Positions 1-64,000 of a DNA stretch of 64,000 nucleotides are shown one piece after another (the stretch's first letter is position 1; each line of letters starts with the position of its first letter). The stretch is from Isoetes taiwanensis. Lineage: Eukaryota > Streptophyta > Lycopodiopsida > Isoetales > Isoetaceae. The position numbers and the translations under genes are program-made. Below the pieces are notes generated by a model. The model had not been told where the DNA came from, searched no databases, and saw only the letters and a list, made by a program, of their open reading frames with translations. The stretch spans positions 62,001 through 126,000 of the forward strand of contig JAJEKV010000252.1 in the NCBI GenBank assembly GCA_021234155.1. Reading direction: 5' to 3'.

Positions 1-572
1 TCCTTCAGCTTAGCATACAAATTGCACTTTGCAAAGTTGTTTGAAGTTGCTATGGTCACATGCTTGAAATGCTTATTCCATAGCCTACTAAAACTGGGCT
101 GGGATATAGAGGCTACTCCAAGTTCCCGAAGCAATGCATTTATTTCCTCTAGTATGCTCTTCTGGGTACAATGGGATGGCAATCTCTTCTCAACAACAAC
201 TCTACCCTGTTCATCCTTCTTACTCTTATGTGGCATGTTTTCTGCATTGAACTCCACATACGTTTCAAATATTTCCTTTGCAGCTATAGTCCTAGAGATT
301 GGTCTTTGCTGGCCAGTGTTCCCATGCAATGCAATTCTAGTTCCATTTTCATGTCTCTTTTGCCAGTTGTGCCAGGAAGAGGTTGGAATTCCATGTATAG
401 CCATCCATGCTTTCGAATATATCCACTTTCCATTCAATGGAAATCTTTTTTTCTTCGATCTTTCATCCTGAATTGCATAGCCAAATATAGTGTACATGAA
501 ATTTCTCCTACTATCACACTTATGTTCTTGATATGTAGCTCTTGCTCCCACCAACTCCTCTATTGTGAACAT
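1..572 (-). CDS. Uncharacterised mobile-element-type protein, N-terminal part, runs off the window
   Basis: The minus strand is open from an ATG at 572-570 to the window edge, about 190 codons with no stop. The protein begins MFTIEELVGARATYQ and ends here around SFSRLWNKHFKHVT..NNFAKC. It is basic and rich in Trp and His, and has a Cys near the edge that could start a zinc-binding cluster. The layout (arginine-rich start, a middle with HGNTGQQRP and NMPHKSK, then an R-W-x-x-x-F stretch ahead of a Cys) reminds me of long uncharacterised transposase- or integrase-like proteins of algae and land plants, but I cannot name a family. The plus-strand frames over 22-620 are antisense shadows. Upstream lies low-complexity AT-rich DNA with no clear promoter. 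No catalytic residues are in view, so the function is open. Confidence 0.5.
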   Translation of the reverse strand, partial: MFTIEELVGARATYQEHKCDSRRNFMYTIFGYAIQDERSKKKRFPLNGKWIYSKAWMAIHGIPTSSWHNWQKRHENGTRIALHGNTGQQRPISRTIAAKEIFETYVEFNAENMPHKSKKDEQGRVVVEKRLPSHCTQKSILEEINALLRELGVASISQPSFSRLWNKHFKHVTIATSNNFAKCNLYAKLK

Positions 573-599
573 TCTAACACAAGAGGCCCAACAACATTC

Positions 600-860
600 A
601 CCTCCTCTACACAATATTAGAGTAGAATGGTTTTTAATAACATTAGAGTAAGAATTGTTTTTTTTTTTAACATTAGGGTTAGAATGGTTTTTTCTTTAAA
701 ACATTAGGGTAAGATGCTATTTTAAAAACCATATGGGTAATATGGTTTTTCAAAGGTATGGGTATGGTTTTTCAAACATATGGGTAATATGTTTTTTTTA
801 AAACCATATGATAATATGGGTTTATAGGTATTAATGGTTCACGACAGTTATTATTTCTCG
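600..860. repeat. AT-rich degenerate tandem repeat
   Basis: Loose copies of a unit like 'acattagggtaagaatggtttt' followed by 'aaaccatatgggtaatatggtttt' run head to tail, with homopolymer T tracts. No gene is seen. Confidence 0.6.
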
Positions 861-959
861 AACAAAAATCGAGGCATTTTTAATGCCTCTTCAACTTTTT
901 CTCTTCAAATTTTTGCATGTCTCTTCTTTTTGCATGCCTCTTCGCATTTTTTTGCTTCT

Positions 960-1170
960 AATCTAATCGCGCCTCGGCTAATCGGCTTCAAACTCGGCTA
1001 ATCGGCTACAACAGATTGCTAATCGGCTTCAAAGTCGGCTTCTCGGCTTCAAATTCGGCTAATCGGCTTCAAACTCGGCTTCTCGGCTTCAAACTTGGCT
1101 TCTCGGCTTCAAACTCGGCTATTTGTCGGCTTCTTGGCTTCAAACTTCGGCTTCGGCGTCAAAGCGGGGG
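960..1170. repeat. CGGCTTCAAACTCGGCT short tandem repeat
   Basis: A unit of about 18-20 bases (cggcttcaaactcggctaat and its variant with 'ttct') occurs about ten times. It is GC-richer than its flanks. No gene function is visible. Confidence 0.75.
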
Positions 1171-1815
1171 TTAGAATGAATGGGTTTATGATTCTGAATG
1201 AATGGGTTAGAATGAATGGGTTAGAATGAATGTGTTTTAGGGATTCTGAGTGTTTTAGGATTCTGAGTGTTTTAGAACAGGCTATGCTTTAGATTAGAAC
1301 AGGTTAACATTAAGAAGAGGCTATGTTTTAGAAATATGAAATAGATCAGGAATATTATGAAACAGATTAGGAATATGAATAGGAATAGCATTATGAACAG
1401 ATTTTATTTCATATTGCTATTCCTATTTCATTTATCTGTTCATATTCCTTGCCTAATGTTCTTGCCATATTTATCTGTTCTTACCCTAATGTTTTAAAAA
1501 AACAAATAGTCTGTTCTAGATGCAAGGAAAATAGTCTGTTCAGACTATGCAAGAACAGAAAAGAACATTAGGCAAGAAATATAGCATCTTACCTTAATTA
1601 TGCCTAATTGTTCTAGTCTGTTTGTGTGTTATATCTGTGCAATACAGTGCATTCAGGAATTCTTGTACATTCACAAGATTCCTATCTGCTATTGCTCTAT
1701 CTTATTTCATTTGTCTGTTCATATTCCTTAAACCCTAAACCTTAAACTCGGTCTATGTATCAAATGCTTAGTTTCTTTTCTGTTATATAAAATGTTAAAT
1801 GCTTGAATATCATAA
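1171..1815. other. Intergenic, short words repeated in both orientations
   Basis: The stretch holds 'gaatgaatgggttag' iterations (about 1175-1230) and then A/T-rich words such as 'gaacattaggcaagaa' and 'tctgttcatattcctt', which recur directly and inverted between 1300 and 1730. No supported gene is present. Confidence 0.5.
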
Positions 1816-1950
1816 GATTGGACGAAATCGCGCCAGGCGCATTTCGTCCAATCATTTATGGTCTCTGCTGAAGTTTTCAAAACGCGCCAGGCGCGTTTTG
1901 AAAACTTAATTATAAAAATAACCCTGTAGAAATCGCGCCTGGCGCGTTTT
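1816..1950. repeat. Three palindromes with core CGCGCCWGGCGCG
   Basis: Three palindromes lie within 135 bp upstream of the small gene at 2038. The first (1816-1853) is symmetric over 38 bases around GCGCCAGGCGC. The second (1871-1907) is a perfect 37-base palindrome with arms AAGTTTTCAAAAC. The third (1930-1950) is shorter. Each is centred on CCAGG or CCTGG, a CHG methylation context. They belong to a family seen again at 2435-2485, 3981-4113, 5313-5428, 10361 and 13138. Confidence 0.85.
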
Positions 1951-2037
1951 GAACAGTTACACATTTCTGCTTTTTTTTCTGGCGAGCTGAATATATTTTC
2001 TAATTAGTTAATTTTTCTCGTTTCTAGTATAATTCAC

Positions 2038-2409
2038 ATGGCCGACTCTCAAACCAGTACACCACAACTAGACGACAATCAACGGTGGACGGTGTATAAG
2101 TTAGTTCTTCCCGTAGCTGTTCAAAACCTACAGGAGGAGATGGAGAAGCCATACGACAGTCTTTATGTAAGGCCATGGGAATGCTTCCATCGTATCACGG
2201 GGCTTATGCGCAGCCTCATGCTTTTGATGTTTCTAATGCCCACAAATAAGTACGAGGACCTGTTTCGTGAGGCCCTTAATCGCCGAGGTACTCTGATATG
2301 GCGACTCGATATTCCGAATGAATGGAACGATGACGTCATCTTACTGTATGAAAATACGAACCAGACACGGTGGCTAGCTGATGTGGAGGGCCTCTGTGAC
2401 ATTTTGTAG
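2038..2409 (+). CDS. Hypothetical protein, 123 aa
   Basis: This is a complete reading frame from ATG 2038 to TAG 2409. The protein starts MADSQTSTPQLDDNQRW and is acidic, with a hydrophobic Leu/Met-rich centre (about residues 58-70: GLMRSLMLLMFLMPTN) that looks too short and too polar at its ends for a confident membrane segment. The end has an LLYENTNQTRWLADVEG stretch. I do not recognise a family. It sits between palindrome clusters at 1816-1950 and 2435-2485, so it may belong to the same locus as the ParB-like gene downstream. An initiating Met after an AT-rich leader and a balanced composition make it more likely coding than not. The antisense frame over 2163-2483 is a shadow. Confidence 0.5.
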   Translation: MADSQTSTPQLDDNQRWTVYKLVLPVAVQNLQEEMEKPYDSLYVRPWECFHRITGLMRSLMLLMFLMPTNKYEDLFREALNRRGTLIWRLDIPNEWNDDVILLYENTNQTRWLADVEGLCDIL

Positions 2410-2434
2410 AAGGAAAGCCTTTGAAATATGTAAC

Positions 2435-2486
2435 AACTCGCGTCTGGTGCATTTTGATAACATATAACTCGCGCCTCGCGCATTTT
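2435..2486. repeat. Two imperfect CGCGCC-type palindromes
   Basis: Copies at 2435-2455 (AACTCGCGTCTGGTGCATTTT) and about 2466-2485 (AACTCGCGCCTCGCGCATTTT) are decayed members of the palindrome family. They lie just after the stop of the 123-aa gene. Confidence 0.7.
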
Positions 2487-2749
2487 GATAATCTATCTAT
2501 TGTACAGCCCCATTCTCTCAATATGTTAATCAATACTTTTATTTGTGCTTTAGTATGCTATCATCAACACTTTATTATGCTTATTTTACACAATGCCGAA
2601 AACATTGAAATCCTTTGACGTCCCCCAGCCAGTTTGACCAACCCCAAGTAGCCATACATTTTGATTAATGTGTGGTCTTTAGGGGTTAATAAGACTGGCT
2701 AAGCAACATCAAAGAATCCACTTCTTTGTATCAGAAGGTTTGTACATAC
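2487..2749. other. Intergenic, nothing recognised
   Basis: AT-rich sequence with no supported gene. It ends at the splice donor of the minus-strand DUF8039-like exon. Confidence 0.5.
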
Positions 2750-2975
2750 CTTTTTTAGACGTTCTTTTGGCCATGCCACAAATGTGCCCACGCCACCAGG
2801 ATGTCTTCTTGGAAGAGCTTCATCCTCATAGTTGCAATTTATAATGCTAACTTTACAGAAACTATTTCCAAGAGGGACACCATGGCACTTAGATTCAGGT
2901 TCCAGGTCTTCGATTTTACATAATCCAAGTCGACGCTTCAAGTTTGCGGTTAATAGATAGCATTCTTCTCCCACG
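2750..2975 (-). pseudogene. DUF8039-like exon (transposon-associated protein), minus strand
   Basis: On the minus strand an exon of about 226 bp runs from an AG acceptor (complement of 2976-2977) to a GT donor (complement of 2748-2749, reading GTATGT). It encodes GEECYLLTAN, KCHGVPLGNSFCKVSI and GGVGTFVAWPKERLKK. The pattern 'HGVPLG..xxVSI...GVGTFVAWPKxxx' is the one I know from DUF8039, a plant domain often found in proteins linked to CACTA (En/Spm) transposons and Ulp1-like proteases. No partner exon was found, so this is probably a stranded transposon exon. The plus-strand frame from 3010 overlaps only its upstream intron. The family call rests on my memory of the motif, not on a search. 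Confidence 0.55.
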
Positions 2976-3089
2976 CTGATAATTGAAAACATTAAAAGAA
3001 TGATTTCACATGAACAGTCTTCAAGAATATAATATGTTTCAAGAACAGTCTTCAAATCCTACTGATAGCACTCACCATAGTTCGGCCGA

Positions 3090-3200
3090 CATGATAGCGT
3101 GTCGATCAGTCGAGGAGGTGATCGCTAAGTCGAGGCGGTCGATCAGTCGAGAAGGCGAGTTGATCAGTCGAGGAGGCAGTCGACTGGAAGAAGTCGGCGA
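3090..3200. repeat. TCGATCAGTCGAGGAGG short repeats
   Basis: The word 'gatcagtcgaggagg' and close variants occur about five times in 110 bases. No function is apparent. Confidence 0.6.
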
Positions 3201-3427
3201 GTTGATCAGGTTTCTTGAAAAATTCGGTGGCGAATGAGCATGTGGGAGCAGCGTGCCGCCACATAGGCGTTTCTTGAATAATAAAAATAAAAATATTAAT
3301 GGATTTGCTTTAATAAGAAAATTGAGTTTTTAATTTGAAATGAGCGGGATAAGCGGTTAATATAGGCGGGATAATTGTAATTTAAAATCGGGGAGCAATC
3401 TGACGGTTCAGATAATGCACCCATACG

Positions 3428-3434
3428 TATAAAT
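3428..3434 (+). promoter_or_regulatory. Candidate TATA box of the ParB-like gene
   Basis: TATAAAT lies 44 bases before the ATG at 3478. The spacing suits a plant TATA box with a short 5' leader. Confidence 0.5.
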
Positions 3435-3598
3435 TTGAATCGCGTCCCATAACATTTCATTCGAACATTGCAATTCTATGGCATCTGGAGGATCTGGTGC
3501 AGCGAGAGGTAGAGGCGGAGGGAGAGGCGCAGGGAGAGCTGGGCGACGGCCCAACACTCAGGAAACTCCTGAACAGGTCGCCAGCACTCAGAAAGCAG

Positions 3599-4143
3599 GT
3601 ATTTATCTATGCTTATACTATTTCTTCTCGATTTCTACAGTTTCTGTGTTATTTTTAAGTTTTGTCTACTGTCTGTGTCGTTTTACATCATTTGTCTACT
3701 GTCTCTGTGTTATTTCTACTTTTTATATTGTTTCTGTATCATTTCTACTGCTTTTACTACCTTGTTTTGTGTGTTTTGTGTGTTTCTTGTTATAATCTTC
3801 TCCTGTACTCTGTGTTTTTTGTTCTGTATTCTCCAGTTCTTATAATGTAGACCGTTTAATTATAGTTTCTTGCACTTGTTTGTTTATAGTTTTGTTCTGT
3901 ATTCTCCAGTTCTTTGGAGTCGACTTTTTTGTAGCTTAGTATGTCTCTTATAATATAGAGCGTCTGTAGGGCCTCTATAAAAAATGCGCTCGGCGCAATT
4001 TATAATAGAGAGTGTCTATGATATGATTGTTTTAGGCTGTCTCCGATACTTGCATCTATACCATTTATGTTTTCTGTTGTAAGGCGTCTATCAAAACGCG
4101 CTCGGCACGATTTCATTTCTCACCACATGATTGTAACTTTCAG
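3599..4143 (+). other. Intron 1 of the ParB-like gene
   Basis: GT at 3599 and TTTCAG ending at 4143 define a 545-base T-rich intron. It joins exons in phase 1 (GCA-G|GA-TCT). Two members of the palindrome family sit inside, at 3981-4001 and 4093-4113. Confidence 0.7.
3981..4113. repeat. Two GCGCTCGGCGC-type palindromes within an intron
   Basis: AAAATGCGCTCGGCGCAATTT (3981-4001) and AAAACGCGCTCGGCACGATTT (4093-4113) have the same A-tract/GC-core/T-tract layout as the CCWGG palindromes, with a TCGG centre in place of CCAGG. Confidence 0.75.
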
Positions 4144-5273
4144 GATCTTTTAAAAATGTGAAAAGAAAAGTAAAGCAAGTGCAGGGTCACGGGACATCGG
4201 CACCGAAAAAACCAAGAACAGAGGAAGATGTATCTGTTGTAGATTTGGCACACGTTGTGACCATGGACGATACCACTGGAATAATAAAGGCTCAGGTAGA
4301 GCCTCCATGTCCAGAAGAAGATCTACCAGAGGGCTCTGAATGGTATGTGGAGATCTTCAAGACTAGCGGAAAGACAGATCTTATTTTCATGTCTAGAGCT
4401 AAGGAAATAGATCAAATGAAGAAACAAGGTATTCTGATCACATGCGAAGAACAGGACGATTCATACTGTCCCGTAACTTGAAGCGGGTCAGAAAAATAAA
4501 AAAGCTTGAAGAAGTTAATGCGCTGCAGTGCCAGTTCCTTTAAAGAGACAGCCCTAAGAACGGATGAGGCCGCAGGTAACCTCTTCAAATTTGGCTGGTC
4601 AGGTGGTGAGCCATTGACACCAAAAAAAATATGTGAAGGTCTCTCAGCTGTGAGAAGAGCAATCAGTACAAGGCCATCAGCTAGTGTGTACCTACAAGCT
4701 TTAAAAGAGAAGGAAGATGCAATAACTAGAGGTAGGGAAACAGCAGACGCTCTACGCATTGCAGATTTGACTAGTGATGACGATAAGGCGAGACAGTTAG
4801 AGGCCATGAGCAAACTCAAGAAGTATCTGACAAGTATCTACTGGGCCTTAACTTCACGCATTCAGTCTACGTCGACAGGCTTTTCAGGTCCACAAAGGCT
4901 ATGTGTGTCAGCAGAAGATACGACAAGCAGCACGCAGTGGAAATAGTCAACAGCATCATTGAAAACCCAGGGCAGGTGCCAATGCCGGCAGATGTGGTGC
5001 CTTTTGATCTGAAGACGAAGAAGGTGTTGATATGGAATAAACTTGAAGATTTCATTGAAAACCTAAAATTCACTTCATGATAATAGATGGCCAGCATTCA
5101 GTGGAGGCGCAGAAGGTTTTGATCAATCAAGCACAAAAAACTGGAAATCAGTTATTCTATAGACTATACTCAGTCAGAAATTGCCAGTTCATCAGTGGCT
5201 CAACAACAGCAGCAGAACTAGCCGAAATCAGCGTGCTACTAAACGACATGGGAAAGACATTTTTATACAAAAG

Positions 5274-5485
5274 GTATTTCTGTTTCCCACACGTAGCTAG
5301 TCTGGAACTTCCAAACCGCGCCAGGCGCGATTTGTTGCTTTAATGTGCATGTGCTATAGCATTCCAAATCGCGCCAGGTGCGTTTTCATTAATCACGGAT
5401 TTACAAGAAACGCGCCTGGCGCGTTTTATATTATTTGTTTTGACGGCCTGACTATTTTATTTATCTAACGGCCCATATTTTGCAG
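5274..5485 (+). other. Intron of the ParB-like gene holding three palindromes
   Basis: Donor GTATTT at 5274 and acceptor TTTTGCAG ending 5485 give a 212-base intron. Splicing is in phase 2 (AG|T = Ser). Three of its 212 bases' worth of motifs belong to the CGCGCCWGGCGCG family. Confidence 0.7.
5313..5428. repeat. Three CGCGCCWGGCGCG palindromes in one intron
   Basis: Copies lie at 5313-5333 (AAACCGCGCCAGGCGCGATTT), 5366-5386 (CCAGGT variant) and 5408-5428 (AAACGCGCCTGGCGCGTTTTA). The first two have a CCAGG core and the third a CCTGG core. Confidence 0.85.
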
Positions 5486-5825
5486 TCCGTATGTGGAGCA
5501 GTTGCGGCACGCTCATAACCATTGGATCGAATATGGGAAACCAATGCCGACCAGACAAGGGCAATCTAAGAGTGCCGAATTCAAATTACTAGAAAGGACA
5601 CTGTGCCAAACCATAATACAGGACAATAGTAAGAGCACCAGATCAAAGAAGAAAAAAGGGGATGAATTAGGTACTAGCTCAGAAGCTCAAACGGTGCCCA
5701 AGGATGCCTGCAAGATTATTTTTTCTTCTGACTGGGTATGGGAAAAGTGGAACGAATTCTGGGACGCCTATACGGAAAAGAAGTTGCCAGATTCGTCTTG
5801 CAGGTTTCCTCCGCAAGATACGTCT

Positions 5826-6167
5826 ATTTAAATTAAAATCCCCCTTAAACCCCCTTTGGTTTGGGTGCATATTCACACGGGGGGTTACTCCGGGCAACGA
5901 GAGCTGTCGGATGGGCATATCTGCCCTTTATTCCAAAATCTGGACCGTACATAGCGATCCTCGTTTGTGGGGTATGCATGTACAAGTTTTTGTATACTGT
6001 ATATTAAGGTTTGCAAAATACTATAAGGTTTGACAGAATGTACTTAATGGTGTTAATTTTGTACATGTATTGTAAATATATTTTTGGCGCTCTCGCTGCC
6101 CTACGTAACCCCCCGTGTGAATATGCACCCAAACCAAAGGGGGTTTAAGCGGGATTTTAATTTAAAT
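5826..6167. repeat. Inverted-repeat core A of the transposon family (left end of element 1)
   Basis: The 342-bp core has inverted ends of about 78 bp beginning ATTTAAATTAAAATCC and running through CCCCTTTGGTTTGGGTGCAT to a ..GGCAACGAGAG border. Copies in the same orientation as here lie at 59762-60098, and in reverse at 12281-12617. The flank to its right (to about 6262) carries 'TTGGGCCCTTCGGGCCC', a short hairpin also seen after the copy at 60098. Confidence 0.85.
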
Positions 6168-6478
6168 GTGTTAAATGCAATGGTTTGTGTTAATAATGTT
6201 AATGATAGTTGTGTGTTGATTGTTATATTAAAAAAAAATTTGGGCCCTTCGGGCCCTAACTAATGCAAACTTAGATAAATGTTATGGGCCTAAATATTAA
6301 TTACTAAAAAGCACAATAACATCAAGACAAACAAATTATTCCCATTGCAAACAACTATGAGTGCATTTTGTAATCTCAATTCCCTGCCAATTCAAAGAAT
6401 TTGGAGCCTTATTCTGGCCAGTATGCAATATTTAATGGTGAAACTATACACTAGTTCATCCCATAAGCAATTGTCGTG

Positions 6479-6763
6479 CTAAACTGAAGTGTCCACTAGA
6501 GAGATAGTTGTGTCTTGATTCTCTTTGCTCCGTGATTTACAAGTGAAGTAGAACACACTACTCGACATACAAAATACCAAGCTGAGAAATGTGTACATCT
6601 CTATAAGAAGGGGGGCTTCCCACATCTTTGAAGCCACATCTATCTTATAACCGTATCGAGGCACCCCAATCATCCTGTACTGGAATAAACTGTCCACAGA
6701 TGCCATGCTTAAATTGTTCAAGACAAACAAAAGAAGAGCTACCTGAGTTCTTCCTTTCACCAA
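6479..6763 (-). pseudogene. Coding-looking fragment, 94 aa, inside element 1
   Basis: This minus-strand open frame begins MVKGRTQVALLLFVLNN and contains a hydrophobic segment (LIEMYTFLSLVFCMSSSVFYF) of about 21 residues that could span a membrane, followed by basic residues. I recognise no family. Its place in a non-autonomous element suggests a captured host exon. Confidence 0.25.
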
Positions 6764-6767
6764 AGCA

Positions 6768-7028
6768 TAGGCTCATCTAAGGATATACTCTAGATGGAAG
6801 GAGAAGGGTCTATGCCAGCTGAAGGACATTTGGTCAGAAGAAAAGGGTAAATGGAAAGCTTGGTCGTTAATCAAGAAGATTGTGGGAAATACACAAGGGG
6901 ACAGAAAGCTCTTAACTCTTGTATTCCAATTGTTTCGGGAGGTATTTCTGAAAAAGGATCCAATTGAGTTTCGGGAAACTGACGAAGTAACCGTTGATTA
7001 TATTCCCCAGTACGAATATTGGATATAA
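6768..7028 (+). pseudogene. Coding-looking fragment without a start codon, inside element 1
   Basis: An open frame of about 84 codons runs to a TAA at 7026-7028. It reads RWKEKGLCQLKDIWSEEKGKWKAW, then LLTLVFQLFREVF, and ends DYIPQYEYWI. Lys/Trp spacing of the 'LKDIW..xxWKxW' kind recalls the linker after plant LINE reverse transcriptases, but this is a weak likeness. It has no ATG of its own. Confidence 0.25.
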
Positions 7029-7413
7029 ATTCAAACTGATGATCTGAAGTAAAGAATCATGAAAAAAGTGGACATGATTTCAGGCATAGAGGGAACAAAC
7101 AAATCGGCTCAAACAAAGGAAACTTGTTAGTGATACAAATATTGTAGAGGAAAAGCGGCTACAAAGTAACAAAGTAAGGAGTGCTTCTATTTATGCAGCT
7201 CCTCTTACTTACAGTGCCTCTTATCTAACCTGACATTAATTTAGCTGGCTCAATCCCTGATGCAACAAGGCATACTAACGCAAGCCCACCTTCAACCAGC
7301 TCACCAAGATTTGGCAGTAACAGTGACAAAAACAGTGAGATTATTCTACAATACGGCTGACTTCGACATATTTACAAATGTGCTGCCCTTAGGCTTAATA
7401 AAGTTAGCATACT

Positions 7414-7767
7414 TTAGAAACCTGTCCGTGGCAGGCTCCTATCACAAAAGGTCGTGCTGTTTTGGAGATAATAGTATCGGCTCAATATAATTGCTTCCTT
7501 CACTTTTTCTACAAATCTGGCCGAGAATGTGTCATGGAATGTTCGGAAGAATTCATTTGAAGGGTGATCTGCAGATATTTTTCCCATTGCAAGTACCTGG
7601 CCACAGTGTAACACTTTCTTAATGAGAAGGAATCCCTTCATTCCATTAAGCTCGACAATTTCTTCTAAGGTGAATTTAGATTGCTTTCGAGTTACGCAAA
7701 ATCGGATAGATAGGTTAAAAACTTGAAACATCGCATAAGTGATATAGGTTAAAAACTTGAGTTGCAA
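7414..7767 (-). pseudogene. Coding-looking fragment, 117 aa, inside element 1
   Basis: The minus-strand frame contains KFTLEEIVELNGMKGFLLIKK, then GQVLAMGKISADHPSNEFF and ARFVEKVKEAIIL. Composition is protein-like and unlike its AT-rich flanks. I cannot name the source gene. It is probably captured host sequence. Confidence 0.3.
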
Positions 7768-8479
7768 GGCTATATAAAAACATTACTAAGGAAGGTTAAG
7801 GAAGGTTGGAACCTCGGTAAGAAGAATAGCGAAGAGCAATCCCCAAACTGGACCCTAGGAAAGCGGAGCTCCATCTGTGGCCATCATAGGTTCGTCATGC
7901 GTGCGGATCAATTTCATGGCAACCATGGGCGAGGCTATATAGCATACAAGAGATGATACATGAGATAATATTGAAACCATATAAGCATCCTTGGTTTTGT
8001 TCTCAGGACTCTGCCTTTTTCCTTTTGCCCTGCAAAAATTGTAAACGAATTCTTTCTAAGAATGTCACATTAATCTTACCCGCTAACTAAGAGACTTACT
8101 CTTGCCGCTGCAACTCGGGCCCTGTAGAATCAATTAGGGAAAAGTTTGAAGATTTTGGTTTGAAGATTTTGGCATCGAATTTCTGATCGCAAAATGTAGC
8201 ATCCACCCTGATTGACAGTTTCATAAGTCCAGATGCCGTCTTAGGATGAGTCAAGACTTCCCAGCTCCATGAAAATCGATCTCAGAACTCATGCAACGTA
8301 ATTCTTTCTTCTGCAACCTGTCTAATCCCTCCATGGTTCTGCCATAACGAAACTGCCATGGAGCTCCTGGAAGCCAAAAAAAAATATTTCGTGAACTCCC
8401 AAAGGAGCTGCGCTGCTTAATCTGCCCTAATCCGAAACCTGGCTTGATCTACCCAAAGGACGGAATCCGAAGCACCCTA

Positions 8480-8714
8480 CTTCTAGGAGAACCCTAAAGT
8501 GACAGCTCTCGAGCCTCGCATGCTATATTACAAAGTTTTTTTTTTTTTCAAGGAGTTAAACCATTGTCTAAGTGCCATAAAAAACAATGAAAGCGTATGC
8601 GCACTCTAGATATACGCATTAGTACATCAATTGAAATACACCACAAAATCATAGCAAAACCTTAGTGAAAAGCGTACAAAAATACAAAAGTAACCCCCTG
8701 TTATTATGCTACAT
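8480..8714. repeat. Conserved right terminus of the transposon family (copy 1)
   Basis: About 235 bases align by eye with 62700-62953: shared words include 'ctcgagcct..gcatg', 'taaaccattg', 'gcgcactctagatata' and the end AAACCCCCTGTTATTATGC. The last 115 bases also match 11154-11268 in reverse complement. Host sequence resumes directly after 'gctacata'. Confidence 0.75.
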
Positions 8715-10337
8715 ATTTTTTATTTAGGTGTCACAGAGATGAGGAAGGCACAAGGATTGGATGATGCAGGATTAATCTCTGTCCTAGAGAGGTGCATCAG
8801 AAAGGAAGTTGTCTACAAGAAAACGTCTGCAGCAAAGCACTTGATATCTTTCGAAGATGCCTGCGAACAGCTAAAAGATATGAAAGTCCTGAAAAAGGCT
8901 GTTGGCGAAGAATTGTAAAGGCTTACAGGAGACTTCATCTTATCAGAGATAGGCTTAATGCAAAAGTACAACGTATCTAATGATGATATTAAGAAATATG
9001 TGTTTTGGTCAAAAGATTTTCTGAAGCAACAAAAGTCGAAGAATGTGGCAACCCTGAAGGGAATTCACACGAAAGTAGCGTCTGACCTAAAAAGAAAAGT
9101 TGCTTTGGTGAAACAGACACCAGAAGAGGAGTCTCCTTTTTTCTATAAGGTGTCCACTGGTTATAAGCGTGCCATACCAGACGTGGGTGATGGGCCAACC
9201 GACATCACTCTATTTGTTCTTGATAGCCGTGGCACGAGATGGACACAAGATGATTACAGCACCTTCTTCAACACATGCGGTGGTTTTACGACTGAGATGC
9301 ATTATACCATTGTGACAGTTTGCCACTCCGACATGTCCTACGCATATGCACTATCTGCTGCAAATGATCTCGAATGCATTACTGATGAGGCAAGCAGTAA
9401 TGATAGATGAAAACAAAGATAATGAGTTCAGTACCGAAAGTAAGATCTCACATGTGCTAGTCCTTATGATAGCCATTATGGATGATAAAGAATATGAAAG
9501 ACTCAAGGGGAAACCAGAAGGTGAGAAGATTGCTTGGCAGTGCTATCGGCTAGATGAACCCCTAGTGAAGAATGTTTTTTATGTCGAATCCAATGCTGAA
9601 GACAAAGGGAATAGGATTGCAGATGTGGATGTGGACCTTATAGAGGACAAAGAGGAAGAGGAAGAAGAAAACTTCGTCCACCCTGTCCTTAATTCACCAA
9701 TCAAGTATGAGCTACTGACGGCGCATAAGGGGAGGCTGAACAAGTACGGGTTTTCTTTGGCCCTTTCGAGTTTTCTGATTGAAGCCTTCTGCCCTTTAGA
9801 GTCAACGTGTTGGGAGTTTCATGTTGGAGGTTATGTCAGTCGGGAAGCTCTGAAGCTAGCTAGGAAATGCCAAAGTGTGGTCTCTGATGGTCAGGCCAAG
9901 GACTTCCTTGATATTTTTTTCGAGAAAGTGCTAGAGGTGGCACCCAGGGGTCCGATAGGTGGTGCAAGAAATAAAGCTTCCACCTCTAAGGCCGAATTAC
10001 CTCCAGATCTGGCTAAAGAGCGGGAGGTCATGAGAAAGCAGATGGAGCAGATAAAGATGAATCTCGTCAATTAGCCGGATAACTATGCGGCCGAGATCGT
10101 GCCTATACTTCCAATCACATATGAAACTCCGACGGAAGGGGATATACACAACGCAAACCAAGAAGACAAAATCCAAGATGATAGAGTGGAATCGGAAAGC
10201 TCTAGTCAGGTTAGCATAAAGAGTAATGAAGTATCAACCATAGTTCAAACACTAAGTGATGTGGTTGACACTTCTGGCAGACCGAAGACAACCGAGAGTA
10301 AGCTCATCATTGCGGAAGTTGAACAGGAACCAGAAAG

Positions 10338-10426
10338 GTATGTTCTTCAAACAGAAATGAAAATCGCGCCAGGCACAATTTCAATTTTTTTTCCTTGTCT
10401 TACAAGTGTGTGCTTTCTTATTACAG
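10338..10426 (+). other. 89-nt intron before the HAD-like domain
   Basis: Donor AG|GTATGTTC and acceptor CTTATTACAG|A splice in phase 2, giving ..EQEPER|PKPVSSKIL. A member of the palindrome family lies inside it. Confidence 0.75.
10361..10381. repeat. CGCGCCAGG palindrome inside the 89-nt intron
   Basis: AAATCGCGCCAGGCACAATTT is an imperfect copy of the palindrome seen in the introns of the first part of the locus. Confidence 0.8.
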
Positions 10427-11329
10427 ACCTAAACCGGTTTCCTCCAAAATTCTGGTGTTCAATTTGAATGGAGTGCTCTGCAAAACGTTACCTAAAGCAA
10501 CATTCGACCTATCATGGTATGCACAGAAACCATTTGAGACACGTACGAAATGGGTATATCCGCGGTCGTATCTGAAGGAGATGTTAGACCAAGCTTTCAC
10601 TTTATTTCGTTGTGCAATTTGGTCATCGATGGAGAATAGAAATATACAGGAAGTTTTGAGAGTAGTTCCTGAACTACATAGAGATTGGGCATCTGTTTGG
10701 GATCAGAGCAAATGTAAATCATTTAAAAACCCGAAGGATCCGACAGGTAAAAATATATTTGTGAAATGCTTGAGCAACATGATGGATGACTTGAGCGTTG
10801 AGGAGAAGGAAGGCATCGTCATAGTTGATGATGACGCCTTGAAGTGTTGCTTCAATCAGTCACAGTCACTAAATCCACCATCCTATCATCCTGATATGGT
10901 TACCACAGATGATTTTCTACTTCGCTTCATTGGTGTCATGCAAGAAATAGCGTCAGGGAGATCAGTCGAGGAAATACAGAAAGTATACCCGCATCTTGAT
11001 CGGACAGGGGAAATTGACAGAGAACTTGAGAAAATTGTCTTAGAAAAGGAACTATTTTGATATATGTATACCGACAAATATGAAATATACGTTACACAAA
11101 AGTTTTGAATATATATTGCGTAATTGTAAAATAACTTTAAAATTGTTCTAGAATATGTAGCACAATAACAGGGGGTTACTTTTAGATTTTTATACGCTTT
11201 TTCACATGGTTTTTCTATGATTTCGTTGTTGTATTTGTTGAGGTGTACTAAATAGTATTTCTAGAGTGCACCCTTTATGGGCCGTTGATTTTTGTTGGTT
11301 GGAACAATCCGAGGGTTGTTGTCTTTCTC

Positions 11330-11545
11330 TGCATGTGTTTGTGCATGAATACTGCGCATGCGTATGCATGTGCATGTGCACATGCATGTGCATGTGTGTG
11401 CATGTTTATGTGCATGTGCATGTATATGTATATGCATGTGCATGTGTATTGTGCAAGTGCAAGTGCAAGTGCAAGTGCAAGTGCAAGTGCAAGTGCAAGT
11501 GCATGTGCATGTGTGCATGTGTGCATATGCATGTGTACTTGCCCT
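11330..11545. repeat. (GTGCAT)n and (GTGCAA)n microsatellite
   Basis: Mixed GTGCAT/GTATAT words are followed by eight consecutive GTGCAA-type hexamers (about 11453-11501), then more GTGCAT. All open frames here, with Cys-Met or His-Ala repeats, are products of the repeat and not genes. Confidence 0.95.
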
Positions 11546-11928
11546 CTTGGATTCTTATTGCCGGAGTGGATTTTACTACCACGAGATGGATTTTTTGCTC
11601 ACACTTACAAAGGTATTTGTTTTTTAATGTTTCTTCAGTTAGCATAATGTTGGTTTTCTGATTCTACAATGTAGTGGTGCAAAAGCCCCTTTTGTTTCCT
11701 TCCTAAGATTTGCTGCAGATTCAAGTTTAGGCCCCCTGCTTGCTTCCAACTCTTGGATATTCCTGGCTGCCGGATTGCTCATAGCAGCTAGCCTTTAGCT
11801 TCAATCAACAAACGGATTCTTATGCACTGCTGTAAAGTGGATTATTCCGCGCCCTTTTCCATGTCCACCTTGATCAGTCAAACAGTGGCCACAAGAATGC
11901 ATTTATATTGTAGGTTTGGAACTTTAAT

Positions 11929-12975
11929 CGAACCATAAGGTGAATCATGCATTACCTTTAAGCTAGAGATGGAGCATCCAAAATCATATGGATTGATAAA
12001 CAATGGTGTCATTGTGAAAGAGAAATAGTTGTAGCGGAAGTAACAATATGTAGCATAATAACAGGGGGTTTTCTGGTTTGAATTCTAAAATTTTTGTCAC
12101 ACGGGAGGGTGGCGTCCCTAAGGCGGAAGGGGCCAAATTTTTTGCAACACAAACCATTAATATCCAACATATAAAGTTAAATCCCCAACACATAACAACC
12201 AACACATAACAACCATTGACATTAACAACCAACACATAACTACCATTGACATTAATTAACACAACCATTGGGTCCAACACATTTAAATTAAAATCCCCCT
12301 TAAACCCCCTTTGGTTTGGGTGCATATTCACACGGGGGTGACGTAGGGCAGCGAGAGCCCTCATAATGTATTTTGCACGTACGAAATTAACATCATATAG
12401 TATTCCGCTTGAAATCTTATAGTATTTTTTTAATCTTGTTATACAAAGATAGCAAATTTTATACTTGCATACCCCACAAACGAGGAACTTTACGCATGCG
12501 GTATAGATTAAGGAATAAGGGTGAATATGCCTATCCAAATGCTCTCTTGCTTTCTGAGTCACCCTCGGTGAATATGCACCCAAACCAAAGGGGGTTTAAG
12601 GGGATTTTAATTTAAATGTGTTGGACCCAATGGTTGTGTTAATTAATGTCAATGGTAGTTATGTGTTGGTTGTTAATGTCAATGGTTGTTATGTGTTGGT
12701 TGTTATGTGTTGGGGGATTTAACTTTTATATGTTGGATATTAATGGTTTGTGTTGCAAAAATTTGCCCCTTCCCGCCTTAGGGACGCCACCCTCCCTCCC
12801 GTGTGACAAAAAATTTTAGAATTCAAACCAGAAAACCCCCTGTTATTATGCTACATATTGTTACTTCCGCTACAACTATTTCTCTTTCACAATGACACCA
12901 TTGTTTATCAATCCATATGATTTTGGATGCTCCATCTCTAGCTTAAAGGTAATGCATGATTCACCTTATGGTTCT
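11929..12975. repeat. About 1-kb near-perfect palindrome (foldback)
   Basis: Arms of roughly 410 bases (11929-12343 and 12562-12975) are inverted copies of one another about a centre near 12452. They begin GAACCATAAGGTGAATCATG on the left and end with its complement. Each arm carries the 23-bp word ATATGTAGCATAATAACAGGGGG, then CACACGGGAGGGTGGCGTCC, then AACACATAACTACCATTGAC repeats, then the 80-bp inner repeat. A spacer of about 220 bases separates them. Confidence 0.9.
12281..12617. repeat. Inverted-repeat core B, reverse orientation
   Basis: This 337-bp core is homologous to 5826-6167 and 59762-60098. Shared inner words include, in reverse, 'catgcgtaaa..ttcctcgtttgtggggtatgcaa'. Confidence 0.85.
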
Positions 12976-12979
12976 AGAA

Positions 12980-14390
12980 AAACTATATATATTGTTGAGA
13001 ATATAGATTGTGTAATTATAAAATATTTTTGCAATGATGACACGCGTTCATGCTGTTAAATTATGTGAGATTTTGTCCTTAATTTTGTTAACTTCAGTAC
13101 TCTAAAATATAATAGATGGTATATTTACTGTCAAGTAAATTGCGCCAGGCGCGATTTGTACTACGAAAAGCCTTGTTTCTAATTGCCAGCTTGCAGATAT
13201 TTAATCAGATACACTTGTTATTTTACTATAAGATTTTTGTATTCGTCCGTCTTGGTATTAAAAATATGCAAATTGCACGATTTTCATGTTGCCCACCCCT
13301 ACAGTCATAATACGATCAAATTGCATCTTATTTTACAACAACCGTCAAATTTTCCACAAAGTGTGTATTCTCGGACTGAAAATGAAAACAATAAAAAATA
13401 TGGTCACGTCAAGAAAATGATCGAAAATAAGCTTTAATGGCGCGATTTTGGAATAGATATAATCCCCAAAATATTTTAATGATGGTTTATATCTTTCTGC
13501 TTTCCATTGATCTTAATAATACTGGTGTACCTCGTTTCACAGAAAAATAATATGTCAAACTTGGGGTATATGGCAGTGGTTTTGCCCATTACTCTTTTGA
13601 CAAGCTGGTCAGATATATTGGACTCTCGCCCTGAATAACAGAGAAATATAACTCTCATCCTAAATAATAGAGGAATCAACATCCTATCCATATTTTCTTC
13701 ATTTTGCATAGAAAACTAAGGTAAAAAGGAAGACTCATAATCTAATGACTCTACAGATAAAGGAACTGATAACGGAAGTAGGTTACATGGAACAACATGT
13801 GTTGACTTTATATCTGAAGTCTTATCAACACTGCATTTCATGATATGCACCATCTTCTATGGAACAAAGCTCTGAAAAGATGACAACATCATATTAGCTC
13901 TCGAAAGATGCATCTAGGAATAACATATTAACAGTAAACCACTCTGCATATCTGAAATACTAAAAATCTCATATTATCAGAAATAGATATTTTAATCTCG
14001 GTAGAGACAAGACAATCTTGTTTTTGGCAAATTTAAACAAACAATGCCAGATTTCTACTTATTCGAATAAATATAGCTTTATTATTAGCAAATAAGCTTC
14101 CAACTTTATCGTCAATGGTCTAATTTGTTAGAATCAAGCCACTTCTATAGAATAATTAATGCAATTGTTCTAATTCACCACAATGCACTAGCTCAACAAT
14201 ATGACTAGAATAATTCTTACAATCTAGACAATTTCCCAATGCTTAGATAAACACCTTCATAAATAGTTTTAACAACCATATACCATTTCAATGGTAATGA
14301 TATTTATTCAGAAAGCACTGTTCATTTGGACTGAACAATTTACTGTAGCAGTTTCAAGGTTCTTTGTATTGATCTAATGGATGAATTAGA
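12980..14390. other. Locus remnant and AT-rich DNA without a supported gene
   Basis: 13.0-13.4 kb resumes the sequence type seen before element 2, including one palindrome at 13138. A minus-strand frame at 13476-13709 (77 aa, MQNEENMDRMLIPLLFRM) has no recognised motif. The rest is AT-rich. Confidence 0.4.
13138..13157. repeat. GCGCCAGGCGCG palindrome, most downstream copy
   Basis: AAATTGCGCCAGGCGCGATT lies beyond element 2. A half copy (GGCGCGATTTTGG) follows at about 13439. Confidence 0.85.
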
Positions 14391-14399
14391 TCAATGAGA

Positions 14400-14728
14400 T
14401 GTTTGCCGACCACTTCAATCTCCAAGTCGGATCTACATTACACGGCACCGTCCGTTAAATTTGCAGTTTCGACGGTTTTGCCAGGAGATCCGGGCCACCT
14501 GTATTTCTTTCGTATTTGAATGTTCGGTTGGCTCCAAAATGAGAAGCCGGCCATTGACCATTAAAACCCATGGTCATTTTACTTAAACATTTACAATATG
14601 TACACCCCCTTAGGTTTATCAAAACCATTAGGGTAAATACTTGTTTTTCACAGAATAGTGCTAGGTTAGGCCATCATAAGCTCTGTCTAGCACAATTATA
14701 TGGTGAATTCCAACATTCCTCCTTCACC
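14400..14728 (-). mobile_element. LTR end and polypurine tract of a truncated LTR retroelement
   Basis: On the minus strand GGTGAAGGAGGAA (complement of 14716-14728) is followed by TGTTGGAATTCACC, the pattern of a polypurine tract joining a 3' LTR that starts TG. The sequence leftward to about 14400 would be that LTR. Its inner limit and the partner LTR were not found. It suits the minus-strand gypsy frame just to the right. Confidence 0.4.
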
Positions 14729-14956
14729 ATATAATTATATTCTAGAAATACTAAGGAAAAAACGGACAAGAATGCTGAATGAATGCTGCCACGCTGTTGC
14801 ATCTCTTTATAACCAAACACAAGTACATATTGATAGCAAGTTAGTGAAACCATTATGGCCGGGATTAAAAAACCTCGCCCTTTCGGGTTTTCGAGGAAAA
14901 ACCCTGACAATAATGGGATCACTAACCTATGCTAGAGTCATAATCTCAAAAAGAAT

Positions 14957-15736
14957 CTATACCCTCATGCTGACCAGCCTTGTTGGGTGGAGAATACATA
15001 TAGTAACTAGCACAATACAGGACAACCAATCAGGATTTACTCTCTCTGCTATGACACCTGCATCTTTCATTTTAAAGAGCTCTTCTTTTATCAGGTCAAG
15101 CAAAGCAACATTTATCCTTCTTAACTTCTGCACTACAAGTTTTTCATTCTCTTTAATTCTTATTCCAAATTCACAAACCTTCATGTCAACACCTAGTAGC
15201 TCTTTATAATCCCAAGCAAAAATATCCTTCCATTCATCTAAGATTTGAGTAACTTTACCTTCATCTTCTTTTTTGAAAAGATCTCCAACATACAAAATTC
15301 TCTCTTGGCCATTTTTCTCTTTTTTTACCTCCCCTACCTGTTTTTTATTGCTTGCATTGATCACAAGGATGGAATGTAATTGCCTTAAGTCTTCCTCCTC
15401 CAATTCTTCTTCTCTGATTGCTCCCTCAGATAAATGTTCAAGTAGAACATTTTTGCAAAGAGCATTTGCTTCAGCATTCAGGTCTCTTGTTACATGTTGC
15501 AGCTCCCAACTCTTGAATCCTGCAGGCTCTTCTATGGTTTGATCTCTAACTGTTATCATTTCCTCCTGTTTGGCTTCATATTCACCTGAAATTTGCCTGC
15601 AACCCAATTGAAAATCACCAAAGATAACAATATTAGTTATGCCAATATGTTTAGCTTTCTGAAGCCCTGCAATAATAGCTTTATATTCAGCCATGTTTGA
15701 TGTAGTATTGGGGTGTATCCTGCCAGCCTTGGCCAA
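14957..15736 (-). pseudogene. Ty3/gypsy-type fragment: RNase H followed by start of reverse transcriptase
   Basis: A 259-aa minus-strand frame begins GRIHPNTTSNMAEYKAI, a classic RNase H strand with the catalytic Glu. It continues FGDFQLGCRQI (the usual D-S is D-F) and LQHVTRDLNAEANALCK (the last catalytic Asp is Asn in the AD position). Residues 150-240 then read DEWKDIFAWDYKELLGVD, VQKLRRINVALLDLIKEELFKMKDAGVI, which is the lead-in to a Ty3/gypsy RT ('iFAWs..dmpGid...v.q..rr..p.......ee...l..agvI'). Finding RNase H upstream of RT is not the usual gypsy order and suggests an extra RNase H or a rearranged copy. It ends before the RT core. It is a remnant. Confidence 0.75.
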
Positions 15737-15809
15737 GAGCCTGCTATTTTTGTCTTTTAAAACTAGAACAATATAATATAGTTATGGTGCCCAGCGTTGC
15801 TGGGCATAA

Positions 15810-16180
15810 GTTGGAAAAAAAGAGGGGTAAAATCAAGCATTTTGCTATGCATTGGATCGTCCTTATTTAACCCCTTAGAAAGAAAAAGGAAGGAAAAGTG
15901 TCTTCTTTATATTTGTGCAATTTATGTCTTCTCTATATTTGTGCTTAAATTGCAAGAGTTCAATTGGTCTAGCAATAAAATGTGTTGGGAATAAGTTGGA
16001 AAAAGAAGAGAGGTGAAATCAAGCATTTCGTTATGCATTGGATTGTCCTCTCTTAACTTCTTAGTAAAGAAAAGAAAGGATAAATGTATTTTTTATATTT
16101 GTGAAATTTATGTCTTCTCTATATTTGTGCTTAAATTGCAAGAGTTCCATCAGTCTAGCAATAAAATGTGCTAAGAACAG
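15810..16180. repeat. Two tandem copies of a 183-bp unit
   Basis: Units start at about 15810 and 15993 with TTGGAAAAAnAGAG. Both end with TTGCAAGAGTTC..TCTAGCAATAAAATGTG. A nested 25-base repeat (tttatgtcttctctatatttgtgc) is present. They are about 85-90 percent alike by eye. Confidence 0.85.
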
Positions 16181-16199
16181 GTACTTTGTATGATAACCT

Positions 16200-17120
16200 T
16201 GGAAAGCACACAGCAGGGAGTGCCAGGCCATTGGCATTATATTACGATGACCATAGTCTATAGATGTAAATTGTTGGTCGCATTAGCATGTTTTAAGGCT
16301 ATCTAATAAAACTTTGCAACAATTGAATCTACAAACACCTTCAAGTTTGTAATAAAAACGAATAACCATAAAGACTTTTAATCCTCTCGAAGTTGATTTC
16401 AAAATTTTGAGTTATATTTTCATTGTTGGTTGATGTTAAATTTTGAGCTATAAGGACTTTTGATCCTCTCTAGTTGATGTCAAAATTTTGAGTTATATTA
16501 TCATTGTTGGTTGATGTCAAATTTTGAGCTATATTATCATTGTTGTATAGTCCTTAATTGATGCAGACATTTTGCCAAAGTCCAATAGAACACAAACACT
16601 TAATCACCTATAATCAAAGTTCAATAGAATACTAACATTTAAACACCTATAACCATATTATTGACACCGCTCTTGCTTAATGTTTATTCACATAAGCATT
16701 TCTAATTCCTAGTTCCTAGTTGCAATTGTGTAATTTTTAAATTTGGGATGTAGATGTGTAAAACTTACAACTACAGGTTTGCTCAATTGTTGATGGATCT
16801 TTAGTAGTGAAGAAACTCTATACATGCCCATGTTTACATAAATGATTATACGTAATTGTCTCCATTACACGGATTTCGTCTACAGTGCTGGCTTGTGAGA
16901 TTCTAGAAGCATAGAAATGACGATTGCTTGCAGGAACATCCATATATGTAAATCTCGAAGCAAAATATTCCTTAAAACCATGCAGAGATGTGTTGCCATT
17001 GTACTATGAAAGGGCATGATGCATGCAACTACAGAAAATTGCGACAAATTGCATGTATTTGCATGACATGTTCATCCCGCCCCTCCATTAAATACTTGTA
17101 AATGTCTTTACGTAACAGCT
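16200..17120. other. Intergenic, AT-rich, no supported gene
   Basis: The word 'tcaaaattttgagttatattatcattgttggttgatg' recurs about three times at 16390-16545. Nothing else is recognised. Confidence 0.4.
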
Positions 17121-17124
17121 CTGA

Positions 17125-17310
17125 AAGGTCCAATGCACATGCTCATGGTGTATCAGATACAATGACAAAGGTCCTCCTACAAAATGAATATATGGTCTTG
17201 AAGAATGCCGAAGTATGAAAGGTCCAATGCACATGCTCATGGTGTATCAGATACAATGATAAAGGTCCTCATACAAAATGAATATATGGTCTTGAAGAAT
17301 GCCGAAGTAT
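17125..17310. repeat. 93-bp perfect-like tandem duplication
   Basis: GAAAGGTCCAATGCACATGC to ..GAATGCCGAAGTAT occurs at about 17125-17217 and again at 17218-17310, with only two or three differences. Confidence 0.9.
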
Positions 17311-17342
17311 ATTACCATTTGATCTGGGTTCTTAAGTTGGAA

Positions 17343-17453
17343 ATATTTACAAAATGTCTTTTCAAATCTGTATATTTAATGGTCTTCACTGCGATAGACA
17401 GATTGCTAAAGCTTTTTGCAATATTGTACACAATAACAAACTTGTGCAGATGG
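17343..17453 (+). repeat. Dispersed direct repeat, copy 1 (other copy 18379-18487)
   Basis: About 110 bases from 'atttacaaa' to 'acaaacttgtgcagatgg' recur near 18379-18487 with few changes. In one frame the second copy reads LHCDRQIAKAFCNIVHNNKL, which faintly recalls a copia RNase H strand (HCDNQSxIxxxxNPVxH). This suggests retroelement debris. Confidence 0.7.
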
Positions 17454-19610
17454 GTTTGCCAAGAAACCTTGCCATCAACTGGCCCCAAAATTGAAAATTT
17501 TGATAGGGTTTTAGAGCCGGCTGTGATTGTCCAGCCAATCCCACCATGTGAGAGAGGCTGCAGAACAAATTTCAATAGTACAGAGAGAACTCAACAATCT
17601 TAGATCTTGGATCTTGGGAGCCACGTTCTTGACGGATATAGGGATAAGAAAACGAAGAATGTACATGTAAAAGATTGAGGCCAATGGACCACATTAATGC
17701 CAGCTTTAAGTTCTAGCAGGGCATGTCTTGTTGATGTTTTCCCGGCCATTCTACAACTGATAAAAAACACTAATGCCCAGTAAAACTGTTGCTGCTTCAG
17801 GGCATCCATTTTTTACTTTTAATGGTGGAAGCAGATAGATGTTCCATGTATTAGACATGTTGATGGTAGATGAGAATAAGATTGAACAGACAAAATAAAG
17901 GTCATTAATGTAGAATGAAGTCTGATGTAGAATGCAATTAATGTGAATCAGGAATCTGAAAAAACTGAAAAACTGTTGAGACGAACCTGGAAAATGAGTA
18001 GGTTGTTGGCCGAGAAGACACAACTTGTGGACACCATTAGGAGGCACTCTTGATCCAAAATGTTTCCTTATATCTGCCATTTGTACCATAGGCTGCATTT
18101 TTCTCTATTTTTTGCCATTGCTTTTGCTTGTTCTTCTGCTCTATGCCCAACGTTAAAGTCACTCGTGTCTATCTACATTAAAGCCCAAAACTTGTGTCTA
18201 TCTACAGCCAACAATGGGACCTAGTTACAATGATCGATAACATATACCGAGCAAAAGTGATGGAATATACATTTACCTGATAGAAAATGAAAGCCTAGTT
18301 TAATACTGATACAAAGCCAAATTTTATACTTTTAATCTCTAGTCTTGTTTCCTACAGAAGGCCACGTTTGGTGGGAATATTTACAAATGTATTTTCAAAT
18401 CTGTATATTTAGTGGTCTTCACTGCGATAGACAGATTGCTAAAGCTTTTTGCAATATTGTACACAATAACAAACTTGTGCAGATGGAGACTTGCAAACTA
18501 AATCTCAGAACATATCCATATGGGGTTTTAGCTCAGACAATGCTTGATCATTTGGCAGAAAAAACATCATTGTCTCAATTCTGGATCAACAATCTGCAAA
18601 TACTCATCAATATCAACAGACTGAAAAAGGCTTGGTTCAAGCAGAATCTGCAGCAACGCTGTCAAAGAAACAAAAACCCTGCTCCATCTAACCAAATTTT
18701 GATTACAAAGGACTTATTTCTACAGGACCTCTATGCCGCTATCCATTTGTTTATGCTTGCTTCCTTGCAAACATATGGGAGCAGAGGTGTAGCGCCATGC
18801 TTGACAGATCCATTTTTCTTCAAGAATAAGACATTATTTACAGATATCAAGATTAAGATTCTAAGAACAAAAATAATTCACTCTTAGTCAAAAGCCTTCT
18901 GTGCAATTACTGTAGTAGGATTTATGGAAATGCAAGACACAAATTAGCATTGCCATACCTCTTTTTTTATTATTCTTTGAGCTAACAAAAGATGCAGATT
19001 TGGCATAACCAGCTGCCGCCATGGACACCCTCATGCATTGATTCTGCCGCCATGGGCATCTGCTTCGAGCTTAAAGCTGGGATCCGTGTGCAAGCATTCA
19101 AAATCATGACTTCCCAAAATGGTTTCCGCTCTCCCAAGCTTGTTCTAGGTAAAGAAAACACCCTAAGCAGGAAAAGAGGACCAGAATCGGATCCATTCTA
19201 ATGCTTCGGGGTCATTCTACTGCTCTGAAGCAACAATGTTGGTTCTCTTCTGTGTTCTGCACGCCAGAAAGAGCTTTTCGGATGTGGCTACCGGAAGCCC
19301 ATAGCCACACCCTAAAATAAATTAAAAAATTAAGGGTTAAAAAAAGGTCAAATTCATGGAGTCTTCGTAAAATAAAAGGCTTCATGTGGACCATTGAAAA
19401 AATGAGATCATTAGAAAAAGGGACATTGTTTGGACCCTTAGATCTGGTCAGGTCATTTATGGCCATCGGATTTAGGGCTGGAATTATAATATAGGATGAA
19501 GCGTCTTGTGCTTGGAATCCAAACCTTCATCCCAAAAATACGAGCTATAGGGAAAATCGTTCACCAACTATTAACCTGCATACACAAGAAAAATGAACCA
19601 AACGCCCCTA
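17454..19610. other. Retroelement debris and unassigned DNA
   Basis: The second copy of the 110-bp repeat lies at 18379-18487 within a 180-aa plus-strand frame (18345-18887) of no known family. Minus-strand frames at 17600-18098 have no recognised motif. I see no supported gene. Confidence 0.35.
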
Positions 19611-19617
19611 GGGCTAC

Positions 19618-19745
19618 ATGGGCACGAGGGCCTCCAACTAGGCACGAGGGCCTCCATCTAGGCATGAGGGCCTCAACCAGGCACAAAAAGCCTCTAACTA
19701 TGCACCAGGCCTCCATCATGATGTAGGCCTCCAACCAGCCACTAG
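19618..19745. repeat. GGCACGAGGGCCTCCAACTA 20-bp tandem repeat
   Basis: Six or seven degenerate units of about 20 bases occur (ggcacgagggcctccaacta, ggcatgagggcctcaaccag and so on). Confidence 0.85.
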
Positions 19746-19799
19746 AACCTCTAGAAAATTAGCTTACCAAAAAGGCATATGAGAGCAAGGGTGGGAGGG

Positions 19800-20110
19800 T
19801 GGGGAGCCAAACTGTAGAAAAGGAACGGGAGATGCAAAAGCGAGCTGATGAAGAAAGAAGGAGCGAGAAGGCTGCTAAATAGAAAAATAGGAAAGAAAAG
19901 GACAAAAAATAACTAACTGCTAAAACTGCCATCGTATTTCTAGAACTTCGTTTACTTTCTATTCGATGAAACAAAAGCAAACGTCATTTCTAGAAATACT
20001 AAGGCAAAAACGGACAAGAATGCTGAAAAAGAGGCAGAGCATGAAACAATAAAGCAAGGCCAAGAGCAAGAAAAGCTAGCAGACGTACCTATGAATAAGG
20101 TCACATAATT
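19800..20110 (+). pseudogene. Decayed charged coiled-coil (gag-like) sequence
   Basis: The plus strand encodes KEREMQKRADEERRSEKAAK up to a TAG, then KNRKEKDKK. From about 20000 it reads DKNAEKEAEHETIKQGQEQEKLADV up to a stop. Dense Lys/Glu/Arg suggests a coiled-coil or gag-type protein. 19803-19990 is repeated in the same orientation at 32822-33016, and 19985-20030 resembles 14741-14785. It is a broken retroelement remnant; the family is unknown. Confidence 0.45.
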
Positions 20111-20456
20111 TAATGCTAAAATACTGAAAGGAACAAAGCCAAATGAACACATAGTAGCAAAAAGAACGAATGGTAGATAAGAAAGAACAAAGTTTGTAGG
20201 GTCGACTTATGGTTGGGAACACTAAGAACCAAGGTGAAATCAACCCTTACCTTAACTTTTGCCCATCAAGCAACCTTAAATTAGTCACACAAGCAGCAAT
20301 TGAACTCAAACATCCAATAACTAGCAATAAGCCCACAACTTAGGCTTAAAAAGGTCTCGTCATTGAACCCAAACATCGAATAACTAGTAATAAACCCACA
20401 ACTTAAGATTATAACGGTCTCATACTGTTAATTCACCAGATCGATCTTAACGAGCA

Positions 20457-22158
20457 TGTGACGTCCCCTACTCATATGATTGCACTCACCAGTATACAAA
20501 AGTGAGTTCATCCCCATACCGGCTCCATGCTAATACGTGGGGGCCCTCCACATGACACTTTGCAACCGTGACGGGTTCCAAAGTGGGAAGAGTGGAAGGG
20601 TCATTACACCATCTCCCTCCCGGGGCCTACCTAGGCTGAAGCGTAAACATACATGTCGAAAGCACATACATCAACATCATATGACCATCACGAAGGATGG
20701 TCCTCCACATATCTGCATAGACAAAGATCGACACATCACATATGGGGAATCCTACCCAAGGCTCGGACTCAAAGGGATGACGGCCGGCTTGGTCTCGAGT
20801 TCATTGCAGAAGTTCATTGCGCATTCAATGGCAATGGATTTTAATGGGCATATGAACATGGCTTAGGGTTGTCCCTCCATCCGCCCCTCCTATGCACACT
20901 TTGCGAGTAGGTTTGAAAAGTGTTGGGTTGGGATCGAGTTTGGGATGCATAGCCAAAAAGGGCTATTCACGGGTTCCATCTCCCCGATTCGATGGGGCGG
21001 TAGGGATCACTCCCTCCGAGGTCTACATGTTGACTCAAGGTGACTAGAGGGCCACTTGCCAGGTATTGGTGAACTCCTTTGGAAAGTGTACACCACTTCA
21101 CGGGTGGGAGCCCATGCCTTACCCTTTTCGGTGGTAAGCCATTAGACCTAGTCACAATGATCCCCTCGGTAGCACTAACACACCATAGGGATCGTTCAAG
21201 AGTCAGAACACTAACCTCCTTCTAAGCCAGGTCGCCCCTTCACCCACAACAGTGTGGTTCTTGTGTACAGGCGAATCTACAGGGGTGTGCTAGAGAGGCT
21301 ACTCTAGGAGCATCAACTTCTACAAAGCTTTAGGTCTCTACCCCTTCCCAATACAAGGAGTTCATAGAGATACATCATACATATACTTCACAGAGAACTA
21401 AAGAACTAGATCTAATCTACATCATAGAGTTAGGTTCTTTAGTTAGAATCACTATCTAGAGATCTAGAGGGTTGCTATGGGCAATTTAAGAGGCTAAACC
21501 CACCGATTCGATGGCTGAAATGGGGTTTAGACTATTAAATTGACTAAATACCTAATCCTTGGCTTGCTTCTCACTACGAACTTCGACCATCCTGCGAAAT
21601 GCCTCGAATCAAGGGAAACTAATGATGCGGTTCTCAGAGTTCAGGGAGGCGGTTTTGGCTCTTGAGGCAGCCAAAGCAGAGCTCTAAAACCCTAGAAACG
21701 AAAAATGGGCAAGTTAGGGTTCTCCTACTTAAATAGACAAGGGGTGGCTAGGGTTTCCAATTATCCCCTTTAGGCATGTGGGATAATTGGAAAAAAGGGC
21801 CCACTTGCCTTTAAGGGCTAGGTGGCCAAATGTGCCCACATGGAAATGTGTGCACCCAAATGTGCTCACATGGAAATGTGTGCGTATTAATGAATGTGTA
21901 CATTGGAAAATGTGCACATTAATTGCACCTATGGGTATGGCCCACTTGGCATCAAGTGGCCACATGAAATGTGTGCCCACATTAATGTGTACATTGGAAA
22001 ATGTGCACATTAATACGTTAATGCATTATTCTTAGCAAGTTGCCCCCAGGGGCTACCCACTTGGCTACACGTATGACACCGCGTCCCGGTGGCGGTATGC
22101 AGCTGGCGGCAATTTACAATATACGCTGGGGAGCGATATGCGTCTTTGGAACGTCACA
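20457..22158 (-). repeat. LTR (downstream, 3' LTR in element orientation)
   Basis: 1702 bases bounded by TGTGACGT..ACGTCACA. It pairs with 29779-31475. Inside, at 21835-22015, the words GGAAATGTGTGC and GGAAAATGTGCACATTAA recur. TSD GAGCA precedes it at 20452-20456. Confidence 0.95.
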
Positions 22159-22170
22159 TTCTCCCACCTT
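22159..22170 (-). other. Polypurine tract of the 11-kb LTR element
   Basis: The minus strand reads AAGGTGGGAGAA directly before TGTGACG, the start of the 3' LTR. Confidence 0.75.
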
Positions 22171-25100
22171 GAAATGATGTTGTCCGCGGCATCATTGGTT
22201 CTCCCCACCTTGGAATCTTCCTAACGCAGAATCAACCCGATGCATAACGATATACTACTATAATACTTTTACATATTTATTACGATTACCTTAAGATAAT
22301 ATTTTTTAAATCATTATTACGCCATTACATTATCAAATAAGTTGTCAATTAAGTAACTTCTACTAAAATAAGGTACTTATTAGTTTCTATTATCACAACA
22401 TTTAGTTTATCACAATTTAACACTTTCATATACAATTATTATTTAAGGTACTCTTCATTCCTTGCAACACATTCCAACAAAATTTGTGTTGCAGGTCTTC
22501 GCACCTTAAAATCCTGCATTAATTTTTACAATATCTATAATTACATACTTACTATCTTAATTATTAGAATTACTCTAAGGTAATGTTTAAGACATTACTA
22601 TTTCATTTATCCTATTAACTTATCACATCATAACTTAATCCATGCGGTAATTATTAACCTTACTTAATACAACATTTAAGTTTATCAAAGTTTATCAATT
22701 TCATACAAAATTTACACTTCTAAGGTACCCTTCATCCCTTGCAACACATTATAACAAAATTTGTGTTGCAAGCCTTAAAAGTTCGACCTCCTTGCCCTCA
22801 GGGCTCTATTGGCCCTGTGCAGTCTATTAACTACCTATTATTAATTATTACAAAAAATTTTGGTTATATGGTGACCACCCACCTATCTACATGGATGCAT
22901 GGCTAATCTCCGGCGTAGGAAGAGGGTGGATCTTCCATTATGGTAGTGGAGGCGGCCTATATGCCTATATGCGGCTCATGCCTACACCTCTAGTTGCCCG
23001 GTGGAGGATATCCTTCTTCGGCGTGGGGGGTGAAGGATAGATTCCTCCTATCAAAGCATATATGGGGCTAGAGGTGCCTTTCCTATCAATGCATTCCTTA
23101 ATGACCTCCTTTTCGAGGTTGTCTCTGCCTCGCGGGGAGCAGTAGACTTTCTAATCTACCTTCCACTCATCCGTTTTTTAAACGCTTGGCGGTCATGCCT
23201 ACATTGACATTACACCACGCCCTAGAGATCACCGTAGTGGTCTCATCATCGGTAACAACGCATGCAGTCCATACCAAGCATAGGTTGCATGCGTAGATTA
23301 ATCCTAACTACACATGAAACTAACCTAAACACAAATCGACATGCCTGAGCCAATTTTTGCTGGCTCCTTTAATGCATGTGATTAACATAATTACCCTAAG
23401 GTAATATTTATGAATTAACATTATCATAGTATCGGATACATTACTTCCGATAGTACAATTATATTTACTTTAAGCTTTGCAATATTTAATGACTTTTAGA
23501 TCACAATTATTTAAACAATAACCCTGATTTAGACCTATTGTATTATAGACAAGGTTTTAATTATCATACACAAGAGTTAGATGTGCTTCTTATTCTCTTC
23601 CTTACCCTTGGAAATATATCCCTAAGATGCACTTAAGTGTATCTGAATTCTATTTTCTATTTACATTTATAAGGACCCGAGGTCATATAGCTATCCTTGG
23701 AAGGAATTGCATCCTTGCGAAGGATTAATTAACATGCTACCTCCCATTATTGTTGTTATTTAACTTATTTTCCTATGATACATATACATACGACAATTTC
23801 TATCCAGTTATTAGGATCTATATTTAACTTATCAATAAGACACATTACAGCTTATAATACATGCGCACACCTTACCTAAAGCTAGAACGCATCCACCCAT
23901 TGAGCCGGCGTCGAGTAATTTTGGAGATGACTTGGTCGTTGCATTGCTCTCATGGTTTTGCTCCACTTCGTTGGTGTAGTTAGCTATCATGTCGGTCTCG
24001 CACGTTGAAGGCCTCCTGAGCTATCTATCTATCTATCTTACGCTCTATTCGCTTTGGCCATTGCCGGAGTGAACTCTATTCTACGGTTCAGTCAATTCGG
24101 TGCAAGCACGTTCAATCATAAGATTGAGCTTTCCCACTTTCTTTGAGAAGAAAATGGTCCTGCACCCCTTCAATGACATTGCACACAACGTCATATCTAT
24201 TCTCTCCCCTTAAGAGGTTATACGCTTCTTACTTAACGCATTAAGTTACTAGCCTTAGCTAACATATATAACCATCTAAGATGGATGCACATATTATGTT
24301 ATTATTTATTTCAATATAGTTATGGAACGATTCTAAACCACAAGGTTTTGTCATGACGACAATTCCTTTTGTCTCAAAAGACTATTTGATTACTATAATT
24401 CTTATTTTAGATGTACCTTGCATGTACTATTATTTTATTATTCTAGAGATTCCCCCTTTCTTAGTTATTTAAACTCTTGGAATATTCCTACCAATCGAAT
24501 TGATGTCATCGTAACAAGTTGGCCGGACTTGTTAGATTACTTCTTTTCTTTCGGTTGGATTATTCTTTTGGAGGTACTAGATTTATACATGGTCAACAAT
24601 TATCCTAGTAATGATTCCTTCTTAGTGAGGAGATCAATCTCACCAAGTGGTTTCAATACATTGGATGGCTGTTAACAATTGTGTATAATTTTAGTTACTC
24701 CTATGCATTTCCTTCCCAATCTTGACGCTTAGCTCAATATTGGGGCAATCCTTTCAGCGAGAATATCTGGAAATGCCTTCTAATCCCAATATGGATGTTA
24801 CCATCCATACATTTAACCTACTAGGCCCCATGGCCTTAGGTCCTTGAGCTTGCTAGAAGCTCATCCACTCGTTGCCTGCTTGAAGGAGCAAGGTAACGTT
24901 CTTCCGAGTCGCTCGATACTTCAGTCTCCTTGACGGTGGCTCCCCTTTGATTTTGTTCGCTAGAAGCCTCTTATTGCTGGTGGCTTGATGGTGTAGTTGA
25001 TCACTTGAAATCTTCCATGCCGCTTTTCAAAAGCCTGAAGGTGGCGTCCTTGAAAAAGATCTTTCATCTTGAACTCTTTATCTTGGCGCCTAAAAGGACG

Positions 25101-27320
25101 ACTCAGATCCGGATATTGTTTCTTCGACTCCATCGATGTCTCATACGTCGAGTCCTCTTGTCGTTATCGTGTTGCCCGAAGAGTGTTGACGATGTTGATT
25201 GCTTCACCCCTGCAACTTGCATGACATCTCTTCCCTTGATGTGTTACGCTATGGGAGGGAAGAAATAACAAGGGAACTATACATGCACAACATATAGCTT
25301 ACATAATTACAATTACTACTAGCGCTATTAGGTCTCCCTTGTGCCTCCCTTCGAGTTGGACACCTACTCCTTGGCAATGTCATCGGTGTTCCTCCCGGTG
25401 CAATGGTGTTGACGATCTATATCCTCCTATTTGTACGTCGGCTCGTACTCCGGGGTAACTTGTTGATATACTTGGGCCCTCCGATGTTTGTCGGCTATGG
25501 CACAACCGCTTTGCATCACATTCTAACTAAGGTGTGCTTGTCGTTGATGCTTCGACATTTCAGTCTGCTTCTTGATCCTGTTCTCGGCAATAATTGTTCC
25601 CCCCTTCATGATACTTGAAGCTATTTGGAGGCGTCTCTTGAGCCTGTGCGCGATTCCTTTGGCAATACTCCTCTGGAGTTGTTCTCTTCTACGGTTGTTC
25701 TTTTAATCGTTCATCCTTGGGTTCACCAAGTTGCATGCAAGTCGACGTGCAAGTCATCGGCTCGCCTCGCCTTGCCTCACCTAGTTGCTTCTCCATCGAG
25801 CTTCCAAACTTCCTTGTTTGATCCCCTCGATCACATGGCTTGGACGTTGTCACGTTCCGCGGTGCTATGCCGTCTTCTTGTTTTGAGGTACCTTCCGGTG
25901 GCTTTGATTGTGCTCGTCAGTTTTGATCCTCCTGTTGCCTCTAGGGAGCCCGTGGAAGAAGTCGGTTGCTAGCACTTCTCCAGCTATGAATGTCGGTCCC
26001 TCTATGAATGTCGGTCTCTCTGTCAAGTAAAGCATCATGGCTCTCCTCCCTGCTGGCTATCTTGTCGGGATGATGGATCCTTGTATTTGCGCAGCTTGAC
26101 CCTTGAGTTGAAGAAGTACCTGCCTTAGATATACTCTTGTCGTTGAATATCCTGGCTATTATCTTGAACTCTCTTTTTGCCGAAGGTGCTTCAGTTGCTA
26201 TCCTTGTCGTTAAGGCGTCGAATGCTTCTACCTTGGGCGTTTGACGTGCCGCATGTCGGAGATATGGTCGGCTTCTTCTCTTCTAATTACTGGTAGGAGT
26301 ACCTGACGAAGCCGTCACCTAGTTGTTGGAGGCATATCTCCCCGTCGCGGTGCCTTTCGTAAGTGCATCTCCATCTAATACACGTGTCATAGCGCATCAC
26401 CCTATATTACCACAAGGCGGAATTATGGTCGTCGAGATGTTGCCTTCTTAGTTGGCTTGTTGATGTCGGGGTGTTCCTCCTTCCATTGTTGAGGCCACTC
26501 ATGTCCTAAGTTCGTCAAGTGCTGCCACTGCTACAAGAGGTAGTGTTGCGCCCTGACGATGTCCTGGTGCCGCGTTGATGATCTTGACATTATCGGTGTT
26601 GTCTCTTATTCTAACATTGGGTGGCCGAGCAGTCTTCTGCTTGAGGGCATTTCCCGAAGTGTTTGGAGTCGATGGTTTGCTTGGCCTCTGGTCGTTCTCC
26701 CTCGTACTTGCTCTTCCATTTTGGTCTTGGGCTATAGTTGTGCCTCCTTGCTTCCTCCTTTGGTAGTCGAAGTGAAGGAGCTTCTTGATCTAAGTGCTAA
26801 ATCCGTAAAACATGACTTTAAACTCATGTTTCTCCACTATATCTGTGAGGACCCGAGATATACAATAGACATATACACATTTACATTGGGATTTTAATTC
26901 ATCCACTTTTTCTTTCAAAACGACTACGAAGATTTACTTAAATGTTTATACTCCTCTAGGTTTTCCCTTCCTCCTATCGCATTTGATTCTTCGGTTTTGC
27001 TGCATCTTCTTCGTTCTGGTTGACTCCGGGATTCCTTGAGATGCTGCTACTATTGTTGAGCTTCATGTCTGATCCGAGCTGATCACCTCAAGTTGCGAAG
27101 AGTGTTCGTCGATGTGATCCTTGAAAAAAGATGCTCCTCCTTATTGTGTATGTTCGTCGCGAGGAATGCGGTAACCGCCACGCCCCTACATGCGGTGTGT
27201 CGTTGCAAGATTGTTGATTAGCGGTGCCATTGATCGAGCTTGAGTAGGGTCACAGCTGCCGCGGTCGGGCATTCTTGAATGTCTTGAAGCTCGAGATCGT
27301 GGTCCAGGGGTGGTGCATTG
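22171..27320 (-). other. Interior of the LTR element without recognisable genes
   Basis: 22.2-24.7 kb is AT-rich; 'aatttgtgttgcagg' and 'attgcaac' type words recur at about 22470 and 22760. From 24.8 to 27.3 kb the DNA is GC-richer and minus-strand reading gives protein-like stretches such as KKQYPDLSRPFRRQDKEFK (about 25060-25130), broken by many stops. Plus-strand frames here (24418-26897) are probably shadows. No pol motif was seen. Confidence 0.4.
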
Positions 27321-28284
27321 TCAATCCCCGCAGTTGAATTTCCCGAGTGCGACTCGTTGCTTGGGCTTTGCTTCATTCCGAGGTGGCTCTCCTGTGCCTG
27401 GAAGTGTGGTCATCTCCATTGCCCCTACCATGGCTCCTTCTGGTCGCCTTTGCGTGATTTGTACCTGCTTGCTAGGTCGTCTCCTCCGTCCTTTGGGTCT
27501 TAACCATTCGAGTCTCGCACTCCTTGGCTGACGTAGTAAAGTCGTCCTTCCTTTGGTTTCTAGATGTTTCTGGGTCCGGAATTCTTGTTCGAGCAGAATA
27601 TTCTCCTCCTTAATCTTGCCCCTAGTGCTGATATAGGCCTTCAAGTTGGAGATGTTCCTTCCCTGATATGCGTCTCCTCCCCCTCATGGTCTCCTACTTT
27701 TTGGAACGGATGAAAGTTCTTCTGCTGGTGCAAGGGAGCTGGAAGCTCGTCCTGATTAGCCTTAGGTGCTTTGTTGTTGCTTAGCTTGGTTGCTCCTTTT
27801 GTTGACGTTGCATGACGTTCGCTTGAGCTGCTGGGCTGCAATGTCGTGGTTGTCTTCCCTCCGGTTTCTATACGCTCCTGTGTCGCCATGAGTTCTCTCC
27901 TCGATGGAAGATTATGCCCTCTGGCCCTAGCTCGTGATGCTAACGCGGCATCGATGCCTAACATCTTCCTGTACCTGTATTTTGTTGTCTTGCGTTCTTC
28001 CATTTGAAACTCATGTGCGTCGAGTTGGTGAAGGCGTTGAGATCCTCTTTCTGATGTGAGCTCGTGGACGTGGTAGCCGGGAGGTTGACATCTAGAACAT
28101 TCTTGGTGCCGTTGGTTACCAATATTCTTCCCATTTGATGGAGGTTGATGATAGGCCGGTGGTGTCCTGTTCTATTCGTTTGTCGGTTGAGGTGTTTGTC
28201 GTTGTGCTTCCCCCTCTTGGGTCTGCCTTTTCGGTCTCCTCTCCTTATCTGTTTGTGCATTGGCTGGGACCTTGATGTCTTCAA
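27321..28284 (-). pseudogene. Gag-region-like basic protein fragments, frame-shifted
   Basis: Three overlapping minus-strand frames (28284-27958, 28003-27641, 27644-27321) read KQIRRGDRKGRPKRGKHND, then SKERK-type and KTTTTLQPSSSSERH segments, then GKIKEENILLEQEFRTQKHL. The protein is strongly basic and rich in Gln/Ser/Thr, as gag or nucleic-acid-binding regions are, and the position on the PBS side fits gag. No CCHC knuckle is visible. The frame changes may be sequence errors. Confidence 0.4.
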
Positions 28285-29084
28285 GAAGTTGAGCCCTTAG
28301 CTCGTCGTGGCTCGGCCCCGCCCAGCCGAAAGCAACGCTTCGTGTATCCTAGAGTCTAAGAGTCTACTTGAAGGGCTCTCCTACAATATTCTGGGCTCTA
28401 TAGGCAAGCAAGATGGCTCGAGCAGCATTACTAGAGACATATCTATAATCTACAAGTCTATGGACATTAGGATGTGTGGTATGGCATGAAATGAGGGTTT
28501 GTTTTGCAAGACCTCCATGATGTTTGAGGCATACTCTAAGGTCCTAGCAAAGTTGGTTTGGGGGTCCAATCTCTACACATGGAATGACTTGGGCAGCTCT
28601 AGGCTCTAGCTCCTTTCTAGGTATCCTGGCAATAGGGAGTGTCAATGTGGCGGCTATATAAGTCAAACTCTATTAGAAGGACACAGAATTAGGTCAGGGT
28701 TTATGCCTTGGGCATGAGCAGAGGTGATGTACGAACAGTTGGACTTGGGTTGCTATGCTAAGGTCTAGATGACTATAACAAAGGGGTGTTCCTGAGCACT
28801 TCTACCTAAGAGTAAGGCATCAGCTTGAAATGGCGAGAGCAGTACTGCGAGCTACTAATGGGGTATGCTTCTATCTACAAACAAACTACAGTTTGGGAAA
28901 GCAATTCAAGGGTTTGAGCAATTTTGGTCATTTTGAGATGGGGTCTGACATTTCTATCCTAATTTGAGGTCATAAATGGATTCTAGGCTGTCTAACGGTC
29001 CTAACGCAACAAATTTCAGGTGATTTGGAGCTCTGTAGCTCAAGTTATGGAGGTTCAAAATTTGGAGGTCTCACACATTGCGCC

Positions 29085-29650
29085 CAGACCGATTTTGAGA
29101 ATGTAGAAATCTGTCCTGGCGCGACGTGTGAGACATGGGTCCTAAGTGGGCTAGGCTTACTCAATTTAAGTGATCTAAGACTGTAATTCCACTAAACTCA
29201 TCGAGTTAGGCAGAATTGACCCCTTACTTGGTCGATTTGGGCTGTTTTTGGGCATTTTGGGCATGGTCTCACCGTTGCCCGACCCAGATTCCTAAAATCT
29301 AGAAATCTGTCCTGGCGCGACGTGTGAGACATCGTCTCAATTTTGCTCAAAAGCTCCAATTTGACTAAAACAAAAGCTAGAATTCTATAGCTAGAATTTG
29401 TTTTCGGTCCTGGCGCGACATGTGAGACCATCCTATTTGGCTCGCTAATTTTTGACGTGTGAGACCATCCTATTTGGCTCGCTAATTTTTGACTTTAACT
29501 GTTACTAGTTCACTTTAACTGTGAGACCATCCTATTTGGCTCGCTAATTTTTGACGTGTGAGACCATCCTATTTGGCTCGCTAATTTTTGACTTTAACTG
29601 TTACTAGTTCACTTTAACTATTACTAATTCACTTTAACTGTTACTAGCTT
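29085..29650. repeat. Leader repeats: GTGTGAGACC units of the LTR element
   Basis: CCTGGCGCGACGTGTGAGAC occurs at about 29113, 29311 and 29404 (last with ACATG). From 29415 to 29600 a unit of about 38 bases (GTGAGACCATCCTATTTGGC + TCGCTAATTTTTGAC) repeats five times, alternating with CTTTAACTGTTACTAGTTCA (29490-29650). This lies in the leader between PBS and the gag-like region. Confidence 0.85.
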
Positions 29651-29765
29651 AGCATATACTACAAAAATGAGAAAAAATTTCTCATTTCTCGAGGTTTGAG
29701 GACCCTATTAAGTTAGTACTACTGGGAGCATGGTCAGTGCTTTGCTCTTGGTCTCCAAGAACATT

Positions 29766-29777
29766 GCTCTGATACCA
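29766..29777 (-). other. Primer-binding site for initiator tRNA-Met
   Basis: The complement reads TGGTATCAGAGC, one base after the LTR end. This is the standard plant retrotransposon PBS. Confidence 0.92.
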
Positions 29778-29778
29778 C

Positions 29779-31475
29779 TGTGACGTCCCCTACTCATATA
29801 CGGTGCACTCACCGTATACAAACAGGAGTTCATCCCCCATACCAGCTCCATGCTAATACAGGGCCCTCCACATGACACTGCAACCGTGACGGGTTCCAGT
29901 GGGAAGAGTGGAAGGGTCATTGCACCCCGTCTCCCTCAGGGCCTACCTAGCTGTGGAAGCGTAAACATACATGTCAGTAGCACATACATCAACATCATAT
30001 GACCATCACGAAGGATGGTCCTCCACATATCTGCATAGACAAAGATCAGCACATCACATAGGGAATCCTACCCAAGGCTCAGACTCAAAGGGATGACCCG
30101 GCGCTTTGGTCTCCGAGTTCATTGCGCAGGCGAATTCATGGCAATGGATTTGGCGGCATATGAACATGGCTTAGGGTTGTCCACTCCATCCGCCCCCCCC
30201 ATGTGCACACTTTGCGAGTAGGTGAAAAGTGTTGGGACTGATCAGTAGCCATGGGATGCATAGCCAAAAGGGCTATTCACGGGTTCCATCTCCCGGCCCG
30301 ATGGGGCAGGTAGGGATCACTCCCTCCAGAGGTCTACATCTTTGACTCAAGGTGACTAGAGGGCCCTTGCCCGTATTCGTGAACCCATGGAAAGTGTACA
30401 CCACTTCACGGGTGTCGAGCCCATGCCTTAACCGCACTCAGTGGTAAGCCATTAGACCTAGTCACAATGATCCCTGGTAGCACTAACACACCATAGGGAT
30501 CGTTCAAGAGTCAGAACACGAACCTCCTTCTAAGCCAGTCTGGCCCCTTCACCCACAACCAGGTGTGGTTCTTGTGCACAGGCCGAATCTACAGTGTGCT
30601 AGAGAGGCTACTCTAGGAGCATCAACTACAAAGCTTTAGGTCTCTACCCCCCTTCCCAATACAAGGAGTTCATAGAGATACATCATACATATACTTCACA
30701 GAGAACTAAAGAACTAGATCTAATCTACATCATAGAGTTAGGTTCTTTAGTTAGAATCTGCTATCTAGAGATCTAGAGGGCTGCTATGGGCAATTTAAGA
30801 GGCTAAACCTACTGATTCGATGGCTGAAATGGGGTTTAGACTATTAAATTGACTAAATACCTAATCCTTGGCTTGCTTCTCCTGCCCTGAACTCGACCAT
30901 CCTGCTGAAATGCTCGAATCAAGGGAAACTAATGATGCAGTTCTCTCAGACAGAGTCTGGGAGGCGGTTTTGGCTCTTGAGGCAGCCAAAACAGAGCTCT
31001 AAAACCCTAGAAACGAAAAATGGGCAAGTTAGGGTTCTCCTACTTAAATAGACAAGGGGGTGGCTAGGGTTTCCAATTATCCCCTTTAGGCATGTGGGAT
31101 AATTGGGAAAAGGGCCCACTTGCCTTTAAGGGCTAGGTGGCCAAATGTGCCCACATGGAAATGTGTGCACCCAAATGTGCTCACATGGAAATGTGTGCAC
31201 ATTAATGAATGTGTACATTGGAAAATGTGCACATTAATTGCACCTATGGGTATGGCCCACTTGGCATCAAGTGGCCACATGGAAATGTGTGCCCACATTA
31301 ATGTGTACATTGGAAAATGTGCACATTAATACTAATGCACATTCTTAGCAAGTTGCCCCCTAGGGGCTACCCACTTGGCTACACGTTGGCGTACACGTCA
31401 GTCGGGGTGGCGTGTACGCGTCACGTGGCAGTACAATATACGTCCTGGGAGCGTATACTGTGCTGGAACGTCACA
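29779..31475 (-). repeat. LTR (upstream, 5' LTR in element orientation)
   Basis: 1697 bases, TGTGACGT..ACGTCACA, near-identical to 20457-22158. Differences cluster at CAG, CTG and CCGG words. It is followed by TSD GAGCA. Confidence 0.95.
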
Positions 31476-31480
31476 GAGCA

Positions 31481-32261
31481 GGAGAAGTCAAGACTACCTA
31501 TGGATTTGTTAAAATAAAATCCATTAATAACATGGGAATGCAAATCCATGCTTGGGCTAAATCTTAGGAAAACCAACAACGATTTAAAATGGATCAATGG
31601 ATCAAGAAGTAGTTATCAAGGCTAGGTTTCAGTAAGGCAAAAAACAGAGCGGTAAACCCTGGCCGGCGACCTGACATGGCATGCTGTTGCTTTAACTGAA
31701 GGCAAAGAAAAAGAGCATCCAAGACCTGGTCGACGATCCCGGCATGGCATGAACTTTGCTAGAGACTGCAACCTAAGTATATAAGCTGCCATGGCAAGAT
31801 CAAGAACACGGCATGGCAAGAAACAAGTCTGCTAAGAAAGCAGGGAAAACACGGCAAAAGGGGGTTTGATTTATATAAGACTGTAGATAGCAATAGAGAT
31901 CATAGCTTTTGAATTTGGTTGTCCTAACATTGCCAGAGATTAGAAATACTAAAATGACTACAGACGGGGTAGCCACAGATCATTAACAACAGATACTCAT
32001 GATAGGAGCAAGCTATGATCTGTAAACTACTTCTAAACTCTGCATCTTTTCAAGACAGCCAAAACACCTCCTTATTTTTCTAAAGTAGACCACAGAGCCA
32101 CAATAAGCAGAACGGTTGAACCCAATAACTGAACCAAAACTCTCCTTAAACAGAGTAACTGAATCAAAAAATTATCCTTTAGCAGATTATTTTTAGCGCA
32201 AATTGACAAATATACAGAGTCTCATGACAGATTCACCACAGATTTTAGAGCCACAAAACAT
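31481..32261. other. Intergenic, nothing recognised
   Basis: A word like 'ggcatggcatg..aag' recurs around 31675-31815. No gene is supported. Confidence 0.4.
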
Positions 32262-32780
32262 CTAGCAAAGATCCTTTCTCACATCCAAAAGGGTTAAATC
32301 CCCCATTTTGTATAACTCTGCCACTCTTGGCCCCTCCCTATCTCTGATGCAGATTAGATTTTTCCTTTTAGAAATTAAGGTGTTACCTTTGTCAATGATG
32401 CCTTTAGCTGCTGAATCCAGGGCCTTGTGCAATCGCAAATGGCACTCTAAATCTGCGAAGGAGTCTTCTAATTGATTCAAGAAATCAAACTGCTTGATAT
32501 TTTCCTGATACTTCAAAACAGGGGTTCTTGGTCTCTTGCCCTTTCATTGGATCTCCTCTTGCAAAGATGCGATCTTGGATTCCAATGCCACAACAGCTTC
32601 TGCCTTAGAGCCATACAGATCATCCAATTTCGCCTGCAGTCTGCTTTCCATGATGCCATTTAGATTTCCCATCTTGGCTTCCAACATGCCCTCCATGGCT
32701 TTAAGCCATGCCGGAACCCCATCAGAAGCCTCTGCTGCAGACCTCTTCCTAAGCTTTATAGCACTAGCCTTTGGAGCCAT
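32262..32780 (-). pseudogene. Coiled-coil gag/ORF1-like protein with one in-frame stop
   Basis: The frame runs from ATG at 32780 to a TAA just before 32262, with a single in-frame TGA at 32546-32544. It starts MAPKASAIKLRKRSAAEASD, then holds heptad-like stretches (MEGMLEAKMGNLNGIMESRL, ALESKIASLQEEIQ). After the stop come FLNQLEDSFADLECHLRLHK and RDREGPRVAELYKMGD. A basic N-terminus followed by a coiled coil suits a retroelement gag or LINE ORF1 protein. I recognise no defined family. It is downstream of the copia element on the same strand but separated by the repeat at 32822-33016. Confidence 0.5.
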
Positions 32781-32821
32781 AGTAAATCAGCATGGATGCC
32801 TAAGAAACTTAATACATAGGG

Positions 32822-33016
32822 GAGCCAAGGAGAGCCAAACTGTAGAAAAGGAACGGGAGATGCAAAAGCGAGCTGATGAAGAAAGAAGGAGCGAGAAGGC
32901 TGCTAAATAGAAAAACCAGGAAAGAAGAGGACAAAAAATAACTAACTGCTAAAACTGCCATCGTATTTCTAGAACTTCGTTTACTTTCTATTCGGTGAAA
33001 CAAAAGTAAACGTCAT
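32822..33016 (+). repeat. Second copy of the 19.8-kb charged fragment
   Basis: About 190 bases (GAGCCAAACTGTAGAAAAGG to AAACGTCATT) match 19803-19990 at over 95 percent by eye, same orientation. The two copies lie on either side of the 11-kb LTR element. Confidence 0.9.
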
Positions 33017-33138
33017 TAACCTTTCAAAAGATTCTTGTACTGTTTGAAACCTGTCAACTGTAAAATATTGTCAACTGTATAATGTTTTCTAAAGTTGTCT
33101 GCAACTTGTTTTTTCTGTTTCAACACAACTTCAATCTC

Positions 33139-35256
33139 ACTTAATCATGTCACTTTTAAACTACTCCTGTGTTGCACGAATTTACCAACTGTGAAAGCCT
33201 TTGTAAAAATATCAGCAACCTGTTTTTCTGTCTTAATGTAACTCATTTAAATATACTTTTTCTCAGCCAAATCCCTGATAAAATGAATGTTGAGTTCAAT
33301 ATGTTTTGTCCTCTCATGATCAACAGGATTTTTGCAACTTTGGTTGTCTGTCCATATTTTTATAGCATCTGCCTGTGCACAATCTAATTCTTCTAAAAGT
33401 CTTCTGAGCCAAGTTATTTCTTTTGCAACCAAGATGAGGCAGCATATTCTGCTTCTGCAATTGACATTGCTATGGCACTTTGCCTTTTGCTTTTCCAATT
33501 TATTGCTCCACCCCCTAGATAAATTATATATCCTGATGTTGATTTTCTGGAACTGAGATCTTCTCCCCAATCAGCATCACTAAATGCTAAAAGTTCCAGA
33601 TTTTCTGAGTCATATGTTATGCCAAAGTCTTGAGTATTTTTCAAATATCTAAGTACTCTTTTTCCTGCTTGCCAATGCTCTTTGCTTGGATTGTGAGATC
33701 TTCTGCAGAGGATATTCACAATGTAGGATATGTCAGGTCTAGTGTTGTTGGACAAATAAAGCAAACATCCAATTAAGGCTCTATATGGCACCTTTTCCAT
33801 ATCTTTTATCTCTTCCTCTGATAATTCTTTTTCTTCAGTCAACCTGTGACCTGGAGTTATTGGAGTTGAAATTGCATTTGCATCCTCTAAGTTAAATCTT
33901 TTCAGCATATTCTGAACATGCTTGCTTTGTTTTAGCTTCAATATTTTCCTTTCCCTATCTCGATATACTTCTATGCCAAGAAATTGTTTCAACTCTCCTA
34001 AATCTGTCATTTGAAATCTGGCTTTAATTATTTCCTTGCAGTGAGCTAAACAATGAGAATCATTTGCAATCATTATGCAATCATCAACATAAAGAGCAAT
34101 CATGCAATAATCTTCTCTATTTCTGAATCTATAAATATTTCCATCATTTTTTCAACTTCTCAAAATCATGTTCTCTTAAGTATTGGTCTATGCAAAAATA
34201 CCATTCCCTTGGAGCTTGTTTTAGGCCATAAACAGCCTTGTTTAACTTCCACACCATGCCATTCTTTTGAACAAATCTAGGAGCTTGTCTCATGTAAACA
34301 TCTCCATCAATTTTTGCATTAAAAAATGCTGTCTTTACATCCATGTGGTGGAGTTTTAAATTTCTGGCATTTGCCAAGCTAAGCAACAATCTAATGCTAG
34401 TAAGTTTCACAATAGGAGAATATGTCTCGTCATAATCTCTGCCCCTTTTTTGAGTATATCCCTGAGCTACCAACCTTGCTTTATATTTTTTTCGTTCCAT
34501 CTGCACAATCTTCGATTCTAAAATCCATTTGCTGCCTTCTTCTCCTTTGGTTCAGCTACAAGATCATATGTGTGTGTACACTTAAATGATTCTAATTCCT
34601 CCTGCATGGCTTTTAGCCAATTGTCCTTGTCTATTGAGTTCAAAGCCTCTTCTACAGTAGAGGGCACAATTTCATCATCCATAATGGCTAGAATTTGGTC
34701 TATATCCTGCTGTTCATATTCCTGTCCCTGTCTTTCTAGTCTCAAACTTCTTCCCCTTTCTGTTCTACCATAACTGTCATTATTAATGTTTGCTTCCTCA
34801 AGCCGTCTCTCCACTTGTGTTTTTCTCTTCTTTTGAATCAAGACTGGTTCTGGTTTTATATTATGATTTCTTGTTACTTGTTCCTCATCATAACCTGAAG
34901 TTTCAGTTTCTCCTTTATCAGAATCCATGTCTGAGTCATCATCTGAACATATGTCTGAACCAGAGCTTTGTATTTTATCTATTCCTTGTTCTACATTTTG
35001 AATGCTTTTGCTGTCAGCAGATTTGGTATGTCTGTCCTTATACAAGGTGTTCTCATCAAAGCAAACACCTCTGCTTACAACTATTTCCTTATTCTTGGGC
35101 ATAAAAATTCTATACCCTTTTGCTTTCTCATCATATCCAACTAGATAGCCAATTTCCCCTTTGCTATCTATTTTTTTTCTTAGTTCTATAGGTATGTGAA
35201 AGTATACCAAACAACCATAGCACTTATGGGTGTTTTTTTGCTGGTGGTGTACAAAA
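33139..35256 (-). pseudogene. Copia integrase C-terminus, reverse transcriptase and RNase H
   Basis: Reading from 35256 down: KCYGCLVYFHIP..GYLVGYDEKAKGYRIF is the integrase C-terminal core. An acidic linker leads to DNWLKAMQEELESF, the start of RT. RT continues [40 protein letters not shown] and [14 protein letters not shown]. The catalytic strand is ALYVDDCIMIA (YVDD, about 34085). RNase H residues are SDADWGED and AEAEYAA, then DNQSCKNPVDHERTKHI and QVADIFTKAF, ending near 33139. Breaks: a stop or shift near 34510, another at 34103-34144, an overlap shift near 33414-33570, and an in-frame TAA after KKYI at 33247. The copia family assignment is secure. The protein cannot be made intact. Confidence 0.92.
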
Positions 35257-35472
35257 AAAACGAAATTCAAGCACTAAACCAGCACCTTCATAGATAACAT
35301 GTGTGATCGGAGCTTCACATTACTAATAACTAAAGAACATCCTAATATTTTTTGAAGGGCAATGAAGGGCAAATGAAGGGCAATGAAGGGTAGCTTGAAG
35401 GGCAATCAGCACTCGTTAAGCACCCTATGTCCTGGACTGCTTTATTGTACACCACCAATAAAAAAAGACCCT
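35229..35472. repeat. Short insertion or rearrangement with inverted GGTGGTGTAC ends within copia integrase
   Basis: TTTTTTTGCTGGTGGTGTAC (35229-35249) and its inverse GTACACCACCAATAAAAAAA (35449-35468) bracket 200 bases that do not encode integrase. Inside, GAAGGGCAATGAAGGGCAA words repeat about five times (35356-35404). Confidence 0.65.
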
Positions 35473-36448
35473 TATACATATCATAGTTTATATCCCCTTT
35501 AGAATTTGACCAGATAAAGTTAGGAACATTACCTTTTAGACTTGATGTAGGCAAGTTGTTTTGGATTTGAACTGTTGTCTTCAAGGCCTCTTCCCAGAGG
35601 TAATTAGGCAGTCCACAATTTTTAATCATGGATCTCACAGCATCCATTAATGTTCTATTTTTCCTTTCTGCAACCTCATTCTGTTGCTGACTATATCTAC
35701 AAGTAAGTTGCCTTTTTATGCCATTAGAAATGCAGAAATGTTTAAACTTGTTTGATAAATACTCCCCTCCTTTGTCAGATCGAATGCATTTTAATTTAGC
35801 TCCAGTTTCCCTTTCTGTTTCATAGACATATTGTTTGAAAGCATTTAAAGCTTGAGATTTTCGAGCTTAGAGGACTACAAAGGTCAGTATGAACTAGCTC
35901 TAAAATACTAGTAGCCCTGTGCTTTGATTTTGGAAAAGGCAATCTATTTATCTTGCCAAGCATACAACCTTCACATAAAAATCTTTCAGATTTGAGCTCT
36001 TTGCATTTAATCCATCCCTTTTTAGCTATGTATTTCAAATTGTTGCAATGTGTATGTGCCAATCTATTATGCCATAGTGCAAATTCTGATTCTGTTACAG
36101 AATTTATGCTGTCAACAACCACATCATTCAATTGAAAGAGATTTCCAATCCTTTTGGCAAGAAACTTAATTTCATTTCCAACTGAAACCTTACAAGCATC
36201 AGAGTCAAAGGTGACTCTATTACCTAAATCAACAAGTTGACTCACTGAAATGAGATTTTTGACAAGAGTTGGTACACAAAGTACATTCTCAATGTCAATT
36301 ACATTTCCATTTAAATCAAACAACTACAGCAACCCTTTGCCTTCAATCACTTGTAAAGCTCCATTTCCAACTTGAACACTTCTTGAGTGAGTTGATCCAA
36401 CATTTTTGAGTAGATCAGTAGTGTGAACTACTGATCTTTCAGCTCCAC
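35457..36448 (-). pseudogene. Copia protease C-part and integrase
   Basis: From 36448 down, SGAERSVVHTTDLL continues the protease active site whose start (VVDS) lies across the LINE at 38840. The frame runs through an in-frame TAG near 36327 to LFDLNGNVIDIENVLCVP. The GAG-pre-integrase zinc site is LWHNRLAHTHCNNL..LCEGCMLGK. Integrase Asp residues are HTDLCSPL (about 35880) and IRSDKGGEY (about 35785), and the Glu is in QQQNEVAERKNRT (about 35680). The frame shifts near 35840. It stops at the inverted-repeat segment at 35450. Confidence 0.9.
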
Positions 36449-36650
36449 TACGACCGTGCAGGGACCTATGCCCAGCTGCTTGAGCATGATTTGGCAGGAC
36501 TGCTGCAACTCCCCACACTTCAAGAACAACCGCCGGTGACTCACCGCTGGCGCTGGACTACGACCATCATGGGGACCTATGCCCACCGCTTGAGCATGAT
36601 CTGGCGGATGGCCAGAACTCCCCACACTTCAAGAACAATGCGCCGGTGAC
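36433..36650 (+). repeat. 110-bp tandem duplication at the LINE 5' side
   Basis: CTACGACCGTGCAGGGACCT..GGTGACTCACCGC is repeated as CTACGACCATCATGGGGACC..GGTGACTCACCGC. Confidence 0.75.
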
Positions 36651-36977
36651 TCACCGCCTTCGACGGCGAGTAGAAAGATGCTTTGGGAGAGGCCGCTCAC
36701 GGCGAACCTCAGGCACTACCACCTTCCCCCGCAACAGATGGTTTGATGATGAGTGTCGGGAGCTCAAACGCACACTCCGGCAAGTCACTGATCCCATCTT
36801 CCGCCCACAGGCCGTCAGTCAATACCGCTCCTTTCTCAAGAACAAGAAGGCCAGATACCTCGCAGAGCATCAGCAACAGATGTTTGGTCTCCTGGACTGG
36901 CACCCCAGGACATTCTGAAGAAGGGTCTTGAGCAAGCCTGCACACAGGGAACATCACTTCGGAGCAATGGGTACAGT

Positions 36978-37871
36978 CAATGCTTGAATTTGATGGTTCG
37001 CCCTTAATTTTTCAGGGAAGGGCAAAATAATTTTACACCTTTCGCGTGACAAGAAGTTCCTAATTTCAAGCCTTCCTAATTTCAAGCCTTTCAAATACAA
37101 TTAAAAAATGTAAGATGACAGAAACCAATTTTTTTTCTCAAAAACATAGATAGATACATAGAACAAAGCATATTTCCATTATAGTTCATGAAATACATAA
37201 TGAAGTTCTTACATAGATACTACTGAAACAAAATAGTAGTTTAAATAAAATCAATCACAAAAACTTATTCAAGTGGCATTCCTCTCCTTTCTTCGCTTCA
37301 TACCAGCCTTGTAACATGCTTGCCAATTTATGCTTTCAAATGGTTCATTCCACAATGATATACGCATTGTGGTGCAAACATCTAGCCATGTCTAATTTTG
37401 AAGCAAATTTGGCAAGCAATTTTTCCAACTATTCCTTTGTCTCGTCATCCCTTGCAACATATCCACAACATATGCAGACGGATTGAAGAATTTCATGGTA
37501 TTTGGCTGGTTGTTTGGTACTTGTAATGCAAATGCAATGCTTAGAATGAAATAAAAGGATTTCTAATGTCAATGGTTCGTTGGTATCTATAATGTATATT
37601 TTAAGTCCGGTTATAAAATGGGATGTATAGAGATATTATAATCAATAATAATATAAATGTTTAAAACTTATAAAGATATATAGCAAGAAAAATGACGGCA
37701 TTTCTCTGTTCCTAGCCTTTCAAATGACGAGTATGTCTTGTAGTTGCCCTTCTCTATGACGGGCAATTGCCCAAGTGCTACCCTTCGTTTGCCATACAAT
37801 ATTTTTTTTCACATGTTTTGACGGGCAAAAATCCAAAAAACGGGCATGAAAGCCGTCAAATTCGAGCCCTG
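36978..37871. mobile_element. hAT-type MITE, 894 bp, with 8-bp TSD
   Basis: The ends are CAATGCTTGAATTTGATGG and, on the other strand, CAGGGCTCGAATTTGACGG. GGTACAGT is duplicated at 36970-36977 and 37872-37879. An 8-bp TSD and CA..TG ends with CAGGGCTCGAA fit hAT elements. The interior is AT-rich with no transposase. Joining the flanks restores LINE sequence. Confidence 0.9.
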
Positions 37872-37879
37872 GGTACAGT

Positions 37880-38735
37880 ACTTGCAACAGTTGTACGACC
37901 CGCTCAGGGGCCGGGCACCAGTCCCTCCACAGATAGGCATGGCTCTGGTTATCACAGAGGGGGATGTCATCATGGGCCTACACGGGCTGCATTGGAATGC
38001 CATATTGTTTACTTCCAAAAGGTGGTCACTATGGCTGATACACGCTTGCCCCACCTTGCTTTGGCCACGGCGATGGGTCCCCAACGCCTGAAATCCTGCT
38101 GGAAAGACAAGCAAGCTCAGTGGTTCTCACGATGGGGTGTGCAGGCAAACAGATGCCTCCAGGTCAGGACAAAGAAGGATCGCGAGGCACTTAAACTATA
38201 CCTTGATGCTACTTTCCTTCGCAAGCTCTGGGATGCAGAGGCTCTGGCGCATGTTAAGTTGGCACACTATCAGCAGCAAGTTAATCCTAGGCTCACAAGA
38301 GGCCCACACCAGTACTTGTACACCCAGCTACCCATGAAGAAGCGCAGACTTATAGCTTCCATTCAAGACGGGGCACATCGCCTCGCATTGAAACAGGGCG
38401 TTGGGCTCGAGAAGCATGAGAGCAAAAGGCTTTGCGATGTTGCCACCGGTATGCGATTGAGGATGAATGTCATGCCCTCCGGATCGCCCAAAGATTTGCC
38501 CATATCCGAGGCGATATGTTCGATTACTAGTGCCGGCATTTTGTTGCATCGCTTATTGAATACTGCTGGCCATTGGGTTTGTTGGGGTCGTACCTCCGAG
38601 GAGGTTATGGATGCACGGACTGCGTTTGTGTCCCACGGGACGGTATTGAACCGTCCTATGCAATTGTATAGTGTGCCAAAGATGCTTATTATCGCTAAGG
38701 TTTTTCCCTCTAAACCCTTCGGGCGGGGTTTTTAA
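37880..38735 (+). pseudogene. LINE ORF2 C-terminal region
   Basis: This is the part after the MITE. It reads WKDKQAQWFSRWGVQANRCL, then FLRKLWDAEALAHVKLAHYQQ and LYTQLPMKKRRLIASIQDGAHRLAL. In L1-type elements this is followed by a CCHC zinc finger (C-x-x-C...H...C); here only LC..VATGMRLRMNVMP remains, so the finger is decayed. The frame runs on to 38735 through non-conserved sequence. It is a remnant. Confidence 0.65.
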
Positions 38736-38838
38736 TCCTCGTCGATAATATGCTTGCTGCTCTCTTTTTGTCTGGGTCCCATAGGCCAATTGGTCTCCGT
38801 GGACGCTAAAAACCTATTCTATTCTATTCTATTCTACT

Positions 38839-39445
38839 ATCAACTACAAGAGCATGGGATTTATTAGTTTTTGATTTATCAATGAAAGCACAAATTTTAG
38901 ATACCTCATCTTCCTCCTCTATTTCTTGCTTCTCATTTACTTGTTCTCTGGCCAAGTATGTTCCTATAGGTCTGCCACCTTGACCCCTAGATGTTCTTCC
39001 TCCTCTGCTAGATCCTCCTCTCCCTTTCTCCCTTGAAAATTCCTTAGGTGTTGGACACTTTGCTGCGAAATGCCCCCTTCCTCCACAAGTATAACAATTA
39101 AATTCTTTGTTCAATTTAGGGCAGTTGTTTTTAAAATGTCCTTGCTCATGACAATAAAAACATGTCCCCTTTTCATTCCTGCTCTTGCCCTTTCTTCTTG
39201 CATAAAGTATTTCAGTGGATTCTTCCTCATCTTCCCTCATTACTCTTTTTTGTTCAATTTCTGTTCTTAGGATTCCTTCAACATCCTCTCGAGTTTTAGC
39301 TATATTCCTTATTAATAATGAAAGATTCTCATTTTCTGAAACTGCTCTGGCTATGGCAAGCATCTGATATCTCTCAGTTAGATTCACACCTGCTCCACTT
39401 AAATCTGCCACAATGTTGTCAAATTTGTTAAAAAATTCTGAAACA
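38839..39445 (-). pseudogene. Copia gag C-terminal part with two CCHC knuckles
   Basis: From 39445 down: VSEFFNKFDNIVADLSGAGV, then a helical region (YQMLAIARAVSENENLSLLI), then knuckles CFYCHEQGHFKNNC and CYTCGGRGHFAAKC (both CX2CX4HX4C), a Gly/Arg-rich patch (GRGGSSRGGRTSRGQGG) and SHALVVDS, the start of the protease site. The LINE cuts it there. Gag binds element RNA and forms particles. The N-terminal half is missing upstream of 39445. Confidence 0.9.
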
Positions 39446-41889
39446 TGTGATCAGAAATCCGAATATGGAGAGTAAAGTTATTTTGGGAAGTTTGGTCAAC
39501 AAAAAGAATGCTTGGGATCTTGTAGGGAAATGAGACATAAAAAAAAAAAAAAAATCAAATCTGGGTTTTCTTTTGCCTTCAACCATAACTGCTCCATGAA
39601 CCCAAATGAAGGTAAACAAAGGATCTGATCCCGCTTAACCTATTTCTTGCTATGTTCCTTCTTCCATATTCAACCCCTTATATAAAACCAAACCATAGAA
39701 ACCCGATCCCCGTGAACACTCCTCAAAAATGCCATCCAAATCTTTCTCCATCGTGTTCCATACGTTTAAATCTAAATGGGCCATGATTTAGTGCAGGTAT
39801 GTAGGGGTAACCTTGAGTAGTAGTTCGGCACAAGGAGGTAATTGGGGTTGGGGGTGGTCCCCTTAAAACCACAAATTATTAACTAAACTAACGTAATGTG
39901 CTACTTATTGCAGGCCAATGAAGGAGGAGCATAAGGGGGGGAGAACATGACAAGAAGAATAGGAGTTACAAATTTTGTCTTTACTTCTAAGTATCTATAT
40001 CTATATACTAGTCCCTTATTATTTAAGGACTGTATGAGATGATTGTGTATTGCATCAATAAACCTTTGTTAAATTTAAATGCATTGAGATTATACATAAG
40101 ATGTAAATTCCCTGTGCATTAACCTTTGTTTAAGCTTTCAATAAATAGTTGCATTGCTTTGATAAAATTGTAAACACAAGTGAATAAGATATGAGCTTCT
40201 TGTTGTGCACTCCATCCCTATGCCGCAACATTTGTCTACTAAAAATCCAAGGAAGGCAAATATGCATTAACTTAGATACTCTTTTGCCTGATTGTGAAGG
40301 ACTCTTCTAGAATCTCGATTGAGATATTTATATATGCATATGAAAGAATTGAACCCGATGCCTCTTATGCAAAATTGTCACACTACCACAAGCTTCTACA
40401 ATGAAAAAAGAATGGGGTTCAAGTCTGGAAATTGGGTCATGAGAGGTAATAGAAGCATGTTGATATTCTTTCTACATCTTTTTCTCTCTTGATTTTTAGA
40501 AATTTAAGAAAGTACATTTAAAATAAAATTGGAACCTCAAACAACTATCAATGTTCCAAATTTTGCCCTTGCACTTATATCTGCCTTCCACAATAGCACA
40601 AATTCAAATCTTGGCAACCTATAAAAGCTTGTGGGTGATAAATAAGCAAGTCTTTCAAACCCTTAAAACCGATTAATTAAACATCATTTTTCACTTGTTT
40701 GCTGTTGTTTGGGACTAAAATTTCACGCTTTTGCTTTCTATAATAGGATTAAAATACCATACCCCATTTTACATAAATAATTTACACAATGTTGTGACTA
40801 TTTTTGGCTCATAGCTCTATCAATATCAAATTTGGTAGAGGATGCAATTTAGCACTTTACAAATTGCCTTTGGCATGTACTTACATGGGTATGCCTTAAA
40901 TCTAGAAACACCCTTATCCATGCATAGATGGTTGAGATGTTTAATTGAAATTCACAACTGAAGAAGCACAGATTGGAATGCTAAGTTATCACTGCAAAAT
41001 ACTCAACAATTGGAAAGACTATGAATGAGCTACAATTCTTTCATTCATTAAATAACTTGAGGTTCAATCGATCCAGACCTGCCTAAATCAATCAGTTCTA
41101 CATAGTAACAAAACTTGTGTCAACATTGTAATTAACTCGCCTACAATGAATGTAACGAACCTAATGACCTTGGGGGCATGGTTTTAGCAAACTTAGCTTT
41201 ATCGTAACCTGTGCTGAATGGATTGCCAGGTGGGGATTTGGTCACCTGGGCAAACGTTATATAAGCGGAAGGAGAGGCTGGCCGGATTGCAGAACATGGA
41301 GGCGAGAACAGAAGAGAAACAGAAGCTGGATACAAAGGAGGCGCAGACCGATTTGAAGCAGAGGCATATCTGAAAAACTAAGGTGGGGATTATGCTTAAT
41401 TGTGGGGCTTTGATGCATGATGTATGGCTTTTAAGGAAGCAAGAAAAAGGAGTAGAAGCTAGGTTGGAACTCTGAATTCCTCTTTGTAAATTCGTTGCTC
41501 ATGCTGACAAACATATATGTACTCTGAAACTCTGCCCAGAATCCGCCTTGGTGATGAATTCTGGCCTGCTCCACCTCCATCTCGGCTAGCTCTGATCTTG
41601 TTTGCCAATTGGTAGTATCCCTGCGCAAAAGAAAGCCTCTGATATTGGTATCCCAGCATTGTCGTTGAATACTTGTTTGTAATCTATTAACTTCACCTAA
41701 ACCCTTGTAGGCCAGCTGTTTAGAATTCAATGTTGTTATTGTAGAGATCTAGGTTTGAATCCAGACTAGAACAAATATTGTGCACAAACATTCTTTTTCG
41801 AACATTGATGACGTATCGTCCCTTTATATACATAGCTTTGCAATTGGATTGCCATCAATTGGGCCGTGACCTTTTGCTTTGTTCCTCAA
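39446..41889. other. AT-rich DNA without a supported gene
   Basis: A run of A at 39538-39552 and long AT-rich stretches. The minus-strand frame at 41431-41730 has protein-like composition (ELAEMEVEQARIHHQGGFWA) but no recognised family. Copia LTRs were sought here and not found. Confidence 0.35.
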
Positions 41890-42000
41890 GTGGGGGTCAA
41901 TCCTTCTTGCAAGCCTGTTATGGCAAATAAACAGGCAAGCCCGGGAGGGCGAGCCTGTTTATTTGCCATAACAAGCAAGCAAGGGGGACTAACCCCCTTA
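41890..42000. repeat. Foldback hairpin ahead of the satellite array
   Basis: TTATGGCAAATAAACAGGC (about 41918-41936) and its exact inverse GCCTGTTTATTTGCCATAA (about 41953-41971) surround CCCGGGAGGGC. Weaker pairing extends outward to GGGGGTCAATCC / GGACTAACCCCC. Confidence 0.85.
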
Positions 42001-45000
42001 ACTGTCAGGCAAGCTGCCTCACACGAAGCAACACACACAGCTGCATTATCAGCTCTCCAGATCGTTTATAGCAGGCTCGACATCGCCCATACCTAGGTTA
42101 TTAGCTCCCCATCGTTTATTGCCGGCTCGGCATCGCCCATACATAGGTTATCAGTTTCCAGCATGGATTATCAGCATCTAAGACTAAATATTGGGCTCAG
42201 AGATGCATCCGGGGCTCCTGTGCTCCGCTATCTTTGTTATGCTCTATCCGCGAGCTTGAATCAACTACAGAGATTTCTTTGACTAGAAATCTTTTGTCGG
42301 TTAAGGGGTATCACGGTCGGTATCCCCATATCTATTTATCTATCTAACATATATATGTTCTTATGTTTGTCCCACTCAATCCGGACCGTTGATCAGAGAT
42401 CCTCATGCCCACGTGGTGTGGGACGTATCATACGCCCGAGATGGCTTGGGAGTTTGTATATAGATTATATGTAAGCAATCCCTACGGTCCGTGATGATTT
42501 GATCCCGATCGTTGGTCCGAGATCGCGGGGTCGATTGTTCTTGATCCCGATCGTTGATCCGGGATCTTACTTTACTTCGTGGCTTAGCACAAAAGTTCCA
42601 AATTGTTCTAATAAGTTCTAGAATGTTCTAGAATGTAGGGGAATTAATGGGAATTACGTGGCAACACACAATACCTGCATTATCGCCTCTCCGGATCGTT
42701 TATAGCGGTGCTCGACATCGCCCATACCTAGGTTATTAGCTCCCCATCGTTTATTGCCGGCATCGCCCATACATAGGTTATCGGGTTTCAAAGATGGATT
42801 ATCGGCATCTAAGACTAAATATTGGGCCTGGGAGATGCATCCGGGCTCCTGTGCTCGCGCCGCACTTTGTTATGCTCTATCACAGAGCTTGAATCAACAG
42901 CAGAGATTTCTTTGACTAGAAAGCCTGTCAGTTAAGGGGATATCACGGTCCGGTATCCCCATATCTATCTATCTATCTAACATATATATGTTCTTATGTT
43001 TGTCCCACTCAATCCGACCGTTGATCCGAGATCCTACGGCCCACGTGGCTGTGGGACGTATCATACGGCCCAGATGGCTTGGAAGTTTGTATATAGATTA
43101 TATGTAAGCAATCCTACGGTCCAGGTTGATTTGATCCTGATCGTTGGTCCGAGATCCTGCGGTCCTGATTGTTCTTGATCCTGATCGTTGATCCAGGATC
43201 TTACGGCCACGCGGGCTTAGCACAAAAGTTCCAAATTGTTCTAATAAGTTCTAGAATGTTCTAGAATGTAGGGGAATTAATGGGAATTACGTGGCAACAC
43301 ACACAGCTGCATTATCAGCTCTCCAGACCATTTATAGCAGGCTCGACATCGCCCATACCTAGGTTATTAGCTCCCCATCGTTTATTGCCGGCTCGACATC
43401 GCCCATACATAGGTTATCAGTTTCCAGCATGGATTATCAGCATCTAAGACTAAATATTGGGCTCATAGATGCATCCGGGGCTCCCAGGCTCACGCTGCTG
43501 CCTGTTATGCTCTATCACAGAGCTTGAATCAACGGCAGGGATTTCTTTGACTAGAAAGCCTGTCAGTTAAGGGGATATCACGGTCCGGTATCCCCATATC
43601 TATCTATCTATCTAACATATATATGTTCTTATGTTTGTCCCACTCAATTCGACCGTTGATCCGAGATCCTACGGCCCACGTGGCTGTGGGACGTATCATA
43701 TGGCCCAGATGGCTTGGGAGTTTGTATATAGATTATATGTAAGCAATCCTACGGTCCAGGATGATTTGATCCTGATCGTTGGTCCGAGATCCTGCGGTCC
43801 TGATTGTTCTTGATCCTGATCGTTGATCCAGGATCTTACGGCTTACGTGGCTTAGCACAAAAGTTCCAAATTGTTCTAATAAGTTCTAGAATGTTCTAGA
43901 ATGTAGGGGAATTAATGGGAATTACGTGGCAACACACACAGCTGCATTATCAGCTCTCCAGATCGTTTATAGCAGGCTCGACATCGCCCATACCTAGGTT
44001 ATTAGCTCCCCATCGTTTATTGCCGCTTCCGGCAGACGCCCATACATAGGTTATCGGGTTCAAAGATGGATTATCAGCATCTAAGACTAAATATTGGCCT
44101 CGAGAGATGCATCCGGCTCCTGTGCTCACGCCGCCTTTGTTATGCTCTATCACGAGCTTGAATCAACGCAGGGATTTCTTTGACTAGAAAGAAAGCCCGG
44201 CTTAAGGGATATCACGGTCCGGATCCCCATATCTATCTATCTATCTAACATATATATGTTCTTATGTTTGTCCCACTCAATCCGACCGTTGATCCGAGAT
44301 CCTACTACCACGTGGTCGTGGGACGTATCATACGGCCCAGATGGCTTGGGAGTTTGTATATAGATTATATGTAAGCAATCCTACGGTCCAGGATGATTTG
44401 ATCTTGATCGTTGGTCCGAGATCCTGCGGTCCTGATTGTTCTTGATCCTGATCGTTGATCCAGGATCTTACGGCTTACGTGGCTTAGCACAAAAGTTCCA
44501 AATTGTTCTAATAAGTTCTAGAATGTTCTAGAATGTAGGGGAATTAATGGGAATTACGTGGTAAACACACGGTGCATTATCGGCTCTCGGATCGTTTATA
44601 GCAGGCTTGACATCGCCCCATACCTAGGTTATTAGCTCCCCATCGTTTATTGCCGCCGCGCATCGCCCATACATAGGTTATCGGGCCAAAGCATGGATTA
44701 TCAGCATCTAAGACTAAATATTGGCCTCAGAGATGCATCCGGGGCTCCCAGGCTCACGCTGCTGCCTGTTATGCTCTATCACAGAGCTTGAATCAACGGC
44801 AGGGATTTCTTTGACTAGAAAGCCTGTCAGTTAAGGGGATATCACGGTCCGGTATCCCCATATCTATCTATCTATCTAACATATATATGTTCTTATGTTT
44901 GTCCCACTCAATCCGACCGTTGATCCGAGATCCTACTACCACGGGCGTGGTGGGGCGTATCATCTGACCAGATGGCTTGGGAGTTTGTATATAGATTATA

Positions 45001-46275
45001 TGTAAGCAATCCTACGGTCCAGGATGATTTGATCCTGATCGTTGGTCCGAGATCCTGCGGTCCTGATTGTTCTTGATCCTGATCGTTGATCCAGGATCTT
45101 ACGGCTTACGTGGCTTAGCACAAAAGTTTCAAATTGTTCTAATAAGTTCTAGAATGTTCTAGAATGTAGGGGAATTAATGGGAATTACGTGGCAACACAC
45201 ACGCGGTGCATTATCGACTCTCCGGATCGCTTTTATAGCGGGCTCGACATCGCCCATACCTAGGTTATTAGCTCCCCATCATTTATTGCCCGGCTCGGCA
45301 CGCCCATACATAGGTTATCGGGTTTCCGGATGGATTATCAGCATCTAAGACTAAATATTGGGCCGAGGAGATGCATCAGGGGCTCCTGGCTCTCACGGCC
45401 GCCGCTTTGTTATGCTCTATCACGAGCTTGAATCAGCGGCGCAGGATTTCTTTGACTAGAAAGCACATGGGTTAAGGGGATATCACGGTCCAGTATCCCC
45501 ATATCTATCTATCTATCTAACATATATATGTTCTTATGTTTGTCCCACTCAATCCGACCGTTGATCCGAGATCCTACGGCCCACGTGGCTGTGGGACGTA
45601 TCATACGGCCCAGATGGCTTGGGAGTTTGTATATAGATTATATGTAAGCAATCCTACGGTCCAGGATGATTTGATCCTGATCGTTGGTCCGAGATCCTGC
45701 GGTCCTGATTGTTCTTGATCCTGATCGTTGATCCAGGATCTTACGGCTTACGTGGCTTAGCACAAAAGTTCCAAATTGTTCTAATAAGTTCTAGAATGTT
45801 CTAGAATGTAGGGGAATTAATGGGAATTACGTGGCAACACACATAGCTGCATTATCAGCTCTCCAGATCGTTTATAGCAGGCTCGACATCGCCCATACCT
45901 AGGTTATTAGCTCCCCATCGTTTATTGCCGGCTCGGCATCGCCCATACATATGTTACCAGTTTCCAGCATGGATTATCAGCATCTAAGACTAAATATTGG
46001 GCTCAGAGATGCATCCGGGGCTCCTGGGCTCACTGGCCGCCTGTTATGCTCTATCACGAGCTTGAATCGGCGGGGATTTCTTTGACTATAAAGTCACGGG
46101 TTTAAGGGGATATCACTTGGCCCCAGATCCCCATATCTATCTATCTATCTATCTAACATATATATGTTCTTATGTTTGTCCCACTCAATCCGACCGTTGA
46201 TCCGAGATCCTACGGCCCACATGGCTGTGGGACGTATCATACGGCCCAGATGGCTTGGGAGTTTGTATATAGATT
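42000..46275. repeat. Satellite array, about seven units of about 635 bp
   Basis: The anchor TGTTCTTATGTTTGTCCCAC falls at 42356, 42989, 43624, 44257, 44888, 45529 and 46165, giving periods of 631-641. Each unit holds a TATC run, three sub-repeats built on GATCCGAGATCCTNCGG, a CCACGTGG word, and TTCTAGAATGTTCTAGAA. All short frames in it (MFVPLNPTVDPRSYGPRGCG) are by-products of the repeat. Unit variants differ mainly at CAG/CTG/CCG words. Confidence 0.97.
42616..42633. promoter_or_regulatory. Heat-shock-element-like motif in a satellite unit (first of ten)
   Basis: TTCTAGAATGTTCTAGAA is four perfect inverted nTTCn/nGAAn pentamers. Further copies: 43249, 43884, 44516, 45147, 45789, 50545, 51182, 51820 and 52415 (starts). 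An extra TTC lies nine bases before each. Whether HSF binds is unknown. Confidence 0.6.
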
Positions 46276-46441
46276 GCGATACAGCCAGGTTGCGCCGTTG
46301 TGGAGCTCCAGGGCAGCAACGAGCATGGATTTCTTCAAACGCTTGGACCAGTGCCTGTGACTGACCAAAATTAGATATTTTGTAGCGGTTAGCGTTTAGC
46401 GGCCAGCGTTCGTGCAACACAGGGGGTTTTTCGTAGGGGAG

Positions 46442-46976
46442 ATGCCCGCGAAGAAGAAAGACCCCATCGAATATGATGGGGACATAGCAAACCTGTTATC
46501 GGTGATCAACGAACTCAAAAATGAGATCCACTGTTTGCGGTCGGAGGTCAAATCGATTGAGGGGAACCCCGGATTCGTGCTTATCCAAAACCGAGAACGA
46601 GAAAACAAAATGCGAAATGTCTTCAAACCTAAAACCCTCGATTTTTAAGGCACAAATTACGTGAGTTGGAGAGTAAGCTAGCATCTTTGGTAGCGAAACC
46701 ACAAAGGAGCAAATGAAACTTCACCAAGCTGAAGTTTCATCAGAGCAAACAGAGCAAGAAATACGAGCCAAAAATCTGAAGATATCAGGTTTGCAAGAGG
46801 TAGAAGGAGAAGATTTGACAATTACTGTTAGGCGCTTTTTCTCAGAGACAATGCGTCTTCATGACCCACTTCATGTGTCGTCAAGAAGATTGGGAAAACC
46901 AGGTACATACTCTCGCCCAATTCTAGTGAAATTCCAGACAAAAGAAGCTAGAGATAGAGTTCTCGCGATAACGTAA
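46442..46976 (+). pseudogene. LINE ORF1 protein, frame-shifted
   Basis: The first frame (46442-46648) starts MPAKKKDPIEYDGDIANLLS and holds a coiled-coil-like stretch (NELKNEIHCLRSEVKSIEG). The second (46713-46976) reads RAKNLKISGLQEVEGEDLTI and RPILVKFQTKEARDRVL, the RRM-like core of L1 ORF1 proteins, which bind element RNA as trimers. One or more indels near 46640-46712 break it. The RRM's outer strands ('lKIsGl' and 'pilVkF') are both recognisable. Confidence 0.75.
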
Positions 46977-47155
46977 ATGTGCTTAAGGGAGAGAAGATCT
47001 GGCTGGATCGGGACCTTACTCCAAGCCGCTTAGAACTGCGAAAAGCTTGAATGGGCAAAAGTAAAAGAGGCCGGGGATAAAGGATTAGTTGCATATTTGG
47101 ACCAAGCGGGAAAAGCCATCATCACAAACGAAACACAAACTAGGAAGCAAGGGCC

Positions 47156-47930
47156 TTGAGAATTAGTCTATGGAATGCGCATGGACTATCTCAGGAAAAA
47201 ATAAATGCAACACTGGAAAATTGGCAACACCAAGATCTATTATGCTTCACAGAGACATGGGCTCACCAGTTTCGATCTCTACCTGACATACCAGGTTATG
47301 TACTGTTAGCTCAAATCTGGAACGAGAAAGTAAATAGAGTTGGGCGTGGTTTTGGAGGCATAGCCCCTGCACAAGAAGAAAGATACAAAGATATGATTTT
47401 CAGATCTTAAGGCAAGACCCAAGCAACCAATACATTTGGTTCGGGTTAATGGAAGGCGACCACTAATTTTTTTTGCACCGCTACTTTGCTCCAGAAAATG
47501 CTAGCATATATCATAAGCATAATCTAGACAAAGAGAACCCTTACGGAAATTTGTGCTCGGATATTCTTGAATACTCATCCCAAGGGGATATATTTATAAT
47601 GGGTGATTTCAATGGCGAACGGCGGCCGGCAGAAGTTTAATACCTTTGAGGATTTGGCAAATGTATGCCTTGATGAACACGAAGACCCCAAGATATGACA
47701 GATTTTCGGAGGATATAATATCCAATGAAATGGGTCACAAACCGCTTGAATTAAGCACCACCGCCAACCGCAAATAATCAATGGAATAAAAGCTTTTCCA
47801 CAATCCGTAAGGTGACTTATAGGAATCAATGTTGGAGGCAAGCACCATTGATTATCTTTTGGCAAGAAGCAAAGACCTTATTTCTGATTTCGGGTGGGAG
47901 AACGACTACATGAGTCGGATCATGCCCTTG
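47156..47930 (+). pseudogene. LINE ORF2, apurinic-type endonuclease domain, broken
   Basis: ISLWNAHGLSQEK has the Asn of motif I, and LLCFTETW the catalytic Glu. IFIMGDFNGERR (about 47592-47630) has the D-x-N pair, and TIDYLLARSKDL the later ID-Y-hL strand. The terminal SDH is not clear (SRIMPLHI). Breaks occur at 47410 and in 47630-47830. The domain nicks target DNA in living copies. Confidence 0.75.
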
Positions 47931-48046
47931 CATATAATAACACTTAAAGCTTTTGCCAAGCTAGAGATCTCTGCAGCCCGACTTTCATCCTCGTTTAAAA
48001 TCAGCTATAAACATCATGAAGCATATGAGAAAAAACATAGAAGAGC

Positions 48047-49463
48047 TTGTGGTCTGCTGCTACATGGTCAGGGGATTTGGAGACTGATGCAAGAAATTTT
48101 CAAGGGCTCCTATTTGCAGCAGGGAAAAAGGCATTTGGGCTCACAAAGAAATTCATAACAGGTAAACCTTGCAATTCGTGGTGGGATTCAGAATGTCAGG
48201 ATGCTAGAAAAAGATTGCCACAAAATTGCATATGCAAGCCTAAATGGTACAAGCAGTTCATTAGGAACAAAAAACGCGCTTACTTTGCTCAAAGGCAATC
48301 AGACCTATCAGAACAACTTCTGAAATCTCCCAAAAGTTTCTGGAGTAGATTGCAGGACAGCCATATACAAACTGTTCTAGATACCGAGTCACTGTTAAAA
48401 CATGTCAGGGATATATATGAGATAGATGGCGCTGAAAGCATGCCAAATCTGCGCTCAACAGCAGCCCTTTTCACAGTAGCAGAAGTTAAAGAATGCTTAT
48501 CCAAAGCATCAAATAATAAGGCACAGGACGCAGATAGCTTGTGCATGGAGCTTCTTAAATGGAGCGGGGAAAATACATTAGCTACCCTAACAGAGCTGCT
48601 CAATAATAGCTTAATTCAAGGGCTACCAGTAAGTTGGAGAATTAATAGGGTCCACCCGATCCATAAAGGAGGAGACCAAAAAGTTGCAGGCAACTACAGA
48701 ACTATTTTAATCGGCAGCGTGTTCTCAAAAATCTTGGGCAGCTTGTTAGAAGCAAAACTGAGCTCATGGGCTGAGCAAAAGAATATTCGCTCACATTACC
48801 AAGCAGGTTTTAGGCAGAAACATAGTACATTGGACCATGTGCTAACGCTTAGAGCGTTGATCGAGAAAGCCAAAGCTCCAAACGCATCCCTGTACATGGC
48901 TTTTATAGACTTCACAAAGGCATTCGATACGATCTCACGCAAGGAACTCGTGTGGATTAATTCAGATAGGTGTCCCTATGGAGCTAAGGAGTGCGGTATC
49001 CCGGTTATACAAATGAAGTATTGATTAAGGTAGCATGGGACTTGGACACTTTGAAATCGAAGCACCATAGGAGTTTAACAAGGGTGTCCCCTTTCCCCCA
49101 CTGTTAGGAGTTTTTATAGATGAGTTAGATGATTGGCTCAGAGCGGATCTTTACTTGGGAACAAAATTAGGCACATACATAGTGCAGCTTCTCCTATACG
49201 CAGATGATGTAGTCCTTCTTGCTAGTAAGAAGGTAACCTTGCAAGATCATTTACAGAAGTTGGAGCAGTTCTGCGAAGCAAAAAAGATGAATGTAAACCT
49301 TTCAAAATCAAAGGTCATGATTTTTGGGACAAGGGAGCGGCCTGTTTTCACATATAAGGGGCAGATTTTAGAAACAGTTGACTCATACAAATATCTAGGA
49401 CTTGACATTGCATCCAATTACAGCTGGAAGAATTGCATAAATAGGCGAGTCTCAAAGTGGTAA
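48047..49463 (+). pseudogene. LINE ORF2, reverse transcriptase
   Basis: WWDSECQDARKR opens the linker. WRINRVHPIHKGGDQKVAGNYR is RT motif 1-2 of L1-type enzymes. AGFRQKHSTLDHVLTLRALI and AFIDFTKAFDTISR (first catalytic Asp) follow. After a broken stretch at 49024-49155, LLLYADDVVLLASKK gives the second catalytic pair (YADD), then NVNLSKSKVMIFG and YKYLGLDIA. A shift near 49000-49150 separates the two halves. Confidence 0.9.
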
Positions 49464-49482
49464 AGGCAAAGCATTATTTAGC

Positions 49483-50079
49483 ATGATGGCGAAGTGTAGA
49501 AAAGCCTCCCTCATCATTTGGAACACGAAGAAGATGCTATTCAAAACTCTTGTTCAGACAGTTGTGCTGTATGGTGCTCCAATTTGGGGGCCAGAAATCT
49601 CTGCAAGAATGTGGAAACAAATAGAGGGGGTCCAGAAGATGTATCTGAAGGAGGAACTTGGGATAAGATCACAAACTCCATACGCCATAACTCTAGCAGA
49701 GACAGGTATGTTCCCGCTTGAGCTAGAAGGGCTTTTTCATGCTATAAATTTCTATAATAGGGTTAAAGCACAAGATCCGAATAGGTTATCACATCAAGCA
49801 CTAGAAAACTCAGAATGGCAAAGGAAGCTGTCGGCATGGGCTGGTAAATGGGGTTTAGAGAGCTCTTCATGGCCAACAGAGAAAGATGAAGTCCGAGCTT
49901 TACTTGAAAGGATGGCATTGGAAAAATTATGGGCTGATCCAGGGAAGAGGATGCAACAATACCGGGCAGATATTAATTGCATGAGGACATATGAGAGCCA
50001 ACTATATTTAAAGGCTAACATCCCGCCAAACAAAAAGGAAACTAATAGCGGTATAGAACGGGTCACACAACTGAAATAG
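49483..50079 (+). pseudogene. LINE ORF2 C-terminal region
   Basis: The frame reads VLYGAPIWGPEISARMWKQIE, MYLKEELGIRSQTPYA and LAETGMFPLELEGLFHA, the post-RT region of L1-type plant LINEs. It matches in style the fragment at 57484-57813. The zinc finger normally near the end is not visible. Confidence 0.8.
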
Positions 50080-50392
50080 AAACAAAGTGATGGGCAAAAA
50101 TACCGTGAGAAAATCGCCTCGTAGAATATGCAAGGCGAGGGATGTGTAGAAGATTTAAAATCATACTTTCATACAGTGTTCTGAATATGCAGATATTAGA
50201 CACAACTTTGGCATCCAGGCGAAGATTTCTCTTCATCGCATTACATATACCACCAATGACCGGGACCATATATAAGGGCGGTGGGACGACACCGTTCCTT
50301 GCTATTAAAATTGTAAATTGTTGTTCATGTGCTCCATGGCCTCCCGAGGCCCAAGTGAGCATCAGACATTATATAATAATAATAATAATTAT

Positions 50393-52455
50393 ATATATGT
50401 AAGCAATCCTACGGTCCAGGATGATTTGATCCCCGATCGTTGGTCCGAGATCCTGCGGTCCTGATTGTTCTTGATCCTGATCGTTGATCCAGGATCTTAC
50501 GGCTCACGTGGCTTAGCACAAAAGTTCCAAATTGTTCTAATAAGTTCTAGAATGTTCTAGAATGTAGGGGAATTAATGGGAATTACGTGGCAACACACAC
50601 GGTACCTGCATTATCGGTTCTCGGATCGCGTTTATAGCGTACTCGACATTGCCCATACCTAGGTTATTAGCTCCCCATCGTTTTTATTGCCTCGGCAAGC
50701 CCATACATAGGTTATCGGTTTCCAAAGATGGATTATCAGCATCTAAGACTAAATATTGGGCTCGAGGAGATGCATCCGGGGCTCCTAGGCTCATGGCCGG
50801 CACTGTTATGCTCTATCACGAGCTTGAATCAGTAGGATTTCTTTGACTAGAAAGCACGCGGCCGGGCTTAAGGGGATATCACGGTCCGGTATCCCCATAT
50901 CTATCTATCTATCTAACATATATATGTTCTTATGTTTGTCCCACTCAATCCGGTGGTTGATCCGAGATCCTACATTGCGGGTCGTGGGACGTATCATACG
51001 GCCCAGATGGCTTGGGAGTTTGTATATAGATTATATGTAAGCAATCCTACGGTCCAGGATGATTTGATCCTGATCGTTGGTCCGAGATCCTGCGGTCCTG
51101 ATTGTTCTTGATCCTGATCGTTGATCCAGGATCTTACGGCTTACGTGGCTTAGCACAAAAGTTCCAAATTGTTCTAATAAGTTCTAGAATGTTCTAGAAT
51201 GTAGGGGAATTAATGGGAATTACGTGGCAACACACACAGCTGCATTATCAGCTCTCCAGATCGTTTATAGCAGGCTCGACATCGCCCATACCTAGGTTAT
51301 TAGCTCCCCATCGTTTATTGCCGGCTCGGCATCGCCCATACATAGGTTATCAGTTTCCAGCATGGATTATCAGCATCTAAGACTAAATATTGGGCTCAGA
51401 GATGCATCCGGGGCTCCCAGGCTCACGCTGCTGCCTGTTATGCTCTATCACAGAGCTTGAATCAACGGCAGGGATTTCTTTGACTAGAAAGCCTGTCAGT
51501 TAAGGGGATATCACGGTCCGGTATCCCCATATCTATCTATCTATCTATCTAACATATATATGTTCTTATGTTTGTCCCACTCAATCCGACCGTTGATCCG
51601 AGATCCTACATTGCATTGGGCGTGGGACGTATCATACGGCCCAGATGGCTTGGGAGTTTGTATATAGATTATATGTAAGCAATCCTACGGTCCAGGATGA
51701 TTTGATCCTGATCGTTGGTCCGAGATCCTGCGGTCCTGATTGTTCTTGATCCTGATCGTTGATCCAGGATCTTACGGCTTACGTGGCTTAGCACAAAAGT
51801 TCCAAATTGTTCTAATAAGTTCTAGAATGTTCTAGAATGTAGGGGAATTAACGTGGCTACACACATGCCGCATTATCAGCTCTCGGATCGTTTATAGCGG
51901 GCTCGACATCGCCCATACCTAGGTTATTAGCTCCCCATCGTTTATTGCGGCTCGGCATCGCCCATACATAGGTTATCGGGTTTCCGGCATGGATTATCGG
52001 CATCAGGGGGCTCCCGGGCTCCGCTTTCTTTTGTTATGCTCTATCCGTGAGCTTGAATCAATCGGCGAGGGATTTCTTTGACTAGAAAGCACATCGGTTA
52101 AGGGGATATCGCGGTCCGGTATCCCCATATCTATCTATCTATCTAACATATATATGTTCTTATGTTTGTCCCACTCAATCCGACCGTTGATCCGAGATCC
52201 TACGGCCCACGTGGCTTTGGGACGTATCATACGGCCCAGATGGCTTGGGAGTTTGTATATAGATTATATGTAAGCAATCCTACGGTCCAGGATGATTTGA
52301 TCCTGATCGTTGGTCCGAGATCCTGCGGTCCTGATTGTTCTTGATCCTGATCATTGATCCAGGATCTTACGGCTTACGTGGCTTAGCACAAAAGTTCCAA
52401 ATTGTTCTAATAAGTTCTAGAATGTTCTAGAATGTAGGGGAATTAATGGGAATGT
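50393..52455. repeat. Satellite array continued, about three units
   Basis: Anchors at 50925, 51561 and 52155. The last interval is 594, with bases lost around 52000. The array breaks off just after the heat-shock-like motif at 52415. Confidence 0.95.
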
Positions 52456-52990
52456 AAGAGAATCTAGGGAAATACTTCCAGAAAGTTCTAGGATATTTTG
52501 AATCTTTCAGAATATTCCAGAAAGTCTTAGAATGTTCTAAAAAGTTCTAGAATGTAAAAGAATCCAGGAGAATCTAACGGAATCTAAGAAAATCTCATAA
52601 AATGTAACAGAATCTAGGAAAATATTTACAAGCCTAAGGGAATCTCTTAAAATCTAGGGGATCTAAGAGAATCTTCATAAAATCTAAGGGAATATAAGAA
52701 AATATTGATGAAATCTTAGAGCATCTAGGGGAATCTTTAAAAAATCTCTTTGAATCTCATATAATGTAGGGGAACCTAGGGCAATCTCATAAAATCTAAA
52801 GGGATCTAAGGGAATCTAAGGGGACCTTCATAGAATCTTGGAGAATCTACGGAAATCTAATGGAATCTAGAGGGAATCTTATAAAATTTAGAGGAATCTC
52901 CACGAAACCTCCAAGAGAACCTTGGTAGAATCTTAGAGAATCTATGAATTTAGAGTATTCTCAAGAGATTCTTTTAGAATGTAGCGCACG
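52456..52990. repeat. Degenerate AGAATCTARGG repeat at the satellite edge
   Basis: About 530 bases consist of variants of 'gaatctaagggaatct' and 'gttctagaatg', as if the heat-shock-like segment of the satellite had expanded and decayed. Confidence 0.75.
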
Positions 52991-53380
52991 GCAGGAACTT
53001 GCAGCATAGGAACATGCTGAAACTCGAACATGCACCGTAGGACGCATTAAATTTCTTGTATATATATATATTAATTTCTTATCCTAAGGTATTGAACCAT
53101 ATTTGAAATATATGGTAATATATTCTAACTATTGAACCTGGTTTTAGGTTATAGTTAGGTGGTCGGCCAAACTATATTGGTATGCCTTTGTTTAGTATGA
53201 TGGCTCGTTGTGTATGTATCTCCATGCCATTGTTGATCACCTATATGCCATTGTTGGTAATCTATCTGCCTTGATCCCAATGACTATTGTCTCATGTGTC
53301 ATTTGTATTGTTCCTAACTTCGATGGCCATTGTTTGGATTGAGTTTTGATACATAGGTGGCTACGGTTAGAATTGAGTAG

Positions 53381-53478
53381 TAAGAAGGTTATGAACCTTT
53401 TAAGTAGTATGATTATAAGTTGGGACCATAAGAAGGTTATGAACCTTTTAAGTAGTATGATTATAAGTTGGGACCATA
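53381..53478. repeat. 49-bp tandem duplication
   Basis: AAGAAGGTTATGAACCTTTT..AAGTTGGGACCAT occurs twice head to tail without change. Confidence 0.92.
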
Positions 53479-54366
53479 GAGTTTCCTTGCCCTAGAGTTA
53501 TATTCCTGTATGTAGGCTATTCCATGCCACCTTTAAGATTAGAGGCTAGCTTGATAACCATACCATAGAAGGGTATACCGCCAGTACTGTGTTGGAGTAG
53601 CAGAATAGATGGTGCATGAGTGTTGTGATCTCTTTTGATATGGATACGGTAAGGACCATCTTGTGGTATTAGACCTCATGATGAGGTAGAATGAATGTAC
53701 ATTATCTCTAAGACATTAGTCTAATTGTGGTATTACATGGAAGTTATCGCTTCAAATATGTTAAGGGAGTTTCGTATGTAGCTTTGAGATTTGGCTATAT
53801 GATGTTGTCACTTGGTTATAGAATATCTTGGTATGAGCTCTATTGCATTGCGCTGTTCTGTGGTTGTTTTTGAAAGTAAGATACATGGGGATTGTATGAT
53901 ATTTCATATTGGACCAGTTTGCAAGGTTATTGGTGATATTATATTCGTAAAGTTCTTGATGGATGATGTTGCATCTTGCATTGCAAACGGACCATCTTCG
54001 GTGGGGTGGAATGGTCATGAAATTCCGCATCCGTGTCAGATGGCTAGATGGATGGCATGTTGCATTTACGGCCCACCTTCGGAGGGGTGGGTGGTCGTGT
54101 AAACTCTGCATTTGGGCCAGATGGCCAGTCGGATGAGTTAAGGGCAGAGCCCCATGAAAAGTGTGTACGTACAGATAGAGAGAGTGGTCTCCTTGCAACC
54201 CAAGGATTACGCTTGGCATATGTGCATACATACAGAAGATTGACGTGAATGTAAACATGCTTGTAGTAAGAGTTCTAACTAATGCAGGGGCATATTAGAG
54301 CGTGTAAATCTACTGTCTTCTTATCTTTGATGCATATCACAAAAAATGGTTCGTCCTATGGTTTTG

Positions 54367-54540
54367 GCATGCGTGCGTGCATGCATTGCATGCATGCATA
54401 CAATGCATGCACACAGTGCGTACCATGCAATGCATGTATGTTGAGTCCTTTTAGTACTTAACACCATGCAGTGCATGCATACCATGCAATGCATGCATGT
54501 TGAGTCCCTATAGTATTTAACACCATGCAAGGCACATTGC
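54367..54540. repeat. CATGCATG-rich tandem region
   Basis: Alternating purine-pyrimidine DNA with about ten ATGCAT or GCATGC words. A unit of about 70 bases (ACCATGCAATGCATG..TTGAGTCC..TTAACACCATGCA) is repeated. CATGCATG is also the plant RY seed-promoter element. Confidence 0.8.
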
Positions 54541-56243
54541 TTACTTTCTTTTGCGGCCATATAGTATTTTCACATAAGAGACATATAACATTCATCTTCA
54601 CGGTAAATTTGCAGATTAACTTTGTTTGTATGATAGTTAGAATTCACAAATCTCCAGTTCATACAAATATAGCTTATTATACTCGAGTAGCAAGCTGTGA
54701 TATTGTGTTCATGCAGGCAGCAAGGTCCAGTACTATGTTCATGAGAATTTTGTCCCTTTTGCTTGTATTTTAGTTCTTCAAAGAAGAACAGAAGTATATA
54801 CCTCTCAAAGCATAATTTGCAAGCCTCTTCGTCATGCGCATCCACCTGAGTGAAATAAGTTTTGTCAAGTTCGATGATTGCATAGTTGCGATTTGCGTAT
54901 GGGCAAGGGTTATTCCAGAGGAGATCAAAGCTGCAAGTTGTAATAAGCTAACTTGCTGTCAATAAACAAACTGACTTATTTGATATTTTGAAATGTGATT
55001 CTAATTTGTATCATGAATACATATATTGGCATACATTTTATTATTATTTACATATTTATTTGTTAATTTGTAATGTAAGTGTAAGATTCATGATTGTTAT
55101 TGCTTTCCTTTATTTGTTCGTTTTATTACTTGCTACAAGGTTGCCTTCGACTTTAAATATATTTCAATGATCAGGGAGGCCATGGTATATTTCTAAGGTA
55201 TTTGAGGTTGCAAAGAAACCTATCAAAGAAGAAGATGTGCTCGACTAGGGATATTTACACTTCGTTATATATTATAACATACGGTATCCCATGTTCTTTA
55301 TTATATTAATATTGTTCATACCCCATGACCCATTTTCCATGTAGTTCCATTGCAACATTTTCTAAGTATGGAGCTCGTGTTATGTGGAACCATCCTTAGG
55401 CCCCGAAGGGAACAAAAATTTTTTTGGACCCATGCACACCTCTAAGCCATCTTTGGGTTTTTTTTTTTTTATTAACATAGATGATATGTTTTTTAATCAT
55501 TGTGTATCTACTGGTTGGTAATGGGCCAGGCAGGGAACTATTGGCATAAAGGAAGTTGGATGCATATTTTGGGTCGTGTACATTATACACTTTATGCAGG
55601 AAATAGATAAAAAGTTAGAGCAAGAAAATACATAATACTGTTAGGGTTACATTTTAGGGTTACATGTGGAAAAAACATGGCGAATAAGCATGGGAATTAC
55701 GATTTTCTGCAAAATACAGACTCTTAGTTCCGCTTCACTTCCGAACACTGATACTGGAGCTCTTAAGGACTGACGATATGAATGGCCGCACTCCTAAATT
55801 ACAGCTATTTATATGGTTTCTTTTAGTTGCATTTTTCCTCCAAGAGTTTGGCCGGAAGTTGCTCCCAGGCAGCAAGTATGCCGAGAAAGAAGGGGGATTT
55901 AAATGTTGCCACTAGAAAGAGGATTGCTGAAGAGAAGAATAAGGAAGGCAACACAAAAAAGATCTTCCAGTATAGGAAATCTGCTGCCAAGATTGGTGCT
56001 ATGCCTGAAGCTTCCATTGATAGTGTTAAATTGGGCACGTCCATATCACCTATCTCTGCAATTAATGCTGAAGCAAGGGATCCAGCTTTGGGTAAGGTGG
56101 CTGCAAGCTTGGACCACAGAGGAATTAATGCACATATTGCTGAAGGAATTTCTGAGCATGGCATTCAAGGCATCCACGAAATTGCTAAGGAAATGGACAA
56201 AGGAGTAGACACCAATTCTAGTCTGGCTGAACGCTCCAAAAAG

Positions 56244-58776
56244 GTTTGCACATCTGGTTTTCAGCAGGAAGTCATGATTCATAGACTTAGATCTATTGAA
56301 ATGTTGAAAACTTTTTTAGTAAATCTAATTTATGGAACTTTTTTCCTTACATCAGATCGTTCTGAGTTTGATTTATTGCAGCTTTATAAGATGTAGAAAA
56401 GGTCATCTTAAAGTAGAGGCTACCATGAAGGGTTATGTGTTGCATTATGATTAATGGCAAGCATGAGAAGTGTAGATCTGAATTTCATAATATTCTTCTG
56501 GTTTTCAGCAGGGTTTCATGTTTTATTGACATAGATATATTAACATTGTGAAAGCTTGACTAGGAAATCTAAGCTAAGAATGTTTTACTTTACATCTGGA
56601 TGCACTGAATGTAATGCATATCAGCTTTATAAAATGTAGGGAAGGTCGTCTTAATGTAGATTCTACCTTGAAGGGCTATTTGTAACCTATAGTTTAAGGG
56701 CATGTTGGAGATTTTTAGATCTAAGTTCCATAATATTTATTACTTGTTACTATATTTAACCCACAGTAATAATATTACTGGTTAGATCTGCAATAGATTT
56801 GAGTTGTACAAGTAGAATCTAAGACTATTTCAACTTAATCTTGCTGCTGGCAGACAGATCTACCTCATTGGTTAAGATACTAGATTTAACTTGTAGAATG
56901 CCTAGAAATGAAGGGTTTGATAACTCTAAATCTGGAAAATGTATTGGGTTATCAGTTCTAGGCTATTCTTTCTTGCTTTTACCTTGTATTCTAATTTGGA
57001 ATACTAGCAAGGTGAAGGGGGATACCTCAAGAAAGCCTATGACGCCTGCTATCCCTTACAATAACAACCATTCTAATGCTTGTCCTTGTTTGTGGGTGCA
57101 GGTAACAGGTTTTCTTGCTCCTTGCTATTGTATTTCGTCAAGAATGTTTTGCAACTTTCTGTTACCAAGTTCTGAAGATAAAGCTGAAATGGTTATCTTC
57201 TTGAATGATTAATTATATGACTGTTATATACTATGACAAAGGTAAAATTGTGAATTCTTTATTTGCAAAAAAGGTGTCACATATTGACTTGCAATAGTAT
57301 GGCATATGTTGCCTATGATGTCAAAGATAAGCACATTTGTGGTATGTTGCTAGCTGGATTTGTAAAGTTGGCTTTAACTTTCTGAATATATTTCTCGTTT
57401 CTTTAAATATCTTGTAAATATAAAATTTCTGCAATTTTTCTGTATCATGCTACCTATTCAGCACGGTAGTCGTCACAACGCAGTTGTACGGGGCAGAAGC
57501 CTGGGGACCGGGGTTAACAGACAAGAAGTGGGAAAAACAAGAAGGTATTTTCAGACAGCTACATAAACAGGAATTCAAACTGAGAGCAAACACGCCATTG
57601 ACAATTATGGTGTCTGAAACAGGACAGAAACCCATGGAAGTGAGAGCATGGGAAAGGACCATCAGATACATCATAAGAAATAATGCAGGGGGGAAGTCAG
57701 GGAAGTTAGCAAGCATCGCAATCAACGAGTCAGCAAGGGCACACATCACCACAAGCAATGGGTGGTTTAGAGATGTAGCGATATGGACAAGAGAAATGGG
57801 GATGAATCAGTGAACTGATCAATGAAGGATGGAATGAGGAATGGGCGGTAAAAGCTACGCCGGGCATGGCTGCAAACACACAGGGACCCTAAAACACTCG
57901 GCTCATGTCAATATTCAACCCGAGGCCGGATGATAGGACAACAAATGTACCAAGATAACACGCTAGGAAACGTGAAGAGAGATACCTTAGCAAAGTTCGG
58001 GATGGGGTGCCATGATCGAGAATTGAAAAGGACAGGTGGAGGAAAATAGACAAACAGGGACTATGACTATGAGTCCGTGATGTAATGGAAGTAGAGGACG
58101 AAAACCACATGCTCAATGGCTGTCCAACATACATAGACATTAGGGAAAAGTACAGGAGAGTAAGATGGGGACACAATTTACATGCCATAATGGCAAGGGC
58201 GTAAACAATGAGAGAGATCGGCGGGGCCTTAATGAGAGATGCCGGGCGGGCAGGGGAAACACACGAACAAAAAGGGCTTATGATATGAGTTGCTCAAGAG
58301 GCAAATCATAGATGCCCACTAAATGTCTGACTCAAAGTTTGTTTGATATAGGCACTTACACAAGACGGCCTAGGACGGAACAAAGTAGGGTGCCGGCATT
58401 AATAGGAAAAAGTGAGCCTTCAGAAAAGGCTACAACAAAAACAACATGATGAGCTAGTAGCCCCCAACAGGGAGCTCGCCCATGCTACACAAGTCCAGAG
58501 GCCTCAGGGCACAAGGGACAATAATGTATTCTATTCTATTCTATTCTATTGTATCAAGGCCAAGTCGTATAAGTACTTGTATATGATTTGGGCTGCTAAT
58601 TGTAACTAGTTAAATCTTGTAAAGGTTTTAAATAGTTAAGATATCAGGTTTTCTGGTATAAAGGTTTTTTTTCATATTCCAGTTTATTAGTTCTACTAAT
58701 AACCTTGGTATCAATGATATTTCAATCAGGTACAATGAAACATCCTTTTAAACTAACGTGTTATTTTATCATATAG
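56244..58776 (+). other. Intron of the 55.9-kb gene (2.5 kb) with a LINE fragment
   Basis: Donor GTTTGC at 56244 and acceptor TATAG at 58776 join exons in phase 0. 56.3-57.4 kb is AT-rich. A 5'-truncated LINE occupies 57450-58553. The frame at 56841-57212 is not supported as coding. Confidence 0.55.
57450..58553 (+). mobile_element. 5'-truncated LINE with TATTC tail
   Basis: VTTQLYGAEAWGPGLTDKKW (from about 57470) and TPLTIMVSETGQKPMEV match the post-RT region seen at 49540-49700. Later frames are broken. The 3' end is TATTCTATTCTATTC (about 58527-58550), as in the LINE at 38.8 kb. TGTATCA before (57441-57447) and after the tail is a possible short target duplication. Confidence 0.75.
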
Positions 58777-59761
58777 GATACACATATTGTGGATGACAAT
58801 GATATCTACAACAATTGGATCAAGGAGTTAAGTAAGCTGGAATATGACAAATGTGGTATATTCAGCCCAAACTATGCAGTACAAACTTTACTGGGGTGCA
58901 TTAAGAACAAGGACATCCACTCTTTTATCACCTTCAAGGAGGTAAATCTTCTGGACAAAAGTCTATCTGCAGTTTCCTATTTGGGGTTTAGTGGATGGTT
59001 TAAAGTTTTTCAGCGTATGAAGAAAGTCAACTTTGACTTTGCTAAATGCAAGGAAATCCTTACTGCCACTTATAATGATATGAGCAGTATTATTTATTAT
59101 AGGACATGCCTTGAGGATGAAGTGGCACATAAGTTTATGTTAGGCATTATGGCTTTAGAAGAAGCCAACAATATTACACCACCCACTTTTGAGAAAAATG
59201 ATGACAGTATTAAACCACAGGAGCTAAAAGTGACCGGGGACATGAGTGAATGCTTGTTTGCTGATACTGACTTGACAGAAGAAGATCTGTCTACCATTAA
59301 TGGCAAAAATGATGCTCAAAATACAACTATTCAGACTTATAATGTGAGTATTGAAGACAGGGTACCAGAATTAACCCTGTCTAATTCTACATGTTTCCCA
59401 ATCATCATTGAACAAACTGTTGAATGCTATGCTGCTGTACATGATCATGCTATTTGGAAGAGCCAAAATCTTGGCGCCATTGCCCCTATTGATATGGAGA
59501 CTTGGATTGCTCTTGCTGGCATCTCTAGTGATGAAATTCAGGATGCTAAATTTGCAGCCTATAAGCTTGATAAGACATTTGCTGTCTTTATTGTAGATCT
59601 GCCAACACATAACTACCATTGACATTAATAAATATAACCAACACATAACTACCATTGACATTAATAAATATAACCAACACATAACTACCAACACATAACC
59701 AACACATAACCAACACATAACTACCATTGACATTAATAAATATAACCATTGGAACCAACAC

Positions 59762-60098
59762 ATTTAAATTAAAATCCCCCTTAAACCCCTTTGGTTTGGG
59801 TGCATATTCACACGGGGTGACTCAGGGCATCGAGACATTCGGATTGGCATATTAAGCCCCATATTCCTTAATCTACACATGCGTAAAAGTTCCTCATTTG
59901 TGGGGTATGCAAGTACAAGATTTGCTATCTTTGTATAACAAGATTAGCAAAATACTATAAGATTTCAATAGGAATACTATATGGTGTTGATTTAGATGCG
60001 TGCAAAAATACAATTATGAGGGCTCTCGCCTGCCCTCGTCACCCAGGTGTGAATATGCACCCAAACCAAAGGGGGTTTAAGGGGATTTTAATTTAAAT
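59762..60098. repeat. Inverted-repeat core C (left end of element 3)
   Basis: 337 bp, inverted ends starting ATTTAAATTAAAATCC. Outside it, CCAACACATAACTACCATTG on the left is mirrored by AATGGTAGTTATGTGTTGG on the right (to about 60150), extending the foldback. It matches cores A and B. Confidence 0.88.
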
Positions 60099-60430
60099 GT
60101 GTTGGTTCCAATGGTTATATTTATTAATGTCAATGGTAGTTATGTGTTGGTTATTATACTAAAAAATTTTTGGCCCTGCCGGGCCATTAAAAAAAAAGCA
60201 GGCGTGAGAATATATGGACATGTAGCAATATGTGTTATGTAATATCAAACATTAAGAGAAAAAAGGGAATATAGTAAAATGAAATATGAGTAACTATAAT
60301 ATTAAAAGCATAATGTAATATCATGCGCTTGAACAATTATATTGAACTTGAGAATTCACATGTGATTGTGTCGAATGGAATGGAATGGAATGTGTGATGT
60401 TAACATTAATAAAGCAACTATCTAATAAAG

Positions 60431-60656
60431 CAATTATGCGTACAATAGCCTCTCCAACTTGTTTCCTCATCAAAAAAGGAAAAAAATATGCCAATGTATT
60501 ATCACGCAATTATGCGTACAATAGCCTCTCCAACTTGTTTCCTCATCAAAAAAGGAAAAAATGTGCCAATGTATTATCGCAATTGTTTGTCTGATAGCCT
60601 CTCCAACTTGTTTCCTCATCAAAAAAAAGGAAAAAACACTGCGAATGTATTATCGA
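60431..60656. repeat. Three tandem copies of an about 76-bp unit
   Basis: CAATTATGCGTACAATAGCC..GCCAATGTATTATCG starts at 60431, 60508 and 60581. Each contains TCCAACTTGTTTCCTCATCA. Confidence 0.9.
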
Positions 60657-60659
60657 TTG

Positions 60660-62145
60660 TCCCAAAGCATTTTAACAATTGTTTTTGAAGCGGCACACAT
60701 TCTCGAAGATGAGCATTTGATCGGTGACATGGCCAATCGTGCTACTTGCAAACATCGTCTATGGATAGTTCTCTACCAAATAGGCGTAACCGATGATTTG
60801 GCATAAGAGGGCAAGGCACGTGGGTCCTAAATCAGCAAATTTCCAGCTGGAATGATTATCATTTGTGCGTAAATAAATCGTGAAATGTGACATACCATTC
60901 ATCAAGTCTTTGCTTCCAAGCTGCGGTAGTGATGCGCCGATGAAGGTTTGTGGTTGCTTCATCTCTTCCAACGCATTCCAGCGCCTTCATTTGCATGACT
61001 ACTCTATGTTGCTCCAAATGGCAATGATAAAGGCCTACCCACATTCCCATAAGCCGCAATTTTCATTAACTTTTTCATGTCAAGAATATAAAAACATCAT
61101 CAAATCTAAGTAGCAACGGATGTAAATTTTACCCTTCAAGAGCTGAAGAAGTTGCGGATAGAGTTCTTCATCTAAACTTTTGAATATTTTTTTTGTAGCG
61201 GTGGCAACACCTTCAAGTGCAACCATTATCCGTTAATGCGTGATGCTTTAATATAGCAGGCCGTGTCTTGTCGATTGCTTCATAATCTCCTCTAGAATCA
61301 CGGCTTCTTAGCATAAGCACTCTTTTCTCGTACTCCACTCGCATAGCGGTTTCAACAACCTAGAAATTTTACCCTTCCAAGATTTGAAGAAGTTGCGGAT
61401 AGAGTTCTTCATCTCTCGACTTTTGAATATTTTTTTGTAGCGGTGGCAACACCTTCAAGTGCAACCATTATCAAATTAATGCGTGATGCTTTAATAGCAG
61501 GGCCGTGTCTTGTCGATTGCTTCATAATCTCCTCTAGAATCCTGGCTTCTTAGCGAGCACTCCTTTTTCTCGTACTCCACTTTCCTTGAGCGGTTTGACC
61601 CAACCTAGAAAATTATTTGCATATGTATTCATATTTGGAAATAAATAAGAAAAAGCCAAAAGCAATCAAAATTGCATACCTTCACTTAGATCATATAACT
61701 TCTTTTCCCATGCAAAGATTTTATCAAGAGTATTTGAATGACTTGTTGAGTCACAAAGATCAACATCCTCAATTGCATACGCTACTTCTATTGTACCAAT
61801 TTCCCCATGAAATAGCTTGCAATACCACGATTAGAGTGGGAATCAAATCACGGCATATGAATTTCAAGTAAGTTTTGCCTCCACGGGTAGGCAAAAAAGA
61901 CTCTTATAAACATAGAATAGACAAAGAACATACCCTAAGATTGTGAAGTTGGAATGATAATGTATCTTTCTTGATTCAAGAAGGCGTCCAAGCTCTTTTC
62001 CACTTTCATGAGCCTTCATGAATAGTTCATCCATTTCTCTAAGAACTTCAACCAAATCCTTTTGTCCAAGAGAAAGCAGGAGGAATAATAATGGATAATT
62101 CTCTTTTGTCACCACTTTCGGAACTATCATACCCGGTTCCATCAC
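60660..62145 (-). pseudogene. Captured DUF632 (NRG2-type) gene fragment inside element 3
   Basis: Minus-strand exons in the order of a plant DUF632 protein: DLVEVLREMDELFMKAHESG..KELGRLLESRKIHYHSNF (62070-61934, donor GTATGT); TLDKIFAWEKKLYDLSEG (about 61735-61680, donor GTATGC); VEYEKRVLMLRSRDSRGDYE, then AIDKTRP and DEELYPQL (61345-61130); and LYHCHLEQHRVVM with TAAWKQRLDEW (61045-60890). DUF632 proteins, such as NRG2 and APSR1 relatives, are nuclear or membrane-linked plant regulators; 'LDrlyAWEKKLYdEvk' and 'LRDEELYPQLlELi' are their landmarks. The exon near 61.2 kb is present twice (also 61371-61610). Stops and shifts show it is not functional. Introns are retained, so it was taken as DNA. 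Confidence 0.82.
61129..61610. repeat. 242-bp tandem duplication of one captured exon
   Basis: AAATTTTACCCTTCNAAGA.. to ..GGTTTNNNCAACCTAGAAA occurs at 61129-61370 and 61371-61610. It includes the whole exon encoding DSRGDYEAIDKT. Confidence 0.88.
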
Positions 62146-62689
62146 TAAACTCCAAAGATGCGTTGAGCACGATCAAGGCCTTTTAATCCATAGATAAACT
62201 TGGGAGGTTTGTTACTAGATCTTGCTTGGATGTGAGGAGAAGCGGTACCAGCTGGGCGATCTTAACTCTTGAGGAAGAGGTGGTGGCGGCAAAAGCAGAG
62301 AGCCCTCGGAGGAGGCTTCAACTCCGGTGTGCTAGAGTTGAACCGGGTGCCTAATGATCTCTAATCTCTGTCTCGCCAAATTGCCGATCTCTGCAGATCA
62401 AAGGCAGCAAGAGATCTGGAAAGAATAACATGGAGAAGCATCCTATGCATTACATCAGGCATTGGGCTTTGAGAGAACAATCTTTCCTTTGGATTTGAGA
62501 AAAATATAAAGTGGGTTATGCACCACACTATCCATTTCGACACAAAGGCGGTTGCTTAAATCTTAGCTATTGAGAAGCAAATCTGCCGTTCTCGGAACAA
62601 GCAAAGCCCGACAAAGGGAATTCTCACGTTCGCGATCAGCCGGAATGCGAGATGATTCTTCCCTAAAATCTTCATTTTCATTCCCAACA

Positions 62690-62953
62690 CATAACCCTAA
62701 AATGGGTTATCTCGAGCCTTGCATGTCGAGCAGAATATTTGATACAATACGAAAATACAATATAAAAATAAATATATGATATATGGGTCTAAACCATTGG
62801 ATATAGGCATCAAAATTAGTTCAACCGTACGCGCACTCTAGATATACTAATCAGTATGCCTCATCAAATACATCCATGAAATCATATAAAAACCTTAGGG
62901 AAAAAAGTACAAAAATACAAAAGAAACCCCCTGTTATTATGCTACATATTAAG
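62690..62953. repeat. Conserved right terminus of the transposon family (copy 3)
   Basis: Matches 8480-8714 over about 250 bases and the reverse complement of 11154-11268 over about 115. Coding sequence of the broken gene resumes right after 'gctacata'. Confidence 0.8.
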
Positions 62954-63703
62954 ATGGACTTTTTCGAGCAATATTGCATCAAAAATACACCTGTTGAAAT
63001 TGGGCAGAAAGGTCATATGGCCTTCACAAATATCACAAGGGATGATTATTATTTGAAACGTATTTGGAGAACACACTGTCCTTACTTCAAATGTCATTGT
63101 GAAAAAGTCAAAATTAATTCCCAGAAAAGGGATGACAAATGTAGCTGTGGGATCTTTTGGTTTGACCAAGGAATCTGGTTTGTTATGAACCACATGGAGC
63201 AGCTGTATCTTGGGTCTACACCTATGCTACGTATGGTGATCATCTCCAAATGGCTCAACAAGGTAATGAAATCTGCTGTAATTGCTTATATATCTTACCT
63301 TGAAGTAAGGAGAAACATGTTTGATATGACAATTGCATTTGCAAATAACCCTGACATCAGTTTGAAGGCAAAATTTGGGAATAATAAAATGGCAGATGTG
63401 GCCGAAAAGATGATCAGGCCAGTTTCCTTTTTGAAAGACAGTATCTCAGCCAATAAATCCTCTGGCTGGCAAAGGTCTTACACCAGTAGCAGCAATAAAT
63501 CTAAGCAATCAAACTTTATTACTCCCAGATTACCACCCAGGATCACTATTGATCCCAGAACAGTTAGTAATACATCTCAAAGTGGCACTCCTCTCACTGA
63601 AGACTTGGATGAGTTTAGCATCACAAAAGGAGGCAATCGGGTAATCTCCCTTGAAGACAATGTTACTCAGAAAAAAATGGATTATGTGGAGGAATCTGGA
63701 TGA

Positions 63704-64000
63704 TTTTGAAATTTAGCCCAAAAGGATATTGCCATGGAGGGTATCCTTGGGTCTGGTTTTTCTTAGAAAACCATGAGACTTTAGCCATTTGGCATCTTTG
63801 GAAGTTTAAGCCATGAAATAATATGGCAAGATATTTTTCATAAGTTTTTTTCTTGCTATATAAACTTAAGACACTTGCTGAATTTTATATCCAGCATATT
63901 GATGGTTATAAATGTTAATGCATTTTCAGCAATATATGGATTCATGAGTACGTTATAAGTAATTTGTATACTATTATACTCTGTTACAATTATAGTTAAA
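63704..64000. other. Downstream of the 55.9-kb gene, nothing recognised
   Basis: AT-rich sequence following TGA 63703, with no further frame. It may be the 3' UTR; AATAAT and ATATAAA words occur but no strong poly(A) signal stands out. Confidence 0.35.

Follow-up and report, generated by a model that had tools for sequence, protein, structure and literature searches.

A Sola-like transposon of Isoetes taiwanensis carries a selectively maintained gene joining ParB/DndB-like, decayed methyltransferase-like and HAD regions, with a putative role in palindrome self-recognition

Introduction

The definition of the Sola superfamily of transposons, as given in an excerpt of PMC10741241, includes a 4-bp target site duplication (TSD). 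Sola1-1_Ec32, from the brown alga Ectocarpus, encodes an accessory protein of 1104 aa that combines ParB and DNA methyltransferase domains, and ParB+methyltransferase proteins of green and red algae are credited to Iyer et al. 2011 and Petroll et al. 2025 in the same source (PMC12477816, excerpt). Binding and marking of their own element by these algal transposon proteins has only been suggested (PMC12477816). Loss of methylation has been demonstrated experimentally for VANC, encoded by the VANDAL elements of Arabidopsis (PMC5735166, excerpt).

Here we analyse a stretch of 64,000 nucleotides from Isoetes taiwanensis (the window), in which a preliminary description had recognized a split gene and read it as an unusual nuclear plant fusion. 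The locus is instead a transposon copy with an opposite-strand transposase, terminal inverted repeats (TIRs) and TSDs, and therefore holds a mobile accessory gene, gene 2, of a large family rather than a one-off nuclear fusion. We cautiously hold it probable that gene 2 of this Sola-like transposon is a selected fusion of a ParB/DndB-like domain, a decayed methyltransferase and a HAD domain that serves as a palindrome self-recognition and anti-silencing factor.

In layout, the element and Sola1-1_Ec32 are alike, both being large DNA transposons in which transposase and accessory gene occupy opposite strands; in description, both place a ParB-like domain and a methyltransferase-like region within one long product (PMC12477816, excerpt). 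Measured against a ParB+methyltransferase accessory gene, the opposite-strand layout and a ParB-superfamily-like domain are present, and the methyltransferase only partly. In contrast to the 1104 aa of the algal protein, the Isoetes product has about 1,280 codons, its methyltransferase motifs are decayed, it adds a C-terminal DLNGVL NIF/HAD domain and its host is a vascular plant. The Isoetes element also carries lineage-specific palindromes, of which the excerpt of PMC12477816 makes no mention for Sola1-1_Ec32. Among such elements, that of Isoetes represents a variant from a land plant: it has gained a HAD domain, its methyltransferase has decayed and it bears candidate sites for self-recognition.

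Results

The window copy is a decayed DNA transposon of 15.4 kb that begins upstream of the window and is flanked by the TSD TATA (Table 1). The family TIR is 29 bp long, and all 11 end pairs (10 independent sites) have perfect 4-bp TSDs, to which the window copy adds TATA/TATA. Four of the 11 pairs enclose 12.2-12.7 kb, one 9.2 kb and six 15.9-48.6 kb. The DUF7869 transposase (PF25273 at E 2.2e-34 in Pfam, copy A) is encoded on the strand opposite gene 2; all four further loci whose flanks we examined (L012, L015, L016 and L038) repeat this orientation, with the transposase to the left of gene 2. With TIRs of 11-1124 bp and sizes of mostly 2-9 kb, some above 15 kb, taken as typical of Sola, the family agrees with that superfamily in TSD length, TIR length and size. 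We call it Sola-like because of its 4-bp TSD, its size and an accessory gene opposite a DUF7869 transposase. This two-gene, TIR-bearing, Sola-like DNA transposon is abundant in the Isoetes taiwanensis genome. Our literature search returned no mention of DUF7869 and nothing linking Sola, Isoetes and transposon together. By eye, HDKMDQQK, LQLDNCAGQNKN and GHTHEDVDALF contain candidate catalytic acids of the transposase. The window copy is without 831 bp of copy B (gap at 609/611), and a later insertion interrupts it at about 11129-13107.

Table 1 Features of the window copy. Positions are those of the window unless prefixed.
Feature	Position	Strand	Remarks
Left end of window copy	L011:8074 (C423:60074)		TATA directly before
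Remaining matched transposase, DUF7869 domain included	L011:8515-9999 = C423:60515-61999		upstream of window
DUF7869 transposase part	1..623	-	residues 194-400 of copy A N-terminal ORF; tblastn 94% identity
Spacer between the two divergent genes	611..2700		palindromes at 1829, 1883, 1934, 2470
CGCGCCWGGCGCG sites in spacer	1829..1946		1829 (1 mismatch), 1883 (0), 1934 (0)
Gene 2 exon 1	3478..3598	+	MASGGSG.., low complexity
Gene 2 exon 2	4144..5273	+	DGQHR/DndB-like (ParB-superfamily) domain at its end; 2 stops, 2 frame changes
Gene 2 intron 2 palindromes	5317..5423		5317 (0 mismatches), 5370 (1), 5411 (0)
Gene 2 exon 3, first part	5486..5829	+	
MITE-like inverted repeat	5826-6167		opening part of 5830-8713 insertion
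Later insertion, nested repeats	5830..8713		TATTT at both edges (5825-5829, 8714-8718)
Gene 2 exon 3, remainder	8714..10337	+	VTEMRK.., DITLFVLDSRG region, methyltransferase-motif-X/I-like segment with GGYVSREALKLARK (9826)
Palindrome in gene 2 intron 3	10365		single; 2 mismatches
Gene 2 last exon	10427..11060	+	NIF/FCP1-type HAD domain, PF03031 E 1.4e-13
Palindrome near right end	13141		single; 1 mismatch
Right terminal inverted repeat	13439..13487		4 mismatches within last 21 bases; TATA next

The two halves recognized in the preliminary description are a single gene, the accessory gene of the transposon copy. Its three introns (3599-4143, 5274-5485 and 10338-10426) have GT-AG ends. The peptides quoted earlier lie where they had been placed: IIDGQHSVEAQ at 5080-5112, DITLFVLDSRGTRW from about 9201, GGYVSREALKLARK from 9826 and NLNGVL..VWDQSKCK..VDDDAL within 10425-10988. 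The claim of a phase-consistent gene did not hold, as the window copy is a pseudogene with four in-frame stops (about 4479, 4497, 8916 and 10072) and three frame changes (about 4820, 5066 and 9380). The sequence separating the halves is a later insertion, because TATTT flanks both of its edges and, among the matches listed, 14 contigs continue from 5828 directly to 8714.

Genome searches yielded 963 first-look candidates with 3300-5900 and 4972 with 8600-11260, 40 of each being scored; two further searches yielded 2736 and 5981, of which 150 and 107 were scored. The uninterrupted paralogues that had been proposed as a check were found, with the halves joined and the exons in identical order at six further loci (L012-L017); the refuting condition set in the preliminary description, halves that are always separate genes, thus does not hold. 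Among copies of this architecture the DGQ segment is 42-91% identical, and stops are absent from 16 of the 25 top-scoring matches to exon 2; copies of the main subfamily bear stops and frame changes. The split-gene pattern is far beyond chance.

Comparisons of the first half support a DGQHR/DndB-like domain of the ParB superfamily, in keeping with the ParB-like domain proposed before. PF14072 matches three of eight members (Pfam, E up to 1), with a best E of 0.0021 and a score in the first member of 16.7 bits, below the curated cut-off of 29.1; the window copy's own short first-half segments have no Pfam hit. In NCBIfam, DGQHR matches one of eight members (0.088), and the unrelated TIGR04372 scores better (0.0035, 2/8). 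Among 300 pattern matches to the DGQHR core in bacteria, one relative was confirmed (L097), which is itself PF14072 at 2.4e-16 and has the DGQH(R/S) core in common with the transposon protein (35% identity, E 9e-7). Alignment of the core to this one DndB protein with hhalign gave a probability of 87% and E 3.7e-6, and a PDB profile search with the DGQHR-type segment (A1) returned nothing related (E 0.23 or worse). The core R..D...EI.......P......IIDGQH(R/S) is shared with DndB/DGQHR proteins (PF14072, TIGR03187; PMC4619093, PMC10853773, excerpts), and, judged by eye, a later (I/L)SAxLN stretch of gene 2 may correspond to the DndB FxxxN motif. Unlike these proteins, gene 2 has DGQHS rather than DGQHR, is eukaryotic, is fused to other domains and scores under the curated cut-off.

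Three lineages of the element each carry their own palindrome, CGCGCCWGGCGCG (lineage I), CACGCCWGGCGTG or CGCGCANTGCGCG, in 4-13 copies; lineage IV (L038-L042) has few sites, of hybrid type. Allowing at most one mismatch, we counted 129 matches in 17 sequences, none of them coding (with the hybrid lineage IV sites counted twice); 105,171 bases outside the elements contained none. Exact sites across the genome number 1639, 1771 and 102, versus 1, 1 and 2 for the reversed controls; the palindromes were picked from the same elements, and the independent counts are those of the genome and the flanks. Both arms change alike between lineages, as expected for a dimer site. The arrays look like candidate binding sites for the ParB/DndB-like protein. 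In bacterial ParB an HTH domain reads the parS site; none was identified in the gene 2 protein. Our literature search found no earlier report of lineage-specific palindrome arrays.

Gene 2 might also be a transposition co-factor comparable to TnpA of En/Spm and play no part in silencing; the protein itself or the transposase would then bind the palindromes and so assemble or regulate the transposition complex. Such a function is favoured by the joint retention of palindromes and gene 2 in three lineages, by the presence of gene 2 beside the transposase in each of the four further loci and by the precedent of En/Spm TnpA, which binds repeated motifs of 12 bp. Against it, the sites of copy A are not subterminal: apart from one close to the right end, they occupy the central spacer and introns. 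We regard a co-factor as unlikely, though worth serious consideration.

Part of the middle region weakly resembles motifs X-I of beta-class DNA methyltransferases. Delimited once an initial search had given a weaker result (E 0.0023), the GGYVSREALKLARK half scored 30.3 against the beta-class profile, above all 200 shuffles (maximum 21.2), with E 3.5e-4 and a probability of 37%; GGY occupies the place of the expected GSG. The DITLFVLDSRG (motif-IV) half matched no methyltransferase profile, and neither the catalytic (D/N/S)(P/I)P(Y/F/W) nor FxGxG is found in any of 20 gene 2 reconstructions, some of them partial. The methyltransferase reading of the preliminary description is thus half right: a weak resemblance in the GGYVSREALKLARK half, none in the DITLFVLDSRG half and no catalytic motif. 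Searches with the methyltransferase-like region (A2) gave only PID at 0.12 in two of eight members in Pfam, single matches at 0.054 or worse in PHROGs, and no match in the PDB profile search. The profile check that had been proposed accordingly recovered NIF/FCP1 (PF03031) and, below its cut-off, the DndB-type PF14072, and no Pfam match for a methyltransferase; the proposed structure prediction was uninformative, the single-sequence model of 9316-10074 (pLDDT 37.9) being too poor to use. An active self-modifying enzyme, able to bind its own element and methylate it in the manner proposed for the algal proteins, would have a precedent in Sola1-1_Ec32, which encodes such a protein opposite its transposase (PMC12477816, excerpt), and would suit the motif X/I similarity; with both motifs missing from all reconstructions, GGY for GSG and a motif-IV half lacking a profile match, we consider it improbable.

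The last exon encodes a NIF/FCP1-type HAD domain (51.3 bits vs a cut-off of 21.8) that covers positions 1-156 of the 160 in PF03031. Like the phosphatases of this type it is near-complete and keeps VDDDALK; unlike them, it has DLNG in place of DxDGT and lacks the second catalytic Asp, in keeping with its earlier description as dead. DLNG[VL] occurs in 19 of the 20 loci whose NIF exon was compared, and the window copy reads NLNGVL. In an unrooted tree, seven DLDxTL/DMDETL domains group together (0.978), excluding the transposon domains and four other DxNGVL domains. Since the DxNGVL domains compared are only 23-28% identical to the transposon HAD and the canonical ones 18-21%, its source gene was not found among them. 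The phrase "NLI interacting factor" together with transposon was absent from the literature matches listed. A viral or phage origin was considered and rejected: none of the 27, 28 and 54 pattern matches to A1, A2 and A3 in viral contigs was confirmed as a relative.

Between diverged copies within lineages, dN/dS was 0.08-0.42 in 23 of 30 comparisons, the other seven being saturated. Ten comparisons inside the main subfamily gave 0.43-1.10, and all 25 between lineages were saturated (pS 0.75-0.91, pN 0.21-0.44). All segments of gene 2 are under purifying selection between diverged copies, and this selection has kept the fusion protein during the spread of the element. Captured gene fragments of the Pack type, dispensable to the element, would explain the stops, frame changes and relaxed dN/dS of the main subfamily; the low dN/dS of every segment in the 23 computable comparisons, an architecture preserved down to 42% DGQ-segment identity and the stop-free exon-2 matches render a passive passenger highly improbable. 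A host gene or unusual nuclear fusion broken later by a transposon, to which the introns and a HAD domain that we take to be plant-like might point, is already contradicted by the many dispersed copies, which lie beside the transposase between TIRs and TSDs, and deserves almost no credence.

Discussion

As a self-recognition factor, the gene 2 protein would act as a dimer on the CpG-rich, lineage-specific palindromes of its own element, with candidate target sites in the intergenic spacer, within introns and close to the right end. Seated on this regulatory DNA, it could shield the element from host silencing or reverse it, much as VANC does for VANDAL elements. The methyltransferase-like part may serve to contact DNA or read bases, as a scaffold without enzymatic activity, and the HAD part may have a host phosphoprotein, such as one of the transcription machinery, as its binding partner or substrate. 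We more tentatively propose a transposon-borne counterpart of ParB/parS, in which a ParB-superfamily protein reads lineage-specific palindromes dispersed over its element, protein and sites have co-diverged into at least three matched lineages, and the DLNG HAD domain and dead methyltransferase scaffold give access to the silencing or transcription machinery; this is possible, with the balance somewhat against it.

VANC resembles gene 2 as an accessory gene of a plant transposon, and its target motif arrays differ between related elements (PMC5735166, PMC10398659, excerpts). The likeness implies no sequence relation, and on the Isoetes side it reaches as far as the site arrays. This land-plant branch offers thousands of candidate target sites and three matched protein-site lineages, which makes sequence-specific self-recognition directly testable. 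The fusion further suggests that a DNA-modification module of bacterial type persisted after losing its catalytic motifs and acquired a plant-type HAD domain. Some of the numerous NIF/HAD copies of the Isoetes taiwanensis genome may stem from the transposon family.

A dispersed two-gene transposon

The split gene of the window belongs to a two-gene transposon that combines a fusion protein under selection with lineage-specific arrays of sites (Table). On contig C423 the window covers positions 62001-126000. Reference copies A (contig C907) and B (C1070), compared over 24 kb of each, have about 12.3-12.5 kb in common, most of which is present at the window locus. The left-end sequence of the element reads AACCATCATTCAATTAAATTGGGATTATG, and B carries its reverse complement at the right end; copy A has a right terminal inverted repeat (TIR) without its end. 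We searched the genome (1,658,258,908 bases, 1110 contigs) and paired every left and right end on one contig and strand less than 50 kb apart, from the best 40 of each. All 11 elements paired in this way carry a perfect 4-bp duplication; they span 12.2-12.7 kb (four), 9.2 kb (one) or 15.9-48.6 kb (six). The left end on C1021 had two right ends among the matches listed, and the duplication was checked at the farther one only. Among further fetched loci (L numbers), TIR-like ends with one mismatch lie left of L012 and right of L038; L016 has one with 5 mismatches, and none with up to 5 mismatches was found at L015. Searching with gene 1, the transposase, gave 9908 first-look candidates, 150 of them scored and listed; copy numbers of the element are lower bounds or unconfirmed candidates.

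Table. Features of the element and its copies (window positions unless otherwise stated)
Feature	Position	Strand	Details
Gene 1	left third of element	minus	DUF7869, PF25273 E 2.2e-34 in copy A
Gene 1, window copy	623-3		remaining matched portion lies before window start
Gene 2	right half of element	plus	about 1,280 codons excluding introns and insertion
Window copy, TATA flanks	C423:60074; 13487		span 15,414 bp
In-frame stops, gene 2	about 4479, 4497, 8916, 10072
Frame changes, gene 2	about 4820, 5066, 9380
5828-8714 junction	C1036, C547, C966, C1094, C907, C1028, C1047, C1053, C856, C1034, C1070, C1051, C926, C1041
Target duplications			ttaa (two copies with common flanks), gatt, ctac, aaca, tagt, tata, gtta, caat, tagc, gaac
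Partial gene 2	C926:277668-281749		three head-to-tail, spacing 1457 bp, 94% to window; internal amplification in one copy
Second gene-2-like fragment	L015 with L113 (reversed), about 907-2067		lineage II-like, upstream of lineage III element
Lineage I palindrome			CGCGCCWGGCGCG; A 10, B 4, window 7, L005 9, L017 6, L014 7
Lineage II palindrome			CACGCCWGGCGTG; L012 12, L044 9, L045 9
Lineage III palindrome			CGCGCANTGCGCG; L015 13, L016 13, L013 9
Palindromes, copy A	4845-5582; 7144, 8481-8696, 10738; 11966		spacer of divergent genes; introns; near right end
Long inverted repeat	11923-12981		173-nt arms, 98%
Short tandem repeats	957-1141; 11352-11547		20-bp units with TCGGCTTCAAA; TGCAAG/TGCATG type

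Gene 2 is a single gene under selection

The preliminary description had read the first half as a spliced, phase-consistent gene and had inferred that both halves once formed a single gene. The peptides quoted there are all present, and three introns of the window copy have GT-AG ends; the consistent phase did not hold, as stops and frame changes break the frame. That the halves belong together was borne out by genome searches with window 3300-5900 and 8600-11260 (40 candidates scored in each), which returned one dispersed family. In 14 contigs among the matches scored in both searches, position 5828 joins straight to 8714. The interruption in the window is a later insertion with TATTT on either edge. 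Exon order is kept in six further loci, L012-L017 (exon-2 segment 42-91% identical). At all four loci with fetched flanks (L012, L015, L016 and L038) the transposase gene lies left of gene 2, on the other strand. A lineage II exon-2 query gave 5981 first-look candidates, 107 of them scored, and exon 2 was stop-free in 16 of the 25 best matches.

Six diverged within-lineage pairs compared over five segments gave dN/dS of 0.08-0.42 in 23 of 30 comparisons, synonymous sites being saturated in the remaining 7. All 25 comparisons of five between-lineage pairs were saturated (pS 0.75-0.91, pN 0.21-0.44), and two pairs from within the main subfamily had values of 0.43-1.10 over 10 comparisons. Every part of the gene-2 protein has therefore been selected during multiplication of the element, and single copies decay. 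The alignments used in the analysis include copies with frame changes.

Domains of the gene-2 protein

The HAD domain of the window gene matches NIF at E 1.4e-13. Of the 20 loci whose NIF exon was examined by pattern search, 19 carry DLNG[VL]; the window copy reads NLNGVL. In the HAD tree the transposon domains are united with a support of 1.000 and the seven canonical domains with 0.978, and the four other DxNGVL domains fall between these groups at weaker support. Other NIF genes of the genome join a DLNGVL HAD to differing N-terminal parts (L116:6695-9835 on C1037; L117 with L110 on C1100), and L116 has a RING finger upstream of the HAD (PF13639, E 5.6e-4). A genome profile search returned many NIF matches of similar profile range, and the DLNG-HAD may therefore be a module common to several repeated gene families.

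The window's own first-half segments matched nothing in Pfam. DndB (PF14072) matched the intact exon of copy A at 0.01 and, under the cut-off, three of eight members of an alignment of the ParB/DndB-like part (best E 0.0021). On the same alignment, NCBIfam reported DGQHR in one of eight members at 0.088 and, better, an unrelated family at 0.0035 in two of eight. Scanning bacterial and archaeal genomes with the DGQHS core yielded 300 stretches that fit the pattern, of which one was confirmed as a relative, an Alcanivorax MAG protein (35%, E 9e-7) that is a clear DndB (2.4e-16); the gene-2 profile matched it with probability 87% and E 3.7e-6. DGQHR domains are assigned to the ParB/sulfiredoxin fold (PMC4619093), and DndB is described as belonging to the ParB superfamily, with a function proposed in regulation or as an NTPase or nuclease (PMC10853773).

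The methyltransferase reading stood in part. Searches of Pfam, PDB and PHROGs with this region returned nothing convincing. Against a beta-class methyltransferase profile (26 of 50 viral-contig loci recovered with E. coli YhdJ), its alignment gave E 0.0023, compared with 0.023 for the best of 30 shuffles. The IKYELL..GGYVGREALKLARKC segment (15 rows), cut out after that result was known, resembled motifs X and I (E 3.5e-4, probability 37%, score 30.3; best of 200 column shuffles 21.2, other controls 10.5-15.8). The LDSRG segment did not match (score 12.3), and (D/N/S)(P/I)P(Y/F/W) and FxGxG were absent from all 20 gene-2 reconstructions, some of them partial. The region may tentatively be read as a decayed methyltransferase.

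Lineage-specific palindromes

Halves of an odd palindrome rank among the elements' most repeated words. With up to one mismatch, as also allowed for the counts per copy in the Table, 17 sequences contain 129 matches, none in tblastn-defined coding DNA; first-order Markov copies average 0.0-0.1. Flanks and other DNA totalling 105,171 bases contain none, and in the part of the window beyond the element a single site, with two mismatches, stands at 29405. Exact sites genome-wide numbered 1639, 1771 and 102 for the three motifs, versus 1, 1 and 2 for the reversed patterns. Among the first 50 places listed per strand, many sites form clusters; on C139, C35, C96, C1014 and C939 they lie next to or inside gene-2 matches or locus L015.

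The lineages are named by palindrome, and the NIF tree groups the members it includes as the palindromes do (I 0.629, III 0.997, IV 0.934; only one lineage II member included). In the five lineage IV loci, matches number 0-4 for each motif, and several of them are a single hybrid site that was counted for two motifs. Such hybrids (L118 and L038 on C1018; L038-L042) differ by no more than one mismatch from the lineage I motif and likewise from the lineage II motif, and are possibly sites in transition or decay. Between lineages both arms change alike, which fits sites of a dimeric protein.

Proposed function and precedents

We infer that the gene-2 protein would recognise its own element via these candidate sites. 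The main rival is that gene 2 encodes a transposition co-factor. For a protein recognising its own element, site occupancy or recruitment (anti-silencing) is preferred to methylation because the catalytic methyltransferase motifs are missing. The nearest precedent in anatomy is Sola1-1_Ec32 of Ectocarpus, with an accessory 1104-aa ParB and DNA methyltransferase protein encoded opposite the transposase; the paper describing it also refers to cases in green and red algae (PMC12477816). The nearest in behaviour is VANC, whose targets are often arranged as tandem repeats differing among related elements (PMC5735166).

Other repeats in the window copy

The window copy also hosts a nest of fold-back elements. 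Its long inverted repeat encloses further nested inverted repeats and has ends in common with repeats at 5826-6167 and 8640-8717/11152-11229.
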